NCBI RefSeq assembly: GCF_000231405.2
Contig: NZ_CP007032.1
Location: forward strand, 2,542,001-2,606,000
Origin: Desulfitobacterium metallireducens DSM 15288
Lineage (GTDB): Bacteria > Bacillota > Desulfitobacteriia > Desulfitobacteriales > Desulfitobacteriaceae
DNA length: 64,000 nt
Reading direction: 5' to 3'
Positions 1 through 64,000 of the stretch are shown piece by piece (position 1 is the stretch's first letter; each line of letters opens with the position of its first letter). The notes under the pieces were generated by a model. That model made no database searches, was not told where the DNA came from, and saw only the letters and a list, made by a program, of their open reading frames with translations. The position numbers and the translations under genes are program-made.

Positions 1-1362
1 TTCTCGCAGATTTTTCGGCTTATTCCTGTCTTTACTTGCAATCTCTAACTGAACTGCCTCTAATGTAAGACCTAATTCCAAACTTAAAAAGCGTTCATAC
101 CCTTCTCTTTCGACTGGGCTCGTCACTTTAAGTATATCTCCAGCTAAGGCACTCACGAGTTCTCTTTTCTCTGGAGCACTATGCACTGAATGATCTTGGA
201 TATAAACCTGATATTTAAATTCAATATAAGGTTTAGCCTGATCCAAGTCTTCCTTGAACTTTTCAGAGCCTTGGGATTGTAGATATTCATCAGGATCTTT
301 GGCCCCTACTAAGCTTAAAACATCAACTCGAAAGCCCTCTTCCTTCAATATCTCGCCCGCCCGAAGCGTCGCTTGAATCCCCGGCTTGTCTGAATCATAA
401 ACGACTACAATGCGTCGCGAGTAGCGTCTTAAAAGCTTGGCTTGATCTCTAGTGAGCGCTGTTCCCAAAGAAGCAACCGCATGTGTAAAACCCGCTTTTT
501 GCAACGCGATGACATCCATGTACCCTTCACAAAGCAAAGCAAATCCGTATTCACGTATGCCTTGATAAGCTCGGTTCATTCCATATAAATGATGTCCTTT
601 GCTAAAAAACGCAGTTTCTGGAGAGTTTAAATATTTGGGTAAAGCGTCATCTAATACACGTCCACCAAACGCAATCGGTTTCTGCCGTGAATCTAAAATG
701 GCAAAAATAACACGATTACGAAAGCGGTCGTAATATCCCCGACTGACTTTGCCTTCATGAGCCTCTCGTTCAATGGCTAGACCGACTTCTGCTAATTCCT
801 CAGGACGGACTCCCCGAGGCGCAAGTGCCTCAAGCAATCCCTCCCAACGTTCAGGTGCATACCCCAGCCGAAACGTATTCATCGTTTGGAGATCGACTCC
901 CCGTTTCGAAAAATACTGCCGACCGGGTTCGCCCTCAGGTCGATTCATCAGAATATCATGAAAATAATCGGTGGCCAGTTCATGGAGCTCTTCCCAACGA
1001 TGTCTACGGGCTTGTTGCTCCTTTTCTCGAGGCGAAAGTTCCTTTTCAGGAAGCATAATCCCATATTTATGAGCTAAATGCTCGAGCGTTTCAGGAAAAC
1101 TCCAATTTTCTTTCTTCATCAGAAAGGAAAATGCATTCCCCCCCGCATGACAGCCAAAACAATAATACATCTGTTTATCTGGAGTCACGGTGAAACTTGG
1201 GGTTTTTTCGGAATGGAACGGACATAGTCCTAAAAAGTTTTTCCCTTTGCGCTGTAAAGAAACGTACTCAGAGATAATTTCTACAATATCTGCATGTATT
1301 CTAATGTCTTCAACGATATCTTCGGGAATTCTATAATCCACAGACTGTTTTTCGCCACCCAT
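1..1362 (-). CDS. dnaG: DNA primase DnaG (N-terminal part, runs off the left edge)
   Basis: Primase that makes the RNA primers for replication at the fork. The open frame runs from ATG at 1362 to the window edge, giving 454 codons; the C-terminal helicase-binding domain is outside. A CHC2 zinc-binding domain is visible: Cys47 and His50 (LCPFH), then Cys68 and Cys71 (YYCFGCH). The catalytic core follows, with a TOPRIM segment containing LLCEGYMDVIALQ and VVYDSDKPG. Gene order puts dgt upstream, but a plus-strand lipoprotein gene lies between them, so dnaG must have its own promoter in 1363-1620. A 19-bp near-palindrome (TTTTTACC/GGTAAAAA) lies at 1429-1447. Only the truncation by the window limits this call. 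Confidence 0.97.
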   Translation of the reverse strand, partial: MGGEKQSVDYRIPEDIVEDIRIHADIVEIISEYVSLQRKGKNFLGLCPFHSEKTPSFTVTPDKQMYYCFGCHAGGNAFSFLMKKENWSFPETLEHLAHKYGIMLPEKELSPREKEQQARRHRWEELHELATDYFHDILMNRPEGEPGRQYFSKRGVDLQTMNTFRLGYAPERWEGLLEALAPRGVRPEELAEVGLAIEREAHEGKVSRGYYDRFRNRVIFAILDSRQKPIAFGGRVLDDALPKYLNSPETAFFSKGHHLYGMNRAYQGIREYGFALLCEGYMDVIALQKAGFTHAVASLGTALTRDQAKLLRRYSRRIVVVYDSDKPGIQATLRAGEILKEEGFRVDVLSLVGAKDPDEYLQSQGSEKFKEDLDQAKPYIEFKYQVYIQDHSVHSAPEKRELVSALAGDILKVTSPVEREGYERFLSLELGLTLEAVQLEIASKDRNKPKNLRE

Positions 1363-1553
1363 GCCACAATTTGTTTGTAATGTCAACCCTTGATATTGAA
1401 TTCTTCGCCAAAAAGTCATGGATTCCTCTTTTTACCCGCGGTAAAAATCCGAATTGCGAATCATTCTTTCTTAAGTTTAGGAATTTCTATCTATACTTAG
1501 ACTATTCTCTTTCGCTTCTGTTTTCTCCTCCCTCATTCGACTTTATTTTTAAG

Positions 1554-1582
1554 TTAACTTCATCTTTAAAACATGTTAGAAT
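1554..1582 (+). promoter_or_regulatory. Predicted sigma-A promoter of the GerMN lipoprotein gene
   Basis: -35 TTAACT (1554-1559) and -10 TAGAAT (1577-1582) with a 17-bp spacer, about 58 nt upstream of the ATG at 1640. Prediction from sequence only. Confidence 0.5.
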
Positions 1583-1639
1583 AAACTTAATCGAATCAAT
1601 CAAAAATCTTCTTCATTACATATGAAAGGTGGAAATTTC

Positions 1640-2245
1640 ATGTTTCTTAGAAAAACTCGGCCTCTCGCCTTAATTCTGATAGTTGTACTCGTTATGATGC
1701 TTGGAGTAACCGGTTGTGGGACAAGCAATCTACAAACTCAAGCCACCGCAACTCCAACCCCGAATGAAACGAACGCTGTTGCAAATTCTTCTTCCGCCAA
1801 CAACACCCCAACTCCTAACTCCACTACCGCTCAAGCAACTCCTGTCACACTCTATTTTCCGACACCAGATGCCAGTGGTCTTGTAGCTGTTGAGAAAACC
1901 GTGAATGTCAGCAACGGGGAAGTCATTAAAGCCATGTTCAACGAATTCAACAATCCTCCTACGGGGCTTGAAAGGGTTCTTCCGAAAGGAACTGAGCTTC
2001 TGGACGCCTCAATTAAGGACGGAGTAGCGACGCTCAATTTATCCAAAGAATTCAAGTCCAATTTTGAAGGTGGCGGTACAGGCGAACAGATGATTCTCTA
2101 TAGCATTGTCAACTCGTTAACCACACTTCCTAATGTTCAGAGTGTTCAATTTCTCTTAAACGGAGAAAAAACGATTGCCATACTTGGAGAGATGGATACT
2201 TCAGGTCCACTTAAACGAGATGAAAGTTTAATTACTAAGCAATAA
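1640..2245 (+). CDS. GerMN-domain lipoprotein
   Basis: Predicted lipoprotein anchored on the outer face of the cytoplasmic membrane. An in-frame ATG exists at 1622, but AAAGGTGG lies just before the ATG at 1640, which gives a normal signal peptide (MFLRKTRPLALILIVVLVMM) ending in the lipobox VTGC. A low-complexity Thr/Pro/Ser/Asn linker of about 50 residues follows. The rest matches the GerMN (sporulation/germination) domain pattern: VTLYFPTPDASGL, a region around LLDASIKDGVATLNLSKEF, then SIVNSLTTLPNVQSVQFLLNG. GerMN domains occur in GerM and in other cell-envelope lipoproteins; the exact role here is unknown. It is alone on the plus strand between dgt and dnaG, with its own promoter and terminator. 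Confidence 0.85.
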   Translation: MFLRKTRPLALILIVVLVMMLGVTGCGTSNLQTQATATPTPNETNAVANSSSANNTPTPNSTTAQATPVTLYFPTPDASGLVAVEKTVNVSNGEVIKAMFNEFNNPPTGLERVLPKGTELLDASIKDGVATLNLSKEFKSNFEGGGTGEQMILYSIVNSLTTLPNVQSVQFLLNGEKTIAILGEMDTSGPLKRDESLITKQ

Positions 2246-2260
2246 TCAATTCTAATTATT

Positions 2261-2302
2261 CAAAAGGCTAGGAACTTTTAAGATAAAGTTTCTAGCCTTT
2301 TG
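2261..2302. terminator. Bidirectional terminator between the GerMN gene and dgt
   Basis: Inverted repeat CAAAAGGCTAG(G)AACTTT / AAAGTTTCTAGCCTTTTG, followed by a T-rich tract on the plus strand and TTTTG on the minus strand. It sits between two converging genes. Confidence 0.8.
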
Positions 2303-2375
2303 ATTTTATTATTTGTTTTATTCGTTTATGACCTTTTTTGTTTCTATATTATCTATTTTAGCAAAAAAATTATAT

Positions 2376-3365
2376 TTAATGCCTTGGAACAAAATAGTTT
2401 TGAAACTGATCAATTGCATAGTTATCCGTTAGTCCAGAGATATAATCCACAACCACTCGCGTCTTATCCCCCTCAGCTTCGTTAAAATTATCGGTAGATA
2501 AGAGTTCTATATGATCTAAATAGTGATGAAATAAGGCCTGAACGACGTACTCACCTTTACGACGTTCTTCTTTTAAGGTTTCACTATTATAAACACGGCT
2601 AAACATAAACCTGCGAAATTCCTGCATAGCCTCATAAACGCGCTTCGATTGATGAATCTGTTCTTGATCTTCAGAGCTCTCGATCATGTCGATAACCATG
2701 GTTGAGATCATCTGACTTGGAGTCTGGCCCAACACAAGTCGGACCTCTCCAGGAAGGTTGCTCGGGGTGAGCAAGCCTGCGCGCAAAGCATCATCATAAT
2801 CATGACAAAGGTAGGCGATTCTATCGCCTGTCTTCACGATTTGGCCTTCTAAAGTAAAAGGTATCCCAGCTCCTGTATGATTCAGTACGCCATCTAAAAC
2901 TTCTTGAGTAAGATTAAGCCCTTTACCTCCTCGAGTCAGTCGCGTTAGAATGCGGATAGACTGTTCGTTGTGTTCAAAATGCCCAATAATCTTTCGCAAG
3001 GCTTCTTCCCCAACGTGACCAAACGGCGTATGTCCGACATCATGCCCCAGTGCTATGGCCTCAATCAAATCTTCATTGAGTTTGAGCCCGCGCCCAATCG
3101 TCCGACAAATTTGAGACACTTCTAAGCTATGCGTCATTCGCGTTCGATAATGATCCCCCATCGGGGCAATATAAACCTGGGTCTTATGTTTAAGTCGGCG
3201 AAAGGGCTTGCTGTGCAAAATTCGATCGCGATCCCGTTGAAATTTACTTCGAATCGTGCATTCAACCTCTTCGTGTTCACGTGTAGCCTCAGCACTTTTA
3301 GCCGCGTATTGAGAGAGATGCTCACGCTCTTCGCGCTCGGTCCGTTCACGAATATTTTCTAACAC
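2376..3365 (-). CDS. dgt: dGTPase-like HD-domain triphosphohydrolase
   Basis: Deoxyguanosinetriphosphate triphosphohydrolase family; members hydrolyse dNTPs to the deoxynucleoside and tripolyphosphate. The HD metal site is complete: RMTHSLEVSQ supplies the first His, LGHDVGHTPFGH the His-Asp pair, and DRIAYLCHDYDDAL the distal Asp. The N-terminal segment with FRRLKHKTQVY is typical of the dgt branch. At 329 aa it matches the shorter Firmicute proteins rather than the 505-aa E. coli enzyme. The start is GTG at 3365, preceded by AGGGGGG. Immediately upstream on the same strand lies the terminator of the chemoreceptor group, so it is probably a separate unit. Confidence 0.93.
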   Translation of the reverse strand: MLENIRERTEREEREHLSQYAAKSAEATREHEEVECTIRSKFQRDRDRILHSKPFRRLKHKTQVYIAPMGDHYRTRMTHSLEVSQICRTIGRGLKLNEDLIEAIALGHDVGHTPFGHVGEEALRKIIGHFEHNEQSIRILTRLTRGGKGLNLTQEVLDGVLNHTGAGIPFTLEGQIVKTGDRIAYLCHDYDDALRAGLLTPSNLPGEVRLVLGQTPSQMISTMVIDMIESSEDQEQIHQSKRVYEAMQEFRRFMFSRVYNSETLKEERRKGEYVVQALFHHYLDHIELLSTDNFNEAEGDKTRVVVDYISGLTDNYAIDQFQNYFVPRH

Positions 3366-3445
3366 CCTGAAACCCCCCTATCGAGTCCATTGATATTCTA
3401 AACCCTCTAACCTCATTATATTACAGCACTTGGACATATTGTTGC

Positions 3446-3484
3446 AAAAAGCAGCCCTGTAACACGATTAAGTGGTACAGGGCT
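3446..3484 (-). terminator. Intrinsic terminator after the YjfB-like gene
   Basis: Perfect 9-bp stem AGCCCTGTA/TACAGGGCT (3453-3484), followed in minus-strand sense by GCTTTTTGC. It ends the chemoreceptor/small-protein transcript. Confidence 0.85.
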
Positions 3485-3518
3485 GAATGTAATTAAGTTG
3501 AGCGTAGCATTTTGGATT

Positions 3519-3740
3519 TCAGGCCTTAATATCAATATTACGGCCTAAGGTTCCCGAAGTTGCAACACTTGGTGCCACCTTTGACTCTGTTTGTTCCCCA
3601 TTATTGTTCAGTTCTGCTACCCGTTGAACTGCAGTTTCAGAAATTTCCTGTCCTTGGTTCACTTTACCAAGGGCTGCATTAGAATTTGTCAAAGAGATAT
3701 ATTCTGGCATCATGTGACTTCCGCTAATTGCTGGAATCAT
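3519..3740 (-). CDS. Small YjfB-like putative motility protein
   Basis: A 73-residue protein starting at ATG 3740. A GTG at 3749 is also in frame, but the Shine-Dalgarno AAAGGAAG is correctly spaced for the ATG. It has no membrane segment. The C-terminal end, GTLGRNIDIKA, resembles the LGxxIDI(S/K) tail of the YjfB family, small proteins of unknown function annotated as putative motility proteins; the rest is not clearly similar. It lies 104 nt downstream of the chemoreceptor, on the same strand, with no terminator between them and a strong one after it. Co-transcription with the receptor under the c-di-GMP riboswitch is therefore likely. Family assignment is tentative. Confidence 0.6.
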   Translation of the reverse strand: MIPAISGSHMMPEYISLTNSNAALGKVNQGQEISETAVQRVAELNNNGEQTESKVAPSVATSGTLGRNIDIKA

Positions 3741-3844
3741 CGTATGCACTTCCTTTCAAGATATGATTCTATTCTTAGAATAGCACACAATTGTTAAGCT
3801 TGGCATAAAAATTATTATTTTGAGTTTAATGCAATTCACCATTA

Positions 3845-5569
3845 TCAAACTTTAAACTTCGCCACAAGTTCACTCAGTTGAGTTGCCAGTTCCGCTTGAC
3901 CTTGTGCTGATTGTGTAACCTGTTCAAAGGCTGTCGTCGTTTGAGTAATGCTGGAAGTGATTTCTTCGGAACTCGCCGCAGTTTCTTGTGCTGTTGCGGA
4001 AACATTTTGAATAGCCGAACCGATTTGACTGATAATTTCTTGCATGGATAGCGTTGCATCCGCTAATTCCTTCGATATTCCGGTCACAAAATTAGCATCT
4101 TCTTCATATTGGTTTCCCGTCTCAACAAACGCTCCGTAATCAGGGGCCACCTTGGTTTTAATAAAGGTCAGTAAATCTTGCGTATTCACCATCAGATTAT
4201 TGAACGCATTTTGAACATCATTGATGACCTTGTGAATGTTACTGACGGCTGCTTGTGATTGTTCCGCCAATTTGCGGACTTCATCGGCAACAACTGCAAA
4301 CCCGCGTCCAGCCTCTCCTGCTCGGGCTGCCTCAATACTAGCATTGAGAGACAATAAGTTCGTCTGCTCGGCAATCCCTCCAATGGTTTCCGCCATGACC
4401 TTGATTTCTTCCACCACTTTCGACTGTTCCAGAGCTTCATGAACCTTTACTTCTTTTTCCTGAAAGATTGCTGTTGCTTCATTCACAGCCTGAGTTCCTT
4501 TGATTTTGACTGCACTTGCCCGTTCCTTAATTGCCAAGGCGTTTTGTTGTCCTTCATTCGCTTTCTTATTCAGTTGTTGGGTGAATGTTTCCATTTCTAA
4601 GGATGAAGCCCCAACTTCTTCCGAACTTGCACTCAGTTCTTCAGTACCCTGGGCAATCTGTTCAGTGGATTGCTGAATCATCTGCATTGTTGCCGACATT
4701 TCTTCCATGGTGGCTGAAGTTTCCTCAGAGTGTGCACTGACCGTCTGAGAACTGTCCCGAATGGCAACTAATAGTTCCCGCACCTTTTCCACCGCTTGAC
4801 TAAGAGCAGTCCCCAGTTGCCCCACTTCATCCCGCCCTTGCAAAGTTAATTCCTGAGTTAGGTTTCCCTGTCCAAAAGCTTCTGAAAACTGAACGATTTG
4901 TGAGAGGCGACGAGAGAGGCTAAAGGCAAGAAATAATCCAATCGCTAAGGCTAAAAGCACACTGAATCCAATAATTCCAAGCATCGTATTTCTTGAACTT
5001 GAATAGACCTTTTGATTATTATCACTTCTATTTTGAGCTTCATTTTCTGCCTTATTAGCCAAGATGCTTAAGTTTTCAAGAGCCTTGTCATCCGCTTTTA
5101 TGACCGAATCGTGCAAGACCTGTTCTGCCTCTGCGTATTTCCCGGCGTCCATCAATTGAATCACTTGGTCTTGGTGACTCCAATAGTCTGTTATATCCTT
5201 TTTATACGCTGTATAATTAGCTTTTTCTTCATCCGCAAGTAAAGGTATATCTGTCTTCTCAAAATCCTGTTCATATTTAAGGTTCTGAGCTTTTAATGTT
5301 TCTATCTGTTGCCGAGCACTTTGTTGCTCTGTTCTATCCTGTGTAGTAGCAAGATATTGCGTAACAGAAGTGATATCACGAATAGTCGTGCTAATCTGGT
5401 TCAAAGTAACTATGGGCTTCAGGTTATCGGTGTATATCAAACTCCCATCGGTATTAATTGTTTGCATATCGTTAATCCCAAAATAGCCAACCAAACCTAC
5501 AAGAAAAGAAACGATAATGTATCCTGTAATTAGTTTAAGTTTCCAGGTTATGTTATTTAAGAATTTCAT
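3845..5569 (-). CDS. Methyl-accepting chemotaxis protein (4HB sensor, HAMP, MA domain)
   Basis: Transmembrane chemoreceptor of 574 aa that signals to CheA/CheW. First membrane helix at about residues 11-31 ([20 protein letters not shown]), then an all-helical extracytoplasmic domain of about 155 residues of the four-helix-bundle (4HB/TarH) type, and a second helix near 195-215 ([20 protein letters not shown]). A HAMP region follows, then a long cytoplasmic signalling domain. The hairpin tip is clear: [20 protein letters not shown], then [20 protein letters not shown]. The SD AGGAGG precedes the ATG. Its 5' leader carries a c-di-GMP-I riboswitch and terminator, so receptor production probably follows the motile/sessile switch. 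The ligand cannot be predicted. Confidence 0.95.
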
Positions 5570-5590
5570 TTACTAATCCTCCTATTTAAT

Positions 5591-5653
5591 TTAATGGTTA
5601 AACGAGTAACCGTTTTCGTATGCTGTCATAGGCAGTTCATCACGATCACGCAC
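5591..5653 (-). CDS. Candidate 20-aa leader/small ORF before the chemoreceptor
   Basis: Between the riboswitch terminator and the receptor start is a short frame of 20 codons: GTG at 5653, peptide MRDRDELPMTAYENGYSFNH, stop at 5591. It is preceded by a near-perfect Shine-Dalgarno, GGAAGGAGGT, seven nucleotides before the GTG. The frame stops 21 nt before the receptor ATG, which has its own SD. It may be a translated leader peptide, a free small protein, or a decayed gene start. Strong initiation signals are the only evidence; there is no homology. Confidence 0.4.
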   Translation of the reverse strand: MRDRDELPMTAYENGYSFNH

Positions 5654-5670
5654 TTAAATTACCTCCTTCC

Positions 5671-5707
5671 AAAAAAATAAGCCGTCATATTCAAACATCA
5701 TGACGGC
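5671..5707 (-). terminator. Riboswitch expression-platform terminator
   Basis: Stem GCCGTCAT/ATGACGGC (5681-5707) followed in minus sense by TTATTTTTTT. It lies directly after the c-di-GMP aptamer and before the chemoreceptor, as expected of a transcription-attenuating expression platform. Confidence 0.88.
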
Positions 5708-5721
5708 AATACCCCTTTACG

Positions 5722-5805
5722 CATTTGGTAACCTGGCAATCGTCAGCCAAACTGGACGACCCATAGCTTTGCGTCCCTGACTTTCGCCAGGTTTGCTCTT
5801 GTCAT
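5722..5805 (-). ncRNA. Cyclic di-GMP-I (GEMM-I) riboswitch
   Basis: The minus strand shows the diagnostic GEMM-I pieces in order: GCAAACC (5790-5796), a stem capped by a GAAA tetraloop (CTGGCGAAAGTCAG), GGGACGCAAAGC, a second stem, and the closing GGTTACC (5727-5733). A terminator follows at once. Known members bind c-di-GMP and often control motility and chemotaxis genes. Whether binding turns the gene on or off cannot be read with certainty here. The remaining bases up to the ArsR gene (5806-6019) are A+T-rich with no recognisable gene. Confidence 0.95.
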
Positions 5806-6019
5806 TGCTTCATATTCTTTTATCATTCTTACAAAACGACACTACACTCAATTCCACAATAATACTAAATTTCTACAACGTTTTCTATAATACGCTGTTA
5901 TTCTACATAATCAAGGAAATATTATCGTGTTATTTCGACTTTTTTTACTATATGTGGATGATATGGGCATTCAAGTTTTCTATAAATAACAAGACTAGAA
6001 CGCCGAGTGCAATAAAAAC

Positions 6020-6071
6020 AAGGGTATGGGTACATAAAATCAAATAAAATGAAGTTAAGTTCCCTACCCTT
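6020..6071 (-). terminator. Inverted repeat / probable terminator after the ArsR gene
   Basis: AAGGGTA ... TACCCTT with an internal imperfect GGGTAC/GTTCCC pairing. Its left part resembles sequences near 8627 and 14049 (see findings). T-rich sequence follows in minus sense only weakly, so terminator function is uncertain. Confidence 0.45.
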
Positions 6072-6089
6072 ATTTAACTTTAGCTTGAT

Positions 6090-6716
6090 TTAATCCTCTC
6101 TTCCCCACAATTCAGGAGGATTCATTTCATAGATCCCATTGTCCCGATACATATAATGGTTGATAATGAACTCGCGCCGAATGGTGGCGTAATCAGGATG
6201 AAAAGTTTTAATATACTCGTTAATCTCTTTTTCCGAATACTTTCGTCCAACCACGAATCCCTCTAAAAGCTTTTCCAAAACAAATCTTTTTTTCTTTCGT
6301 TGAACAGGTATCTGTTTCAATATACCATCTGGTGTAAAAAAATTCCTGAGGACGGCCTCTCGTTCTTTTTCTTGCTTAGTATCCAAAATATCTGCTCCCC
6401 CTTCTTCTCCGCTGAGTGTATTTTTGGCCGATTGAAGAATGACATTTACCGTGGCCTGAGCATCGCGTTGTAATGTCAACTCTTCTATATAAAAATAAAT
6501 CGTGTTCTTCTCCCGCCTCGTTTTCACAAGGCCTGCATCACGAAGTCTTGCCATATGATAAGTTATCGTTGGGGGCGTTAATCCAAGGTGTTCTGCAAGG
6601 TCCTGACCATGCTGAGGCCCTTTCGCCAAAATTGCCAGAATACGGATACGTGTAGGATCAGCTAATGCCTTATGAAAACTAACAATTCGATTCAATTGCA
6701 ATGAGTTCCCCTCCAT
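6090..6716 (-). CDS. ArsR-type HTH repressor with C-terminal DUF2087 domain
   Basis: Cytoplasmic transcription regulator of 208 aa. Residues 10-85 form an ArsR-like winged helix: KALADPTRIRILAIL, the recognition region LGLTPPTITYHMARLRDAG, and the wing VKTRREKNTIYFYI. The C-terminal part (about 120-205), with FFTPDGILKQIP, RKYSEKEINEYIKTFHPDYA and TIRREFI, matches DUF2087, a domain that often accompanies such HTH units. No CxC metal site typical of metal-sensing ArsR proteins is visible, so the inducer is unknown. A palindromic operator overlaps its promoter, so autoregulation is likely. It stands alone; the ClC gene upstream ends in its own terminator. Confidence 0.88.
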   Translation of the reverse strand: MEGNSLQLNRIVSFHKALADPTRIRILAILAKGPQHGQDLAEHLGLTPPTITYHMARLRDAGLVKTRREKNTIYFYIEELTLQRDAQATVNVILQSAKNTLSGEEGGADILDTKQEKEREAVLRNFFTPDGILKQIPVQRKKKRFVLEKLLEGFVVGRKYSEKEINEYIKTFHPDYATIRREFIINHYMYRDNGIYEMNPPELWGRED

Positions 6717-6745
6717 CTTAAATAAGCCAATCTATTTTCATAGAT

Positions 6746-6783
6746 ATCTAATTAGAGTATAGTCTAATTAGATTCGCTGTCAA
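6746..6783 (-). promoter_or_regulatory. ArsR-gene promoter with overlapping palindromic operator
   Basis: -35 TTGACA (6778-6783), 16-bp spacer, -10 TATACT (6756-6761). Two copies of TCTAATTAGA form a symmetric operator (ATCTAATTAGA at 6746-6756 and its mirror at 6763-6773) that brackets the -10 box. Binding there would block RNA polymerase. Confidence 0.8.
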
Positions 6784-6838
6784 GTCTCTGTAGCTCACGC
6801 TGATACGCTATCTGTTTGCTGTTAAGATATGACAAAAG

Positions 6839-6869
6839 TGCCTCAGAAGGATTTTTTCTTCTGAGGCAC
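6839..6869 (-). terminator. Terminator after the ClC gene
   Basis: 12-bp stem GTGCCTCAGAAG/CTTCTGAGGCAC with TTTTGTC following in minus sense. Confidence 0.85.
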
Positions 6870-6975
6870 CTTATTCTAAATTTTGCTCGACAGTACCCAT
6901 TCTTCTTTTATAAGAAAACCTTCCAGCCCTTTGCGGGAAGTGCTTTCAGGCTTTTGTCGCCTTGTTCGAATAGGA

Positions 6976-8550
6976 TTATTCTCTTCCCTCTGACATCTTC
7001 ATCAAGCGGCTTTTCGCCCGGACAACTTGATTCTCGTCGATCAGGACATAGATAAAGTCACCCGCTAAAACTTTAGTCTTTCCTTTTGGGATTATCTCCT
7101 TCTCTCCGCGTTTTATACTGACGATGAGACAATTTTCTGGCCAAAGGATATCTTTGATGCTTTTTCCTTCCAGCTCCGAACCCAAAGCCACAGAGACTTC
7201 AGTAATGACTTTCGGGCTTTCCTCAGAAACCTCTTTATGTGTTAATTGCTTATTTAACAACCGATCTAAAAGACTATCATAAATCGGTGCCGATTTAAGC
7301 AAATCACTCACGATATAAGCAGTCATTGACACCGTTATAAGAGCGAGTAAATGTTCAAATGAACCCGTCATTTCCGTAATAAGAATACTGCCTGTGACAG
7401 GCGCTTTGACGATTGCGGTGAAATATGCTGCCATAGCAAAAATGGTAAAGTTCTGTAAATACTGGGGATTAAAATGGTATAAATAAGTGAGGACTTGACC
7501 GTAGATATCTCCAGTTAAAGCTCCAATGACTAATAACGGCAAGAATATCCCACCCGGCACCCCAGAGCCAAAACTCAGCATGGTAAATAGAAATTTTCCC
7601 AGCCAAAGAATAAGAAGCAACTCAATTCCATAGTTTTCATGGGTCAAAGAATCAACTAAGGCATTGCCCCCACCGAGTATCTGTGGAAGAATAAAGCCCA
7701 AAATCCCAGCCATAAAAAGAGGTATGGTCAGTTTCAATACTTGAGGAAGCTTTACCCTATCATAGAGATTCAACGATTTAAACAAAGCCCCATTAAATAA
7801 TGCCCCTAAAATACCCGTGGCAATTCCTAAGCCAATAAGATAACCATATTGGTTTAAGGGAAGCACCATTAGATGAGAAACATTGAATATAGGCTTTTGT
7901 CCAAAAACCTGTTGGGATATAAAATCAGCGGTTAAAGAAGCCGACATTGCCGATATAAGAACAGCTGGTGAAAAATTTTTGGTGAGCTCTTCCAAAGCGA
8001 AAATCACGCCAGCTAAAGGTGCATTAAATGCTGCAGCTAATCCCGCACTCGCTCCACTTGTGATCAGATATTTTTCTTCGATCCTTAATCTCTTAAGAAA
8101 ACGGCTTAAGCCTTTAGCTGTCACCGCTCCTAACTGCACTGACGGGCCCTCTCGCCCTAAAGATAATCCTGCTCCAATCGCTAAAGTTCCGCCAATAAAC
8201 TTAACCGCAAGGACCTTTAGCCAATTCATATTAATATACCCTATGAGTTCCCCTTTTACTTGAGGAATACCACTTCCCCCTGCCATTTGTTCTTTCTTTC
8301 CCATGAAATTTAGAATAAAGGCTAAAGAGATTAACACCCCAAACCAGAGAAGAATCGCAAACGATCCTTGAGTTTTCAAAAAGGGAAGAAGCTTTGTCCT
8401 CCATGTTTCTGCCTTCTCTAGTACAAAGCGAAACGCTACGACAACAGAGCCTGAAAGGATGCCGACTATAATCCCTTCAATAAAAATCTTTAATTTAAAA
8501 TCACGCCAATGAATCACTGGGTGATACAATTCTTGGTTATAGTTTCTCAT
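6976..8550 (-). CDS. ClC-family chloride channel/antiporter with TrkA-C domain
   Basis: Integral membrane chloride transporter of 524 aa from the ATG at 8550 (MRNYNQELYH); a longer frame to 8676 lacks a ribosome site and begins inside a terminator region. The ClC selectivity motifs are present: GGSGIPQ, GREGPSVQLG and GVPGGIFLP. About ten hydrophobic segments span residues 20-430. The C-terminal 75 residues (ALGSELEGKSIKDILWPEN ... AGDFIYVLIDE) form a TrkA-C/RCK-C-like regulatory domain. Whether it is a channel or an H+/Cl- exchanger cannot be settled. No fluoride riboswitch is seen in its leader. It is divergent from helD, with overlapping promoters. Confidence 0.93.
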   Translation of the reverse strand: MRNYNQELYHPVIHWRDFKLKIFIEGIIVGILSGSVVVAFRFVLEKAETWRTKLLPFLKTQGSFAILLWFGVLISLAFILNFMGKKEQMAGGSGIPQVKGELIGYINMNWLKVLAVKFIGGTLAIGAGLSLGREGPSVQLGAVTAKGLSRFLKRLRIEEKYLITSGASAGLAAAFNAPLAGVIFALEELTKNFSPAVLISAMSASLTADFISQQVFGQKPIFNVSHLMVLPLNQYGYLIGLGIATGILGALFNGALFKSLNLYDRVKLPQVLKLTIPLFMAGILGFILPQILGGGNALVDSLTHENYGIELLLILWLGKFLFTMLSFGSGVPGGIFLPLLVIGALTGDIYGQVLTYLYHFNPQYLQNFTIFAMAAYFTAIVKAPVTGSILITEMTGSFEHLLALITVSMTAYIVSDLLKSAPIYDSLLDRLLNKQLTHKEVSEESPKVITEVSVALGSELEGKSIKDILWPENCLIVSIKRGEKEIIPKGKTKVLAGDFIYVLIDENQVVRAKSRLMKMSEGRE

Positions 8551-8674
8551 AAAGTACGCACCTGGCTTCTTCCTTTTCTCACCGATTAAGATTATTACAA
8601 ATCGATAAGATTTGCAATTGAAATAAAGGTATGGGTACTTTAACTCTGCAACAAAGGTTATACTTTCCGTTAGC

Positions 8675-8718
8675 ACAAAAAAGCCAGCTAACGTAAAAAA
8701 CTTTACTTAGCTGGCTTT
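8675..8718 (-). terminator. Strong terminator in the ClC leader
   Basis: 12-bp perfect stem AAAGCCAGCTAA/TTAGCTGGCTTT (8680-8718) followed in minus sense by a T6 tract. It lies between a consensus minus-strand promoter (8777-8805) and the ClC start, so transcripts from that promoter should end here unless the terminator is read through. Confidence 0.85.
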
Positions 8719-8750
8719 CTATTCTATAATAAAAAAAATAAACATAATTA

Positions 8751-8778
8751 TTACATTTTATTCAATTTACATTATAAT
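8751..8778 (+). promoter_or_regulatory. Predicted helD promoter
   Basis: -35 TTACAT (8751-8756), 16-bp spacer, -10 TATAAT (8773-8778), 60 nt upstream of the helD ATG. The -10 overlaps the -10 of an opposing promoter. Confidence 0.55.
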
Positions 8779-8805
8779 TCTAGCATACTTCAACCAAAGA
8801 GTCAA
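8777..8805 (-). promoter_or_regulatory. Predicted minus-strand promoter facing the ClC leader
   Basis: TTGACT (8800-8805), 17-bp spacer, TAGAAT (8777-8782). It points towards the terminator at 8675-8718 and the ClC gene. Confidence 0.6.
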
Positions 8806-8838
8806 GGCTAAAAACAACTTTTTTGGAGGTCAAGAGAT

Positions 8839-11103
8839 ATGAAAGAAAATCAAGCAGAATTCCAAGAAGAAGTCACATACCTCAACGAGACCGTGAATTT
8901 TATCCAAAACGAACTACACTCAAAGGAAGCTGCCCTCTCCCAAAAAAAGAACGATCTCATTGCCTCACGAAAAGACATGTGGGATGACACTGTTCATATG
9001 CCACAAGATATTGAAGACCTAATCGATATTTATAAGTATATTTCGGAAATAAATTCAGTAACCACCGACTATGCCAATGTTCACAAGAGCTTGAACCAAT
9101 ATAAAAAGGCGCTCGAAGCGCCTTATTTCGCCAGAATCGATATTCTTGAAGAAGGTTTTCCGGAGGTAGACAAAATTTATATCGGGCTAATGAATATCAT
9201 GGACAAAGAAACCTTAGGCGTTTATGTGTATGATTGGCGCGCACCACTATCCGGTCTATTTTATCGATATGAATTAGGCCCCGGTTCCTACTCAGCCCCA
9301 TTGGGAACGATTCAATGCGAGATCTCCCGGAAAAGACAGTTCAAAATTCTCAATTCCCAATTAAAATACTTCTTCGACTGCAGCCTTGCGATTAGCGATG
9401 CAGTATTGCAAGAAGTATTAAGCCGAAACTCTTCTCCCCAGATGAGAAGTATCGTTGAAACCATTCAACGAGAACAGGACCTGATCATTCGTGATGTTGA
9501 GACCGAACTGCTCATTGTTCAAGGTTCAGCGGGGAGCGGTAAGACATCAATTGCCTTACACCGAATTGCTTTCCTTCTTTATCATGGACTAAGCTCAGGC
9601 TTAAACTCCTCAAACTTTTTGATCCTTTCCCCCAATGATATTTTGAATCAATATATTTCAACGGTTTTACCGGAACTAGGGGAAGAAAACGTCCAACAGA
9701 CCACCTTCGATTCCATTGCTTTTAAACTTTTTCCGGGAGAACTTAAACCCGAAGGACGCAGCGATCAGCTCGAGAAACTAATTTCTTTGCCAGAGGGTCC
9801 AGAAAAATCCCTAAAAAGGGAGAGCATTGAGTTCAAAGGCTCCCATACGTTCGTGCAAATTCTTGATCGGTATATCGATTATTATGCTAAGCGAATCGTC
9901 CCCTTTCAAGATGTATACTTTAACGGGGTATTTCTAGCCACTCGGCAACAGCTCAAAAATCGCTTTCTGAAAAACGAGATCGATATACCAATGGCCAAGC
10001 AACTAAAAAAAATTGAAAAGGTAATTTTAGATAAAGTTCACCCCTTACAAAAGGAAAGACTAAAGAAAATTGAACAAATCGTCCAACAATGCGAGGGCCA
10101 CGAGTTAGAAGTCAAACCTTTTAGCCGTTTACTTTCGCTGAAAGAAGGGAAGAAATTTCTAGACTCGATACAGACTTTTACTCAAGTCGACTGTTTTAAG
10201 ATGTACCAAACCCTTTTTACTGATAAGAATCTCTTTCTTAAACTATCTCAAGGTTTAGAACTGCCTCAAAACATCGAGGAGATCTTATCAACAACGGACC
10301 ATACTTTAAAGCAAGGACAGATCGGTTATGAAGACTGTGCACCCCTACTCTATTTAACCCTTAAGGTAGAGGGTAGTCATCCCTTATCAGAAATCAAACA
10401 CGTTATTATCGATGAAGCCCAGGATTATTACCCCATCCATTATGAAGTATTTAAACACTTGTTTAACAAAGCCAGTTTCACCTTGTTAGGTGACATTAAT
10501 CAGACGATTGAAAAGAACACCGGAATTTCTCTGTATGATGATGTTATTAACATTCTAAATAAGAAGAAGTCTTTAAAGCTCTTTCTAACGAAAAGTTATC
10601 GTTCTTCCTATGAAGTCAACGAATTCACTCAAAAGATCTTAGGTCCAGTTAAAAATTCTTCATCCTTCGAACGACATGAAGCAGAGCCACAAATCGTCTG
10701 GGCAGACAACTTCGCTTCACTCACTCAACAAATGGCCCAGGCCATCGACGCATACTTGGACCAGGGCTATGAATCCATAGGAATTGTATGTAAATCTCAG
10801 CAAGATGCCACAACAATCTATTATCAGTTATTGAAACACACAAAGGTTAATCTTAATCTAGTTACCACCTGCGACACAACCTTAAACAAGGGGGTAAGCA
10901 TTCTATCGGCTTATATGGCTAAGGGGTTGGAATTTGATGCCGTGCTTGTCTATCAGGCTTCGGCCGAGAAGTATTCCAGCGAGTTCGACCGTAAATTGCT
11001 GTATGTCGCCTGCACTCGTGCCTTACATCGGCTTTCTCTTTATTATACGGGGGAATTAAGTGGCTTTTTAAAATTCAGCAATACGAAAAAAAGTGGAAAT
11101 TGA
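8839..11103 (+). CDS. helD: HelD-type RNA polymerase-recycling ATPase (UvrD/Rep-like)
   Basis: A 754-aa superfamily-1 helicase-like protein. HelD in Bacillus binds stalled RNA polymerase and helps release it from nucleic acid. The N-terminus (residues 1-70) is a charged antiparallel coiled-coil region, as in HelD, followed by YVYDWRAPLSGLFYRYELG. The P-loop is VQGSAGSGKTSIALHRIAFL at about residue 227, Walker B is HVIIDEAQDYYP near 520, and the C-terminal motifs SYRSSYE and LYVACTRALHRL are present. Length fits HelD (about 770 aa) rather than UvrD/PcrA (about 730 aa). A ribosome site GGAGGTC precedes the ATG. Residues 11104-11355 downstream hold only a weak 6-bp hairpin (11102-11122). Confidence 0.85.
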   Translation: MKENQAEFQEEVTYLNETVNFIQNELHSKEAALSQKKNDLIASRKDMWDDTVHMPQDIEDLIDIYKYISEINSVTTDYANVHKSLNQYKKALEAPYFARIDILEEGFPEVDKIYIGLMNIMDKETLGVYVYDWRAPLSGLFYRYELGPGSYSAPLGTIQCEISRKRQFKILNSQLKYFFDCSLAISDAVLQEVLSRNSSPQMRSIVETIQREQDLIIRDVETELLIVQGSAGSGKTSIALHRIAFLLYHGLSSGLNSSNFLILSPNDILNQYISTVLPELGEENVQQTTFDSIAFKLFPGELKPEGRSDQLEKLISLPEGPEKSLKRESIEFKGSHTFVQILDRYIDYYAKRIVPFQDVYFNGVFLATRQQLKNRFLKNEIDIPMAKQLKKIEKVILDKVHPLQKERLKKIEQIVQQCEGHELEVKPFSRLLSLKEGKKFLDSIQTFTQVDCFKMYQTLFTDKNLFLKLSQGLELPQNIEEILSTTDHTLKQGQIGYEDCAPLLYLTLKVEGSHPLSEIKHVIIDEAQDYYPIHYEVFKHLFNKASFTLLGDINQTIEKNTGISLYDDVINILNKKKSLKLFLTKSYRSSYEVNEFTQKILGPVKNSSSFERHEAEPQIVWADNFASLTQQMAQAIDAYLDQGYESIGIVCKSQQDATTIYYQLLKHTKVNLNLVTTCDTTLNKGVSILSAYMAKGLEFDAVLVYQASAEKYSSEFDRKLLYVACTRALHRLSLYYTGELSGFLKFSNTKKSGN

Positions 11104-11355
11104 ACTCCTTAAATTAGAGTTCACACGCAAGGCTTTAAAAGCTGTTTAATCTTTTTTTGCTTTTGCTTTAATTATTGGTCTTAATTGTTAACTTTGGCAT
11201 GGGCTACATCTATCATAAAGGAGCAATCTCAATTTTTAACATTATGGAACATTTCTTGTGACCAATAATCTTTAAAACTTCTGTAAGAGATTTAATTTTA
11301 TCTATAAAAAAGAAATAAAGATAAGCGTTAAACTTATCCATATTTCATCTTTAGG

Positions 11356-13260
11356 TTAAATCGAAACCTGATTATCAAGCCAGAGGTCTTGTCCTACATC
11401 TTCATTGTAACCCCTTAATGCCCAAATTTTCGTCCCATCTGTAAGCATAGTAAACTCAAGAACCGAAGCTACTTTACCGTCATTAGTGAAATATCCTTCT
11501 AATGTAACTATATATCCTGATGAATTTGCGGATTCTCCTGGGAACGGCTTAACCTTAACTATTTTAGGATTGGATTCACCATATATATTTGCTACCTTTT
11601 GGCTGATAATATCAACTTGCTTATACATCACAGATATTTTTCCCTGAAATGGAATTTCATATTTTGTCCCATTCTCATCTTGATAAACAACTTTTATTAT
11701 ACCTTGCTCGTTAAGGTCAACATTCGCATGAGTGCCTAATTTAAATACGCCAGGGCTATTCGGCTTGCCCATCGAATCCCAATGTTCAGGGCTATTTGGG
11801 TTGTCTATTGTCTCCCAATGTTTATCGCTATACAATTTATCAAGAGAAGGGTATTCTCCATTTAAAAAGTCGTAAAATTTGCCACTAGTCCCTACTATTC
11901 CTAGAACCTTCCCTTTAGGAAGAAAAGCTTTATCCTTTCCTTCGTCATTCTCTATGATAAAGGAAACCGAGTAACTTCTAAAAGTATCCGTTTCTCCGAA
12001 CGGAGAATGCCACCCATATCCATTAGTAGAACCCAAACTAGACACCTTATCAATATTTAAACTCCAACCCTCATTACTTATCAATTTGTTAGATTCAATT
12101 TTTGCGGTTTGGGAATTACTTTCGAGAATATTACTCGTCACTGAAGCCTTAGTTCCATCAATAGATGAAGTATTCGCTTTCGCGTTCGACAAAGTCACAA
12201 ATGCCAGAACGATTACTACGCCTATTACTAAAAGTGACCATTTTATTGGGGTTTTATGAATACTTTTTATCATTGCGATTCTCCTCCTTATTTGGGATTG
12301 TGTCCCCGACAGACTTGCAAGACTAGTAATCCTGGAACTATTTGAGTTCTTTTCTAACAATGTAATCAGCGTGTAAGCATAGTTCTTTGCATTATTTCTT
12401 CCAAGGCGTTCTAAGGTAAGTGCGTCGCAAGCCATTTCTTGATCTTCCCTTAATCTTAAAAAAGCATACCAGACTAGAGGGTTGAACCAATGTAGAAATA
12501 ATAACCCTTGTGTAATCCAGTTAATCCAAAGGTCATTTCGTTTAAAATGTAACAACTCGTGCAAAAAAACATGTGAAAGCTGTTCGAAATTAAATTCCTC
12601 CAAAACGCCAACAGGTATTAAGAGCTGAGGATGGAATATCCCATATAAGGATGGGCTTGTTACATGCTCTGTTTGTATTAAAGGAATCTCTTTTTTGATA
12701 TTGAGGTTCTCTTTTGCTTCTTCAAAGGCAGTTATCAATTTCATATCGACCACAGTTTGACCCTGTATTTTCAGAGCAAACCTTCTATTAACTCCTATAG
12801 TAATCGCCATGAAACTGACAATACCCACCATCCATATAAAGAATAATATTCTATGTATTAAGGGAGAGATGGCATTTGATTCTTTTGCACTTGGAAGTAA
12901 GCTCTGGCTTTGGGCAGAACTAATTGGCTCTGGGGAATTAGCCACTACTTCACTCGAAATTCCATTAACCATGTTATTAGATATTAGAGAGTTTCCCACA
13001 TCTTTAACGATAATCGATGTATGTTGTTTACCTGGGTTTATGAGATTGTATAGGCTTAAAGAGCTTTGGGGAGTCCACGGTAATATCAGACTGATTATCA
13101 CAACTGACCACAATAAATAATGTAAACGTGCTCCGATTTTGCTTTTAAAAACAAACTTAATTACTAAGAGAAGAACGGTTAAGACACTTGCTTTAGCTGA
13201 CGTGCTCCAGACCCAATTAAATAGATTAAGATAATTTAAATGCGGAAATTGCACTGTCAT
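11356..13260 (-). CDS. BlaR1/MecR1-like M56 membrane metallopeptidase with unusual C-terminal sensor
   Basis: Membrane signal transducer of 634 aa. Residues 20-70 and 135-155 contain membrane helices. The M56 zinc peptidase core has FLHELLHFKRND (HExxH) near residue 235, followed by FLHWFNPLVWYAFLRLREDQE, which is strongly BlaR1-like. In BlaR1 systems, sensing outside the cell activates this protease and leads to cleavage of the BlaI repressor. After a further helix (SLLVIGVVIVLAFVTLSNAK) the outer domain of about 280 residues shows no penicillin-binding SxxK/SxN/KTG pattern. It includes a 12-residue tandem repeat (HWETIDNPNSPE / HWDSMGKPNSPG). The gene overlaps blaI by 4 bp (ATGA). The signal is unknown. 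Confidence 0.88.
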   Translation of the reverse strand: MTVQFPHLNYLNLFNWVWSTSAKASVLTVLLLVIKFVFKSKIGARLHYLLWSVVIISLILPWTPQSSLSLYNLINPGKQHTSIIVKDVGNSLISNNMVNGISSEVVANSPEPISSAQSQSLLPSAKESNAISPLIHRILFFIWMVGIVSFMAITIGVNRRFALKIQGQTVVDMKLITAFEEAKENLNIKKEIPLIQTEHVTSPSLYGIFHPQLLIPVGVLEEFNFEQLSHVFLHELLHFKRNDLWINWITQGLLFLHWFNPLVWYAFLRLREDQEMACDALTLERLGRNNAKNYAYTLITLLEKNSNSSRITSLASLSGTQSQIRRRIAMIKSIHKTPIKWSLLVIGVVIVLAFVTLSNAKANTSSIDGTKASVTSNILESNSQTAKIESNKLISNEGWSLNIDKVSSLGSTNGYGWHSPFGETDTFRSYSVSFIIENDEGKDKAFLPKGKVLGIVGTSGKFYDFLNGEYPSLDKLYSDKHWETIDNPNSPEHWDSMGKPNSPGVFKLGTHANVDLNEQGIIKVVYQDENGTKYEIPFQGKISVMYKQVDIISQKVANIYGESNPKIVKVKPFPGESANSSGYIVTLEGYFTNDGKVASVLEFTMLTDGTKIWALRGYNEDVGQDLWLDNQVSI

Positions 13261-13634
13261 TCATTCCTTTCATCAAGAATTCGTTTAAGTTCCTCGATTT
13301 CTTCCCGAGAAAGCTTTTCCTCCTGAAGAAAGGTCACGAGCATGGGTTTTAATGCTCCACCAAATACGCGTGTAAGAAAGGATTTGCTTTCAGCTTTTAT
13401 ACATTCTTCTTCGGCTATAAGAGGATAGTATAAGTAATTTCGACCATCCTCCTTATGACCAAGCGCGCCTTTTTTTACGAGTCTCCCTATTAACGTTTTA
13501 ATCGTATTGGGCTTCCATTCGTTATGTTCTCCCAAAGACTTTACAATTTCATTGGCGGTAAAAGGAGCGTTTATAGACCAACAAATTTTCATAACTTCCC
13601 ATTCCGCATCAGATATATTAGGTTTTTCCAACAC
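13257..13634 (-). CDS. BlaI/MecI-family transcriptional repressor
   Basis: Winged-helix repressor of 125 aa. The N-terminal half (ISDAEWEVMKICWS, then TANEIVKSLGEHNEWKPNTI and KTLIGRLVKKGALGHKEDG) is the BlaI DNA-binding domain. The C-terminal part is the helical dimerisation tail. The proteolysis site in BlaI/MecI lies in this region; here the matching stretch is within the acidic segment near residues 95-105, but I cannot define it. It is the first gene of a two-gene operon with the M56 protease and is preceded by two dyad operators, so autorepression released by the partner is likely. No beta-lactamase or other obvious target gene is adjacent. Confidence 0.93.
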   Translation of the reverse strand: MLEKPNISDAEWEVMKICWSINAPFTANEIVKSLGEHNEWKPNTIKTLIGRLVKKGALGHKEDGRNYLYYPLIAEEECIKAESKSFLTRVFGGALKPMLVTFLQEEKLSREEIEELKRILDERNE

Positions 13635-13656
13635 AATACACCCCCTTACTTTTCGT

Positions 13657-13710
13657 TTACACTTGTAGTTATTTTTAGTTAATTATTACACTTGTAATCA
13701 ATCTTGTCAA
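13657..13710 (-). promoter_or_regulatory. blaI promoter with two BlaI-type dyad operators
   Basis: -35 TTGACA (13705-13710) and -10-like TAATAAT (13682-13688). Two near-identical dyads containing TTACAcTTGTAA (13685-13698) and TTACAcTTGTAG (13657-13669) lie 28 bp apart. The first overlaps the spacer and -10, the second is just downstream. This matches the usual twin-operator arrangement of BlaI/MecI. Confidence 0.82.
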
Positions 13711-13918
13711 CTTTAGCTGACTTTATTTTAATAAAATCGACCATGGATTTATGTACTATTTGCAAATTTTATTCACTTTCTCATTATTAATTTTGTCTAG
13801 ACATTTGATAGATTGATTTAAAAGCAGAAAGGTTCCCTTATATTTTCAAAATCAATTAATTTTAATTCGGCAATATATTCCTTCCTAGAATAAAAATAAT
13901 AGGTTGTCTAAACAAATA

Positions 13919-13942
13919 AGCTTGGACTATTAAGACCAAGCT
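13919..13942. repeat. Small hairpin in the blaI/ppdK intergenic region
   Basis: AGCTTGG/CCAAGCT (13919-13942) flanked by short T runs. The remaining A+T-rich bases from 13711 to 14050 contain no gene that I can support. Confidence 0.4.
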
Positions 13943-14048
13943 CTTTAAATGACTTTAGATTTTACTTCTTCAAAAGATTGGAAACCCCTTCAATTGATCC
14001 TGCAAGTTCGCATTAAAAATATTCACAAAAGCAAATCTTAATAAGAAT

Positions 14049-14090
14049 AAGGGTATTGGAACCTAAAATCAATTAAGTTCCAATACCCGT
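14049..14090 (-). terminator. Hairpin after ppdK
   Basis: 12-bp stem GGGTATTGGAAC/GTTCCAATACCC (14051-14088). A T tract follows better on the plus strand (TTTTAT) than in minus sense (TTATTCTT), but the only adjacent gene is ppdK on the minus strand. Confidence 0.6.
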
Positions 14091-14142
14091 TTTATCCCAA
14101 TTACAGGTTACGCATTGGTATTTGTTACGTTTATGATTGGCC

Positions 14143-16782
14143 CTAGTTGTTAACCTTAGCCTGTGCTGCTGCTAAACGAGCAAGGGGCACACGGAACGGG
14201 GAGCAAGAGACATAATTGAGTCCTAACAGATGGCAGAACTCAATGGAAGACGGTTCGCCGCCATGTTCACCACAGATTCCAAGCTCAATGTCTGGATTAG
14301 CTTCGCGTCCAAGTTGGACGGCCATTTTCATCAATTTTCCTACGCCGTCACGATCGAGCACGGCAAAGGGGTTCTGAGCCAAGATCTTTTGATCGAGGTA
14401 AGCAGGAAGGAACTTCCCTTCAGCATCATCACGAGAGAAGCCTAAGGTTGTTTGCGTAAGGTCATTCGTTCCGAAGGAGAAGAAGTCTGCAACCTTACCG
14501 ATTTCATCTGCAGTCAAAGCAGCACGTGGAACTTCGATCATCGTCCCGACCTTATAGGCAAAATTAACACCTTGCTCTTGCATAACGTCTGCTGCCGTAT
14601 CTTCGGTAAGTTTACGCAGGGATTCTAATTCTTTAACATGAATAACAAGCGGAATCATAACTTCCGGATGGATTTCAAATCCTTCTTTAACTAAACGAGC
14701 TGATGCTTGGAAGATAGCCCGAGCTTGCATCGCATAGATTTCAGGGAAGGTGACGCCTAGACGACAACCCCGGTGTCCGAGCATCGGATTCAACTCATCA
14801 AGTGCGCGAACTTTTCTTAAGAGTGCTTCTTTCTCTTGGAGTTCGGCTGGATTTGCACCCGTTAATTTGAGTTTGGTGACCTCTACAACAAGGTCTTCAA
14901 CATCAGGGAGGAATTCATGAAGCGGTGGGTCAAGTAAACGAATAATAACGGGCAGGCCTGCCATCGCTTTGAGGATTCCATAGAAGTCTTCTTCCTGCAT
15001 GGGTAAAAGTTTAGCGAGTGCAATTTCACGTTCCTCAAGGTTTTGAGAGAGAATCATTTCTTGAACAATCGGAATCCGAGCGGGATCCATAAACATATGT
15101 TCTGTCCGGCAAAGCCCAATCCCTTGAGCGCCAAAGTCACGTGCCTTTTGTGCATCCTTCGGGTTGTCCGCATTGGCTAGCACACGTAAACTCCGAACTT
15201 CATCCGCCCAAACGAGTAACTGCTTAAATTCCTCACTCAGTTCCGGATCAATCATCGGGACAGCACCTTTAATTACACGTCCTGTAGCCCCATCGATCGA
15301 GAGCACTGTTCCTTCAGTATAAACTACGCCATCAATCGTAACCGTATGCTCCGCATAATCGATCTTTAAAGCTTCACAACCACAAACCGCAGGTTTCCCC
15401 ATATGGCGGGCAACAACAGCAGCATGACTTGTCATTCCACCCCGGCTGGTTAAAATTCCTTGGGCAGCAAGAATACCATGAATATCATCGGGAGTTGTTT
15501 CCGTCCGCAACAAAATAACCTTTTCGCCATTTTTGCCAAGACGTTCAGCTTCATCCGCATCAAAGACAATTTTACCCGAGGCAGCTCCTGGCGAGGCAGG
15601 TAAGCCTTTGGCGAGAACTTCAAGTTTTGCTTGGGTGTCCATCCGACGGTGTAAAAGTTGATCCAGTTGTCCGGGTTCAATTCGCGTAATGGCTTCTTCT
15701 TTGGAGATTACCCCTTCACGGCAGAGTTCTACTGCCACACGAATCGCAGCTGCAGCTGTCCGTTTCCCGTTCCGAGTTTGTAGGAAATAGAGACGCCCCT
15801 TCTCAATCGTAAATTCGATATCTTGCATATCCCGATAATGAGCTTCGAGACGTGATGAAATCTCGACAAATTGATCGTAGATCGCTTTATTCTCTTGTTC
15901 AAGGGACTTAATCGGCTGTGGAGTACGAATTCCAGCAACGACATCTTCCCCTTGAGCGTTCATCAGATATTCACCGTAAAGTGCTTTTTCTCCTGTGGAA
16001 GGACTCCGTGTAAAGGCCACCCCTGTGCCGGAATCATTGCCCATATTTCCGAAAACCATGGACTGAACATTGACAGCTGTTCCGATATCATCTGGAATGC
16101 TGTTGATTTTCCGATACACAATAGCTCGATCATTATTCCACGAGCGAAAAACGGCAAGGACCGCTTGTTCCAACTGTTTCATCGGCTCTTGAGGGAAAGG
16201 ATTACCCGTTTCCTTCTGAATTAATTTTTTATACTCTTCTACAACTGACTTTAAGCTAGCGGTGGAAAGCTCTGAATCATAGGTTACACCTTGTTTTGAT
16301 TTTGCATCATCCAAAATTCTCTCAAAGAGATGATGTTCAATTTCGAGAACCACATTTCCAAACATTTGGATAAAACGACGATAGCTATCATAAGCAAAGC
16401 GTTCATTTTGGGTGGAATCCGCCAGTCCTTGAACGGTTTGATCATTCAAACCCAGATTAAGAATCGTATCCATCATCCCTGGCATGGAGAATTTAGCTCC
16501 CGAACGAACGGAAACGAGAAGCGGATTTTTTTGATCCCCAAACAACTTTCCTGTAGATGCTTCAATATCTTTTAACGAGGGGGTAATTTGTTCCCAAAGT
16601 CCTGCTGGGAATTGAGCGCCTACGGTGTAGTATTCGTTACAAGCTTCCGTAGTAATCGTAAACCCTGGAGGAACTGGCAACCCAATATTGGTCATTTCAG
16701 CCAAGTTTGCTCCTTTTCCCCCCAACAAATCGCGCATAGAGGCTTTTCCTTCACGAAATAAGTACACATACTTCTTAAACAT
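14143..16782 (-). CDS. ppdK: Pyruvate, phosphate dikinase
   Basis: Interconverts pyruvate, ATP and Pi with PEP, AMP and PPi; in anaerobes it may serve gluconeogenesis or PPi-linked glycolysis. The 879 aa fit the family. Visible parts are the N-terminal ATP-grasp domain (GGKGANLAEMTNIGLPVPPG near residue 23), the central phosphohistidine loop GGMTSHAAVVARHMGKPAVCG near 455 (His catalytic, neighbouring Thr the regulatory site), and the C-terminal PEP-binding barrel with LCRTEHMF, GHRGCRLG, GTMIEVPRAAL, FSFGTNDLTQTT and GICGEHGGEP. The start ATG lies inside the end of the upstream regulator gene (8-bp overlap), so the two are translationally coupled. Confidence 0.98.
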   Translation of the reverse strand: MFKKYVYLFREGKASMRDLLGGKGANLAEMTNIGLPVPPGFTITTEACNEYYTVGAQFPAGLWEQITPSLKDIEASTGKLFGDQKNPLLVSVRSGAKFSMPGMMDTILNLGLNDQTVQGLADSTQNERFAYDSYRRFIQMFGNVVLEIEHHLFERILDDAKSKQGVTYDSELSTASLKSVVEEYKKLIQKETGNPFPQEPMKQLEQAVLAVFRSWNNDRAIVYRKINSIPDDIGTAVNVQSMVFGNMGNDSGTGVAFTRSPSTGEKALYGEYLMNAQGEDVVAGIRTPQPIKSLEQENKAIYDQFVEISSRLEAHYRDMQDIEFTIEKGRLYFLQTRNGKRTAAAAIRVAVELCREGVISKEEAITRIEPGQLDQLLHRRMDTQAKLEVLAKGLPASPGAASGKIVFDADEAERLGKNGEKVILLRTETTPDDIHGILAAQGILTSRGGMTSHAAVVARHMGKPAVCGCEALKIDYAEHTVTIDGVVYTEGTVLSIDGATGRVIKGAVPMIDPELSEEFKQLLVWADEVRSLRVLANADNPKDAQKARDFGAQGIGLCRTEHMFMDPARIPIVQEMILSQNLEEREIALAKLLPMQEEDFYGILKAMAGLPVIIRLLDPPLHEFLPDVEDLVVEVTKLKLTGANPAELQEKEALLRKVRALDELNPMLGHRGCRLGVTFPEIYAMQARAIFQASARLVKEGFEIHPEVMIPLVIHVKELESLRKLTEDTAADVMQEQGVNFAYKVGTMIEVPRAALTADEIGKVADFFSFGTNDLTQTTLGFSRDDAEGKFLPAYLDQKILAQNPFAVLDRDGVGKLMKMAVQLGREANPDIELGICGEHGGEPSSIEFCHLLGLNYVSCSPFRVPLARLAAAQAKVNN

Positions 16783-17596
16783 TTCGCTCCCCCTTATATA
16801 ATATTTCTAAAATTAAGGCTGCTGTTTCTTCAACAGCTTTTCCTGTGGCATCAAGAATTGGGCATCCTACCTTACGCATAATTCCACGAGCATATTCTAA
16901 TTCTTCCATGATACGTTCTAGACTGGCATAATCCGCAGAAGCACCCAGCCCCAAGGTTCTTAAACGGGCCGTTCTAATCTCATTTAAATGGTCTGGCCTT
17001 AACGTCAGCCCAACGACTTTTCGTGGAGAAACCTCGAATAACTCCTGTGGCGGTGCAACTTCAGGGACGAGAGGAATATTAGCGGCCTTAATTCCCTTAT
17101 GTGCTAAGTACATACTCAGCGGAGTTTTTGAGGTTCGAGAGACTCCAATGAGCACCACATCAGCAAAGAGTACGCCGCGTGGATCTTTCCCATCGTCATA
17201 TTTAACCGCGAACTCAATCGCTTCAACTTTACGGAAATACGTTTCGTCTAAACGATGCGTAATGTTCGGAATATTGCTAGGTTCTAAGCCCGTTTCTTCA
17301 GATAATAGCTTCATAAGTGGGCCGAGAATATCCACTGTTCTTAATCCTTTTTCAGTGGCCTTCACTTCAAGATAATGTCGCAAATTGTTCAAAACCAAAG
17401 TATAGGCTAAAATCGCGTTATCTTGGACCGCTTCATCTAAAATTTCATCGATATGAGCTTCATCCCGTACATGGGGCACCATCCGAATCCTCGTTCGGAC
17501 TCCGCTAAACTGTGCTGCAGAGGCTCGGCTCACAAACTCTGCCGTTTCTCCTAAAGCATCCGAGATTACATAAATCACGGGTATTTCTCTTGTCAC
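16775..17596 (-). CDS. ppsR: PPDK regulatory protein (kinase/pyrophosphorylase, DUF299)
   Basis: Bifunctional regulator of 273 aa that inactivates PPDK by ADP-dependent phosphorylation of the threonine beside the catalytic histidine and reactivates it by Pi-dependent dephosphorylation. The family hallmarks are the start IPVIYVISDALGETAEFVSRA and the P-loop-like GVSRTSKTPLSMYLAHKG near residue 150. Start GTG at 17596 follows GGAGGTGC. It sits directly between ccpN and ppdK. In Bacillus, the ccpN-yqfL pair is conserved although ppdK is absent there; here the probable target enzyme is the overlapping next gene. Confidence 0.96.
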   Translation of the reverse strand: MTREIPVIYVISDALGETAEFVSRASAAQFSGVRTRIRMVPHVRDEAHIDEILDEAVQDNAILAYTLVLNNLRHYLEVKATEKGLRTVDILGPLMKLLSEETGLEPSNIPNITHRLDETYFRKVEAIEFAVKYDDGKDPRGVLFADVVLIGVSRTSKTPLSMYLAHKGIKAANIPLVPEVAPPQELFEVSPRKVVGLTLRPDHLNEIRTARLRTLGLGASADYASLERIMEELEYARGIMRKVGCPILDATGKAVEETAALILEILYKGERNV

Positions 17597-17611
17597 TCGA
17601 GCACCTCCACA

Positions 17612-18253
17612 CTATTGGCCCAGCGTTCCAATTTGAACTAAGATCTTCGTAACATTCGTTTTTGTAAAACGTCCCACAACTTCGTAACGTTCATCTCCAT
17701 GCTCATCAATGAACGTTTCCACCACGGGTAACGTATCGATTTGGTGCTGCATTAATTTTTTAGCAGCTTCCAAAACAGGTTCATCAGACATTGTCATGAT
17801 GATATTGGGCATGCGAGTCATGATCACACCCACTGGCACTTGTTGCAGGTCCGTCTTTCCTAAGGCGGCTTTCAGTAAATCTTTTCGTGAAATCATACCC
17901 AAAAGTTCATGTTCTTCGGAGACGACAATCAGACTACCGACATTTTGGGTAAACATCGTGACAATCGCATCATAGTTACTTATATTCGGTCTTATCGCGG
18001 CCGGTATAGACTTAAAGTCCCCAACTCGGAGCTGACGTAACCGTACCAATAAAGCAGAAGGTTCATGATTCTCTTTGTAAAAATAACCGACTCTCGGACG
18101 AGCTTCTAAAACCCCTGCCATCGTCAGTATCGTTAAATCGGGACGCAAGGTGGCTCGGGTCAAGTCCAACTTTGTTGCAATCTGTTCCCCTGTAATCGGA
18201 CTCGAATTTTTCACAATTTCTACAATACGCGTTTGACGTTCCGTCAATTCCAA
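17612..18253 (-). CDS. ccpN: CcpN-type transcription repressor (HTH plus CBS pair)
   Basis: DNA-binding regulator of gluconeogenic genes. Of 213 aa, the first 60 form a winged HTH (TERQTRIVEIVKNSSPITGE, then LDLTRATLRPDLTILTMAG), and residues 75-205 hold two CBS motifs (IVVSEEHELLGMISRKDLLK and QIDTLPVVETFIDE ... VVGRFTKTNV). In Bacillus CcpN, ATP and ADP set repressor activity, presumably through the CBS pair. It starts at TTG 18253, preceded by GGGGTGA, and is the first gene of the ccpN-ppsR-ppdK operon, 15 nt before ppsR. The 217 nt upstream (18254-18470) are A+T-rich and contain no further gene. Confidence 0.93.
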   Translation of the reverse strand: MELTERQTRIVEIVKNSSPITGEQIATKLDLTRATLRPDLTILTMAGVLEARPRVGYFYKENHEPSALLVRLRQLRVGDFKSIPAAIRPNISNYDAIVTMFTQNVGSLIVVSEEHELLGMISRKDLLKAALGKTDLQQVPVGVIMTRMPNIIMTMSDEPVLEAAKKLMQHQIDTLPVVETFIDEHGDERYEVVGRFTKTNVTKILVQIGTLGQ

Positions 18254-18470
18254 CCCGCTTCACCCCAATCCAAAATTGCCTTTAACTATCGTCTCAATTT
18301 AACGTGTAATTTAGATATATGTTGGGCTTAATGCAAATGTGACATACTAATTTAAATGTAACACTTAATTATTCCACACAATTTCGTGATTTCCTGCAAT
18401 ATATTATTCAATATAAAAATATTTTTATGCATACTTCAGAGTATAATTTTTGCTTTAATCTAATTAAAGG

Positions 18471-19430
18471 TTACTCATCCGGTATAACCACAAATGCAGT
18501 CGCTATATAGCGTTCACCGAAAGGATCCGAAAGTTTATTAATAACTTTTCCATTATATATTAGTTCTGAGGAAGAACCTCCATCTAGATTGGCTGCATTA
18601 ACTGCCCCATATTTTAAGAAAATATTATAAAGATCGCTCATACGTGCACCCAAACTCCGTGTGGGTTGTCGACCATCAATTACGATAAAAATTACAGTGC
18701 CATCGGCTTTCTGTCCGATAGCTGTTCTTGGTGCGAGTCCCCATTGATTGTCGTTAAAATCGCCTCGCTTTCCATCCTTTACCAAAACCGGCCAAAATGA
18801 AACCGCTTCCTGGATGTTTTTCTTTTTGACGTCATCCGCTGTGATTTGACCAACGAATAATTTTCCTTTATTATCAAGCGCTACTATATCTGTACTATTG
18901 TTGCCTATATTGTTATGTACAATCTCTCCATTATGCACTGTAAGTCCATCGGGATATGCACCATTGCCTCTACCGTCCAGATCGTAAAATCCACCAGCAG
19001 TTACTCCCGCAATAGCTCCTGTGTCTCTAACAAAGTCACTTATCCGTTCTCCTGTGTCGCCTATGTTCTTGGTAACAGCTACTTGAATCCATTTTGGGTC
19101 CTTTATCAGCATTACCTTCCCTTTAAAACCATTACCCTCAATATCTTCAATGGTAATACCGTCAACATCTGCATCTACACTCTGAACTGTTACATTAGAA
19201 CCCGATCCAACACTATTATTTTTGTTTATTATTTCATTGATTTTTTCATCGGAGAGAAAGGCCTTAACAACCTGTGGATGCCTTGATGTGAGAACGGAAC
19301 CTACAGCCACACTTTTTAAAGTTTCAAATGGACCATAGAAGATTATAAAGGGAGAAAGAACTACAGTAAAAACTAAATTAAAGGCTATAAATATTATAAT
19401 CATTTTAAGACGGACTTTACGTTTGAACAT
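18471..19430 (-). CDS. Membrane-anchored phosphodiester glycosidase (NAGPA) domain protein, copy 1
   Basis: A 319-aa protein from ATG 19430, chosen because AGAGGAGGT lies just before it; a longer frame from GTG 19517 is possible. One N-terminal membrane helix (MIIIFIAFNLVFTVVLSPFI) anchors an extracytoplasmic domain. The C-terminal half has the NAGPA/exopolysaccharide domain pattern: GVTAGGFYDLDGRGNG, LAPRTAIGQKADGTVIFIVI, DGRQ, and NAANLDGGSSSELIYNG. Homologues remove covering GlcNAc-phosphodiesters or act on surface polymers; the bacterial substrate here is unknown. A paralogue lies at 56631-57713. It has no obvious partner gene: ccpN is downstream, glyS upstream behind a terminator. Confidence 0.85.
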   Translation of the reverse strand: MFKRKVRLKMIIIFIAFNLVFTVVLSPFIIFYGPFETLKSVAVGSVLTSRHPQVVKAFLSDEKINEIINKNNSVGSGSNVTVQSVDADVDGITIEDIEGNGFKGKVMLIKDPKWIQVAVTKNIGDTGERISDFVRDTGAIAGVTAGGFYDLDGRGNGAYPDGLTVHNGEIVHNNIGNNSTDIVALDNKGKLFVGQITADDVKKKNIQEAVSFWPVLVKDGKRGDFNDNQWGLAPRTAIGQKADGTVIFIVIDGRQPTRSLGARMSDLYNIFLKYGAVNAANLDGGSSSELIYNGKVINKLSDPFGERYIATAFVVIPDE

Positions 19431-19594
19431 CGGAATACCTCCTCTGGATAGATAACTCGTAGCATCAGAAGTTCGGTTCAAAAATCCCTTTGCTTGATAT
19501 CCAGTATTATATTCCACAAAATCTCCCGATTTCCCTCCTAAAATATCATAATTTTACTTAATTTGGATTTATAGCCGCAGATTGCCCTTCCAAC

Positions 19595-19638
19595 TCTAAA
19601 AAACGGTGGACAAATTCTTACGAATCTGTCCACCGTTT
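19595..19638 (-). terminator. glyS terminator
   Basis: 12-bp stem AAACGGTGGACA/TGTCCACCGTTT (19601-19638), followed in minus sense by a T6 tract. Confidence 0.9.
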
Positions 19639-19680
19639 CTATCACTAACTTATTCATTTTGGCCTATTTTTCAAAGTGAT

Positions 19681-21753
19681 TTAGGCCAAAACACTCAAAT
19701 CTCCTAAGCAACCGAGTATTTCTACACACTCGCTCAAGAGCGCCAGTCGCGCTTGTTTGAGTTTTTCATCTTCAACCATAATCATGACAGCTTCGAAGAG
19801 TTTCTCAATGAACGGAACGAGTTCCGAAGCGACATGATACGCCTGATCATATTCTCCCATCATCACGAGATTATCAAAGCGCTCTTTGCGTAAGGTAATC
19901 GCTTCCGAGAGCGTAATTTCAGTCGGATCCACTAAATCTTTGCTATTTAAAGCCTGAGTTTCAACCTTTTTGCTCAAGTTCAAGCAACGAATAAAGGCTT
20001 GCGTATACGGAATGAATTCCGGAGTTTCGCGTTTTTCAGTGAGCACTGAAGCTTTTTTAGCTGTACGCGTCATGCTGTCGCCAGCGTTAGCCAACACCGC
20101 ATCAATCGTGTCATAACGGAGTCCTTGCTCTTGAAGAACGTAACGCAGGCGCTGCAGGAAGAAATCATGGAGTGCGGGCAAGATTTCAGCCAGAGGTTCA
20201 AGTTTAACTCCTTGTTGATTAAAGCTTTCATAGGAGGTCGCGAAGAGCTTCTCCAAGGAAATATCCCAGCCTGCATCAAGGAGAATTCCCACAACCCCTT
20301 GGGCTTGTCGACGTAAAGCATAGGGATCCTGAGAGCCCGTCGGCTGAAGGCCAATTCCGAACGACCCGACAATAGCATCGAGTTTGTCTGCAATACTTAC
20401 CACTTGACCGGTAATCGACTGAGGAAGCACATCTCCCGCAAAACGCGGTTGATAATGCTCTAAAATCCCAGTCGCAACCTCTTGAGGTTCTCCGTTTAAG
20501 GCTGCATATTCTGCACCCATAATTCCTTGGAGTTCTGGAAAATCGTAGACCATCATCGTGACAAGGTCCGCTTTGGCTAGGAGTGCTGTGCGATCGATCC
20601 ACAATTTTTTCTCTTCGCCAAGACCCAGTTGTTCTGTGATGGCGTGTGCCAGTTGGCGTATCCGCTCAACACGCTGACGTACCGTTCCGAGCTTATCATG
20701 GTAAACAATCTTTTCGAGTTTACCGACCAAATCAGCCAAAGGTTGTTTCTGATCCTCGCGATAATAGAAAGCAGCATCTTCTAAACGGGCCTTCAAAACC
20801 TTTTCATTTCCGGCTTGCACTTTATCTAAAGCATGGGTACCGCCGTTGCGAACCGTAATAAAGTAGGGTAACAGTTTGCCATCTTTTCCACGGACCGGGA
20901 AATACCGTTGATGATCTTTCATTGGAGTCGTAATCACAGCCTCGGGCAGATGCATATATTTATCAGCCACTTCCCCCATCAACGCTGTGGGGTATTCCAC
21001 GATATGCATCACTTCCTCGAGCAACCCGGCATCCTCATCAACCGTTCCAGCAACTCCTTGGGCTAATTTTTGAATCTGTTCCCAGATCACTTTTTTCCGT
21101 TCTTCTGGATCAACCATAACATAAATTTGGCGCAAATCCTCGACATAGTGTGCAGGCTCCTTAAGCTCAAGATCATGGCCCAGGGTCCGTTGACCCCGAG
21201 TCACTCGACCCGATGTCAAACCGACAAATTCAAAAGGAATCACTTCTGCTCCATAGAGTGCAACAATCCAGCGAATCGGACGTGCAAAACGGAAATCAAG
21301 ATCTGCCCAGCGCATCGGTTTCGGGAAATGCAGGCCGTTAATGAGATCTAAACAAAACTGAGCTAGAAGTTCAGCGGCAGGTTTTCCCGCTTCAAATTTA
21401 CGCGCATAAACATAAGGAACTCCATTTAAGTCTTGGACAAAGAGATCCTTCGTCTCCACACCCTGTCCGCGGGCAAACCCTTGAGCTGCTTTGGTCGGAT
21501 TTCCTTCCGCATCATGGGCAGCTTTGAGCGCAGGACCTTTTACTTCAGCGGATAAATCCGTTTGTTTTTCTGCAAGATCGGTAACCTGTACCGCCATCCG
21601 ACGAGGGGTCGTATAAATCTTCAACTCCGAAAAATCTAAACGTAACTCTAGGAGTTGCTTGCGAGCTTTATCTTCAAGCTGCTGTAACACGCCAGGCGCA
21701 AATTTAGCAGGGAGTTCTTCTGTTCCAATCTCTAATAAGAAATCTTTTGCCAT
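19681..21753 (-). CDS. glyS: Glycyl-tRNA synthetase beta subunit
   Basis: Beta chain of the bacterial alpha2beta2 glycyl-tRNA synthetase, responsible mainly for tRNA recognition. It has 690 aa from ATG 21753 (MAKDFLLEIGTEELPAKFAP); the frame continues upstream but that part overlaps glyQ and lacks a start signal. Recognisable blocks are TTPRRMAVQVTDLA, PMRWADLDFRFARPIRWIVA, EEVMHIVEYPTALMGEVAD and SIADKLDAIVGSFGIG (HD-like). The SD AAGGAGGTTAAATAAG is shared with the glyQ stop, only one nucleotide away, so translation is coupled. Regulated through the T-box in the shared leader. Confidence 0.98.
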   Translation of the reverse strand: MAKDFLLEIGTEELPAKFAPGVLQQLEDKARKQLLELRLDFSELKIYTTPRRMAVQVTDLAEKQTDLSAEVKGPALKAAHDAEGNPTKAAQGFARGQGVETKDLFVQDLNGVPYVYARKFEAGKPAAELLAQFCLDLINGLHFPKPMRWADLDFRFARPIRWIVALYGAEVIPFEFVGLTSGRVTRGQRTLGHDLELKEPAHYVEDLRQIYVMVDPEERKKVIWEQIQKLAQGVAGTVDEDAGLLEEVMHIVEYPTALMGEVADKYMHLPEAVITTPMKDHQRYFPVRGKDGKLLPYFITVRNGGTHALDKVQAGNEKVLKARLEDAAFYYREDQKQPLADLVGKLEKIVYHDKLGTVRQRVERIRQLAHAITEQLGLGEEKKLWIDRTALLAKADLVTMMVYDFPELQGIMGAEYAALNGEPQEVATGILEHYQPRFAGDVLPQSITGQVVSIADKLDAIVGSFGIGLQPTGSQDPYALRRQAQGVVGILLDAGWDISLEKLFATSYESFNQQGVKLEPLAEILPALHDFFLQRLRYVLQEQGLRYDTIDAVLANAGDSMTRTAKKASVLTEKRETPEFIPYTQAFIRCLNLSKKVETQALNSKDLVDPTEITLSEAITLRKERFDNLVMMGEYDQAYHVASELVPFIEKLFEAVMIMVEDEKLKQARLALLSECVEILGCLGDLSVLA

Positions 21754-21754
21754 C

Positions 21755-22645
21755 TTATTTAACCTCCTTGTCGGCTTGATCTTTAAGGAGCGGGAAGCCG
21801 AGTTTTTCCCGTTGTTCCACATAGGCTTGGGCACAGAGCTTCGCTAAATTACGGACTCGGGCAATATACGTTGTACGCTCCGTAACACTAATAGCACCTC
21901 GAGCTTCCAGGAGGTTAAACGTATGGGAGCATTTAAGCACATAGTCATAAGCTGGCAAAACTAAACCTTTTTCTACGACGCGAGTGGCTTCCTTTTCATA
22001 CATATTAAACCAGGTTTGAAGGGATTCGATATCAGCCACTTCAAAATTGTAATGAGAATAGTCGATCTCGTTTTGTAAATAAATATCCCCATAGGTTACA
22101 TCGCCGACATACTCGATATCGAAGACGCTTTCTTTATTTTGAATATAGGTGGCTAGTCTTTCCAATCCATACGTGATTTCCGAAGAAACCGGCTTACATT
22201 CAATTCCCCCGCATTGCTGGAAGTAGGTGAACTGAGTCACTTCCATCCCATCAAGCCAGACTTCCCAACCGAGTCCCCACGCACCAAGGGTCGGGGATTC
22301 CCAGTTATCCTCAACGAACCGAATATCATGTTCTTTTACATCAATACCAAGCCGCTCCAAACTCTGCAGGTAAAGCTCTTGAATATTATCTGGTGAGGGT
22401 TTTATGATCACTTGATACTGAAAATAATGCTGTAAGCGGTTTGGATTCTCGCCATAGCGGCCATCCGTTGGACGCCGTGAAGGTTCAACATAAGCAACCT
22501 TCCAGGGTTCCGGACCAAGGGCCCGCAAAAATGTGTTCGGGTTAAAGGTTCCCGCTCCTTTTTCCATATCATAAGGCTGAGCTAAAATACAGCCTTGTTC
22601 ACCCCAAAACTGATTCAGGGTCAAGATCATATCTTGAAATTTCAT
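21755..22645 (-). CDS. glyQ: Glycyl-tRNA synthetase alpha subunit
   Basis: Class II aminoacyl-tRNA synthetase catalytic chain that activates glycine. The 296 aa match the family exactly. Conserved stretches include [39 protein letters not shown] (motif 2 region), [20 protein letters not shown] and [15 protein letters not shown] (motif 3). The SD GGGAGG precedes the ATG. It is the first gene of the glyQS operon behind a T-box leader, and glyS follows after one base. Confidence 0.98.
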
Positions 22646-22663
22646 AAGTTAACCTCCCTATTA

Positions 22664-22870
22664 TTATAAAAATAACTCTCACCCCCGTAGCCTAAGCTAC
22701 AGGGACGAGAGTTTTTCCCGCGGTTCCACCCTGTTTGATCCTCAAACGTAAGGATCCTCTTCGTTAAAAGTGCTCCGAGCTGCCCCAATTCGCCAAAACC
22801 CACCTAGTTTCCACCACCACCAGGCTCTCTAAAGGGATCGTTGAATCTTCTACTCATCCTTGCACTGAAA
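22664..22870 (-). ncRNA. Glycine T-box leader with terminator
   Basis: The minus strand carries the T-box sequence GGGTGGAACCGCGGG (22717-22731) and, downstream, a terminator stem (AACTCTCGTCCC ... GGGGGTGAGAGTT, 22674-22712) followed by ATTTTTAT. Stem I elements are upstream (AGAGAGCC, GGTGGTGGTGGAAAC). A GGC triplet in GAATTGGGGCAGC (complement at 22782-22784) is a plausible glycine specifier. Uncharged tRNA-Gly should favour the antiterminator and glyQS expression. Confidence 0.95.
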
Positions 22871-22897
22871 AATCAGTTTGAATTTATTATATGCCAT

Positions 22898-23392
22898 TTA
22901 TTCGCTAATTTCAACTTTCTCGTTTTCTGAGAATTCATCATCAGGGACGATCACGGTTTTAATATCGTAAGGATACTCATCGTATTCTTCTACTTCTTCC
23001 GTTTGTTCCTCCATAGAATCTACTTCGAGTTCATAATGATTAACGGCTGCTGTTGCTGCACCTATAAGCCCAAGCATTCTTAAAGTTGGGCGCTTCCAAA
23101 TCGTGTATGCCAAAGCGATTCCTAAGGGAGCCGACATGCTCAGGAGTGTTTTATCCTCATGTTTAAGATTAAGCTGAGTTTTGTTCAAACGTTTCATCTG
23201 CTTCTTAACGCCATCGATGAACCATCGGCTAGCCCCGTCTTCTTCTTTATGTTCTTTTTCAAGTTCAGCTAAGGCCTTAACGAGATCTCCTTGATTCGCT
23301 TCTAAGGCAAAACGTGCGCGCTCATAACTTACGCCCATACGCTCACGCAAAACATCAACTTTCTCCAGTTCTGTCCACAATATTTCGCTCAT
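22898..23392 (-). CDS. UBA-like/DUF4342 protein
   Basis: A 164-residue protein of unknown function from ATG 23392; a GTG at 23413 is also in frame. The first 45 residues (VDVLRERMGVSYERARFALE, then QGDLVKALAELEKEH) form a UBA/NAC-like three-helix fold. The middle matches DUF4342, with a weakly hydrophobic stretch around SAPLGIALAYTIWKRPTLRM and MLGLIGAATAAVN that could associate with the membrane. The tail is very acidic. Its first 38 nt overlap the 3' end of recO in another frame, so the two genes are tightly coupled. It is followed on the same strand by the T-box, which starts a new unit. Confidence 0.75.
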   Translation of the reverse strand: MSEILWTELEKVDVLRERMGVSYERARFALEANQGDLVKALAELEKEHKEEDGASRWFIDGVKKQMKRLNKTQLNLKHEDKTLLSMSAPLGIALAYTIWKRPTLRMLGLIGAATAAVNHYELEVDSMEEQTEEVEEYDEYPYDIKTVIVPDDEFSENEKVEISE

Positions 23393-24173
23393 CAACCTTA
23401 CCGCCCTTCCCACTCAGATTTTGTCCCACATTTGCCAAACGGTTCCCCATACTCCATGACTTGAGTCTTTTATTAAAGGTCTGTTCACAGAGAAATTGAA
23501 GACTGGTTACAATCTCTTTTTTCATTCCGTCATTCCAGCGCAAGCGATCCAATTTTGTGACATCGCTTGTTAAGAGCTGCCTCATAAAAGCAACACTCCC
23601 TGCTTGGAGCCACCGCCCGAGTCTTGCGTTATCCCCTAAACAGTCACTACAGACGACTCCACCCTCTTCTGGACTAAAGTAGATACGTATTCCATGAATG
23701 GTTTTCCCACAGACTGCACAATCCAACAACTCGGGACGATATCCCAAATACGTCAGCAAACGTAAAGCATAAGCACTTTGCAAAAGGGCAGGGTCAATAT
23801 GCTCCAAAAGAAAAAAGCTAGATAAAGTTAGGGTAAATAACTCAGGATAAGGCTGACCCTGAACCGTTCCAATATCCAGCAACTCTGCTATAGCCGAAGC
23901 TGCCAAGCTCTTATCTAAATCACCCCATATATGAGAAAAGCTTTCTTTAGGACTAGCCTGATTGACGGTATCCAGCGTTCTCCCACGATAGATCAAAAAA
24001 TCGGCATACGTAAAGAGTTGTGCTCCAGCCCTCTGTTTGCTTTTAGGTTTTCGAACTCCCTTAGCCACGGCGTGAAGTTTACCCTGTTCGCGTGAAAAAA
24101 GCGTTAGTAAGCGGTCTGATTCACCATATTCCCGACTTCGGATCACCAACGCATCTGCTTGGTAAACACTCAA
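23355..24173 (-). CDS. recO: DNA repair protein RecO
   Basis: Recombination mediator that helps load RecA onto SSB-coated DNA with RecR. The 272 aa include an N-terminal OB fold (ADALVIRSREYGESDRLLTL, FSREQGKLHAVAKGVRKPKS) and a four-cysteine zinc site: CAVCGK, then CSDC near residue 180. The start is TTG 24173 with GAGGTG upstream. It lies between deoC and the DUF4342 gene, in the order era-deoC-recO, close to the era-recO pairing common in Firmicutes. Confidence 0.95.
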   Translation of the reverse strand: MSVYQADALVIRSREYGESDRLLTLFSREQGKLHAVAKGVRKPKSKQRAGAQLFTYADFLIYRGRTLDTVNQASPKESFSHIWGDLDKSLAASAIAELLDIGTVQGQPYPELFTLTLSSFFLLEHIDPALLQSAYALRLLTYLGYRPELLDCAVCGKTIHGIRIYFSPEEGGVVCSDCLGDNARLGRWLQAGSVAFMRQLLTSDVTKLDRLRWNDGMKKEIVTSLQFLCEQTFNKRLKSWSMGNRLANVGQNLSGKGGKVDERNIVDRTGES

Positions 24174-24234
24174 CGCTTACACCTCATTATTGTTCGTCAT
24201 TCGCTGACTAAGTATACTTGTTAGCTTATTCTTG

Positions 24235-24882
24235 CTACTCTTTGATGAGCTCAATCCCAGCGCTAGCTCCTATTCGCTCCGCGCCAGCTTCGACGAGTTG
24301 TAAGGCCAATTCGCGCGTCCGAATTCCACCTGAGGCTTTGACTTTGACTCCCTCGCCTACCCAAGCCTTCAGATTGCGGACATCCTCAACCGTGGCCCCG
24401 CCACCCGCAAAGCCCGTCGATGTTTTGATGAATTCCGCACCAGAGTGTTTCACGATTTCAGCCGCTTGATGTTTTTCTTCTTCAGTGAGAAGACTCGTTT
24501 CAATAATTACCTTAACGACAACCCCACAACAATGTGCAGCTTCCACGACGCGAACGATATCTTTTTCAACGGCTTCCCAGTCTCCTGACTTTGCCCAGCC
24601 GATATTCATAACCATATCAATTTCGCGTGCTCCATGGGCTTTCGCCGCAAAAACCTCAGCCACTTTTATCTCCGTTAGGGTCGCGCCTAAAGGAAATCCA
24701 ACCACAACCGCTACCCCAATACCTGTCCCATGAAGAATTTTCGAGGCTGTACGCGCATAGGATCCATTCACACAAACGGTCGCAAATTGGTATTGCTTCG
24801 CTTCGTGGCAAAGTTTTACAATATCCTTCTCTGTCGCGTCAGGCTTCAGTAACGTATGGTCAATCATTCCTGCTAGATTCAT
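24235..24882 (-). CDS. deoC: Deoxyribose-phosphate aldolase
   Basis: Cleaves 2-deoxyribose 5-phosphate to acetaldehyde and glyceraldehyde 3-phosphate in deoxynucleoside catabolism. The 215 aa form one TIM barrel. MIDHTLLKPDATEKDI is the typical start; VKVIIETSLLTEEEK carries the first conserved Lys, EFIKTSTGFAGGGAT the Schiff-base Lys, and VKASGGIRT the third. It is a neighbour of cytidine deaminase (cdd), which fits a small nucleoside-salvage grouping within the era region. Confidence 0.97.
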   Translation of the reverse strand: MNLAGMIDHTLLKPDATEKDIVKLCHEAKQYQFATVCVNGSYARTASKILHGTGIGVAVVVGFPLGATLTEIKVAEVFAAKAHGAREIDMVMNIGWAKSGDWEAVEKDIVRVVEAAHCCGVVVKVIIETSLLTEEEKHQAAEIVKHSGAEFIKTSTGFAGGGATVEDVRNLKAWVGEGVKVKASGGIRTRELALQLVEAGAERIGASAGIELIKE

Positions 24883-24927
24883 TCCGACAACCCTTCTTTC
24901 TTCGATTTAACTTCTTACACTTCATGA

Positions 24928-25839
24928 TTATTTACGATCGGAATAACCAAACTCTCGCAAATTCTCAGCCTTGTTCCGCCAGTCTTTTTTTACCTTTACA
25001 AAAAGCTCGAGGAAAACTTTACTCCCAAGCAAGGTCTCAATATCGTGCCGCGCGAGACTCCCGATCTCTTTTAAAAGTTTCCCGCCTTCACCAATGATAA
25101 TTCCTTTTTGCGAATCTCGTTCCACAATAATGAGAGCCCGAACTTTGACGAGCGTCCTCTTTTCTTCAACGGATTCGACAACAACAGCAATGGAATGAGG
25201 AACTTCATCACGAGTCAATTGCAGAACTTTTTCTCGTACTAATTCCGCCATAATAAAACGTTCAGGCTGGTCGGTAACCTCATCCTCAGGATAATACATC
25301 GGACCTGCAGGGATTTGATTAAAGATAACCTTCAATAATTCCTCTTTGTTCTCTCCCGTTTTAGCTGAAAGTGGCACGATGGCTAAAAAGTCAGCAAGTT
25401 TAGAATAGTCTTCGATCAACTTTAGAACGTGTTCCTTTTTGAGGAGATCAATTTTGTTTAAGACGAGAATACAGGGAGTTTTAACCTGCTTTAAAGCGTT
25501 GATAATATACTCTTCACCACCGCCAAATTCAGCAGAAGCATCAACCATATATAACACAAGGTCGACTTCACGTAAGGAATTCATGGCGCTATCCACCATA
25601 AATTCTCCCAATTTATGTTTTGGTTTATGGATTCCGGGGGTATCGAGAAAAATGACCTGTCCCCGCTCCTCCGTAAGGATACATTGTATTTTATTACGCG
25701 TCGTCTGAGGTTTATCGGACATGATCAGAACCTTCTGCCCTAAAAGTTGATTGAGAAGGGTCGATTTTCCTGCATTGGGGCGTCCTATGACCGAGACAAA
25801 GCCAGAATGAAATCCGGCAGATTGGTTCGTAAACTTCAA
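24928..25839 (-). CDS. era: GTPase Era
   Basis: Ribosome assembly GTPase that binds the 3' end of 16S rRNA. The 303 aa contain G1 GRPNAGKSTLLNQL, G3 DTPGIHKP, G4 NKID and G5 SAKTGEN, followed by the C-terminal KH domain (IIIGEGGKLLKEIGSLAR). The start is TTG 25839 after AAGGAAGTG. It follows cdd on the same strand, in the usual ybeY-dgkA-cdd-era order of Firmicutes. Confidence 0.98.
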   Translation of the reverse strand: MKFTNQSAGFHSGFVSVIGRPNAGKSTLLNQLLGQKVLIMSDKPQTTRNKIQCILTEERGQVIFLDTPGIHKPKHKLGEFMVDSAMNSLREVDLVLYMVDASAEFGGGEEYIINALKQVKTPCILVLNKIDLLKKEHVLKLIEDYSKLADFLAIVPLSAKTGENKEELLKVIFNQIPAGPMYYPEDEVTDQPERFIMAELVREKVLQLTRDEVPHSIAVVVESVEEKRTLVKVRALIIVERDSQKGIIIGEGGKLLKEIGSLARHDIETLLGSKVFLELFVKVKKDWRNKAENLREFGYSDRK

Positions 25840-25904
25840 AATATTACACTTCCTTGTTTCATTATAATTTTTAATTTTTATCTAAAATCGTTCTTTTTAT
25901 TCAT

Positions 25905-26321
25905 CTATAAAAACTCTGGTCCAAAAGAATCGGGAAGGAGCGTTTTAAGATGAGTCAGCTGTGTTTCTCCTTGCCCATTAACTAAGATAACCAGACAGTC
26001 CTCAGCAAATTCTCGAAAAACCTGACGGCAGGCTCCACAAGGGGAGGGAAACGTTTCCGTCGGAACGGCTATTGCAACAGCCTTTAGCTTTCTTTCGCCT
26101 TGCGCTACAGCCTGAAAAATGGAGTTTCGTTCTGCACACACTGTTAATCCAAAACTCGCATTCTCAACGTTGCATCCCGCGAAAATTTCCCCCGATGACC
26201 ACAACGTGGCCGCTCCGACCGGATAATGCGAATATGGAACATACGCCTCAGCGTAAGCGGACTGAGCCAGGCGAATGAGTTCTTTTTGATCTTCAGGTGT
26301 GATTTCCAAATCATGCTCCAT
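25905..26321 (-). CDS. cdd: Cytidine deaminase
   Basis: Zinc enzyme of pyrimidine salvage that converts (deoxy)cytidine to (deoxy)uridine. The 138 aa include the catalytic CNVENASFGLTVCAERN (Cys ligand and the AE catalytic Glu) and SPCGACRQVFREF, which supplies the other two Cys ligands. An SD (GAGGTG) precedes the ATG. The dgkA-cdd spacing is unusually large because a structured non-coding element (26395-26600) lies upstream. Confidence 0.97.
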   Translation of the reverse strand: MEHDLEITPEDQKELIRLAQSAYAEAYVPYSHYPVGAATLWSSGEIFAGCNVENASFGLTVCAERNSIFQAVAQGERKLKAVAIAVPTETFPSPCGACRQVFREFAEDCLVILVNGQGETQLTHLKTLLPDSFGPEFL

Positions 26322-26394
26322 TTTAACACCTCCGAATAGATATAGCTCGGGCTCAAGTATCTAGACTTGTCCCCAAAAAACACCGAAGAATTTT

Positions 26395-26600
26395 GATTTG
26401 CATAAGGGAACGGATTCTAAGCGAGTGGATACCAGACTTCGCGAAAAGTCCGTCGCGGAAACGGGTTGGAAACAGGACGTTTCCAAACTGGCATGGAGCC
26501 AATGACGGCGACTTTGCCAGTGTCCCGATGGAGCAAAGGACTTGAGCATTAGTCTGGTCCACGAACTTACAGAGTGACCGTTGCATAGCAAAATTCTGGA
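26395..26600 (+). ncRNA. Structured GGA-hairpin element, copy A
   Basis: G+C-rich non-coding island between dgkA and cdd. On the plus strand an outer 8-bp stem ACCAGACT/AGTCTGGT (26431-26438 with 26551-26558) encloses three elements: an inner CGGG/CCCG pairing (26462-26465 with 26524-26527); hairpin P1, TTGGAAAC-AGGAC-GTTTCCAA (26466-26486); and hairpin P2, ACTGGC/GCCAGT (26487-26492 with 26516-26521). P2 contains GCC-AATGAC-GGC, or alternatively TGGC-ATGGA-GCCA. A short hairpin GACTT/AAGTC precedes them. It aligns along its length with copy B (54474-54609), for example GCGAGT, CGAAAA and GAGCCA. The two short ORFs here (26353-26591) are not credible genes. Function unknown; transcription is not shown. 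Confidence 0.6.
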
Positions 26601-26612
26601 GAATCTTAAATT

Positions 26613-27002
26613 CTACTCTAAGCTATACCTTATCCATTCCCATAACCGCGGACCGAAAAGAATGACTCCAATGACCACCGACTGAAGGGCAGTCACCAAA
26701 ACTGCGCCTGCAGCAACATCTTTTGCCATTCCCGCAATCGGATGAAAATTTGGCTCCGCTAAATCCACAACAAGTTCGATAGCCGTGTTCATCACTTCAG
26801 CCGTAATTACACTTCCAATGGTGAGGACAAGTAAAACCACTTCTATCCGAGTAAGGTGACACCACCAGGCTGTAGCCAAAACAAGACTACCCGCAAAGAT
26901 ATGAAATTGGAGATGTTTTTGTGTTTTCGAGGAATAGAGAATTCCCCGGCTAGCCTGGCCGAGACTCCGCCAGAAGGAACGGGTTTTCTGATATTTCCCC
27001 AT
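26613..27002 (-). CDS. dgkA: Diacylglycerol kinase (undecaprenol kinase type)
   Basis: Small integral membrane kinase of 129 aa. In Gram-positives the DgkA type phosphorylates undecaprenol, feeding carrier lipid for wall synthesis. After a soluble N-terminus (RSFWRSLGQASRGILYSSKT) come three membrane helices. The signature VITAEVMNTAIELVVDL holds the catalytic Glu. The helix order and length are typical. It lies 13 nt downstream of ybeY, in the same run as pgpH and phoH. Confidence 0.94.
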   Translation of the reverse strand: MGKYQKTRSFWRSLGQASRGILYSSKTQKHLQFHIFAGSLVLATAWWCHLTRIEVVLLVLTIGSVITAEVMNTAIELVVDLAEPNFHPIAGMAKDVAAGAVLVTALQSVVIGVILFGPRLWEWIRYSLE

Positions 27003-27015
27003 GAATCCCCCACCC

Positions 27016-27492
27016 TTACTCTCTCAAGAGGCCAATTTGGTTCATGACCGTTTCTTCCTGGCGGCGCATCTCGGCTTTATCCTCTTCAGCTTCATGATCA
27101 TACCCGAGTAGATGTAAGGTTCCGTGTACGGCTAGGTACACCAGTTCCCGCTCAAAGGAATGCCCATATTCTTCAGCCTGTAATCTCGCTCTCTCCACAG
27201 AGATAATGATATCTCCCAAAATCTCATCCTCAAAATCGAGGATTTCAGGTTCTTCCTCTACCTCATCCTGGAGCGCAAACGAAAGCACATCGGTTGGGCG
27301 ATCGACTCCTCGGAACTCTCTGTTCAGCTCATGGATGCGTCGGTCATCAACGAGTGTAAGACTCACTTCAGCTTCTTCTGGGCCCTCAGCAACCCGAATG
27401 GCTTCCGAAATGCCCCGCTCAAAATAGCCTTGAATCCGTTCCCGCTCAACTTCGGGAATCGTCTGTTCTTCCCAATTGATATCTAATAACAA
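27016..27492 (-). CDS. ybeY: Endoribonuclease YbeY
   Basis: Zinc-dependent endoribonuclease in 16S rRNA maturation and ribosome quality control, 158 aa. The three-His site is intact in [18 protein letters not shown] (HGxxHLxGYDH). [12 protein letters not shown] is the other family signature. The start is assigned to TTG 27492, since no ATG is near the family start; it begins 16 nt after the pgpH stop. It sits between pgpH and dgkA, as in many Firmicutes. Confidence 0.96.
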
Positions 27493-27508
27493 ATTCTAGG
27501 AGTTACCC

Positions 27509-29806
27509 CTAAGGCAACTCCTCCCTCCCTTCGTTTTTAGGTTCATTATCCCTCTGGTTTGTTTCCTCTGAAGGATCCTCTAAAGTATATCCCTGGACAA
27601 CTTCTTTAGAATCCTCTTCTTCCTTAATCGGCTCACTTTCCGTCGCACCCGCAAGTACGGGCAGTGATTCCTCCGTTTTCTGAGGGAGGTCCGGATATTC
27701 AACGCGGGAATGGAATATTCCCGTCAGGACTCGCACAAAAGCGGTTGCAATCTTATCCAGGTCGCGGAAGGTCAGATTGCTTTGATTGAGTTGATCATTA
27801 TTAAGCTTGTCCTTAATAATTTTCCGAACCAATCCTTCAATTCGTCCTGGAGTGGCTTGCTTCATCGAACGGACGGCTGCCTCAATGCTATCCGCAAGCA
27901 TGACCAGAGCCGCTTCTTTGGTTTGAGGTCGCGGTCCTTCATAATGAAATGTTTCTTCCTGAATTTCAGGGTTATCTTCAACTGCTTTATGATAAAAGAA
28001 GCTGACTATGCTGTCTCCATGGTGTTGCGAAATAATATCTTGAATCGATTGAGGTAATTTTTCCTCTTTCGCCATTTCCAACCCATCTTTAATATGGGAG
28101 GTAATGATCAGTGCACTTAACGTAGGAGCAATTTTATCATGAGGGTTATCCTGAGCAAATTGATTTTCAATAAAGAAATAGGGGCGTTTGAGCTTCCCGA
28201 TATCATGATACATCGCTCCGACACGTACCAAAATCGCATCGGCTTCAACTTCTTCAGCAGCTGCTTCCGCCAGATTGCCAACAAGGATACTGTGATGATA
28301 GGTCCCCGGAGCCTCCACCAGTAAACGTTTAAGGAGGGGACGATTAGGATTGGAAAGTTCCAACAAACGGATACCAGACGTAATATGGAAAGCCGCTTCA
28401 AACCAATGCAGTGTTCCAACCGTGAGAACAGATGAACCCAGTCCATTCACTACGCCAAGTATAACGCCCACAAGCCATACTGTAGGACTCATCCCTGAAG
28501 TCAGAGCGATTGCACTGACCGATATGATATTTACTGCAGAGATAAATAAGCCGGCACGCGCTAAATCTGACCGCTGACTTAAACGTGAAACACTATATAC
28601 GCCAATAACTCCACTAAATAAAGCCACAATAGCCACTTGTAAACCATAAGAAGTGGTCACAATGGGATCCGCCAAAATTCCAACGAAGACCGCTAAAATA
28701 ATGGAACTTAAAACCGCCGTCTCTGGATCCACTAAAATTGCAATCGTCATCGTTGCCCAAGCTGTAGGTATGAGGATCCCCACTAGCGCATTAAATTGGG
28801 AACCTCCAAGATTTAAAGCCACAATTCCTTTCCCAATAAGCAAGACCAGGACTATACTCAACCCGACTAAAATCATTTTAGGAAACAGTTGTGAAATATG
28901 TCGTCGGTACTGACGCGCATAAAGTATCATCGATAACATACTGATTAAAACGATCAGGAGAATTCCGGCAACAGAACGCCAAGGTGAAAGGGTTTCCACC
29001 AATCCATAAGACGCTAAAACTCGCATCACATTCTCGTCCACAATCTCACCGGGCCCGACAATTTTCTGGCCCACTTTATAACTATGCACTTCAAGTTTTA
29101 CTGAAGCGCGAGCAGCTTGTCGTAAATTTCCGGTCGCCGTTTCATCTACCAGTAACGTTTGCTGCGTGATCTTAGATTCCACAAAGGTTCTCAAGAAGGT
29201 CTTAAAGTCATCCGTCAAAGGCGCTTTATTAATATCCTGCTTCATTCGATCACGAAGGGTCGCAACTTCATTGGCGTCATGCGCTCCAGTATCACTTCCC
29301 CTAGCATTCCCCATAATAATTTGGGTGGCAATTTGCTCCTTTTCATCAAGAAGTTGAGGAGAGGATTGAACTAAACTTGTCAAAACCCCATCCGTTAAAG
29401 CCGCAAAGGGGATCGTTTGACGAAGCTTGCTAATCTTGGCCGGATTCTCTTCTTGACTATTAACCGATTCCCCAAGCGCGATAAACGCTTTACTTAAATC
29501 CTTAGCCACACTGGAAAGATAATCTTCATCCGGTATATAAACGGGTTTGACTGCTTGAGCTGCTGCATCCTGATCGCGCCGATATTTATCATAGTCCTCA
29601 ATATCTTTTGCCCAAGGTGCCTTAATCAGTTGTGGACTGGGATCTCCCAAATCGATATTCAATCTCGAAGTAAAAAGTCCAGAAGATAACAAAAAGGTAA
29701 ATAGCAGAAAATACACCACAGCGGCAATCAGGGGCTGCCAAGTGGTGTTTTTCTTGAAATCAGCTAAATCTTTTAATGGCCTTAGTTCTCTAATCTTCAA
29801 ATACAT
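27509..29806 (-). CDS. pgpH: 7TM-HD phosphohydrolase, PgpH-type c-di-AMP phosphodiesterase
   Basis: Membrane protein of 765 aa. Listeria PgpH, the characterised member, hydrolyses c-di-AMP with its HD domain. An N-terminal helix (VVYFLLFTFLLSSGLF, about 31-46) leads to a 7TMR-HDED extracytoplasmic domain (about 50-290). Seven membrane helices (about 295-490) and the cytoplasmic HD domain follow. The domain shows APGTYHHSILVGNLAEAAAE, MYHDIGKLKRPYFFIENQ (HD) and IITSHIKDG with ISQHHGDS. The C-terminal 60 residues are acidic and low in complexity. It lies between phoH and ybeY, its usual place (B. subtilis yqfF). Confidence 0.93.
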   Translation of the reverse strand: MYLKIRELRPLKDLADFKKNTTWQPLIAAVVYFLLFTFLLSSGLFTSRLNIDLGDPSPQLIKAPWAKDIEDYDKYRRDQDAAAQAVKPVYIPDEDYLSSVAKDLSKAFIALGESVNSQEENPAKISKLRQTIPFAALTDGVLTSLVQSSPQLLDEKEQIATQIIMGNARGSDTGAHDANEVATLRDRMKQDINKAPLTDDFKTFLRTFVESKITQQTLLVDETATGNLRQAARASVKLEVHSYKVGQKIVGPGEIVDENVMRVLASYGLVETLSPWRSVAGILLIVLISMLSMILYARQYRRHISQLFPKMILVGLSIVLVLLIGKGIVALNLGGSQFNALVGILIPTAWATMTIAILVDPETAVLSSIILAVFVGILADPIVTTSYGLQVAIVALFSGVIGVYSVSRLSQRSDLARAGLFISAVNIISVSAIALTSGMSPTVWLVGVILGVVNGLGSSVLTVGTLHWFEAAFHITSGIRLLELSNPNRPLLKRLLVEAPGTYHHSILVGNLAEAAAEEVEADAILVRVGAMYHDIGKLKRPYFFIENQFAQDNPHDKIAPTLSALIITSHIKDGLEMAKEEKLPQSIQDIISQHHGDSIVSFFYHKAVEDNPEIQEETFHYEGPRPQTKEAALVMLADSIEAAVRSMKQATPGRIEGLVRKIIKDKLNNDQLNQSNLTFRDLDKIATAFVRVLTGIFHSRVEYPDLPQKTEESLPVLAGATESEPIKEEEDSKEVVQGYTLEDPSEETNQRDNEPKNEGREELP

Positions 29807-29827
29807 CCTTCTTTCACGAACGGGATT

Positions 29828-30805
29828 CTAGGAACGATCCCGCCGGCCTTCTCTTGCTTCCATTTGTTCATAGGCCTGGATAATTTTTTGCACCAGAGGA
29901 TTACGAACAACATCGGCCGCTGTAAAGTAATGGAAAGAAATATCAGGAATATTCTTTAAAATGTTTTGCACTTCAACCAGTCCTGAATAATGGCCCCGCG
30001 GTAAATCGACTTGGGTGATATCCCCAGTCACAACCGCCTGAGAAGCGAAACCTAACCGAGTTAAAAACATCTTCATTTGTTCAGGTGTCGTATTTTGAGC
30101 TTCATCCAGAATAATAAACGAATCATCCAACGTTCGACCTCGCATATAAGCAAGCGGCGCGATTTCAATTGTTCCTTTTTCAATATACCGTTGAACCGTC
30201 TCGGGACCTAAAAGATCGTACAAGGCATCATAAAGAGGCCGAAGATAGGGATCGATTTTTTCCTGAAGATCACCCGGCAAAAAGCCCAATTTCTCCCCTG
30301 CTTCAACAGCTGGACGCGTAAGCACGATTCGATTGACCTCCTTGGCCCGTAGAGCGCGCACCGCCATGACGACGGCCAAATACGTTTTGCCCGTTCCTGC
30401 TGGACCTATGCCAAAAACAATGGTGTTTTTATCAATCGATTCAAGATAATCCGCCTGTCCTAAGGTTTTTGCCTTGATCGGCCGCCCCCGGTGAGTCGTC
30501 GCAAAAACTTTAGCAAGCGTATCCGCCATTCCTGAATCTTGTCCCTCTTCAACCTGGGAAATGATATATGAAACATCAGTTGGGTTTAAATTATGGCCTT
30601 GTCGGATCATTGAAAGAAGCTCCTTGACCGCTTTCTCCGTCTTGTCCACTTCTTTCATCTCACCGCTGATGACCATTTCTCCCCCGCGAACAATACAACG
30701 CCCTCCTAGACGTTCTTCTAAAAGACGTAAATGGGCATCTTCTAATCCCAGTAAATTCATTTCTTCAGCAGTATTGTTCAAAATAAGCTTTGATTCTTTC
30801 GTCAA
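29828..30805 (-). CDS. phoH: PhoH-family ATPase
   Basis: Cytoplasmic P-loop ATPase of 325 aa, linked to RNA metabolism in several bacteria though its precise role is unsettled. An N-terminal KH-like segment (LEERLGGRCIVRGGEMVISG) precedes the PhoH domain. Walker A is GIGPAGTGKTYLAVVMAVRA near residue 135, and Walker B is DDSFIILDEAQNTTPEQMKM, with FLTRLGFASQAVVTGDITQ after it. The start is TTG 30805, seven bases after GGAGG. It is preceded by yqfC-yqfD and followed by pgpH and ybeY. Confidence 0.96.
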   Translation of the reverse strand: MTKESKLILNNTAEEMNLLGLEDAHLRLLEERLGGRCIVRGGEMVISGEMKEVDKTEKAVKELLSMIRQGHNLNPTDVSYIISQVEEGQDSGMADTLAKVFATTHRGRPIKAKTLGQADYLESIDKNTIVFGIGPAGTGKTYLAVVMAVRALRAKEVNRIVLTRPAVEAGEKLGFLPGDLQEKIDPYLRPLYDALYDLLGPETVQRYIEKGTIEIAPLAYMRGRTLDDSFIILDEAQNTTPEQMKMFLTRLGFASQAVVTGDITQVDLPRGHYSGLVEVQNILKNIPDISFHYFTAADVVRNPLVQKIIQAYEQMEAREGRRDRS

Positions 30806-30819
30806 TCTTTCGCCTCCAT

Positions 30820-32034
30820 TTACGGATTCGGATACACCGCTAAATCTTCATAGGTTTCTGTTTCTACGCGAACTCGCTCCATTCCATCACTGGTAGCTAA
30901 GACCCGCACCCGCTCTTCAATGATACTAGCCCCTGGGGAAATCTTTGATAATATTTCATCTTTGGCCTGTTTCTCGGCAATCTGTTGAGCTTCTTCTTTA
31001 ATTCGTTCAAAATGCACGGTCTCTAATTCTTTATAGGTAATGGATAGTATTTCGACAGGGAAATGCCAATTCCTCCCGAACGTATAAGCGTGAATCTTAA
31101 CTTCTTTCGTCACTTGATCAAACGGCGATTCGGGTGTTGTTACCATTATGACACGGTTACCGAATTTTATACCCCAGCCTTTAGCACTCCGTCCACTCTC
31201 TTCGATCTTATCTTCACTCAAAGGGACTGTTGCTTCAGATGTATACCAAACACGAGCCCGAGCAAACCCTTTCGCGGCAGGAATCGCTTGAGGCAGGGTT
31301 GGATTAGGCTTCGAAGCAATACCCGGTTTAGGCTGAGCCGTCGGATTATCTAGACTCACTGGAGCCTCAATTAAAACCTGACCTGCTTTCACCGTTTCCC
31401 CTTCGTGAACTAAGGGAGTTCCCTGAATAACCATCAATTCGTGAATGATTCCTGTCTTGTTCGCGACAAGATTTCCGCGTTCGGTCTGTACGACGGGTCG
31501 TATTTTTTCTTTAACATTAATATTTATTCGCGTTCCTTGATGCTCAATTCCGATCCAGGCGGCATCCGGAAATTCTTCCACTAAAGCTTTAACAATTTCA
31601 CGAGTATTCACATCTTTTTGCCAAACCCAGGTTTTAAGTCCGTGCATTTCAGCGCTTTGCAGAAGCTGTTCCTCTGGAATCATCTTAACTCCCGTCACTT
31701 GAATCGATAATACCATTTGGGATAGAGCAATAAGGCTCATTCCAATAATGAAAATCCCTGCCATCAACGTTTTTCTACGCCACCACCGAAGGGCAATGAA
31801 AGGCCAACCATACTTTGCGAGAATATGGATTCGAGTATGGGTATGACGAGCGGCATGACGCAATTTCTTAAAATCCTCAATACTCACCTGAGCTTTAAGC
31901 CCTCGTTCCGATTTCTGAGTTTTATAGAAAACAACACCATCCCGAATCCCTTCATTAACAAAGCGAGCGAGTTGATCTCCGCGCGCAGCAAAGATGACCC
32001 GTCCATGATAAAAGGGGCCAAACTTCACAAGCAT
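30820..32034 (-). CDS. yqfD: Sporulation protein YqfD
   Basis: Membrane protein of 404 aa expressed during sporulation in Bacillus, where yqfC and yqfD are sigma-E dependent. It has one clear membrane helix (about 89-111, TLMAGIFIIGMSLIALSQM), a POTRA/FtsQ-like segment next to it (IQVTGVKMIPEEQLLQSAEM), and a large extracytoplasmic region with a basic end. Its ATG overlaps the yqfC stop (TAATG), so the two are coupled. Molecular role unknown. Confidence 0.92.
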   Translation of the reverse strand: MLVKFGPFYHGRVIFAARGDQLARFVNEGIRDGVVFYKTQKSERGLKAQVSIEDFKKLRHAARHTHTRIHILAKYGWPFIALRWWRRKTLMAGIFIIGMSLIALSQMVLSIQVTGVKMIPEEQLLQSAEMHGLKTWVWQKDVNTREIVKALVEEFPDAAWIGIEHQGTRININVKEKIRPVVQTERGNLVANKTGIIHELMVIQGTPLVHEGETVKAGQVLIEAPVSLDNPTAQPKPGIASKPNPTLPQAIPAAKGFARARVWYTSEATVPLSEDKIEESGRSAKGWGIKFGNRVIMVTTPESPFDQVTKEVKIHAYTFGRNWHFPVEILSITYKELETVHFERIKEEAQQIAEKQAKDEILSKISPGASIIEERVRVLATSDGMERVRVETETYEDLAVYPNP

Positions 32035-32315
32035 TAGCCTTCACTCCCTCCCTGAAACGTGAGAGAATCGAGCTCACCCTCGATACGCAGTTCTGTCGCC
32101 AGAACCGTCTTTAAGATAAAGCCGCGACCCGTTAAACAGAGTTCCCCTTCAAGCGTACTTAAACGGATTTCCTCAGTCGTAAACTCCACGATGTCCTGAT
32201 AATTTTCGACCAGAACCTCCTGGCGTCCAGTTATCGTTATCTTTGGGCCGTTGCCTGCGACATCCGGCGGAAAATCTAAAGCTTCTCCTACATTCTTTGA
32301 AAGTTTATCAAACAT
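32034..32315 (-). CDS. yqfC: Sporulation protein YqfC
   Basis: A 93-residue protein of the YqfC/YabP family, with spore-coat or sporulation association. The YabP-like core reads PKITITGRQEVLVENYQDI, FTTEEIRLSTLEGELCLTG and RGFILKTVLATELRIEG, with strands that would form a small beta-rich fold. It starts the minus-strand run yqfC-yqfD-phoH-pgpH-ybeY. The last base of its stop overlaps the yqfD start. Family placement is solid; the function is not known beyond sporulation. Confidence 0.9.
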   Translation of the reverse strand: MFDKLSKNVGEALDFPPDVAGNGPKITITGRQEVLVENYQDIVEFTTEEIRLSTLEGELCLTGRGFILKTVLATELRIEGELDSLTFQGGSEG

Positions 32316-32403
32316 AGAAAGACTCCTCCCTTCTAAACCATGTTTATGAAGAGAAGAGTCAAATTAGTCCAAGCCTGTGGGACAAAATCGTTCTTGTTAT
32401 GAA

Positions 32404-33093
32404 TCACTCCCTATAGTAATCTTCTTTTTCTTTTGAAGAAGCATCTTGATAATGCGTAATTGTGACCCCTTCTAAACTTCCAATTTCAAGGATCACTTGC
32501 TTCATATCCGTTTTATCTGAAGCGCTTAACTTAAATGCAACTGGAATATCTTTTGAATTTTTAATGGGGAGGATTGAAACATGTTTTATAACTATTCCAT
32601 TATTTTCGATGATCGTTCCAATTTCCTTAAGTTTAAATTCATTCGATATTTTTAGCCTTAATACTCGATGATGTCTATAGATGATCTTTTCCCAGAAACC
32701 ATCAAGTATTAAAAATACAAGAAATGTAGTAACTAAGGCTGAAATATACATACCACTTCCTGCAGCCATACCAATCGCTGCTACTACCCAAATACTCGCT
32801 GCCGTTGTTAATCCTTTTACGGTTGGTCCTTCATGTATGATTGTCCCTGCTCCCAAGAAGCCTATCCCTGTTACAATATTTGACATAATCCGTCCAGGGT
32901 CTTGATTTACTGTATCAAAGGATTTAAAAGCGTATACAGAAATAACGGTTACCAATGCTGAACCGAGTGCAACCAACATATGCGTTCTTATCCCAGCGGG
33001 TTTATTTATTTTTTCTCGTTGCCAGCCAACAATTCCACCCAGGATACACGCTAATATCAATTTTAGAGCAATTTCATAGTCGTAAGTCATCAA
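32404..33093 (-). CDS. MgtC/SapB-family membrane protein
   Basis: Inner membrane protein of 229 aa. MgtC-like proteins are linked to Mg2+ limitation, acid stress and F-ATPase control in other bacteria. The hydrophobic N-terminal two-thirds carry the family motifs IVGWQREKINKPAGIRTHML, ALGSALVTVISVYAF, DPGRIMSNIVTGIGFLGAGT and VKGLTTAASIWVVAAIGMA. The C-terminal 80 residues (RVLRLKISNEFKLKEIGTII ... LEGVTITHYQD) resemble the ACT-like tail. It is a single gene with no partner; no Mg2+ riboswitch was recognised upstream. Confidence 0.93.
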   Translation of the reverse strand: MMTYDYEIALKLILACILGGIVGWQREKINKPAGIRTHMLVALGSALVTVISVYAFKSFDTVNQDPGRIMSNIVTGIGFLGAGTIIHEGPTVKGLTTAASIWVVAAIGMAAGSGMYISALVTTFLVFLILDGFWEKIIYRHHRVLRLKISNEFKLKEIGTIIENNGIVIKHVSILPIKNSKDIPVAFKLSASDKTDMKQVILEIGSLEGVTITHYQDASSKEKEDYYRE

Positions 33094-33237
33094 TCAAAAC
33101 ACCTACTTCAATCTATATTAATATTATAGCAAATAAAATATACTCCGTCATATTATATAAATCCTAACATCATTTCAGCAAATCAGGAAATACTGTTTAG
33201 CGTAGATAAATATGATCACTATAAGGAGGCGTTCTTT

Positions 33238-33393
33238 TTGAGCAAAGATGAAGCAAGAAGAGAAGAGTTAACCCATAAATTTCCTGATGTGGACCAGCAT
33301 TTTCAAGAAATCAAGAAAGAGATCTATGAGCCTCAAATCGATCGATTAGGGGAAACTAAGAAGGAACAAAAAGGACGAGATAAAAATCAATAA
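33238..33393 (+). CDS. Small charged protein of unknown function (51 aa)
   Basis: Frame TTG 33238 to TAA 33391-33393, with AAGGAGG eight bases before the TTG. The predicted peptide starts MSKDEARREELTHKFPDVDQ and is rich in Lys, Glu, Arg and Gln, with no membrane segment or cysteine. It is divergent from mgtC and convergent with the FTR1 gene, sharing a terminator with the latter. I do not recognise the family. A good ribosome site, a separate terminator and charged but non-repetitive composition make it plausible. Confidence 0.6.
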   Translation: MSKDEARREELTHKFPDVDQHFQEIKKEIYEPQIDRLGETKKEQKGRDKNQ

Positions 33394-33417
33394 AGCCGAA
33401 GTTAATTGTTCCAATAA

Positions 33418-33443
33418 AAAAGGAGAGCTATATGCTCTCCTTT
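33418..33443. terminator. Bidirectional terminator for FTR1 and the 51-aa ORF
   Basis: 10-bp stem AAAGGAGAGC/GCTCTCCTTT with TTTTTATT following in minus sense and a short T run on the plus strand. Confidence 0.88.
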
Positions 33444-33446
33444 GAA

Positions 33447-34262
33447 TTACCCCTGACTCCTCACTGACTTAGCGGGCTTAAAATAAGCGACTAACGCTGG
33501 GATTAAATAAATCAAATACGTTGTAACCAATACGATATTCGGATTGTCTCTGTAGCCAAAGATTGCCTTGAGTAAACTACCGGCCGTAGAGTCTTGGCTC
33601 AGGAGGGCTTGAGTATTCCAGACCTTGAACCCTTCGCCAATCCAACCCACTTCTTGGAAAGCATGTATCCCATTAGAAGCAAGACCGGCGGCCATGAAGA
33701 TTAACAACAAACTCATCACATTAAAGAACGCCTTGAGAGGTAAACGATGAGTTCCTCGATAGATTACATAGCCAACAATCGCAGACAACCCAAATCCAAG
33801 GATCGTTCCTTCCCAAATTTGACCTCCAGTTGAGGTTTGAGCTGCTCCAGAAATAAAGAGAACCGTTTCAATACCTTCTCGTATAACCGTTACAAAGGCT
33901 AAGGTAGCCAGTGTCCAACCCGAACCGTGTTTTAACGCGTCCTGTACCTTTAACTTAAGTGAACCGCTTAAATCTGCACTTTGGCGTTTCATCCAGAGAG
34001 TCATCCACGTCAAAATAACGACCGCTACAAGCATAAAGGTTCCTTCTAATATCTCCTGAAAATCTCCCATTTCCGTCTTTCCTAGGACAAAAAAAATGAC
34101 TACACCTGTAAGAAGACTCACTAGTGCGGCCGCTGCTGTACCCAGCCACACCTTACCTGAAGCACGAGATGCACCAAGTTGTTTAAGATACGCTAATATA
34201 ATCGCCAAAATGATTGAGATTTCTACCCCTTCACGCAGAGTAATAATAAACGTACTGAACAT
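33447..34262 (-). CDS. FTR1/EfeU-family iron permease
   Basis: High-affinity iron permease of 271 aa from ATG 34262; the SD AGAGGAG fits this ATG better than the GTG nine bases upstream. Seven hydrophobic segments are visible. The two REGxE iron-binding motifs are intact: FIITLREGVEISIILAI at the N-terminus and TVIREGIETVLFISGA near residue 140. EfeU usually works with EfeO and EfeB, but neither is next to it; the downstream hydrogenase is a separate unit. A Fur box sits on its promoter, so iron starvation should induce it. Confidence 0.93.
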   Translation of the reverse strand: MFSTFIITLREGVEISIILAIILAYLKQLGASRASGKVWLGTAAAALVSLLTGVVIFFVLGKTEMGDFQEILEGTFMLVAVVILTWMTLWMKRQSADLSGSLKLKVQDALKHGSGWTLATLAFVTVIREGIETVLFISGAAQTSTGGQIWEGTILGFGLSAIVGYVIYRGTHRLPLKAFFNVMSLLLIFMAAGLASNGIHAFQEVGWIGEGFKVWNTQALLSQDSTAGSLLKAIFGYRDNPNIVLVTTYLIYLIPALVAYFKPAKSVRSQG

Positions 34263-34378
34263 GTATCTCACTTCTCCTCTAGCTTCTTTTAAATTTCATC
34301 TCGATTTTCGATGAACACTTGATCATATTACGGATCCTGCCGCGGTTCAGAATCCTTCTTATGTTTCTCGGGATTATT

Positions 34379-34429
34379 GATAATGATTATCACTATCATT
34401 CATTATACTGAGAATGCACTGTATGTCAA
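34379..34429 (-). promoter_or_regulatory. Fur-controlled promoter of the FTR1 gene
   Basis: -35 TTGACA (34424-34429), 16-bp spacer, -10 TATAAT (34402-34407). Immediately downstream is GATAATGATTATCACTATC (34379-34397), very close to the 19-bp Fur consensus. Iron-loaded Fur would block this promoter. Confidence 0.9.
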
Positions 34430-34463
34430 GTATTCCTTATCATTTTACTCGGAATTATTTAAC

Positions 34464-34488
34464 TAAAAAAAGCGGGGACACCCCCGCT
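34464..34488 (-). terminator. Terminator of the hydrogenase operon
   Basis: 7-bp GC stem AGCGGGG/CCCCGCT (34471-34488) followed by a T7 tract in minus sense, 20 bp after the hyfI stop. Confidence 0.9.
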
Positions 34489-34508
34489 CTCAAGACACAA
34501 TTTATGAT

Positions 34509-34973
34509 CTATTTCTTAAGGCTCTTTACTGTCAGGAGAACCCGCAAAATCTCTTCTGGAGATGGCGGACAACCCGGGATCTCAACTTGGACAGGTAAGA
34601 CCTCCCCAATTCCCCCGTTTGTTGCATAAGCTTCCTTGAACACGCCACCATTAATCGCACAATCTCCGACGGCGATCACCTGCTTCGGATGAGGTGTTGC
34701 TTCATAGGTTGCTGCCGCGGCCTGGAGGAGCTGAGTCGTCATGGGTCCAGTACACATCAAAAGATCAGCATGCCTTGGAGACGCGACAAAATCAAAGCCA
34801 TACTGTTGGAGATCATAGATTGAATTTAATAAGGCCCCCATCTCCCAGTCACATCCGTTACAGGATCCGCAATCTAAATGCCGAATATGCAAAGACTGAT
34901 TCGTCCTGCCTGCTTCACTTTGTCTTTCCGTCAGTCGGCCTGTTTTTAGACTCCGCTTTAATAACTTCCACAT
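34509..34973 (-). CDS. hyfI: [NiFe]-hydrogenase small subunit, HyfI/NuoB type
   Basis: Iron-sulfur subunit of 154 aa that passes electrons to or from the NiFe site; related to complex I NuoB. The ligands for the proximal [4Fe-4S] cluster are in place: LDCGSCNGCDWE, the Cys in LLMCTGPMT, VGDCAINGG and EIPGCPPSPEE. The N-terminus is short and lacks extra ferredoxin sites. It is the last gene of the cluster. With no HyfH or HyfA nearby, this may be the only visible Fe-S electron entry in the operon. Confidence 0.93.
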   Translation of the reverse strand: MWKLLKRSLKTGRLTERQSEAGRTNQSLHIRHLDCGSCNGCDWEMGALLNSIYDLQQYGFDFVASPRHADLLMCTGPMTTQLLQAAAATYEATPHPKQVIAVGDCAINGGVFKEAYATNGGIGEVLPVQVEIPGCPPSPEEILRVLLTVKSLKK

Positions 34974-35002
34974 CTCTTTTTCTCCTATACACGTTGTTCA
35001 TT

Positions 35003-36628
35003 CTAACGGTCACAGCAACTATAACACAGTTCAAAGCTCTTATTGATTAAAGGAAAATCGGGAACAATGTTACCGAGGACAGCTAAGGGTACTGCCGGCC
35101 AATTCGCATAAGCTGCTGAACGAATCCGACAACGATAAATCTTCCGGTTCTCATCAACCATTAGCCAGACAGCATCTGTCCCCCGTGGTGATTCAGCACA
35201 ACCCCAAGCAAATGAGTGCGGTTTCGTATTTGTTTCCCAAGCTTTCCGAAATTCGCTTTTCCCTTGTTCATGGGTCTGCTCATTCGCTCTTTCTTTCCAG
35301 TCCCTCAAGTACTTCATCTTTTCCAAGAGAACTTCTAAAAGTTCAAAGCTTTGCTTCACTTCACGAGAGCGTACTATAAGGCGTGACATGACATCACAAT
35401 CTGCTTCAACTTGAGGCTCAACATTTAGCTCAGGATACAATAGATAAGCATGGCACTGCCGCCAATCTATTGCTACTCCAGAGGCTCGCGCCGCAGGACC
35501 AGTTACTCCTAAATCGATAGCACTTTCATGTTTTAAGACACCGGTTGTCACTGCCCGCTGACGGAAGCCGTCATGCTCCAGAATCAGAGAAATCCAATCC
35601 TCAGAGTCCTCCCTAATCTCGCGTAGACGTTCCGCTAAGATGCTTGTTTGTTCTTCATCGGGAATCCTATCTACTCCACCCGGTACTACCGCACCTCTCA
35701 AAAAACGATGTCCGAATATCTCTCGATTCAGTCTTTGGACGTGTTCTTTAGCCTGAAGGCCATTGGCATTGCCGAGCGCAAAACCCACACCGGCACACAT
35801 ATTGCCAATATCTCCAAGGTGATTATATAGCCGCTCCAATTCTGCTAAAACAGTACGCCAGCCTAAAACCGTATGAGAGGGTTGAAATCCTGCCAGCTTC
35901 TCGACCGCTTCACAATAGGCCAAAGCATGACTGACCGTGCACACCCCGCAGAGATGCTCAATTATCGCTAAGCCCTCAAAGAGGTCCTTCCCTTCAAGAA
36001 GTTTCTCGACTCCTTTGTGGGTATAAAACAATTGTGCTTCGATGTGCAAAATTGTCTCGCCAATCGTTTGGAAACGAAAATGTCCGGGTTCAATAATTCC
36101 TGCGTGGATCGGACCTACTGAAATTTCAAAGGTTCCTTCTCCCTGGGCAGGAGAAATCGGTAATTCTCCTGGCACGAAACCCTTATTTTCTAAGTAATTT
36201 GCCTCTCGCTTGCGCAACGGAAAGAATCCCTCTGGCCAACCGGGATGGAAAACTAAGGGACGCGGGTCAGGGTGACCGACTGCTTTCAGTCCGAATAAAT
36301 CCTGAACTTCTCGTTCAGACCAATTTAACGCAGGCCAAACCGCCGTCAAAGATGGGAAACTGTCTTCAATCCCTCGAGAGGCCAATGTCAACGAGAAATC
36401 CCCGCTCCAATGGAGCACGAGGTAGATAACAAAACCCTGTCCAAGCTGTCGCTCATCATTCACCGTGTGAATAAGGAGAATCGGATTTTCGCCCTGAGAG
36501 CTTACGCGGAGATCATTGAGCACGCTTGGAAAACGTTCAGACTTAATCCAGACAAACCCTTCCTGCTTCGTCCACGAAACAATCTCAGAATCCTCGCACG
36601 CTTGAAAGTACGCTCGTAACTTGTCCAT
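35003..36628 (-). CDS. hyfG: Group-4 [NiFe]-hydrogenase large subunit, HyfG/HycE type (NuoC-NuoD fusion)
   Basis: Catalytic subunit of 541 aa from ATG 36628, preceded by AAGGAGGTGG. The first 150 residues are NuoC-like (WSEREVQDLFGL, FHPGWPEGFFPL). The remainder is NuoD/HycE-like (FEISVGPIHAGIIEPGHFRF, ERLYNHLGDIGN). Both NiFe ligand pairs are kept: CGVC in EHLCGVCTVSHAL, and CYSC in ELCYSCCDR. The protein stops right after that Arg, so it lacks the C-terminal peptide that HycI-type proteases remove from E. coli HycE. The 5' end overlaps hyfF by 44 bp. No maturation genes are in the window. Confidence 0.95.
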   Translation of the reverse strand: MDKLRAYFQACEDSEIVSWTKQEGFVWIKSERFPSVLNDLRVSSQGENPILLIHTVNDERQLGQGFVIYLVLHWSGDFSLTLASRGIEDSFPSLTAVWPALNWSEREVQDLFGLKAVGHPDPRPLVFHPGWPEGFFPLRKREANYLENKGFVPGELPISPAQGEGTFEISVGPIHAGIIEPGHFRFQTIGETILHIEAQLFYTHKGVEKLLEGKDLFEGLAIIEHLCGVCTVSHALAYCEAVEKLAGFQPSHTVLGWRTVLAELERLYNHLGDIGNMCAGVGFALGNANGLQAKEHVQRLNREIFGHRFLRGAVVPGGVDRIPDEEQTSILAERLREIREDSEDWISLILEHDGFRQRAVTTGVLKHESAIDLGVTGPAARASGVAIDWRQCHAYLLYPELNVEPQVEADCDVMSRLIVRSREVKQSFELLEVLLEKMKYLRDWKERANEQTHEQGKSEFRKAWETNTKPHSFAWGCAESPRGTDAVWLMVDENRKIYRCRIRSAAYANWPAVPLAVLGNIVPDFPLINKSFELCYSCCDR

Positions 36629-38090
36629 GATCTCCACCTCCTTGAATAATCTGCACAACCTGCCAAAGCGCCTGATTGATACTTTCCGGAATAAACAGAC
36701 CTAGAACAAGAACCCCTAAAACTGGAACTCCAAGAAGGAGAGGCTTCCAACTTTCCCCTGGAGTTTCGTGTTGATGTTCATAGGGCTTCCCGAAAAGCAT
36801 GCCCACAAAGTGATAGAGGAAGCCAGCAAAAATAAGGGTCAGAAAGAGTGAAGCGAGAAAACCAAGCACCGGGTGACCAGTACTAAATAATCCGGCTAAG
36901 ATACTGATCTCCGAACGAAATGTTCCAAATGGTGGTGTTCCTGTAATGGCGAGAAAGCCCAACAGAAGGAGAAATCCCGTATAAGGCCACAGCGAAATCA
37001 GTCCACGGATTTTTAGAATTTGACGTGTCCCCGTCTTGTGCACAATTCTCCCTACGACCACGAAGAGATTAGCTTTCGTAAGGGCATGCAGCAATAAATG
37101 CAAACAGGCGCCCCAAATTGCCAGAGGTGTTCCCAATCCGAACCCAAGCGCTAAAATCCCCATATGTTCCACACTGGAATACGCAAGCAAGCGTTTAATA
37201 TCTTTTTGTAAAAGAATGAATGCAACCATAACACCAAGCGAAATAAGTCCGAACACCATCAAGAGATTCCCGGAAAAGTTCGGTCCGAGTGAGGTTTGCC
37301 GGACAATGATATGCCAACGCAGAATAGCATATAACGCACAGTTTAAGAGAACCCCGGACAAGAGAGCACTTACGGGTGACGGAGCCTGACTGTGCGCATC
37401 AGGAAGCCAAGGATGCATTGGCGCAAAGCCAACTTTAGCCCCGTACCCGATAAAGGCAAAAAGGAAACCGAGTTTAACCAAGGCCGGATCCAATTGCAAA
37501 ACCCACCCTTGGAGTAAACGCCAATCAAGCGACGCGAGGCCGTATCCATTGACTTGACCCGCTGCCGCGTACAGAAGAAGCGTTCCAAGCAAAGCAAAAC
37601 TAATTCCCACTGAACATAAGATGATATATTTCCACGCCGCTTCAATGGCCGCTTTTTCACGGTAGAACCCGACCAAAAGTGCGGTTGCCAAGGTTGTCCC
37701 TTCAATTCCGACCCAGATGAGTCCTAAATTGGGAGTACTGACCACCCAAAGCATCGTCCCAATAAACATCCAAATCCAAAAATAATACCAACGCAAACGA
37801 TTACGGGGAACTTTTCCTTCCTCCACCTCAAGTTCCATATAGTGCAGGGAAAATAAGACCACATAATCAGCAATAATGACGATAACGCTTAAAAGCAAAG
37901 CGCTGAGAGCATCCCAATAGAAAAAGCCATTCCAAATACTTTGGGGACCCTCACGAAAAACCTTGAAGACAATATTTCCTGCTAACCCTGTTAGACTCAA
38001 AAGAGCTAGCCCATTTAAGCCCCTCAGATACGGCCGTTTAGCCGAAAACATCATAGCGAGAGCTGCCAGGAAGGCAATAACTACAAACAT
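36585..38090 (-). CDS. hyfF: Hydrogenase-4 membrane subunit HyfF (antiporter-like)
   Basis: Polytopic membrane protein of 501 aa related to Mrp/NuoL/M/N ion-translocating subunits. About fourteen hydrophobic helices are visible. Functional hallmarks include LIWVGIEGTTLATALLVGF with the conserved Glu of helix 5, YGAKVGFAPMHPWLPDAHSQ with the helix 7 Lys, APSPVSALLSGVLLN, and LLAYSSVEHMGILALGFGLG. HLLLHALTKANLF supplies further charged residues. It likely couples H2 metabolism to H+ or Na+ movement. Its 3' end overlaps the start of hyfG. Confidence 0.93.
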   Translation of the reverse strand: MFVVIAFLAALAMMFSAKRPYLRGLNGLALLSLTGLAGNIVFKVFREGPQSIWNGFFYWDALSALLLSVIVIIADYVVLFSLHYMELEVEEGKVPRNRLRWYYFWIWMFIGTMLWVVSTPNLGLIWVGIEGTTLATALLVGFYREKAAIEAAWKYIILCSVGISFALLGTLLLYAAAGQVNGYGLASLDWRLLQGWVLQLDPALVKLGFLFAFIGYGAKVGFAPMHPWLPDAHSQAPSPVSALLSGVLLNCALYAILRWHIIVRQTSLGPNFSGNLLMVFGLISLGVMVAFILLQKDIKRLLAYSSVEHMGILALGFGLGTPLAIWGACLHLLLHALTKANLFVVVGRIVHKTGTRQILKIRGLISLWPYTGFLLLLGFLAITGTPPFGTFRSEISILAGLFSTGHPVLGFLASLFLTLIFAGFLYHFVGMLFGKPYEHQHETPGESWKPLLLGVPVLGVLVLGLFIPESINQALWQVVQIIQGGGDHGQVTSVLSSVRGF

Positions 38091-38099
38091 TAGCTTTTC

Positions 38100-38759
38100 C
38101 TACCCTTTCAATGAATTAAGATGCTCGACATTTAAGGAATCAAATTTCTGAATCATCCGCTGTGCTAACACTCCGAAAATCAAGACCCCAATCAAGATAT
38201 CAAAAATAACCCCAATTTCCACGAGTAAAGGCATCCCTTTCGTCAAAAGGAATCCCGCTAAGAAAATTCCGTTATCCATCATTAATATCCCTAAAACCTG
38301 AACCAAGGCCACTTTGCGGATAACCATCAACAAGAGTCCATAAAAAAGAAGTGAAAAAGCGATCGCCAGTCCATTGCGAAGCGCTGGCTCAACCAAATTC
38401 AGCAAGGGTTGAGTGATCACATAGGCCAGCACCGTTAAGGATGCGGCAACGACCAGAGAGGAGGTGCGTTTGAGGAAAACCTCTCCTACCCATTGAGTAT
38501 GGGATTGATTCGCGGTACGCCGCAAAAGCCAAGGAATAATCCCTCCTTTGACAGCCAAAGTCAGGAGCGCCACTCCAATCATTTCCAACTCGGACGATCT
38601 AAACCCCTCGATTAAAACCAATAAGGCGATACTTATAGCTTGATAAGCCCACCAATTTAGCGCTTTACTCAGCTTTGTACTTCCCACAAGGGCTAAACCT
38701 GTTGCCAAAATGATAAAAAGCAAAAGTGGCTCAAGATTTGCTGGTATAGTCACTCCCAT
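38100..38759 (-). CDS. hyfE: Hydrogenase-4 membrane subunit HyfE (NuoK-like)
   Basis: Membrane protein of 219 aa with about six or seven hydrophobic helices and few charged residues. HyfE-type features are LLRRTANQSHTQWVGEVFLK and, in the C-terminal half, VLGILMMDNGIFLAGFLLTK, which corresponds to the NuoK core. It lies 9 nt upstream of hyfF and 1 nt downstream of hyfC, so these genes are in one tight operon. Confidence 0.88.
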   Translation of the reverse strand: MGVTIPANLEPLLLFIILATGLALVGSTKLSKALNWWAYQAISIALLVLIEGFRSSELEMIGVALLTLAVKGGIIPWLLRRTANQSHTQWVGEVFLKRTSSLVVAASLTVLAYVITQPLLNLVEPALRNGLAIAFSLLFYGLLLMVIRKVALVQVLGILMMDNGIFLAGFLLTKGMPLLVEIGVIFDILIGVLIFGVLAQRMIQKFDSLNVEHLNSLKG

Positions 38760-38760
38760 C

Positions 38761-39690
38761 TCAAATTCCTCCTTCCATCAGCAAAAATGTCACTAACGCA
38801 AGCATTGCACTAGCTGTAGCTGCCGCCAAATAGTTAGGAATTCGAAAGAGGCGCATCTTTACATTCAAGCTTTCAATCGTCGCAAAGAGGGCTCCCAATA
38901 AAGCGACACATAAAATTTGAGCTACAAGGCTCTGTGCTCCGATGATCAAGGCGAGCAGTTCAAGTAAAATGAGTTGTTTTAATTGTTCTGCCCAATTTAA
39001 AAAGGCCAGTGAACGTCCCGAATAGTCAAGCAGCATGCCTTCATGAATCATCGTCAGCTCCAGATGCGTATCTGGATTATCCACGGGAATTCGCCCCATT
39101 TCTGCAATCACAATGAACCCTAAAGCAAGTACCGCAAGCAAACGTGGAGTCTCTAGCAAGGATATTCCCTGCAGGTATTGAATAAGTCCCGTTAAAGATG
39201 TTGTTCCAGTCATCAACGCTAGGACGCTCAGGCTTAATAAAAATCCAGGTTCCACCAAGGCCGCAACGAATAATTCGCGGCTGCTTCCCATGCCTCCGAA
39301 GGCTCCAGCCACATCAAGTCCAGCTAATGTTAAGAAAAAGCGAGCCACACCAAAGCTGGCCACCAACCAAAATATAGTCCCGTATTGACTCATCGGTGCC
39401 CACCCCCAAGGGTTTGGAAGAACGAGAGTCGCGAGAAGCGAACTTCCCAGGACAAGGGATGGAGTGATCAGGAAAATCCAAGATGCATGTTCTGAAACCA
39501 CTTCTTCCTTAAACCAATACTTACGAAGATCACGGTAAGGTTGCCAAAGCGAGGGGCCTTTTCTCATCTGCCAGAATGCTTTGGCCTTTTTGATCCACCC
39601 CTGCAAAAGTGGGGCTAAAGCGAAGAGGATCAGAACGTGCCCTATCGAAAAGAAGATGGTTCCTAAGTCTTTTTCAAAATCGAGTAACAT
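38761..39690 (-). CDS. hyfC: Hydrogenase-4 membrane subunit HyfC (NuoH-like)
   Basis: Membrane subunit of 309 aa that docks the hydrophilic Fe-S/NiFe arm to the membrane, homologous to NuoH/HycD. It has eight predicted helices. Characteristic parts are RKGPSLWQPYRDLRKYWFKE near residue 45, GSSRELFVAALVEPGFLLSL and EMGRIPVDNPDTHLELTMIH, the last containing the conserved acidic E-loop region. It lies 19 nt after hyfB. Confidence 0.95.
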   Translation of the reverse strand: MLLDFEKDLGTIFFSIGHVLILFALAPLLQGWIKKAKAFWQMRKGPSLWQPYRDLRKYWFKEEVVSEHASWIFLITPSLVLGSSLLATLVLPNPWGWAPMSQYGTIFWLVASFGVARFFLTLAGLDVAGAFGGMGSSRELFVAALVEPGFLLSLSVLALMTGTTSLTGLIQYLQGISLLETPRLLAVLALGFIVIAEMGRIPVDNPDTHLELTMIHEGMLLDYSGRSLAFLNWAEQLKQLILLELLALIIGAQSLVAQILCVALLGALFATIESLNVKMRLFRIPNYLAAATASAMLALVTFLLMEGGI

Positions 39691-39709
39691 TTTATAATCT
39701 CCTCTCCTC

Positions 39710-41632
39710 TTATAATGACCAAATCAGCACAATGACGAGTGTTATGAGCATATATCCCAGATAGAAATGAATACTGCCCCCTTGTAACGTCCGAATCCGC
39801 TCCGCACACCAGAGCAAAAGATGCGTGAAAGGCCGATAGATGATTTCCTCATACCGCTCTCGGGTTTTCCCTGTATAACTCAGATTTCGGACAACATAAC
39901 GCGTTTCCGAATACTCTTTCTCAATCTTCGACTTCGATCCCAGGAGTTGCTTAAATAAAATGCGCAGTGGCATCGTAATCCCTAAGCTCGAATACTGCAT
40001 GCGTGGGGTTAGCGGTGTCCCGCAGTTCCATGTCGCACCCACGCGTCGCCGCTGTCCTCGGGTGAGCAGATAGAGCAACCCTGTTATAAGCAGTAATAAA
40101 AGGCCATAAATTTTCACCGAAGCGAAAAAGCCTGACATAACAAGTGAATTAGAGGTTTCCACTGATACGGAACTGAAGCGCTCAGGCGATGAAGCAAATA
40201 AGCTTTGGACTGGAAGAGAAATCAGTTGAAATACCCCTTTAGGCCATAAAATCGCCCCAAAAGTGAGGCTAATCGCAATCCCTAGAGACCCGGTTTGCGA
40301 CTTAGGAAGCTCTTCTGCCGTCTTCGCCTCAGGACTGCGAGCTTGCCCCAAAAAGGCACTGGCAAACCATTTTACCATCGTCGCTAAGGCTAATGCAGAA
40401 ACTAAGCCAAGCGCCGCAATCACGAGTAGGAGTGTAAATTTAACCCCTCCTTCTCTCGCTTGGTGCGCGGTCTGATATAACGACTGAAATAACAGCCATT
40501 CTCCCCAAAATCCACCGAGGGGAGGCAATGAAGCTAGTCCTAACGCTCCAAACATAGCCCAAAATCCTGTCCAAGGAAGACGTCTCAGTAACCCTCCCAT
40601 TTTCTCTAAGCTTCGCGTATGAGTCGCTTGGATGAGATTTCCGGCAACCATAAATAAGCTCGATTTAAACAACAGATGGTGAAGGACATGCCAAAAAAAT
40701 GCAAACAAAGCGAGCTGCGCAATTTGGGGATAACCGAGCGCTTGCGATAACATTGCAGTCCCAAGGGCTATCGCTAAAATTCCTACATTTTCTACCGTAG
40801 AATAGGCAAGCACCCGTTTGACATCTTGCTGAACCGAGGCGTAGAGAATCCCCACGAAAGCGGAGATAATACCTGTTAATAACAGAAGGCCTCCCCACCA
40901 CAGTTCGACCGGACCGAGCGTAAGATAAATGAGCCGCAACATCAAATAGAGAGCAATCTTGACCATCACTCCCGACATCAAGGCTGAAACAGGGGTAGGC
41001 GCAACCGGGTGAGCATAGGGTAACCAGATATGAAAGGGAACAAGTCCTGCTTTAGTGCCCAGCCCAATGAATAACCCTAGAAAGAGGAGATTTTTTTCTA
41101 TGATACTTAGATTGGGAGAATAAGCAGCCCACGACGCAAACGCAAAACTTCCGGTTTTTGCATAAAAATACAAAACAACAGACGTTAGAAAGACGGTACC
41201 CAGGTGAGTCATGACCAGATAAATATAAGCTGCCCGCCGATTTTGGCTTTCTTCATGCTCATACATGACAAGAAAGAAAGAAAAGAGAGACATAACCTCC
41301 CAAAAGAGTAAGAACGTAAAGCCATCTTTCACCATCAGAACGCCGAACATGCTTCCTATAAAGGCTAGCCAAGAAACAGCAAACAAAAGAAGGGATTTCT
41401 TACCCTCATATTCCTTCATGTAGCTCCAAGCGTAAAGTGAAGATATTCCCTGTCCTAGGAAGAGAATGACAAGAAAAAAGGCGGTCAGTCCATCCGGTTT
41501 CCACCTTAGAACCTCTCCGCCTCCCCAAAAATTGTACCCTAATAAACCTAGACCTGCGAGTGCAGTTATCAAGGTTAAACCGAAGGTGCTTCGTCGTATA
41601 GCACGTTCAGTTTTTACATTGAGATTATACAT
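39710..41632 (-). CDS. hyfB: Hydrogenase-4 membrane subunit HyfB (antiporter-like)
   Basis: First gene of the hydrogenase cluster, 640 aa from ATG 41632, preceded by GGAGG; an in-frame longer version is possible but lacks a start signal. NuoL/M-type core: LLFWEVMSLFSFFLVMYE with the key Glu, GLGTKAGLVPFHIWLPYAHP with the helix 7 Lys, APTPVSALMSGVMVKIALYL and LAYSTVENVGILAIALG. The C-terminal portion (TWNCGTPLTPRMQYSSLGIT and the following 100 residues) is the HyfB/HycC extension ending in a last helix. No hyfA or hyfD gene is present between it and hyfC. Confidence 0.93.
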   Translation of the reverse strand: MYNLNVKTERAIRRSTFGLTLITALAGLGLLGYNFWGGGEVLRWKPDGLTAFFLVILFLGQGISSLYAWSYMKEYEGKKSLLLFAVSWLAFIGSMFGVLMVKDGFTFLLFWEVMSLFSFFLVMYEHEESQNRRAAYIYLVMTHLGTVFLTSVVLYFYAKTGSFAFASWAAYSPNLSIIEKNLLFLGLFIGLGTKAGLVPFHIWLPYAHPVAPTPVSALMSGVMVKIALYLMLRLIYLTLGPVELWWGGLLLLTGIISAFVGILYASVQQDVKRVLAYSTVENVGILAIALGTAMLSQALGYPQIAQLALFAFFWHVLHHLLFKSSLFMVAGNLIQATHTRSLEKMGGLLRRLPWTGFWAMFGALGLASLPPLGGFWGEWLLFQSLYQTAHQAREGGVKFTLLLVIAALGLVSALALATMVKWFASAFLGQARSPEAKTAEELPKSQTGSLGIAISLTFGAILWPKGVFQLISLPVQSLFASSPERFSSVSVETSNSLVMSGFFASVKIYGLLLLLITGLLYLLTRGQRRRVGATWNCGTPLTPRMQYSSLGITMPLRILFKQLLGSKSKIEKEYSETRYVVRNLSYTGKTRERYEEIIYRPFTHLLLWCAERIRTLQGGSIHFYLGYMLITLVIVLIWSL

Positions 41633-41674
41633 ACTCTGTTTCCTCCACTTAGCTTCTTTGTCCATTCCAAATCA

Positions 41675-41739
41675 TGTACTATAACACTGACAACTTCAGT
41701 CCACGTATACCTTATTTATTGATACTTGTACTATAACAC
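41675..41739 (-). promoter_or_regulatory. Duplicated 13-bp element upstream of the hydrogenase operon
   Basis: TGTACTATAACAC occurs twice on the plus strand (41675-41687 and 41727-41739), 52 bp apart, about five helical turns. In minus sense each contains TATAGT, so they could be tandem -10 boxes or regulator sites. No -24/-12 sigma-54 promoter was recognised. The rest of 41740-41968 holds no gene that I can support. Confidence 0.4.
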
Positions 41740-41968
41740 GCACATCCTTAATCTTATTCCTCTTAGCTCCTCTCTTTCAAGTTGCATAATCCTCCATATT
41801 TCTGGATATTCTCTCAAAATCTCGAAAAGATTTGCTTTTACCGAAGCTATGCTAAGTTTCTAGCCTATCGATAAGATTTCATGAGTTATAAAGAAAACCC
41901 AGAACTTATGCTGAATAATTATTTAAATTTCTACAAATACTGTATTTGAGTTTAAGGAGGTGTTACAT

Positions 41969-42145
41969 ATGCCCGGAAACGCAAAGCAATATGTTGATCA
42001 AAGTATGTCAGCAGTACAAACTACTGTTAGCACATTACAACAAGCACTTAGTTCTGCAGAAAAGCCAGAAAACAAAAACAAAATTCAACAAGCAATCAAT
42101 TCACTAACCTCAGTACAGCAACAATTATCAGGGTATCAAGATTAA
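41969..42145 (+). CDS. Small Gln/Ser-rich helical protein (58 aa)
   Basis: Starts at ATG 41969 after a strong SD (AAGGAGGTG, six bases before). The peptide begins MPGNAKQYVDQSMSAVQTTV and is mostly Gln, Ser, Ala and Thr with regular heptad-like spacing, so one or two amphipathic helices are likely. It resembles in general character the short DUF1657-like spore-former proteins, but I cannot assign a family. A perfect 18-bp terminator stem follows. It is divergent from the hydrogenase operon. A TGAATA/CAAATACT arrangement near 41910-41940 is vaguely like a forespore sigma promoter; this is weak. Confidence 0.65.
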   Translation: MPGNAKQYVDQSMSAVQTTVSTLQQALSSAEKPENKNKIQQAINSLTSVQQQLSGYQD

Positions 42146-42179
42146 TTAATATCTAAATTATTGTTGACTGAAACCTATT

Positions 42180-42220
42180 AAAAACACTTTATTCTGATCT
42201 ACTCAGAATAAAGTGTTTTT
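42180..42220. terminator. Bidirectional terminator for the 58-aa gene and the GDSL gene
   Basis: Perfect 18-bp stem AAAAACACTTTATTCTGA / TCAGAATAAAGTGTTTTT with a 5-nt loop; A and T runs flank it on either side. Confidence 0.93.
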
Positions 42221-42234
42221 CCATTTAAATTAAA

Positions 42235-42846
42235 TTAGTTTCTTGTAAAAAGGTCAGCCATAAGTCTATGCCCCCCAACATTAGGATGCAGATGATCTGG
42301 GCCCAGTAGCAACTGTTCTCTCTCTCTAAGCGCTTTTGCTACGGGCACAACAACAAAATGAAATTCTCTTGCTTGATTCAGAATGCTGTGATTTGCGGCC
42401 TTAACTAAACCTTTTGCGAAAGCATCCGTCTCTTTGTCCATCGGGGGCAGAGGGTTATAAATCGTTGCTACCTTGACTAAAACGGATGGATTAATCGCCC
42501 GAATCTGTCCCCCGATTAACCTGAGATTATGGTTGAAGTTTCCTAAGATGAGGTCAATATTGGACCCCGAACCTGAGATAAGACCTTTACCGACGGCGAG
42601 CAGGTCATTGGAACCAATCGTTAGGCTAATAAATTTAGCCTGTGCAATCAAGGTGTGGAACCTTTTTTGTCCCACCATTGCTGCTAACTCTTCACTCGTC
42701 AATCCATTCACCCCAAGGTTAATATACCGAAGACTCGGATCAAAAGAGAGAAGGTTTTTATAATATAGATTAGCAAATGATTGATTCGACCCAACTCCAT
42801 AACCTGTTGTAATTGAGTCCCCCAGAGCCAAGTAGATTGTGCTCAC
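42235..42846 (-). CDS. SGNH/GDSL-family esterase
   Basis: Serine hydrolase of 203 aa with the SGNH blocks in order: LALGDSITTGYG near the N-terminus (nucleophile Ser), FISLTIGSNDLLA (block III, Asn), and LGPDHLHPNVGGHRLMADLF, which gives the Asp-His pair. There is no signal peptide or membrane segment, so it seems cytoplasmic. Family members hydrolyse lipids, acylated sugars or thioesters; the substrate is not predictable. It is not in an operon. Confidence 0.92.
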   Translation of the reverse strand: MSTIYLALGDSITTGYGVGSNQSFANLYYKNLLSFDPSLRYINLGVNGLTSEELAAMVGQKRFHTLIAQAKFISLTIGSNDLLAVGKGLISGSGSNIDLILGNFNHNLRLIGGQIRAINPSVLVKVATIYNPLPPMDKETDAFAKGLVKAANHSILNQAREFHFVVVPVAKALREREQLLLGPDHLHPNVGGHRLMADLFTRN

Positions 42847-42949
42847 GATTAAAGGATCACTCCTCTACTCCTTTTTTGCAATTCTAAATCTCAATTTCAC
42901 TATATATTATTTAACGTTGTTTCTCGTTGATCCATTTTCTCTTAAATAG

Positions 42950-43056
42950 TGCGCAAAAGGAGCTGTCGCAAAACCTATGGTCGTGTAGTTTCGGGTCTTT
43001 TGTAATAGTCCATAATTATTGTGCGCACGAAAAAGGAGCTGTTTTGCGACAGCCCC
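42950..43056. repeat. Small paired-repeat element with a terminator copy
   Basis: GCTGTCGCAAAAC (42962-42974) and its exact complement GTTTTGCGACAGC (43041-43053) lie 66 bp apart. Both arms are also preceded by the direct repeat TGCGCA ... AAGGAGCTGT. The right copy folds by itself into the terminator of the ybaK gene. The layout suggests a tiny mobile or duplicated terminator element. Confidence 0.5.
43026..43056 (-). terminator. Terminator after ybaK
   Basis: Stem GCTGT/ACAGC extended by GG/CC across one mismatch (43035-43056), with TTTTT following in minus sense, 12 bp past the ybaK stop. Confidence 0.75.
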
Positions 43057-43067
43057 TACATCCTCAG

Positions 43068-43523
43068 TTATTGGGCTACATCGACCCAATCGGTCGCGAC
43101 AAGTGCTTCTAACTCCTCAACTTTCAACCCCACGGCAGCATTCGGTGCCCCTGCAGCAGGATATACCTTTGCATAGGCTCTCAAAGATTGATCAAGGTAA
43201 ACCGGAATCTTCTCTTTTAAGCCAAAGGGACATACTCCACCAACAGGATGCCCTGTAATTTCCAGTACCTGTTCCACTTCAGGCATCTTTGGCTTCGCCT
43301 TAAACATATCTTTAAACTTGCGATTATCGAGTCGTTTATCTCCTGCCATCAAAACCATGATAAAATCATCTTTAACTTGCAAAAGCAGGGACTTTGCAAT
43401 CTCCCCAGGCGTCACCCCTATGCTTTCCGCTGCTTTGGCAACTGTACTCGTGTCTTCAAAAGTAAGAATCTGGATCTCCTTATCTTTGGTGTCAAAAAAA
43501 TCGCGAACCGCTTGAACAGTCAT
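43068..43523 (-). CDS. ybaK: YbaK/ProXp-family aminoacyl-tRNA deacylase
   Basis: Editing enzyme of 151 aa that hydrolyses misacylated tRNA in trans. The family core is visible: EIAKSLLLQVKDDFIMVLMA with the catalytic-region Lys, then AGDKRLDNRKF, ITGHPVGGVCPFGLKEKIPV and YPAAGAPNAAVGLKVEEL. The GG(V/I)CPFG variant points to the YbaK/ProXp group, but the exact substrate (Cys-tRNA-Pro, Ala-tRNA-Pro or other) cannot be told. It is an isolated gene with its own terminator. Confidence 0.9.
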   Translation of the reverse strand: MTVQAVRDFFDTKDKEIQILTFEDTSTVAKAAESIGVTPGEIAKSLLLQVKDDFIMVLMAGDKRLDNRKFKDMFKAKPKMPEVEQVLEITGHPVGGVCPFGLKEKIPVYLDQSLRAYAKVYPAAGAPNAAVGLKVEELEALVATDWVDVAQ

Positions 43524-43556
43524 AACCTTCCTCCACCCTAACTTTCTATGTATGGT

Positions 43557-43590
43557 TAAAAGCCTGACTACTTTAAGCAGCCAGGCTTTT
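43557..43590 (-). terminator. Terminator after yqeY
   Basis: Stem AAAAGCCTG/CAGGCTTTT (43558-43590), imperfect in the middle, with a short T run in minus sense. Confidence 0.75.
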
Positions 43591-43623
43591 AATTGCGTTT
43601 TCAGTTTAGAGCCTTCAAAAGAC

Positions 43624-44076
43624 TTAAGCTCCTAAGAGTTCACGCACGATTTGATTAACTCGACTTCCATCGGCGCGTCCTTTGGTCTTTTGAGTAATCT
43701 TCCCCATCACCTTACCAAGGTCTTTAGGCCCTTGAGCCCCTACCTCAGTAATCGCTTCTTGGGCAAGCTGACGAATTTCCCCTTCAGAAAGCTGTTGAGG
43801 AAGGTACTCCATGAGAATAGAGATTTCCTCTTCCAAAGCCTTCACAGTATCTGGGCGATTCGCCTTAGCAAACTCTACAATAGAATCTCGGCGCATTTTT
43901 ACTTCGTGCGCGAGAATTTCAATCACTTGTTGATCGCTGAATTCCGTTTTCTTGTCTATTTCACCATACTTAATGGCGGCCCGAGCCATACGGATGACGG
44001 AAAGTCTTACCTTCCCCTCCTCTTTGGCCTTCATGGCAACCTTCATATCCTCAACGAGGCGATCCTTCAGGGACAA
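43624..44076 (-). CDS. yqeY: YqeY/GatB-like domain protein
   Basis: Small protein of 150 aa with a GatB/YqeY domain; the family is linked to tRNA amidation by its fold but has no defined reaction. I chose TTG 44076 (MSLKDRLVEDMKVAMKAKEE), which agrees with other YqeY starts and lies nine bases after GGAG; an ATG at 44085 is in frame but sits directly on the ribosome site. Typical blocks are RLSVIRMARAAIKYGEIDK, YLPQQLSEGEIRQLAQEAI and DLGKVMGKITQKTKGRADGS. It follows rpsU, the usual pairing in Firmicutes. Confidence 0.93.
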   Translation of the reverse strand: MSLKDRLVEDMKVAMKAKEEGKVRLSVIRMARAAIKYGEIDKKTEFSDQQVIEILAHEVKMRRDSIVEFAKANRPDTVKALEEEISILMEYLPQQLSEGEIRQLAQEAITEVGAQGPKDLGKVMGKITQKTKGRADGSRVNQIVRELLGA

Positions 44077-44089
44077 TTTGAGCATCTCC

Positions 44090-44266
44090 TTACTTGAACT
44101 TGCGTTTACGAGCAGCTTCGGATTTTTTCTTCCTCTTCACGCTAGGTTTTTCGTAATGCTCATGTTTACGGGCTTCCGAAATAACGCCTGCCTTTTGACA
44201 CGTACGCTTGAACCGGCGGAGTGCGCTATCCAGGGATTCGTTTTTTCCAACTTTAATTTCACTCAT
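44090..44266 (-). CDS. rpsU: Ribosomal protein S21
   Basis: Small-subunit protein of 58 aa, near the mRNA exit region of the 30S subunit. ATG at 44266, stop TAA at 44090-44092. It begins [20 protein letters not shown], has the conserved [20 protein letters not shown], and ends with a basic tail [14 protein letters not shown]. It starts the rpsU-yqeY operon behind a strong promoter and is 13 nt upstream of the chosen yqeY start. Confidence 0.97.
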
Positions 44267-44311
44267 TATCTTATCCCTCCCTCCACTGGATCATCACAGA
44301 TATACTATTAG

Positions 44312-44340
44312 ATTATAATAGATGAAACCGGGAACGTCAA
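44312..44340 (-). promoter_or_regulatory. rpsU promoter
   Basis: -35 TTGACG (44335-44340), 17-bp spacer, -10 TATAAT (44312-44317), 46 nt before the rpsU ATG. Confidence 0.8.
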
Positions 44341-44376
44341 GTTTGAGAACTCAACTCAAATGCATATATTCTAGGT

Positions 44377-44721
44377 TTAGGCGATATTGACACCTAAAGG
44401 TTTCCCCCCTAGAACATGAAAATGCAAATGCTGGACGGCTTGCCCACCCTCTTCACCAATGTTAGTGACAACACGGTAGCCCAATTCTGCGACTCCAAAT
44501 TCTCGTGCTAATTTTTGAGCTAGCATGAGGATATGCCCCATCAACCCTTCATCCACAGGTAAGACTTCCTCCAGACTGGCAATATGTTTTTTCGTGATTA
44601 ACAGCAAATGTACGGGCGCTAAAGGATTTATGTCTTTGATAACAAGCACTTGATCATCTTCGAAGACAACTTCACTCGGTATTTCTTTATCAATAATTTT
44701 ACAGAAGATGCAATCTGCCAT
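44377..44721 (-). CDS. HIT-family nucleotide hydrolase/transferase
   Basis: A 114-aa histidine-triad protein of the HinT branch; such enzymes cleave purine nucleoside phosphoramidates. It starts at ATG 44721 (MADCIFCKIIDKEIPSEVVF). The CxxC pair may hold zinc. The signature HLHFHVLGGKPLG (HxHxH) is intact near the C-terminus. A longer frame upstream has no start signal. It stands between mtaB and rpsU on the same strand but probably has its own promoter (TATAAT in 44795-44815). Confidence 0.95.
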   Translation of the reverse strand: MADCIFCKIIDKEIPSEVVFEDDQVLVIKDINPLAPVHLLLITKKHIASLEEVLPVDEGLMGHILMLAQKLAREFGVAELGYRVVTNIGEEGGQAVQHLHFHVLGGKPLGVNIA

Positions 44722-44818
44722 GAACTCGAAGCCTCCCTTATGTATATGCTTAATTTTCCTCATAGGTTCAGCATTTCTCATAGGTAAATTTTTCTATATT
44801 AGATATAATTATAGCATA

Positions 44819-46150
44819 TTATTTCAAAAGATGATCTTTCTCAAAGACAAATTCAACGAGTTCTCCACTTTCCCACGCCTTTCCATCACTTCGCGGCGGG
44901 AGTTTAACTTGGATATAATTTCGCGTGTGTCCAGTGGCGGTTCCATCCTCACCAACACGCTCAATCAAAACCTCAAGCGTTTGACCTACACATTTTTCAA
45001 CATAATCTTCATGACTTTGTTGGGCGACCTCCATCAAGGCTTTAACCCGCTGCTCTTTAACCTTTTTAGTGAGGTGATCCGAATACTTGGCAGCAGGCGT
45101 ACCTTTCCGTTTCGAATACGGAAAAACATGAACTCCAGCAAAATGACAGGAGCGAACGAATTCGAGAGAATCCTGGAAGTCTTGCTCCGTCTCTCCGGGG
45201 AACCCGACGATAACATCCGTGGTAATTGCGATTCCCGGAAGTTTTTGATTGAATTCATCGATGAGATTCTTAAATTCCTGTGTGGTGTAAGGCCTTTTCA
45301 TGCGCGATAAAATGGTATCACTCCCGCATTGAAGTGGAATATGAAGATGGGAACAGACACCAGAAGATGAAAGAATAACCTCAATCAATTCTGGGGTGAA
45401 TTCCATGGGTTCAGTAGAACTTAGTCTTAAGCGACTCAAGCCAGGGATGTTGGTTAGTTCCTTAACTAAGCGCGCGAGATTCCAATCTTCGCCACTGTCT
45501 TCACCGTAAGAGCCCGTATGGATCCCGGTCAAAACAATCTCCTTATATCCGGCGGAGACGAGCTTCTTCGCCTCGGCAATAACATTCTCATGTTTCCTGC
45601 TCCGAACCGGTCCACGGGCGTAGGGAATAATACAATAGGTGCAAAACTTATTACAGCCGTCTTGAATTTTTAAAGTTGCTCGAGTTCGACTTTCTCCCTC
45701 CATCAAGGGAAGTTCCTCAAATTCTTGAGCATCCCAAATCGTATGCACCTGGCTCTGAGGCTTTTGTTCTTGGCGAACTTGCTCAATAAGTTCGAGTATT
45801 TTACCCCGATCCTGAGTTCCCAGAACGAGATCGACTCCTTCGATCTCTAAGACCTCGCCTGGAGCAGTTTGAGCGTAGCAGCCCATAACAACAACAAAAG
45901 CGTCTGGATGGGATTTAATCATCCGTCGAATCACCTGACGAGATTTAGCATCTCCCGTATTCGTCACCGTGCACGTATTGACAACAACGACATCCGCCTC
46001 GTCTAAGGGAGTTACTACCTCATACCCGTTATTATGGAATAACTGGGCGAGGGCTTCACTCTCCGTCTGATTCACTTTACAGCCCAGAGTTAAGAAACAC
46101 ACACTCTGAGGTATTGCTTTTAATGATTCTATAGTGTCATCTGAAGGCAT
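44819..46150 (-). CDS. mtaB: tRNA methylthiotransferase MtaB
   Basis: Radical-SAM enzyme that adds the methylthio group to t6A37 of tRNA. It has 443 aa from ATG 46150, preceded by AAAGGGGGTG. The N-terminal UPF0004 domain holds three Cys for an auxiliary [4Fe-4S] cluster (LTLGCKVNQTESEAL, VVNTCTVTNTGDAKSR, VVMGCYAQT). The radical-SAM motif is DGCNKFCTYCIIPYARG (CxxxCxxC), and a TRAM domain ends the protein. It is the last gene of the dnaJ-prmA-rsmE-mtaB run. Confidence 0.96.
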   Translation of the reverse strand: MPSDDTIESLKAIPQSVCFLTLGCKVNQTESEALAQLFHNNGYEVVTPLDEADVVVVNTCTVTNTGDAKSRQVIRRMIKSHPDAFVVVMGCYAQTAPGEVLEIEGVDLVLGTQDRGKILELIEQVRQEQKPQSQVHTIWDAQEFEELPLMEGESRTRATLKIQDGCNKFCTYCIIPYARGPVRSRKHENVIAEAKKLVSAGYKEIVLTGIHTGSYGEDSGEDWNLARLVKELTNIPGLSRLRLSSTEPMEFTPELIEVILSSSGVCSHLHIPLQCGSDTILSRMKRPYTTQEFKNLIDEFNQKLPGIAITTDVIVGFPGETEQDFQDSLEFVRSCHFAGVHVFPYSKRKGTPAAKYSDHLTKKVKEQRVKALMEVAQQSHEDYVEKCVGQTLEVLIERVGEDGTATGHTRNYIQVKLPPRSDGKAWESGELVEFVFEKDHLLK

Positions 46151-46194
46151 ATCCGTCACCCCCTTTAGCTTATTGTTAAATACAAGTGCGATAC

Positions 46195-46932
46195 TCATCC
46201 TAAATCCCCGTAATGCGCTAGAACCATAGTCATTGTCGCAATCGCGGCGGTCTCTGCTCGCAGAATCCGTGGACCTAAGGAAACACTTATAGCCCCCAAA
46301 TGTTCCTGTGCCCAGGACACTTCAGAGGCATCAAACCCTCCTTCAGGGCCAATGATCAGGGCAATCGGTTGCAGAGGATCAAAGCGATCGAGCACCGAGT
46401 GCAGACGTTCTGTCTTCTCTTCTTCATAGGAAATCAGCCATTGCGTATTCGCAGGTAAAAGGTTTTGAAGTTCAGACCAATTCGCAACCTCAAAAATCTG
46501 AGGTTCTTGAACGCGGTGAGATTGTTTAGCTGCTTCGCCTGCTATTTTTTGCCAACGCTGCACCCGCTCAACGGCTTTAGTTCCTTCCAAACGCATAACC
46601 GCACGTTTTGCTCGTAAAGGGACTAAACCGGAAATCCCCAGCTCGGTCCCTTTTTGGATCACCCATTCCATCTTCTCCCCTTTAGAGAGACCGGCGATGA
46701 GATAGACCTTGGTTTTAGCCTCAACCTCTGGATGAGACGTCTCTAAGATCCGGCACGTTACGCTTTTGTCTTCGATCTTAAGAATCGTCGCGTAATACTC
46801 TGCTCCCGTATTATCAAATCCGATAATATCATCACCAGGGGCTAAACGAAGAACCCTAGCCAAATGCTCCCGTTCATCCCCCCGAAGCCAAAACGCGTTT
46901 TTACCGAGTTCTGTGATTTTAAAGCGATGCAA
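46195..46932 (-). CDS. rsmE: 16S rRNA (uracil-1498-N3)-methyltransferase RsmE
   Basis: SPOUT-class methyltransferase of 245 aa, modifying m3U1498 of 16S rRNA. The start is TTG 46932, one base after the prmA stop, with AGGTGG inside the end of prmA; an upstream extension in frame overlaps prmA and is unlikely. The PUA-like start (HRFKITELGKNAFWL, HLARVLRLAPGDDI) leads to the knotted C-terminal part: LIAGLSKGEKMEWVIQKGTE, IALIIGPEGGFDASEV, and SLGPRILRAETAAI. Confidence 0.95.
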   Translation of the reverse strand: MHRFKITELGKNAFWLRGDEREHLARVLRLAPGDDIIGFDNTGAEYYATILKIEDKSVTCRILETSHPEVEAKTKVYLIAGLSKGEKMEWVIQKGTELGISGLVPLRAKRAVMRLEGTKAVERVQRWQKIAGEAAKQSHRVQEPQIFEVANWSELQNLLPANTQWLISYEEEKTERLHSVLDRFDPLQPIALIIGPEGGFDASEVSWAQEHLGAISVSLGPRILRAETAAIATMTMVLAHYGDLG

Positions 46933-46933
46933 T

Positions 46934-47860
46934 CTATTTCCACCTCGCGCGTAAAAGTACCCACCCAGAATCTTCTTTCTTCTCAATCACTTCGAGTCCA
47001 GCCTCGCGCATACCGACTTCAACATCCTCAACTCGATTATCGATAATCCCTGAAGCCAGGAATTCTCCCTCAGGTTTCATAATCCGTTTAAGGTCGGACA
47101 AAAGCATTAAAATAACATCAGCAATAATATTGGCCACAACTAAATCCGCTTTTCCTTTCAGTACCGTACCCAAATCGCCATGTTTAACACTGACCTGGGC
47201 TAAAACTTGATTCAAATCCACATTTTCCTGTGCCACCTTGACCGCAACAGGGTCCAAATCAACCGCTTCGACTTGCGCCCCGAGCTTAGCAGCTGCAATC
47301 GCTAATATGCCAGAACCTGTTCCCAAGTCAAAAACTTTCATCCCTGGCTTAACAATTTCCTCAAGTTCCTCTAAGCAAAGTGTGGTCGTCGCATGAGTCC
47401 CCGTGCCAAAGGCCATGCCTGGATCAAGTTCCAGCACCAAATCCTCAACAGTGGGATTAATGTCTTCCCAGGAGGGTTTAATTACGAACCGCTTTCCAAC
47501 TCGGGTGGGCTTAAAATATGCCTTCCACGCTGTAGCCCAGTCTTCTTCCTGAACGGTTATGCCCTTCACTTGGATGACCCATTCCGGAAAGCGCTCGACT
47601 AATTCGCGAAGCTTTTCATCCAGCCGTTCCATGCGCTGTGTGAGATGCTCATCTTCGCATAGATATCCCTTGATGATCGAAGTTCCCGTCAACGCGACTT
47701 CTCCGAAACTATGATAATCCCAAATTCCAGATTCAATATAGTTCCGTAAAAGTTCAGGGTCTTCGACACTAACTCCTGGACAGCCGATTTGATAAAAAAG
47801 ATCGGCAACAGCCTCCTCTCCCTCTGATGAAACCGTTACCGCAACTTCACGCCAATTCAT
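46934..47860 (-). CDS. prmA: Ribosomal protein L11 methyltransferase
   Basis: SAM-dependent enzyme of 308 aa that methylates ribosomal protein L11. The N-terminal substrate-binding region ([20 protein letters not shown]) leads to the Rossmann-like methyltransferase domain: [40 protein letters not shown] (motif I), then [14 protein letters not shown], the NxxP-like motif IV. It lies 32 nt after dnaJ, a conserved neighbourhood in Gram-positives. Confidence 0.96.
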
Positions 47861-47892
47861 TAATCACATGGCCCCTCTACTCATTATTGCCT

Positions 47893-49029
47893 TTACCCGA
47901 TCGCATCGCGTAAATTTTCCTTGACCTTATCGAAAAAAGACTTTTTACCCATTTGTTGTTGCTGAGTTGTTGTATCCGCAAATTCCTGTAAAAGTTCTTT
48001 TTGTTTATCGGTAAGTTTGGTTGGCGTTGCCACAACGACACGAACATGTTGGTCACCGCGACCACTTCCTCGGCGATAGGGAACCCCATGCCCACGTAAC
48101 CGGAAAACAGTCCCTGTCTGAGTGCCTTCTGGCACTTTCATTTTTACACTGCCATCAAGAGTGGGTACTTCCATTTCCGTACCCAGGGCTGCCTGCACAA
48201 ACGTAATGGGAATCTCGCAGTAAATATCATTGCCATCCCGTTCAAAGAATTTGTGGGATTTGACATGCAACACAACATAGAGATCGCCTGCTGGCCCCCC
48301 CTTTTTACCCCCTTCACCACTGCCGCTAAAGCGTAGATTCAGACCTTCCTCAGAGCCAGCCGGAACACTCACTTTAAGTGATTTTACGTTGCGAACCTGA
48401 CCTTGACCGTTACACGCCTTACAAGGGGAACTGATCATCTGCCCCTCGCCATGACAGGTCGGGCACGTACGAGCTGTCTGAACCATGCCAAATGGAGTCC
48501 GCTGATTTACTTTAACCTGACCTGACCCATGACACTCTGTACATTGCGTAGGGTGTGTTCCCGGTGCAGCCCCTGAACCTTGACATTCACTACATGTTTC
48601 ATGTCGTGGGATCTGAATTTCCTTTTCTACACCAAAAGCCGCTTCTTCAAAGGCAATTGTCAAATCATAACGCAGATCAGATCCGCGAGTGGGTCCATTA
48701 CGGCGCTGTCCGCCGCCTCCACCACCGCCAAAAAACATATCAAAGATGTCACCGAAACCACCAAAGTCTCCGCCGCCAAAGGCACCACCGAATCCACCTG
48801 AATTGGGGTCTGTCCCTGCATGTCCGAATTGGTCATAACGTGCACGTTTATCCGAATCACCTAAGACATCATAAGCTTCGGTCGCCTCTTTGAATCGCTC
48901 TTCCGCTCCTTTATCCCCCGGGTTAACATCCGGATGGTTCTGGCGGGCTAACTTCCGGTATGCTTGTTTAATTTCTTGTTCGCTCGCAGTCTTTTCAACC
49001 CCAAGCACCTCATAATAATCGTGTTTCAT
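47893..49029 (-). CDS. dnaJ: Chaperone DnaJ (Hsp40)
   Basis: Co-chaperone that stimulates DnaK ATPase and delivers substrates. The 378 aa comprise the J-domain ([20 protein letters not shown] ... HPDVN, residues 1-70), a Gly/Phe-rich linker, and the zinc region with four CxxCxGxG repeats ([32 protein letters not shown]). The C-terminal peptide-binding and dimerisation part ends in a polyGln stretch TTTQQQQMG. It is downstream of dnaK, separated by a 122-nt spacer with a strong hairpin. Confidence 0.98.
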
Positions 49030-49090
49030 CTTTTCCCTCCATCACTCCTGCTTAACCATCCGAAACTCTATTCACAATAACATGAATTTG

Positions 49091-49122
49091 GGGCACAGGG
49101 GAGACTTATCTCCCCTGCACCC
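49091..49122 (-). other. dnaK-dnaJ intercistronic hairpin
   Basis: GGTGCAGGGGAGA/TCTCCCCTGTGCC-type stem of about 12 bp (core 49096-49117) with a 4-nt loop and no T tract. It could stabilise or process the operon mRNA, setting a higher dnaK than dnaJ dose; it is not a convincing terminator. Confidence 0.6.
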
Positions 49123-49151
49123 TTTAAAATCAATCTTTACTCTGAAAAATT

Positions 49152-51002
49152 TTATTTATTTTTATCAGGATCTACTTCAGTATATTCGGCATCAACCACA
49201 TTGTCATCTTGTTTTGCTTCTCCGCTTGCTCCAGCACCCGCTGCACCTGCGTCAGCGCCTGGTGCACCCGCATTTTGTTGGTACATTTTTTCAACAAACG
49301 GATAGAGAACTTTGTTGACCGCCTCAGTTTTAGCCTTAATTTCTTCGAGATTTTCACTATTAGCTACGGCTTTGAGCTCTTCAACTGCCTTCTTAATCGG
49401 CTCGATTTCATTTTCGGGAGCTTTTCCTTCGAAATCCTTCAGCGATTTCTCGGTTTGATAAACAATGGAATCGGCTTGGTTCTTCGCATCAACTAACTCT
49501 TTACGCTTTTTATCTTCATCAGCATGGAGTTCAGCATCTTTTTGCATCTTTTCAATTTCATCTTTGCTTAAACCTGTCGAGGAGGTAATCGTTACTTTTT
49601 GTTCATTACCCGTAGCCATATCCTTAGCTGAAACGTGAACGATACCATTGGCATCGATATCAAATTTCACTTCGATTTGTGGAATTCCGCGAGGAGCCGG
49701 GGCAATCCCTGAGAGTTGGAAACGACCCAAGGTTTTATTGCCTGCTGCCATCTCACGCTCTCCTTGTAGGACATGAATATCAACCGAGGTTTGACCATCC
49801 GCAGCCGTCGAGAAGACTTGGCTTTTCGTCGAGGGTACAGTCGTGTTCCGGTCAATAATCCGGGTAAAGACTCCACCCATGGTTTCGATTCCAAGAGATA
49901 GCGGGGTAACATCAACAAGGATGATGTCCTTCACATCTCCGGCAAGAACCCCTCCTTGAATTGCTGCACCGAGGGCAACCACTTCGTCAGGGTTAACGCT
50001 CTTGTTTGGCTCTTTACCACTCATTTTTCGGATTTCATCTTGAACCGCAGGAATACGGCTCGATCCACCGACAAGGATAACTTGGTGAATATCATTCCAG
50101 GTCAATTTCGAATCACTTAGCGCTTGACGTGTCGGTCCAAGTGTAGCTTCGACAAGATCAGCTGTTAATTCATCGAACTTCGAGCGAGAAATGTTCATAT
50201 CCATATGAACAGGTCCTTCAGCGGTCATCGTGATAAAGGGCAGGTTGACGTTGGAAGTCGTCACGCCTGACAATTCGATTTTCGCTTTCTCAGCAGCTTC
50301 CTTCAACCGTTGGAGAGCCACTTTATCTTTACTAAGGTCTACACCGTTCGTCTTTTTAAATTCAACAACCATATAATCAATTAAGCGTTGGTCAAAATCG
50401 TCTCCACCTAATTTATTATTACCACTGGTCGCTTTAACTTCAACCATACCTTGACTCAGTTCAAGAACAGATACGTCGAAGGTCCCACCACCCAAGTCAA
50501 AAACGAGAACGGTTTGATCGTTTTGTTTATCCACGCCATAAGCCAATGCAGCAGCGGTTGGTTCGTTAATGATCCGTTTCACTTCAAGTCCAGCAATAGT
50601 TCCAGCATCTTTAGTCGCTTGACGTTGTGCGTCGGAAAAGTAAGCGGGTACTGTAATTACAGCTTCAGTTACCGGCTGGCCAAGATAAGCTTCAGCATCA
50701 GCCTTTAATTTTTGCAGAACCATCGCTGAGATTTCTTGTGGGGAATAGCTTTTATCATCAATATTTACTTTGTAGTCAGAACCCATATGACGTTTAATGG
50801 AAATCACGGTTTTATCCGGGTTGGAAACGGCTTGACGTTTCGCAACTTGTCCAACTAAACGTTCACCTGTTTTTGAGAAGCCTACAACTGAAGGAGTGGT
50901 ACGGTTTCCTTCCGCATTTGGGATAACAACAGCTTCTCCGCCTTCCATAACTGCTACACAAGAATTTGTCGTTCCTAAGTCAATTCCAATAATTTTACCC
51001 AT
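49152..51002 (-). CDS. dnaK: Chaperone DnaK (Hsp70)
   Basis: ATP-driven chaperone of 616 aa. The N-terminal actin-like ATPase domain begins [20 protein letters not shown] and has [16 protein letters not shown] and [16 protein letters not shown]. The substrate-binding domain starts after [20 protein letters not shown] and ends with an acidic tail ([18 protein letters not shown]). The Firmicute deletion in the ATPase domain compared with E. coli explains the shorter length. It is the third gene of the hrcA-grpE-dnaK-dnaJ operon. Confidence 0.99.
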
Positions 51003-51027
51003 AATAAATTCTTCCTCCTTATCAATG

Positions 51028-51654
51028 CTAGCGTGAGACTTTTACCATGCTAGGGCGCAATACTTTGTCCTTAAGATAATATCCTCTTTGAAGCTCTTCG
51101 ACCACAGTATTTTCCTTATATTCCTCCGAATCCACTTGCAGAACAGCGTCGTGTAACTTCGGATCGAAAGTCTGGCCTACCGCTTCAATAGGAGCAAGAC
51201 CTTCTTTTTCTAAACCTGTTTTCATTTGTTTCAAAATCATTTCCACGCCCTGTAAAAAGGACTTGAAATCTTGATTGGATTGTGAAGATGCCACTGCACG
51301 CTCAAAATTATCGAGTATAGGAAGCATCGCTACGATGACTTGTTCAGAAGCATACTTTAAAGTGTCTTCTCTTTCCTTTTGACTCCGTTTCCGGAAGTTA
51401 TCAAATTCCGCTTGGAGACGTTGCAAGCGAGCATAATAATCATCCGCTTGTTCTTTGCTTTGTTTAAGCTCCGCCTCTAGGGTTAGGATTTTCTCTTCCA
51501 TAGATACTTCTGGAACATCTTCCAGGACTTCTTCCCCGCCGTCGTGAACTTCACCCTCGGCAAGATTTCCTTCTGTCAAATCTTTATCTCGGAGATCAAC
51601 TTCTTCTTCATTCTCCTGATGCAAATTTGGGGTTTTTTCTCCCCACTTGGCCAT
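51028..51654 (-). CDS. grpE: Nucleotide exchange factor GrpE
   Basis: Cytoplasmic nucleotide exchange factor of 208 aa that releases ADP from DnaK. A long acidic N-terminus (about 55 residues) and a coiled coil ([40 protein letters not shown]) precede the small beta domain with GMEL-like residues in [20 protein letters not shown], then [38 protein letters not shown]. It lies between hrcA and dnaK, 18 and 25 nt away. Confidence 0.97.
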
Positions 51655-51672
51655 TGTCTAATCGCCCCTTCC

Positions 51673-52710
51673 TTATAGTCTTCGTCGCTTCGCCAAAAGT
51701 TCAGTCAACGTTTTCGTCATAAAATCTACCATAGCCATCGCCTTAGCGTAGTCCATGCGTGTTGGTCCAATTACTCCAATCGAGCCGACAGGTTTTCCAT
51801 CGATTTGATACGTTGCTGAGATAACACTGCAATCCTGCAGTTCCTTAACGCTATTTTCTCCGCCAATCGTTACACTTAGTCCATCAGCGACTGGAATAAG
51901 TAGTTTTCTCACCTGTTCATCCTCTTCAAAAACATGAAGCAGACTTCTTACTTTATCTACATCCCGAAATTCGGGCTGATTAAGCATGTTCAAAGTTCCA
52001 CCGAGATAGACCTTATTTTTATCATCCGCAGGTTCATTGAATACAGTCGTGAGCAGATCTAAAGCATGATCGATAAGCGATCGTTGACGTGTGAGTTCAC
52101 TATAAATCTCATGAAGCAATCCACGGCGGACATCAATCATTGAATGGCCTTTCATCTTATCATTAAAGACGTTAGCAATTCTTTGAAGTTCTTCCGCTGT
52201 TACATTTTCTCCAATTTCAACGATCTGATTCTCAACCACACCGTTCTCTTTAACAACGACCATGATGGCTTGCCCCGGTTGGTACGGAAGAAAATGCATT
52301 TGGTTAAAAGAGCTTTTCCCTCGTTGAGGACTAATGACGATGCTCGTCAAACTGGTGAGCTGGGAGAGAAGTTTACTTGTATTGGAAATAACTTCTTGAA
52401 TCTCAGCAATTCGTTTCGTCGTTTCTAGCTCAATCACATTTTTATCTTCTGAGCTGAGCTTAGGACGATCCATCAGACAATTGACATAATAGCGATATCC
52501 TGCATCCATGGGAATCCGGCCTGAAGAAGTGTGAGGTTGCTCGAGAAGTCCCATTTCCTCCATATCGGCCATTTCATTACGGATGGTCGCTGATGAGATA
52601 CCCAAATCGAACTTTTTAGCAATCGTACGCGAACCCACCGGCTCAGCCGTGGTTATATAATCTTGGACAATCGCGCGCAAGATTCTATTTTTTCGTTCAT
52701 CCATTTGCAT
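51673..52710 (-). CDS. hrcA: Heat-inducible repressor HrcA
   Basis: Represses class I heat-shock operons by binding CIRCE, with GroEL needed for activity. The 345 aa start with a winged HTH (RKNRILRAIVQDYITTAEPV, SRTIAKKFDLGISSATIRNE), followed by the GAF-like dimerisation domain. The conserved C-terminal GPTRMDYAKAMAMVDFM is present. ATG 52710 or 52704 are both possible starts. A CIRCE element at 52738-52764 shows autoregulation of this operon. Confidence 0.98.
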   Translation of the reverse strand: MQMDERKNRILRAIVQDYITTAEPVGSRTIAKKFDLGISSATIRNEMADMEEMGLLEQPHTSSGRIPMDAGYRYYVNCLMDRPKLSSEDKNVIELETTKRIAEIQEVISNTSKLLSQLTSLTSIVISPQRGKSSFNQMHFLPYQPGQAIMVVVKENGVVENQIVEIGENVTAEELQRIANVFNDKMKGHSMIDVRRGLLHEIYSELTRQRSLIDHALDLLTTVFNEPADDKNKVYLGGTLNMLNQPEFRDVDKVRSLLHVFEEDEQVRKLLIPVADGLSVTIGGENSVKELQDCSVISATYQIDGKPVGSIGVIGPTRMDYAKAMAMVDFMTKTLTELLAKRRRL

Positions 52711-52737
52711 ATACTCAACCGCCTTCCCACCGTGTTG

Positions 52738-52807
52738 TTAGCACTCATCCTCAATGAGTGCTAACGGATTATGACATAAACTTACCACTCTTAACTTTTG
52801 TTGTCAA
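52738..52807 (-). promoter_or_regulatory. CIRCE operator and promoter of the hrcA operon
   Basis: Perfect CIRCE: TTAGCACTC (52738-52746), nine bases, GAGTGCTAA (52756-52764). The promoter lies just upstream: -35 TTGACA (52802-52807), 17-bp spacer, -10 TAAGTT (52779-52784). Confidence 0.95.
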
Positions 52808-52880
52808 GAGGATTTCTAGATAAAAGTCAAAGAAGGTCAAATATTTTTTAAGGACTAATTTTCAAGTCAAATAGCGAATT

Positions 52881-54008
52881 TTAAACGAATTCTTGCAGAA
52901 CACCATTGGCAACAAACCAAAAATCGGGGTTCAGTTTCAACGTCTTTTCATCTAAAATTAAAACCTTAGTCGTAAGATAGCGTTCCAAAACCGATCGATA
53001 AATATCCCGAATATCCAGCCCAAATTCTTGTTTAAAGGACGCGAGGTTCACTCCTTGTGAAAGACGAAGCCCAAGGATCATCCGTTCGGCCATCCGCTCC
53101 TGTTCAGAGAGATCTTCCACATCAGTAGGTTCAAGCGGCAACCCATTTTGTTCTAGATTCATTAGATATCGGTCTATATCTTCAAGATTCTTGGAACGAA
53201 CGTTTTGAACACAACCGACAGCGCCTGGTCCAAGACCTAGATAATCTTCTCCCTGCCAATAGCCTAAATTGTGCTGACACTCAAACCCAGGTCGCGCAAA
53301 ATTCGAGGTTTCATAATGAAGATAGCCTGATTCTCGCAGATATTCTCTCGTCCAATCATACATTTCCGCCTGATCATCATCATCGGGAAGAAGCGTCAAA
53401 AGCTTTGAACTCTGAGCCAGCGGCGTATCTTCTTCAACCATCAGTCCATAAATAGATAAGTGTTCCGGTCCAAGTTGAACAGCCTTCTTTAAGGTATCCT
53501 GCCAAGCCCCAAGAGTTTGACCTGGCAGTCCAAACATTAAGTCGAGGTTGAGATTTCTAAACCCAGCTTCTCGAATCAGATGCACTCCCTCTCGAACGTC
53601 CTGAACCGTATGTATCCTACCGATCTGCCTTAAAAGAGAATCATCAAATGACTGCACCCCTAGAGAAATCCGATTTATTCCCGCGCGTCTGAGAATTTGT
53701 AACTTCTCTCGAGTCAACGTTCCCGGATTTCCTTCGATCGTTTGCTCCACTGCTTCAGGAATATCAAATCCCTGTTTTAAAAGGGCAAAGAGCGCTTCTA
53801 ACTCCTCTTCCGCAAGAGCTGTTGGAGTTCCGCCCCCAACAAAAAGAGAGGATACCCCTTCAGAGGCATCCTTTTTCCGCAGGTCGATTTCTTTCTTTAA
53901 CCCCTTCAAGTAATCCTGAACCTTTGAATTTTTCAGCGGTACGGAATAAAAAGCACAATAAGCGCATTTCCGTACGCAAAAGGGAACGTGAACATAGAGT
54001 GATGGCAT
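52881..54008 (-). CDS. hemW: Heme chaperone / radical-SAM protein HemW
   Basis: HemN-like radical-SAM protein of 375 aa; HemW proteins bind heme and act in heme delivery rather than as coproporphyrinogen dehydrogenases. It starts at ATG 54008 after AGAGGAC. The radical-SAM motif is CVRKCAYCAF (CxxxCxxC), followed by SLFVGGGTPTALAEEELEAL, IEGNPGTLTREKLQILRRAG, INRISLGVQSFDDSLLRQIG and RNLNLDLMFGLPGQTLGAWQ. The Cys that is extra in true HemN (CxxxCxxCxC) is replaced by Phe, in keeping with HemW. It would directly follow lepA were it not for the 700-nt non-coding island. Confidence 0.95.
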   Translation of the reverse strand: MPSLYVHVPFCVRKCAYCAFYSVPLKNSKVQDYLKGLKKEIDLRKKDASEGVSSLFVGGGTPTALAEEELEALFALLKQGFDIPEAVEQTIEGNPGTLTREKLQILRRAGINRISLGVQSFDDSLLRQIGRIHTVQDVREGVHLIREAGFRNLNLDLMFGLPGQTLGAWQDTLKKAVQLGPEHLSIYGLMVEEDTPLAQSSKLLTLLPDDDDQAEMYDWTREYLRESGYLHYETSNFARPGFECQHNLGYWQGEDYLGLGPGAVGCVQNVRSKNLEDIDRYLMNLEQNGLPLEPTDVEDLSEQERMAERMILGLRLSQGVNLASFKQEFGLDIRDIYRSVLERYLTTKVLILDEKTLKLNPDFWFVANGVLQEFV

Positions 54009-54031
54009 CAATTTCAGTCCTCTCTTAATTA

Positions 54032-54068
54032 AGGGACGATTTCATACACGGGGACGGTTCTTATGTCT
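54032..54068 (+). repeat. Tandem GGGACG motif at the edge of the non-coding island
   Basis: AGGGACGATTTCAT (54032) and GGGGACGGTTCTTAT (54051) recur about 20 bp apart, just upstream of hemW. From memory, GGGGACGGTTCTTxTGTC-like strings occur beside Y1/RAYT transposase genes in related Firmicutes; no transposase remains here, so a link is only an inference. Confidence 0.4.
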
Positions 54069-54142
54069 GTCTTAAAAGAGTTGAGAAGGTCTCTGGGGTG
54101 TGGATTTTGTTTACACCGTTCACTCCAGGCGCTTCGCAGACC

Positions 54143-54271
54143 GAAGCTAAGGCACTGTCTCCTTCTCTGGGTCGCGGGACGCCGCCAAAATCGTCTCCTG
54201 ACTCTGTTGGCGGTTGCTCACGTCCTGTTCGCAACCCTTTGCTTTCAAGCAGGAGCCACTGCCTAAGCTTC
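54143..54271 (-). ncRNA. Structured GGA-hairpin element, copy C
   Basis: Minus-strand copy inside the hemW-lepA island. Outer stem GAAGCTTAGGCA/TGCCTTAGCTTC (54260-54271 with 54143-54154, one mismatch). P1: GGTTGC/GCAACC (54231-54236 with 54212-54217) with CAGGACG in its loop. P2: CCGCCAA/TTGGCGG (54207-54213 with 54182-54188; the last two pairs compete with P1), containing GTC-AGGA-GAC. The segment CAACAGAG(T/C)CAGG ... CGATTTTG is nearly identical to copy B on the opposite strand. An alternative hairpin GCTTCG/CGAAGC (54131-54147) competes with the outer stem. Confidence 0.55.
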
Positions 54272-54473
54272 GATAACTGCTTGCTTAAGTCGTTCTCTCC
54301 CGTAAATCAAAATCCACGTCCAGGTCTTTCTCGCTTCTTTGTGCATGCATCCGCGGCCTTGGGTGCAGAATGCGCCCGCCGCCTCCCGAGTCATGCAAGC
54401 CGTACATGCAATAGACCCAAGAAGCTGCCCGGAGAGTTGCGAGTACAGATGCGGAGGCCTTTAGCGAGTAGCT

Positions 54474-54609
54474 AGCAAACTCGGCGAAAACTGACTTGCA
54501 TTAGCGGGGCGGGCACATGGACGTGCCACGCCGACAACAGAGCCAGGGATGGCGATTTTGTCGGGCACCCCGCCTGCTTTCATCTACCAGTCTGAGCCGC
54601 AAGTTTGCT
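54474..54609 (+). ncRNA. Structured GGA-hairpin element, copy B
   Basis: Plus-strand copy in the same island. Outer stem AGCAAACT/AGTTTGCT (54474-54481 with 54602-54609). Junction stem GCGGGG/CCCCGC (54504-54509 with 54568-54573). P1 GGCAC-ATGGAC-GTGCC (54512-54527). P2 CCGACAA/TTGTCGG (54531-54537 with 54558-54564), containing GCC-AGGGAT-GGC. TCGGCG/CGCCGA (54481-54486 with 54529-54534) is a competing pairing. Sequence blocks shared with copy A include GCGAGT, CGAAAA, GAGCCA and GGCGA(T/C)TTTG. The stretch 54272-54473 between copies C and B has other stems (CTTGGGT/ACCCAAG, 54358-54421) but no credible gene; the short ORFs across it have no start signals. Confidence 0.6.
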
Positions 54610-54692
54610 TTGCGAGCGCCCGGCCGGAGCAGCTGTAATCGCAATTCGCCCCAGGCTCTTGCTCAATAAAGATCTCCAGCGCCCCACCGAAA

Positions 54693-54710
54693 CAGGGTAT
54701 CAATCCCCTG
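54693..54710 (-). terminator. Weak hairpin after lepA
   Basis: CAGGG/CCCTG directly past the lepA stop, followed in minus sense by only TTT. If it ends transcription, hemW would need another promoter within the island. Confidence 0.35.
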
Positions 54711-54711
54711 A

Positions 54712-56541
54712 TTAATCGTCAATCTGTAGAACCGCCATAAACGCATCCTGCGGAATCTCTACGCTTCCAACCTGCTTCATGCGTTTCTTTCCTTCTTTTT
54801 GCTTTTCGAGGAGTTTGCGTTTCCGAGAAATATCGCCACCGTAACACTTCGCAAGGACATCCTTCCGCATCGCACGCACGGTTTCCCGAGCAACAACCTT
54901 CGAGCCAATTACAGCTTGAATCGGTATCTCAAACATTTGCCGCGGGATAATTCCTCTTAATTTTTCCACCAATTTACGTCCTCGGCTATCCGCTTTATCT
55001 CTGTGGACGATAAAGGAAAGGGCATCGACTAAATCTCCATTTAAGAGAACATCAAGTTTCACCAATCTCGCCGCTTTATATCCGGACAACTCATAATCTA
55101 ACGAAGCATACCCTTTCGTCCGCGACTTCAGTTGGTCAAAGTAATCATAAACAATTTCGCTTAAAGGAAGCTCATAGATGAGACTGACTCGGTTAACAGA
55201 CAAATAATCCATATTCAGATAGGTGCCACGTTTCTCCTGATTAAGCTCCATGATCGCTCCTACATAGTCGGAAGGGACCATTATCGTCGCCTTAACGACA
55301 GGTTCTTCAATGCTAGCGATTTCATCTATCGGAGGGAGATTCGTCGGATTATCCACCTTAACGACTTCTCCATTGGTCTTATTCACGTGGTACACCACAC
55401 TAGGGGCCGTCGTAATCAGATTAAGATCATACTCCCGTTCCAGCCGTTCTTGGATGACTTCCATATGCAAAAGTCCAAGAAAGCCGCAACGATAGCCAAA
55501 CCCAAGCGCCACTGAAGTTTCTGCTTCAAACACGAGACTCGCATCATTAAGATGAAGTTTTTCCAAAGCATCCTTCAGTCGTTCGTAATCACTTGATTCG
55601 ACGGGATACAACCCGCAGAACACCATTGGAGTTGCACTGCGATAACCAGGGAGTGGGAAAAGTGCAGGATGATCTGCATCTGTAATTGTATCCCCAACGC
55701 GCGTATCTTGGACATTTTTAATGCTTGCTGAAATAAAACCTACCTGACCCGCCTTTAGTTCATCAACAAGACGCATCGCTGGTGAATACGTTCCAACTTC
55801 TGTAACTTCGAATACACGATTGTTAGACATCATCTTCATTCGAGTTCCTTTAGCCACACGGCCTTCCATAATACGGACGTGCGAAATAGCTCCCTTATAA
55901 GCATCAAAATTCGAATCGAAAATCAACGCCTTGAGAGGAGCGCTATCTTCTCCTTGTGGGGGTGGAACCCGTTTAACAACGGCTTCCAAAACATCTTCGA
56001 TACCCATGCCCGATTTGGCTGAAGCGAGGATCGCCTCGCTGGCATCCAGCCCAATTACATCTTCAATTTCTTGTTTAACCCGTTCTGGATCGGCACTGGG
56101 TAAATCGATTTTATTGATAACCGGAATAATCTCCAAGTTATTTTCCAGAGCTAAATAAACGTTGGCTAAAGTCTGCGCTTCAATACCTTGAGCAGCATCT
56201 ACAACTAAAAGTGCTCCTTCACAGGCAGCTAAACTCCGCGAAACTTCATAGGTAAAGTCCACATGTCCTGGGGTATCAATAAGGTTCAGCTCATAAACCT
56301 GACCATCTTTTGCTTTATAATTTAAACGAACCGTTTGGAGTTTAATCGTAATCCCACGCTCTCGCTCCAAATCCATCGAGTCTAAAACCTGGTCCTCCAT
56401 CTCCCGTTTAGAAAGTGCCCCTGTATATTCAATCAGGCGGTCCGCTAACGTCGATTTGCCATGATCAATATGCGCAATAATTGAGAAGTTCCGTATTCGT
56501 TGTGACGCTTGTGCCACAGATTTCCCCTCATTTCTAGCCAT
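54712..56541 (-). CDS. lepA: Elongation factor 4 (LepA)
   Basis: Ribosome-associated translational GTPase of 609 aa, proposed to act on stalled or misplaced ribosomes and in 30S assembly. G1 is [21 protein letters not shown]3 DTPGHVDF, G4 NKID. Domain II, the EF-G-like domains ([20 protein letters not shown]) and the LepA-specific C-terminal domain ([15 protein letters not shown]-type segment, here [20 protein letters not shown]) are all present. It sits in the lepA-hemW-hrcA neighbourhood common in Firmicutes. The downstream gap to hemW is unusual. Confidence 0.99.
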
Positions 56542-56630
56542 TCTCGTTTTAATATAATATCTAAAGAATTATTATACCAGAATGTGGGGGAAATCAGCAA
56601 GAAAACGAAAAAATGAACGAGCAAGCCATC

Positions 56631-57713
56631 TCAGGGAGAATCGTTAATCTTGACCTCTGATCGAAGCAATCGGCTTTCTGCCCCGAGATTTCGTTCTGGC
56701 AACACAATAAAAGCTGAAGGAACCTCACGGGGACCATAGGTGCTACTGGGTTTGTTCTTCACCTTTCCCTCAAGGACAAGTGTGGAAGAAGACCCTCCAT
56801 CAAGATTAGCCGCGTTCTCTGCACCATGTTCAAGCATTATTGTTTGAACGTCTTTTAATGTGGCTCCCATACTTCCCCACTGCCTTCCATCTATGACTAA
56901 CAAAAGTACCGTCCCGTCTTTCGTCTGTCCGATTGCGGTTCGTGGGGCCACTCCCCAGCCCCCATCTCCTTGTCGGATCATGGGTTCGCCGTTCACGATC
57001 AGAAACGGGCCAAAACTTACGGCATCTCGGATACCCAGTTGCTCGATTTGTTCTAAAGAATATTGACCCAAGACCATAACATCGTTTTGATCAAAGCCAA
57101 TCAAGTTATATGATACGAGCGGATCCTTATGCAAAATCTTACCATCCGTGATAAGAATTCCAGTCGGATTCCCGCCCCGTCCCTCTCCTCCCGGATCAGA
57201 AAATCCGCCTGCATTAATAGCCGCTACTGCGTGATTTTGATTTGCAAAGTCTTCCACCTTGAATCCCTTATTTCCGAGCTGGTCCGTGGCGACAAGCTGA
57301 ATTCGTTGCGGATTAGCCACTTTTAAAAGATATCCCCGATATCGGTTCTCATTGATTTCAATGAACTCCAATGGGGGGTTCTGTTGAATCAGCAGTTGTT
57401 CTACCTTTATCGCTTTTTCATCCGTATTTTCCATCGGCTCAAGTACTTTATGTTTATCCATAATCTGTTGAATTTCTTCATCATTAACAAACCAATGTGC
57501 TAAATATTGATGAGTATAAGTTGTCATCGCTGTCGTGACATAAAGCTCCTTCAAGGCCGTAAGCGGCCCGTGAAAGATAAGAATATATCCCGTTATTACC
57601 GCAATAAAAATGAAATATGAAATAAACATTAAAGACTTAAAAACTAACGTTTTCCAACTCCGTGGTTTCTTCTTTACCCTTACCTCTGCCGAATGCTCGA
57701 ACTCAACACCCAC
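56631..57713 (-). CDS. Membrane-anchored phosphodiester glycosidase (NAGPA) domain protein, copy 2
   Basis: Paralogue of the protein at 18471-19430, 360 aa, starting at GTG 57713 (SD GGAGG, eight bases before). It has a basic N-terminus, one membrane helix near residues 27-50 (SLMFISYFIFIAVITGYILI), then an extracytoplasmic segment. The matching C-terminal domain shows VAAINAGGFSDPGGEGRGGN, FGPFLIVNGEPMI, GVAPRTAIGQTKDGTVLLLV, DGRQ and ENAANLDGGSSSTLVLEG. As with copy 1 the substrate is unknown; a cell-surface or spore-wall polymer is an inference. It lies between lepA and murJ with separate spacing from both. Confidence 0.85.
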   Translation of the reverse strand: MGVEFEHSAEVRVKKKPRSWKTLVFKSLMFISYFIFIAVITGYILIFHGPLTALKELYVTTAMTTYTHQYLAHWFVNDEEIQQIMDKHKVLEPMENTDEKAIKVEQLLIQQNPPLEFIEINENRYRGYLLKVANPQRIQLVATDQLGNKGFKVEDFANQNHAVAAINAGGFSDPGGEGRGGNPTGILITDGKILHKDPLVSYNLIGFDQNDVMVLGQYSLEQIEQLGIRDAVSFGPFLIVNGEPMIRQGDGGWGVAPRTAIGQTKDGTVLLLVIDGRQWGSMGATLKDVQTIMLEHGAENAANLDGGSSSTLVLEGKVKNKPSSTYGPREVPSAFIVLPERNLGAESRLLRSEVKINDSP

Positions 57714-57813
57714 ATTGGTCTCCTCCGTATAGCTAATTGGAATAAATTGTAAATCACTTTTTATTTCTCTATACGTTAGGTGTTTCCCTTTAAAACTGAA
57801 GCAAAAAATAAAT

Positions 57814-57836
57814 AAGGTTGCCTTTTAAGGCAACCC
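57814..57836 (-). terminator. murJ terminator
   Basis: Stem GGTTGCC/GGCAACC (57816-57835) followed by T-rich sequence in minus sense (TTATTTATTTTTT). Confidence 0.85.
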
Positions 57837-57861
57837 TAAATGAATAACACCATAGTTTGAC

Positions 57862-59424
57862 TTAGCGATGTAACTTTTTCTGTACCATCCCTAAGGTCTG
57901 ATTAAATTCTTCCATCCGCATCAACTTTGCTGCTCCAGCAAAACTGAGAGCACCTAGAGCCGTTCCTGTAATCAGGATAATGATTGACCCTACAGTGCTT
58001 GAACCGAGAAAAGAAGTCAGCCCTTTAGCCCAAAGCGAAACAACAACACCCATTAACAAGGACGCGCCTAAAGTTTGCAGAGATGTTCGAAGAATTCGCC
58101 GACCGTCGATTTGTTTCAGACGTTTGCGCAAAACATAGAAGAGCATAACCATGTTAACAACTGCCGCTAAAGATGTAGCAAAGGCTAACCCTCCGGCTTG
58201 CAGTGGTTTTACAAGAAGCAGCATAAAAATAATATTGGCAATCATTGAAATTATCCCCAGGGTGACTGGGGTCCACGTGTCCTGCAAAGCATAAAACATG
58301 CGAGGAAGAATTTGAATAATGGATTGTGCCGAAATTCCAACGGCAAAAAAGAAGAGTGGAATAGCCGTAGCCGCAGTGTCCTCTGCTGTAAAAGCCCCGT
58401 GCTGAAAGAGCACACGGATTAAGGGAAAACGGAGAACAATCATCCCCATTGAAATCGGCACCGTAATAAAAATGACCATTCGTACAGCGCTGGAAGAAGT
58501 ATGGATAAAATCTTTCCAATGCTTGAGTGTCGCATGTTCATTAAGTGTGGGAAAAACGGCCACGGCAATAGCTAATGCAAAAATCCCAACAGGGAGCTGA
58601 AACAACCGATAAGAATACCAAACTGAGGTGATACTTCCTGCAACAAGATGTGAGCCAAGATTCGAATTGACGGCGACCTGAAACTGGTTCAAGGCATAAC
58701 TCAAAATAATAGGAACCGCTAACATCCCAATCCGCTTCACGCCTGGGTGATGCCAGTCGATGACGGGGTAATAATGAAGGCCTACCCGGCGCAAAGCTGG
58801 AATTTGAACAAGAAAGTTCATCAGTGCACCCACCACGACACCGACCGCAAAACCGGAGATCGTCTGCGGATGATCCGGGCGAGCTAGTATAATTCCGAAG
58901 AGAATAACACTGGCATTATAGAGCACAGTTCCTAAGGCCGAGGGCCAAAATATTTTATACGAATTGAGGATCCCCATCGTTATCCCGCTTAAAGCTAAAA
59001 GCAAAGGCTGGATCAAAATAATTCGGGTCAGATTAGTGGTTAATGACTTATTTTCCGGTGTAAATCCAGGGACTTGTAATTGAATAAACTGAGGCGTGAA
59101 AATAAGAGCGATGATGACCAAGATACCCAGCCCGATAAAAATGATATTGACGATGGAGCTTACAACACGCCAACCTTCCTCCTCGTTTCCTTTATGGATA
59201 TACTCGGAAAACACAGGAATAAAGGCAGAGCTTAAAACTCCGCCAACAAGTAGCCAATAAATTAAATCAGGAAGAATAAATGCAGTATTATAGGCATCTG
59301 TCGCACTCGTTTTGCCAAAATAACCCGCCATGATCGATTCCCGAAAGAACCCCAAAATTCTCGAAGCCAATTGAGCCAACATCAACAGCCCAGCTGCTTT
59401 CGCTACGGTTTTTGTCCCTGACAT
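57862..59424 (-). CDS. murJ: Lipid II flippase MurJ (MviN family)
   Basis: Polytopic membrane protein of 520 aa from ATG 59424 (MSGTKTVAKAAGLLMLAQLA), with about 14 helices, that moves lipid II across the membrane. Family features include ASRILGFFRESIMAGYFGKT, NTAFILPDLIYWLLVGGVLS, SAFIPVFSEY and VAVFPTLNEHA. The Arg cluster typical of the central cavity is present. It is a single-gene unit between spoIIP and the glycosidase-domain gene. Sporulating bacteria may have several MurJ/SpoVB-type paralogues; the MviN-like start favours MurJ. Confidence 0.93.
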   Translation of the reverse strand: MSGTKTVAKAAGLLMLAQLASRILGFFRESIMAGYFGKTSATDAYNTAFILPDLIYWLLVGGVLSSAFIPVFSEYIHKGNEEEGWRVVSSIVNIIFIGLGILVIIALIFTPQFIQLQVPGFTPENKSLTTNLTRIILIQPLLLALSGITMGILNSYKIFWPSALGTVLYNASVILFGIILARPDHPQTISGFAVGVVVGALMNFLVQIPALRRVGLHYYPVIDWHHPGVKRIGMLAVPIILSYALNQFQVAVNSNLGSHLVAGSITSVWYSYRLFQLPVGIFALAIAVAVFPTLNEHATLKHWKDFIHTSSSAVRMVIFITVPISMGMIVLRFPLIRVLFQHGAFTAEDTAATAIPLFFFAVGISAQSIIQILPRMFYALQDTWTPVTLGIISMIANIIFMLLLVKPLQAGGLAFATSLAAVVNMVMLFYVLRKRLKQIDGRRILRTSLQTLGASLLMGVVVSLWAKGLTSFLGSSTVGSIIILITGTALGALSFAGAAKLMRMEEFNQTLGMVQKKLHR

Positions 59425-59534
59425 ACCTTCTGTTCCCTTCAATCATCATTCAGAAAAGCACCCTATTTAACTTTAGAATTATAACATCTTTCTAAGCGAG
59501 GGGAAAGAATCAGGTTTAATAATGAAAAGTATAA

Positions 59535-60626
59535 TTAATGAGCTTTTATCCAATCCGTAAGAACATCGGCCAGAGCCTCTGCTGCTCCATCTGCCTCTTC
59601 AAGCGTATTTAACTGACTTCCAATTTCAAATAGGAGTGCTCCATCAGCGAGATGTTCATTATAACGTGCATCAGAAGCATAGCGAATTTGTGTGTCGAAT
59701 AAGCCCGGGTATTTATCCTCTGCCAAAGAAATCAGCTCTTCGGAAATCTCCAAATTCTTTTTCCAATGGGGGTTTTTCTGACCAATAACAATCATAATCT
59801 TCCCCACTTCTTTACCCTTGATCGTCGTTGTTGCTTTACTCACATTGGGCGGGAGTCCATCACGATGTAAATCAATCAATAACTTCAGAGATGGATTATC
59901 TTGCAAAAGCTGAGTTGCTGTAACGACAGACTTACTATACGCATGGTTAAAGTCTACAGCATCATGAATTTCTAAAGAATGCAGCGTTGGTATGCCCTTT
60001 TTGTCGAGAGCATTTTTTAATGTTGCACCAACGGTTACGACATCGCCATTTTCCCCTTCCTGTCGTTCAGGACCGCCGTCCCCTGTATAACTCTCGGCAT
60101 TATGGGTGTGATAGATTCCGACGAGAGCCTCTGCCTTACCCAAGTTGGGTTGAGGAGTCGGTGTCTGATTCTGCGGAGCTGGATTATTCGCTTGATCCTG
60201 AGGAATCGGTTCAAGACTCGGGCCTGAATTAAAGCCCTCGAATTCTGGGTCATTCGGATTATAGGCCCAGCCAATCCATGCAGGGCCTCCAGGGGGTGGC
60301 GTAAAATAACTCAAAAAGAAGGTTCGTGCATCAGACATATTAACTCCTGTCAACAGAAACGTCCCTAATGATACCCCTTGATTCCGGACCTGTTCTAAAC
60401 GGGGACGTTCAGAAGCCGAGTATCCAGGGATCCCTTCCATCACTACAGCTTCAAACGGAAATTCCTGCTGAACTAATAATCGAACAAGTTGACGAGAACT
60501 CCCCTGTTCCAGTGCGTAAGCAAATAACCCTAAGAAGAGAAGCGCAAGTAAGGCAAAAACTATTCCACGAGCCCAACGAGAGGTGGGCCAAAAACTCCAT
60601 TTCGAGTAGGTCTTTAGGTGCAACAA
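59535..60626 (-). CDS. spoIIP: Stage II sporulation protein P
   Basis: Peptidoglycan amidase/endopeptidase of the SpoIIDMP engulfment complex, 363 aa. An N-terminal membrane helix (ARGIVFALLALLFLGLFAYA) is followed by a linker rich in Pro, Asn and Gln, then the SpoIIP catalytic domain with VGIYHTHNAESYTG, GDVVTVGATLKNALDKKGIP, LLIDLHRDGLPPNVSKATTT and ALLFEIGSQLNTLEEADGAA. The start is assigned to TTG 60626, which lies 4 bp from the preceding terminator stem and has no clear ribosome site, so the true start may be elsewhere. Usually sigma-E controlled. Confidence 0.93.
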   Translation of the reverse strand: MLHLKTYSKWSFWPTSRWARGIVFALLALLFLGLFAYALEQGSSRQLVRLLVQQEFPFEAVVMEGIPGYSASERPRLEQVRNQGVSLGTFLLTGVNMSDARTFFLSYFTPPPGGPAWIGWAYNPNDPEFEGFNSGPSLEPIPQDQANNPAPQNQTPTPQPNLGKAEALVGIYHTHNAESYTGDGGPERQEGENGDVVTVGATLKNALDKKGIPTLHSLEIHDAVDFNHAYSKSVVTATQLLQDNPSLKLLIDLHRDGLPPNVSKATTTIKGKEVGKIMIVIGQKNPHWKKNLEISEELISLAEDKYPGLFDTQIRYASDARYNEHLADGALLFEIGSQLNTLEEADGAAEALADVLTDWIKAH

Positions 60627-60673
60627 AAAACTTGTCCCCCTTTCCTTTTTATTAAAGGAATATGAAGGACAAG
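60625..60673 (-). terminator. Terminator of the holin-like gene
   Basis: Stem GACTTGTCC.../...GGACAAGT with inner TTCCTTT/AAAGGAA (60631-60673) and a T6 tract after it in minus sense. It overlaps the region just before spoIIP. Confidence 0.85.
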
Positions 60674-60692
60674 TCTTCGTTAGAACTTACAA

Positions 60693-61025
60693 TTAACGCA
60701 ATTCTGTGGGGACAAAGCTGTCTATAATCCCAATAACCAAAGAAGCGATCAAAGCACCAATTATCGAGACCCGAATGGATCCGGGAACGATAAATTGGGT
60801 CAGATAAATAACGACCGCAGATGTAATGAAGCCTATCGTCCCCCTGTGAAAACGAGTGATCTTGTCTTTGCCAAAAGCGAGTTCAACGACATAGCCCAAA
60901 ACAGCAATAACAACAGCGGCGATCAGTGCACCTGTAAATCCGGCTACTTTAAGACCGGGAACAAGGTAACTCACCATGAGCAAGACAATCGCAGAAACAA
61001 TAAACCGAACAATCATACCTAACAT
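60693..61025 (-). CDS. Phage-holin-IV-family (YvlD-like) membrane protein
   Basis: Small hydrophobic protein of 110 aa with four membrane helices: IVRFIVSAIVLLMVSYLVPG, LIAAVVIAVLGYVVELAFG, TIGFITSAVVIYLTQFIVPG and SIIGALIASLVIGIIDSFV. This repetitive two-helix pattern with Pro-Gly between helices matches the phage_holin_4_2/YvlD family. Chromosomal members are often linked to envelope stress and are not necessarily phage genes; there is no phage context here. The SD AGGGTT precedes the ATG weakly. Confidence 0.8.
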   Translation of the reverse strand: MLGMIVRFIVSAIVLLMVSYLVPGLKVAGFTGALIAAVVIAVLGYVVELAFGKDKITRFHRGTIGFITSAVVIYLTQFIVPGSIRVSIIGALIASLVIGIIDSFVPTELR

Positions 61026-61210
61026 TAAAAACCCTCCAATCTTAATTGACCTTAAGTCTTTTTGACTTAGACTTCAGAATATAGTTTAAACAATTTTTGT
61101 CTATTTTATCCGGTATGATTTTTTATAGAATTTAGGATCTCTAAATCGCAGATTTTTGCTCGAAGTTGGCTTGAGTTTTAAATGATTTTTCGAGATCATA
61201 AGATTATTGC

Positions 61211-61239
61211 TTGAATTTTTCTAGGTTGAATGGTAGAAT
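61211..61239 (+). promoter_or_regulatory. rpsT promoter
   Basis: -35 TTGAAT (61211-61216), 17-bp spacer, -10 TAGAAT (61234-61239), about 50 nt before the rpsT start. Confidence 0.65.
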
Positions 61240-61290
61240 GTAGGTTGTGAAAACTGTTGGAAAGTTTGAATCCAAAGGGGGTGACCACCA

Positions 61291-61563
61291 GTGCCAAATA
61301 TTAAGTCCGCTATCAAAAGAGTTGAATTGACCAAAGCTCGCGCGCTTAAAAATGCTGCAGCTAAATCTACTTTACGGACAACACTTCGTCGTTTTGAAGA
61401 ATCCTTAAGCACAGACGCCGATACCGCTAAAGTTGCTTTGAGCAAGGCAACCCGCGCTTTGGATAAAGCTTCTTCCAAAGGGTTAGTGCATAAAAACATG
61501 GCTGCCCGCAAAAAGTCTCGTTTAACAAGACGTTTTGCGAAACAATTTGCCCAAGTCGGCTAA
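61291..61563 (+). CDS. rpsT: Ribosomal protein S20
   Basis: Small-subunit protein of 90 aa that binds the 5' domain of 16S rRNA. It starts at GTG 61291, preceded by AAAGGGGGTGA. The sequence begins MPNIKSAIKRVELTKARALK and contains KSTLRTTLRRFEESL and KGLVHKNMAARKKSRLTRRF. It stands alone on the plus strand, convergent with holA, with its own promoter and terminator; rpsT opposite holA is a common arrangement. Confidence 0.98.
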   Translation: MPNIKSAIKRVELTKARALKNAAAKSTLRTTLRRFEESLSTDADTAKVALSKATRALDKASSKGLVHKNMAARKKSRLTRRFAKQFAQVG

Positions 61564-61602
61564 GTCATTGTTTTGCGTTTTAATTTAAAATTAAACGACA
61601 TA

Positions 61603-61635
61603 AAAAAGAGTAGCGAATTCGCTGCTCTTTTTTTA
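61603..61635 (+). terminator. rpsT terminator
   Basis: Stem AAAAAGAGTAGCGAA/TTCGCTGCTCTTTTT ending in T7ATTTTT. Confidence 0.9.
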
Positions 61636-61749
61636 TTTTTCCCTAACCCAATTCACACCTTTATCTATACCAATTATATACATATCTTTAACTTCTTCTG
61701 CCTGTACAATGAAGTTATTATGTTTTTTATATGCGTAGGACAAACCCAC

Positions 61750-62748
61750 TCACAGTGAACAGAATTTTGTCACCATTAACTCCAATAAAAATTTAGCTTC
61801 CCCTTGGCCTGTCTTGATCCCGACCTCTGTAGATAAGCATTCCCCGAGAGCGGTCTCCAACTGATTCCAACTGAGTTTTTCCGACTGCCGCCATACTTTT
61901 TGTGCCTCGAAAGGCTTCATTCCCAATAATCGAGGCGCATCATTTACATTTCCACCCTTTTGGCGTAAGGCTTGAGTGCCTAAGAGCATTCGAACTTGTC
62001 GAACTAAGAGTGTGAGAACTTTAAGCGCATGCTCTTGACGTAGAACCTGATAAAGCTTTTGCAAAGCAACTGCACTTGAACGTGCTGCTACAGCATCTAA
62101 GAGTTCAAAAACCGTAGCTTCAGACGCTTGTGGAACAATTTCGTTAATATCTTCTGCTCGAATCGTTTCCCGTTCCCCAACATATAACACAAGTTTATCG
62201 AGTTCTTGACTCAGCACGCCCGATTGATGCCCTGCCCATTCTAAAAAAAGGGTTTTAACATCCGGCCGCATCTTTTTCCCTCGGGCACTCAGCTCAAAAT
62301 CAAGCCAAGCTTGCCAGTCTTGAGGTCGTTTCGGCGCTGTGAATTCTACAATCACACCCGCTTGCTCAATCGCTTTATAAAACTTACGCCCTTTATGTAC
62401 ACTTTCAGCCAAAAACAAAAGACAGGTGCCTGGATTCGGGTTCTTGAGATACTCAAAAAAAGGATCTAAGGCATTCCCTTGTCCCTCTTGAAAATACGGA
62501 ATATCCTCAACAATCACTAACCGTCCTTGAAAAAAGGAAACAGTATTCGCGCGTTCAACAATCTCAGCAGGGGTCACATTTTTAGCGGATATAACTTCAA
62601 TGCCGCTTCCAGATGAATCCATTTCCAGATAAGATTTCTTCAGCAGTTGCACAGCCTCCTGAAGAAGATAATGTTCTTCCCCATACCACAGGTAGACCAA
62701 AGGAAGGCCTGTCTGAATTGCTTTCTTAATTTGTTCAATCTCTCGCAT
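61750..62748 (-). CDS. holA: DNA polymerase III delta subunit
   Basis: Clamp-loader subunit of 332 aa that opens the beta clamp. The start (TGLPLVYLWYGEEHYLLQEA) and the degenerate AAA+ fold (GRLVIVEDIPYFQEGQG, LLFLAESVHKGRKFYKAIEQ) fit HolA/YqeN. Later blocks are AGHQSGVLSQELDKLVLYVG and AVAARSSAVALQKLYQVLRQ. No intact Walker A is expected in delta and none is seen. It lies 240 nt downstream of comEC on the same strand, the conserved comEC-holA-rpsT neighbourhood. Confidence 0.96.
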   Translation of the reverse strand: MREIEQIKKAIQTGLPLVYLWYGEEHYLLQEAVQLLKKSYLEMDSSGSGIEVISAKNVTPAEIVERANTVSFFQGRLVIVEDIPYFQEGQGNALDPFFEYLKNPNPGTCLLFLAESVHKGRKFYKAIEQAGVIVEFTAPKRPQDWQAWLDFELSARGKKMRPDVKTLFLEWAGHQSGVLSQELDKLVLYVGERETIRAEDINEIVPQASEATVFELLDAVAARSSAVALQKLYQVLRQEHALKVLTLLVRQVRMLLGTQALRQKGGNVNDAPRLLGMKPFEAQKVWRQSEKLSWNQLETALGECLSTEVGIKTGQGEAKFLLELMVTKFCSL

Positions 62749-62862
62749 TCGTTACCCTCCCCTATTCTCTTATTCTAAACAAGAATCTTCGAGAAAGCTA
62801 CCCATAAATGACCCAAAAGCGTAGCTTCCCGCACAGATGTGATTTCGCAGAGAGGTACATAA

Positions 62863-62891
62863 TAAAAGAACCCCTCCAACATGTGAAGGGG
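62863..62891 (-). terminator. Probable terminator after comEC
   Basis: CCCCT/AGGGG hairpin (62871-62891) with TTCTTTTATT following in minus sense. Confidence 0.65.
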
Positions 62892-62986
62892 CAAAAGAAA
62901 GAGGAGGAGAAAAGAGATGTTCCCTACTATTCTTACCGGCATTCGGTTTTTTATACCATAAAAGGTAAAAACTTTTTATGCTTCAA

Positions 62987-64000
62987 TTATGGGATTACCT
63001 CAATCCCCTTCTCATCAAGTCTTACTCTAATTGTCCCCGCTTCATCGGTTCGATAAAGCGGGATCTGCCGTTCTTCCCAGTACTGAATTACCCCAGAGTT
63101 TGGATGTCCAAATGAATTCTTGCCAACGGAGATAATAACTCCTTGGGGATCCACCCGATCAAGCCAACCTGTAACTAAGGAAAACCGACTTCCATGATGA
63201 GGCACTTTAAAAAGATTGGCTGAGAAATCTACCCCCATCTTCGAAATCTCTTCCATTTCCTCTGCTTCCATATCCGCTGTGAGGAGCACATTTTGTCCCA
63301 TTCGAGTTTCCAAGCGAAGGACGATGGAATTACTATTATCATCTGAATGAGTCCCCGTTAAGATTTCGCCAGGAGCTAAAACGTTGAGCTGAACATCAGA
63401 GTCGAGAACTAATCGATCTCCAGCTGTCAATGTCCTGACATCTTCTTGAGCTAATTGGGTTACAAGTTCTGGGTCAATTCCATTTGTCTCTCCCCATCCA
63501 TTCCCGGAAGAATTCTTATCATTTTGTTCGTCTATGCTCAGCCAATCCCGTCCATCCTCGGGTATACCCACCCAATCCACAGGCAGCGTCTCCAAAAGCG
63601 CATCCGCTCCCCCAACATGATCCGCATGGGGATGGGTAAGGATAAGAGCATCCAAGTGGTTGATCCCCTTTTGCAGAAGATAGGGTAAAACAATCCGTTC
63701 CCCAGCATCAAAACGTTCACTCTTCGGTCCCGTGTCCACTAAGATTTTCGCTCCTGTTGACGTTTCAATCAGAATACTGTCCCCTTGCCCTACGTCTATA
63801 AACGTAATTTCGAGCCCGCGCGGAGTATTCCAAGGACTCCAAAGTATAAGTATAGCTAAAAAAACGAAAAACACACGTTCCCCGTTAAATCTTACTCTCT
63901 TTTTGATTCCTGCCTTTTTCTTAAATTCTAATTTTTTAAACGCTCGTCCTAATTGATCAGGAAAAACAGGTTCGATCCATCGTCTCAAGATAGAGACCCA
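62987..64000 (-). CDS. comEC: ComEC C-terminal part (runs off the right edge)
   Basis: 3' part of the DNA-uptake channel gene comEC/rec2; the frame is open to the window edge (337 codons), so the N-terminal OB and competence membrane domains lie outside. Visible here are a last hydrophobic stretch (VFFVFLAILILW) and the complete metallo-beta-lactamase-fold domain thought to degrade the non-transported strand: LEITFIDVGQGDSILIET, DALILTHPHADHVGG, VLLTADMEAEEMEEI and FKVPHHGSRFSLV. The stop is at 62987. A TTG at 63988 is in frame but is unlikely to be the true start, since sequence upstream is also open. Confidence 0.93.
   Translation of the reverse strand, partial: WVSILRRWIEPVFPDQLGRAFKKLEFKKKAGIKKRVRFNGERVFFVFLAILILWSPWNTPRGLEITFIDVGQGDSILIETSTGAKILVDTGPKSERFDAGERIVLPYLLQKGINHLDALILTHPHADHVGGADALLETLPVDWVGIPEDGRDWLSIDEQNDKNSSGNGWGETNGIDPELVTQLAQEDVRTLTAGDRLVLDSDVQLNVLAPGEILTGTHSDDNSNSIVLRLETRMGQNVLLTADMEAEEMEEISKMGVDFSANLFKVPHHGSRFSLVTGWLDRVDPQGVIISVGKNSFGHPNSGVIQYWEERQIPLYRTDEAGTIRVRLDEKGIEVIP

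What the first reader, a model, noticed from the sequence alone, without database searches (positions are those of the whole stretch)
54143..54609. A structured element family with covarying stems, two oppositely oriented copies in one intergenic island
Seen in sequence: copy C (minus, 54143-54271) and copy B (plus, 54474-54609), together with copy A at 26428-26560, share the same layout. Outer stems differ but pair: AGCAAACT/AGTTTGCT (B), GAAGCTTAGGCA/TGCCTTAGCTTC (C, one mismatch), ACCAGACT/AGTCTGGT (A). P1 differs but pairs: GGCAC/GTGCC (B), GGTTGC/GCAACC (C), TTGGAAAC/GTTTCCAA (A). P2 differs but pairs: CCGACAA/TTGTCGG, CCGCCAA/TTGGCGG, ACTGGC/GCCAGT. Inside P2, GCC/GGC in B becomes GTC/GAC in C, a compensatory change. 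What stays fixed are GGAC in the P1 loop and GAG(C/T)C...CGA(T/C)TTTG. Covariation in several stems over three copies is strong evidence for selection on an RNA or single-strand fold. I do not recognise it with certainty as a named family.
Basis: seen in the sequence. Interest (0 to 1): 0.85.

Follow-up and report, generated by a model that had tools for sequence, protein, structure and literature searches.

The report
Dispersed repeats with CsrA-type RNA hairpins
The window carries copies of a roughly 220-base hairpin element that is scattered about 30 times through this genome and keeps two loops shaped like the docking site of the global regulator CsrA; if CsrA really binds them, these bacteria carry a spreading, high-copy CsrA-binding element of a kind that seems not to have been described.

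Summary
Copies A, B and C are real and share one fold. A covariance model from 15 genomic copies finds about 30 copies in this genome and 18 to 65 in relatives tested closely. In 136 distinct elements, 95% of stem cells pair and 36 of 40 pairs show compensatory changes.

The family is a divergent branch of Rfam TwoAYGGAY (RF01731): same architecture, but all copies here score below Rfam's threshold. Stems vary freely while both hairpin loops keep GGA (P1 125/136, P2 134/136). P1 matches the CsrA SELEX consensus. Gardner and Eldai (2014) already proposed that TwoAYGGAY binds CsrA.

New here: the elements are high-copy, strictly intergenic, MITE-like repeats with terminal inverted repeats, empty orthologous sites and recently spread copies. 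Across 398 genomes of the phylum, 70 of 77 carriers have csrA against 215 of 321 non-carriers, and every genome with three or more hits has it.

Against a plain CsrB-like sRNA: no promoter or terminator, insertion mostly antisense to neighbouring genes, and G·U mispairs no commoner than A·C, so maintenance as a DNA palindrome is not excluded. CsrA binding and transcription remain untested.

The parts
54098..54317 (-). Element copy C: full palindromic rod with terminal inverted repeat GTGGATTTTGATTTAC / GTAAACAAAATCCAC (as read on the minus strand)
   Evidence: covariance model hit 110.8 bits (G000:C1:2596130-2596287)
54434..54649 (+). Element copy B: full rod with terminal inverted repeat GAGTTGCGAGTACAG / CTGTAATCGCAATTC
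   Evidence: covariance model hit 127.8 bits (G000:C1:2596461-2596619)
26388..26596 (+). Element copy A: full rod with terminal inverted repeat GAATTTTGATTTGCAT / GCATAGCAAAATTC
   Evidence: covariance model hit 116.6 bits (G000:C1:2568418-2568568)
54081..54666 (.). Composite unit: copy C (minus), middle hairpin, copy B (plus); ends TTGAGAAGGTCTCTGGGG / CCCCAGGCTCTTGCTCAA are imperfect inverted repeats; related units at four other places in the genome with unrelated flanks
   Evidence: alignment of seven minus-plus pairs, five of them closely related; coordinates
54353..54382 (+). Middle hairpin of the composite unit; stem sequence differs but still pairs between unit copies
   Evidence: seen in sequence, (GCGGC..GCCGC here, GCAGC..GCTGC and GTAGC..GCTAC in other units)
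54512..54527 (+). P1 hairpin of B, GGCAC[AUGGAC]GUGCC: CsrA-consensus loop ACAUGGACGU
   Evidence: SELEX consensus RUACARGGAUGU from PMC7652899
54542..54553 (+). Inner P2 hairpin of B, GCC[AGGGAU]GGC, flanked by the tandem G-A motif GA/GA
54220..54228 (-). P1 loop of C (ACAGGACGU on the minus strand)
54193..54202 (-). Inner P2 hairpin of C (GUC[AGGA]GAC on the minus strand)
26471..26481 (+). P1 loop of A (AACAGGACGUU)
26498..26509 (+). Inner P2 hairpin of A (GCC[AAUGAC]GGC), one of only 2 of 136 elements whose P2 loop lacks GGA

Best explanation
A, B and C are copies of a high-copy, MITE-like interspersed repeat. Its palindromic unit of about 220 bp encodes a TwoAYGGAY-type fold: a long rod with tandem G-A motifs that ends in a three-way junction with two hairpins, P1 and P2, each with a GGA loop of the CsrA type. 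The proposed mechanism: when the GGA strand is transcribed, probably by read-through because no own promoter was found, one element offers two high-affinity sites that a CsrA dimer can bridge, so the copies together act as CsrA-binding sites or decoys. Insertion in the sense direction within an operon would place CsrA sites in that mRNA, which would explain why sense insertions are under-represented. Shown: fold, covariation, loop conservation, dispersal, association with csrA. Inferred: transcription, CsrA binding, any regulatory effect, and the way the element moves.
For: Fold and covariation. Stems vary but GGA stays in the P1 loop of 125/136 and the P2 loop of 134/136 distinct elements, at least one in all 136. 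The near-invariant AC..GU closing pairs of P1 match the SELEX consensus RUACARGGAUGU (PMC7652899). Rfam TwoAYGGAY is the only family hit in a sensitive scan of the B-C island and gives 12 sub-threshold hits in the genome, best 37.3 bits, E 3e-4. TwoAYGGAY was already proposed to bind CsrA and to carry tandem G-A motifs (PMC4333381). The genome has one csrA with adjacent fliW. In 398 genomes of the phylum 70/77 carriers have csrA against 215/321 others (Fisher p 1e-5); the 7 exceptions have only 1-2 hits each. Within the family, copies: csrA-plus median 13, csrA-minus median 1. In csrA-minus G033 the single copy has lost GGA in both loops. Dispersal: five related units with unrelated flanks; orthologous empty sites beside fliW/csrA; 18, 45, 56 and 65 copies in four relatives, with many non-orthologous copies 92-98% identical in two of them. 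Never inside an ORF; 35 antisense against 13 sense, p 0.002.
Against: No RNA or binding data. No promoter-like or terminator-like enrichment beside the elements. Antisense placement means that host operons mostly transcribe the strand without GGA loops. 11 of 136 P1 loops lack GGA, several as ACACGAYGU. G-U is not clearly above A-C among mispairs (55 against 41). csrA travels with flagellar genes, so the association may reflect motile lineages, and the genomes tested are related. The csrA-minus bin G040 still has intact GGA loops, though it is 83% complete.
Confidence: 0.55

Rival explanations
1. A purely DNA-level mobile palindrome. The hairpin is needed as single-stranded or cruciform DNA for transposition by an unknown enzyme supplied in trans, and the loops are part of that enzyme's recognition site; the likeness to CsrA sites is accidental.
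For: Terminal inverted repeats, dispersal, empty sites and recent copies. Stems nearly perfectly Watson-Crick, with G-U about as rare as A-C. Compensated pairs outnumber G-U intermediates 43 to 10 between related elements. No promoter. Adjacent copies are head to head 19 times and tail to tail never.
Against: Does not explain why P1 reproduces the CsrA consensus with its closing pairs, why P2 independently keeps GGA on varying stems, why carriers are enriched for csrA, or why related hairpins occur as a CsrB-like tandem array in Sedimenticola. No transposase or target-site duplication was found.
Confidence: 0.25
2. Dedicated CsrB/RsmZ-like sRNA genes, each with its own promoter, whose job is to sequester CsrA.
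For: CsrA-type loops and association with csrA; tandem GGA-hairpin array in Sedimenticola.
Against: No promoter-like or terminator-like signal beyond controls; only two GGA hairpins per unit; copy number up to 65 per genome and recent dispersal are unlike regulatory genes.
Confidence: 0.1
3. Cis-acting control elements in mRNA leaders or operon spacers that let CsrA control the neighbouring gene.
For: Always intergenic; in six relatives one sits in the fliW/csrA operon region. Rfam lists TwoAYGGAY as Cis-reg.
Against: Elements are mostly antisense to neighbouring genes (35 against 13) and convergent sites outnumber divergent ones 19 to 8. All seven elements close to csrA lie on the opposite strand.
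Confidence: 0.07

Closest known systems
TwoAYGGAY RNA (Rfam RF01731), Weinberg et al. 2010 (PMC2864571); proposed CsrA-binding RNA in Gardner and Eldai 2014 (PMC4333381)
   Same: Long outer stem, two adjacent hairpins with A-N-GGA-N loops, tandem G-A motifs in a stem, Clostridia and Gammaproteobacteria range; the R1 model and RF01731 hit the same places in Lysobacter (L094) and a Clostridiaceae bin (L120).
   Different: All copies of this genome score below the Rfam gathering score (best 37.3 against 43). P2 loops are often AGGA or ANGGAN rather than AYGGAY. I found no statement in the papers read that the family is a high-copy dispersed repeat.
CsrB/CsrC and RsmX/Y/Z sRNAs of Gammaproteobacteria
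   Same: GGA in hairpin loops matching the CsrA consensus, more than one per molecule.
   Different: Two sites per unit, no promoter or terminator found, tens of dispersed copies, and the genome has FliW, the protein antagonist of CsrA.
Bacterial MITEs and palindromic repeats (ERIC, REP/BIME, from general knowledge)
   Same: Short, intergenic, palindromic, terminal inverted repeats, high copy, non-coding.
   Different: Copies in this genome diverge to about 58% median identity yet keep one multi-stem fold with fixed loops; no target-site duplication or cognate transposase identified.

Membership tests
TwoAYGGAY (RF01731) | Score at or above the Rfam gathering score (43 bits) | tested here: not met
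   Best of 12 hits in the genome 37.3 bits; copy B 25.5 bits. Relatives found by the same loop pattern in Lysobacter and a Clostridiaceae bin do pass, 47.3 and 45.3 bits.
TwoAYGGAY (RF01731) | Two adjacent hairpins with AYGGAY-like loops enclosed by a longer stem | tested here: met
   GGA in both loops of 123 of 136 elements; enclosing stems supported by covariation. The exact AYGGAY letters are often replaced by AGGA or ANGGAN.
TwoAYGGAY (RF01731) | Tandem G-A motif in a stem (noted in PMC4333381) | tested here: met
   GAG.C..G.CGA around inner P2, and GCGAGCAG/CTGCGAGC in the rod, seen
CsrA-binding RNA | GGA in a hairpin loop with the ACANGGANGU context | tested here: met
   P1 loop closing pairs A-U and C-G nearly invariant (columns 67-68), GGA in 125/136
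CsrA-binding RNA | Physical binding by CsrA | not testable with these tools
   Needs gel shift or CLIP-seq
CsrA-binding RNA | Host encodes CsrA | tested here: met
   csrA in G000 and in 70 of 77 carrier genomes of the phylum sample
CsrB/Rsm sRNA gene | Own promoter and Rho-independent terminator | tested here: not met
   (sigma-70 consensus scan only)
MITE | Terminal inverted repeats, many copies, no coding capacity, dispersal | tested here: met
MITE | Target-site duplication and cognate transposase | tested here: inconclusive
   No clear duplication at occupied against empty sites or beside the five units; no transposase search of the genome was made

The most novel reading that the evidence does not exclude
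A mobile, MITE-like element family that spreads through Firmicutes, and as relatives through Gammaproteobacteria, while carrying paired near-optimal CsrA-binding hairpins, so that copy number itself titrates or depends on CsrA. It would be an RNA-protein dependence of a bacterial repeat not described before, working alongside FliW.
Probability: 0.3. Interest if true: 0.85.

Novelty: new variant of a known kind. Interest (0 to 1): 0.64.

Why it matters
Csr sRNAs are established only in Gammaproteobacteria, and a 2020 review (PMC7652899) says it remains to be determined whether FliW and sRNAs act together on CsrA in any species. These genomes have both FliW and tens of CsrA-type hairpins, which makes that question testable. 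It also turns a little-studied Rfam family into an abundant dispersed repeat that current thresholds miss, and offers a case where structural covariation may be maintained at the DNA level, a caution for covariation-based RNA discovery.

Tried and rejected
Known Rfam family at the gathering score: rejected for these copies. Tail-to-tail pairs or an encoded protein between paired copies: no tail-to-tail pair, no plausible gene in one long spacer. Own promoter or terminator: not found. Phage or plasmid origin: no DNA match in either collection; 4 pattern hits in viral contigs, one of them (L203) at E 0.07 with the model. Excess of G-U over A-C as proof of RNA-level selection: looked for and not significant. 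Higher identity of elements than of orthologous flanks first looked like constraint, but non-orthologous copies are just as similar, so recent spread explains it.

Full report
Observation. The three copies are present as described and each folds much better than shuffled sequence. Each copy is a rod of about 210-220 nt whose ends are an imperfect terminal inverted repeat; C and B face away from each other with adjacent 5' ends and a third hairpin between them.

Family in this genome. The window is G000:C1:2542001-2606000 of a 3.18 Mb genome. A degenerate pattern of the core hits 9 times, its reversed control 0 times. Fifteen copies were aligned; RNAalifold gave 40 pairs, 29 with two-sided changes. 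A covariance model of this alignment (R1) finds 32 places at E <= 1 and 30 at E <= 1e-6. After merging neighbours, 14 of 21 sites lie between 2.32 and 3.07 Mb, an unexplained clustering.

Family elsewhere. In the order, 37 of 74 genomes carry it, all of them among the 46 of the same family. A closer search of four relatives gives 45, 65, 18 and 56 copies. In an even draw of 398 genomes of the phylum, 77 genomes in 56 genera carry it. A loose pattern of the two loops also meets many Gammaproteobacteria (Luteimonas, Lysobacter, Pseudoxanthomonas and others) and a Clostridiaceae bin. Many of these are hit by R1, and two of the 18 loci scanned pass the Rfam TwoAYGGAY threshold. Several have long, nearly perfect outer stems of unrelated sequence.

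Structure and loops. On 136 distinct elements the structure is kept at 95.1% of cells, 36 of 40 pairs have two-sided changes, and no shuffle or slid partner comes near; that alignment was fitted to the model, so pair counts lean towards it. Pairwise identity is 59% at the median, yet GGA stays in the P1 loop in 125 and in the P2 loop in 134 of 136, on stems that read GCC/GGC, GAC/GUC, GGC/GCC or GUC/GAC. The P1 closing pairs make ACANGGAYGU or ACAGGACGU, the core of the CsrA SELEX consensus RUACARGGAUGU (PMC7652899). Gardner and Eldai already proposed from motif matches that TwoAYGGAY binds CsrA (PMC4333381), so the CsrA idea itself is not new.

Link with csrA. The genome has one csrA beside fliW. 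In the phylum sample 70 of 77 carriers have csrA against 215 of 321 non-carriers (Fisher p 1e-5). The seven exceptions have one or two hits each, so all genomes with three or more hits have csrA. In the family, csrA-plus genomes have a median of 13 copies and csrA-minus genomes of 1; those csrA-minus genomes also lack fliW. In G033, which is 94% complete and without csrA, the only copy has lost GGA in both loops. These genomes are related and csrA travels with motility, so the statistics overstate independence. Seven of 35 csrA neighbourhoods have an element within about 1.3 kb, always on the opposite strand; six of the seven share one side of csrA and may descend from few insertions.

Mobility. 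Five composite units in this genome have unrelated flanks. Relatives show the same intergenic site beside fliW with and without an element. In the g3 genomes many non-orthologous copies are 92-98% identical. Elements are never inside an ORF; single copies lie antisense to co-directional genes 35 times and sense 13 times (p 0.002); neighbouring copies are head to head 19 times, same direction 14 times, tail to tail never. No target-site duplication was recognised and no transposase was identified. Five related elements, several at one orthologous site, carry a nested insert of about 52 nt in a GGA loop that is itself an inverted minimal two-hairpin unit.

What argues against a simple sRNA. No promoter or terminator signal exceeds controls. 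G-U mispairs (55) do not clearly exceed A-C (41) where neighbours are paired, and between related elements compensated pairs outnumber G-U changes 43 to 10. RNA selection usually leaves more G-U (general knowledge); arm-to-arm templated correction or DNA hairpin selection would give this pattern. Both levels may act at once.

Verdict. Real, structured, a divergent branch of TwoAYGGAY, a high-copy MITE-like repeat, and probably a CsrA ligand when transcribed. The family likeness and dispersal are well supported; CsrA binding is likely but untested; the regulatory effect is a hypothesis.

Noticed in passing
window 5723-5806 (minus): c-di-GMP-I-GGC riboswitch aptamer, 65.6 bits, above its gathering score.
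   Followed up: no
L055 1804-2008, L056 1804-2008, L062 2024-2232, L279 1880-2084, L292 1837-2022: Insert of about 52 nt inside a GGA loop; read in reverse it is a minimal two-hairpin unit with its own GGA loops, and GG appears on both sides of it. A clue to how the elements insert.
   Followed up: partly
L139 2831-2973 (Sedimenticola) and L095, L117: Tandem units of about 53 nt, each two hairpins with CAGGGAUG-type loops, resembling a CsrB-like array; tRNA genes lie nearby in L139 and L095.
   Followed up: no
L287 1501-2723 (G009): Four tandem copies of the element in one direction, period about 356 nt.
   Followed up: no
G000:C1 2.32-3.07 Mb: 14 of 21 independent element sites fall in 24% of the chromosome; reason unknown.
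   Followed up: partly
L232 9150-9310 and 7600-7700, L223 6345-6480: Truncated right ends of elements next to intact ones beside fliW/csrA, suggesting repeated insertion and loss at the same place.
   Followed up: partly
L066 1698-2240: The spacer between two head-to-head elements contains short tandem repeats encoding LILRHRFRWC-like frames, probably non-coding.
   Followed up: no
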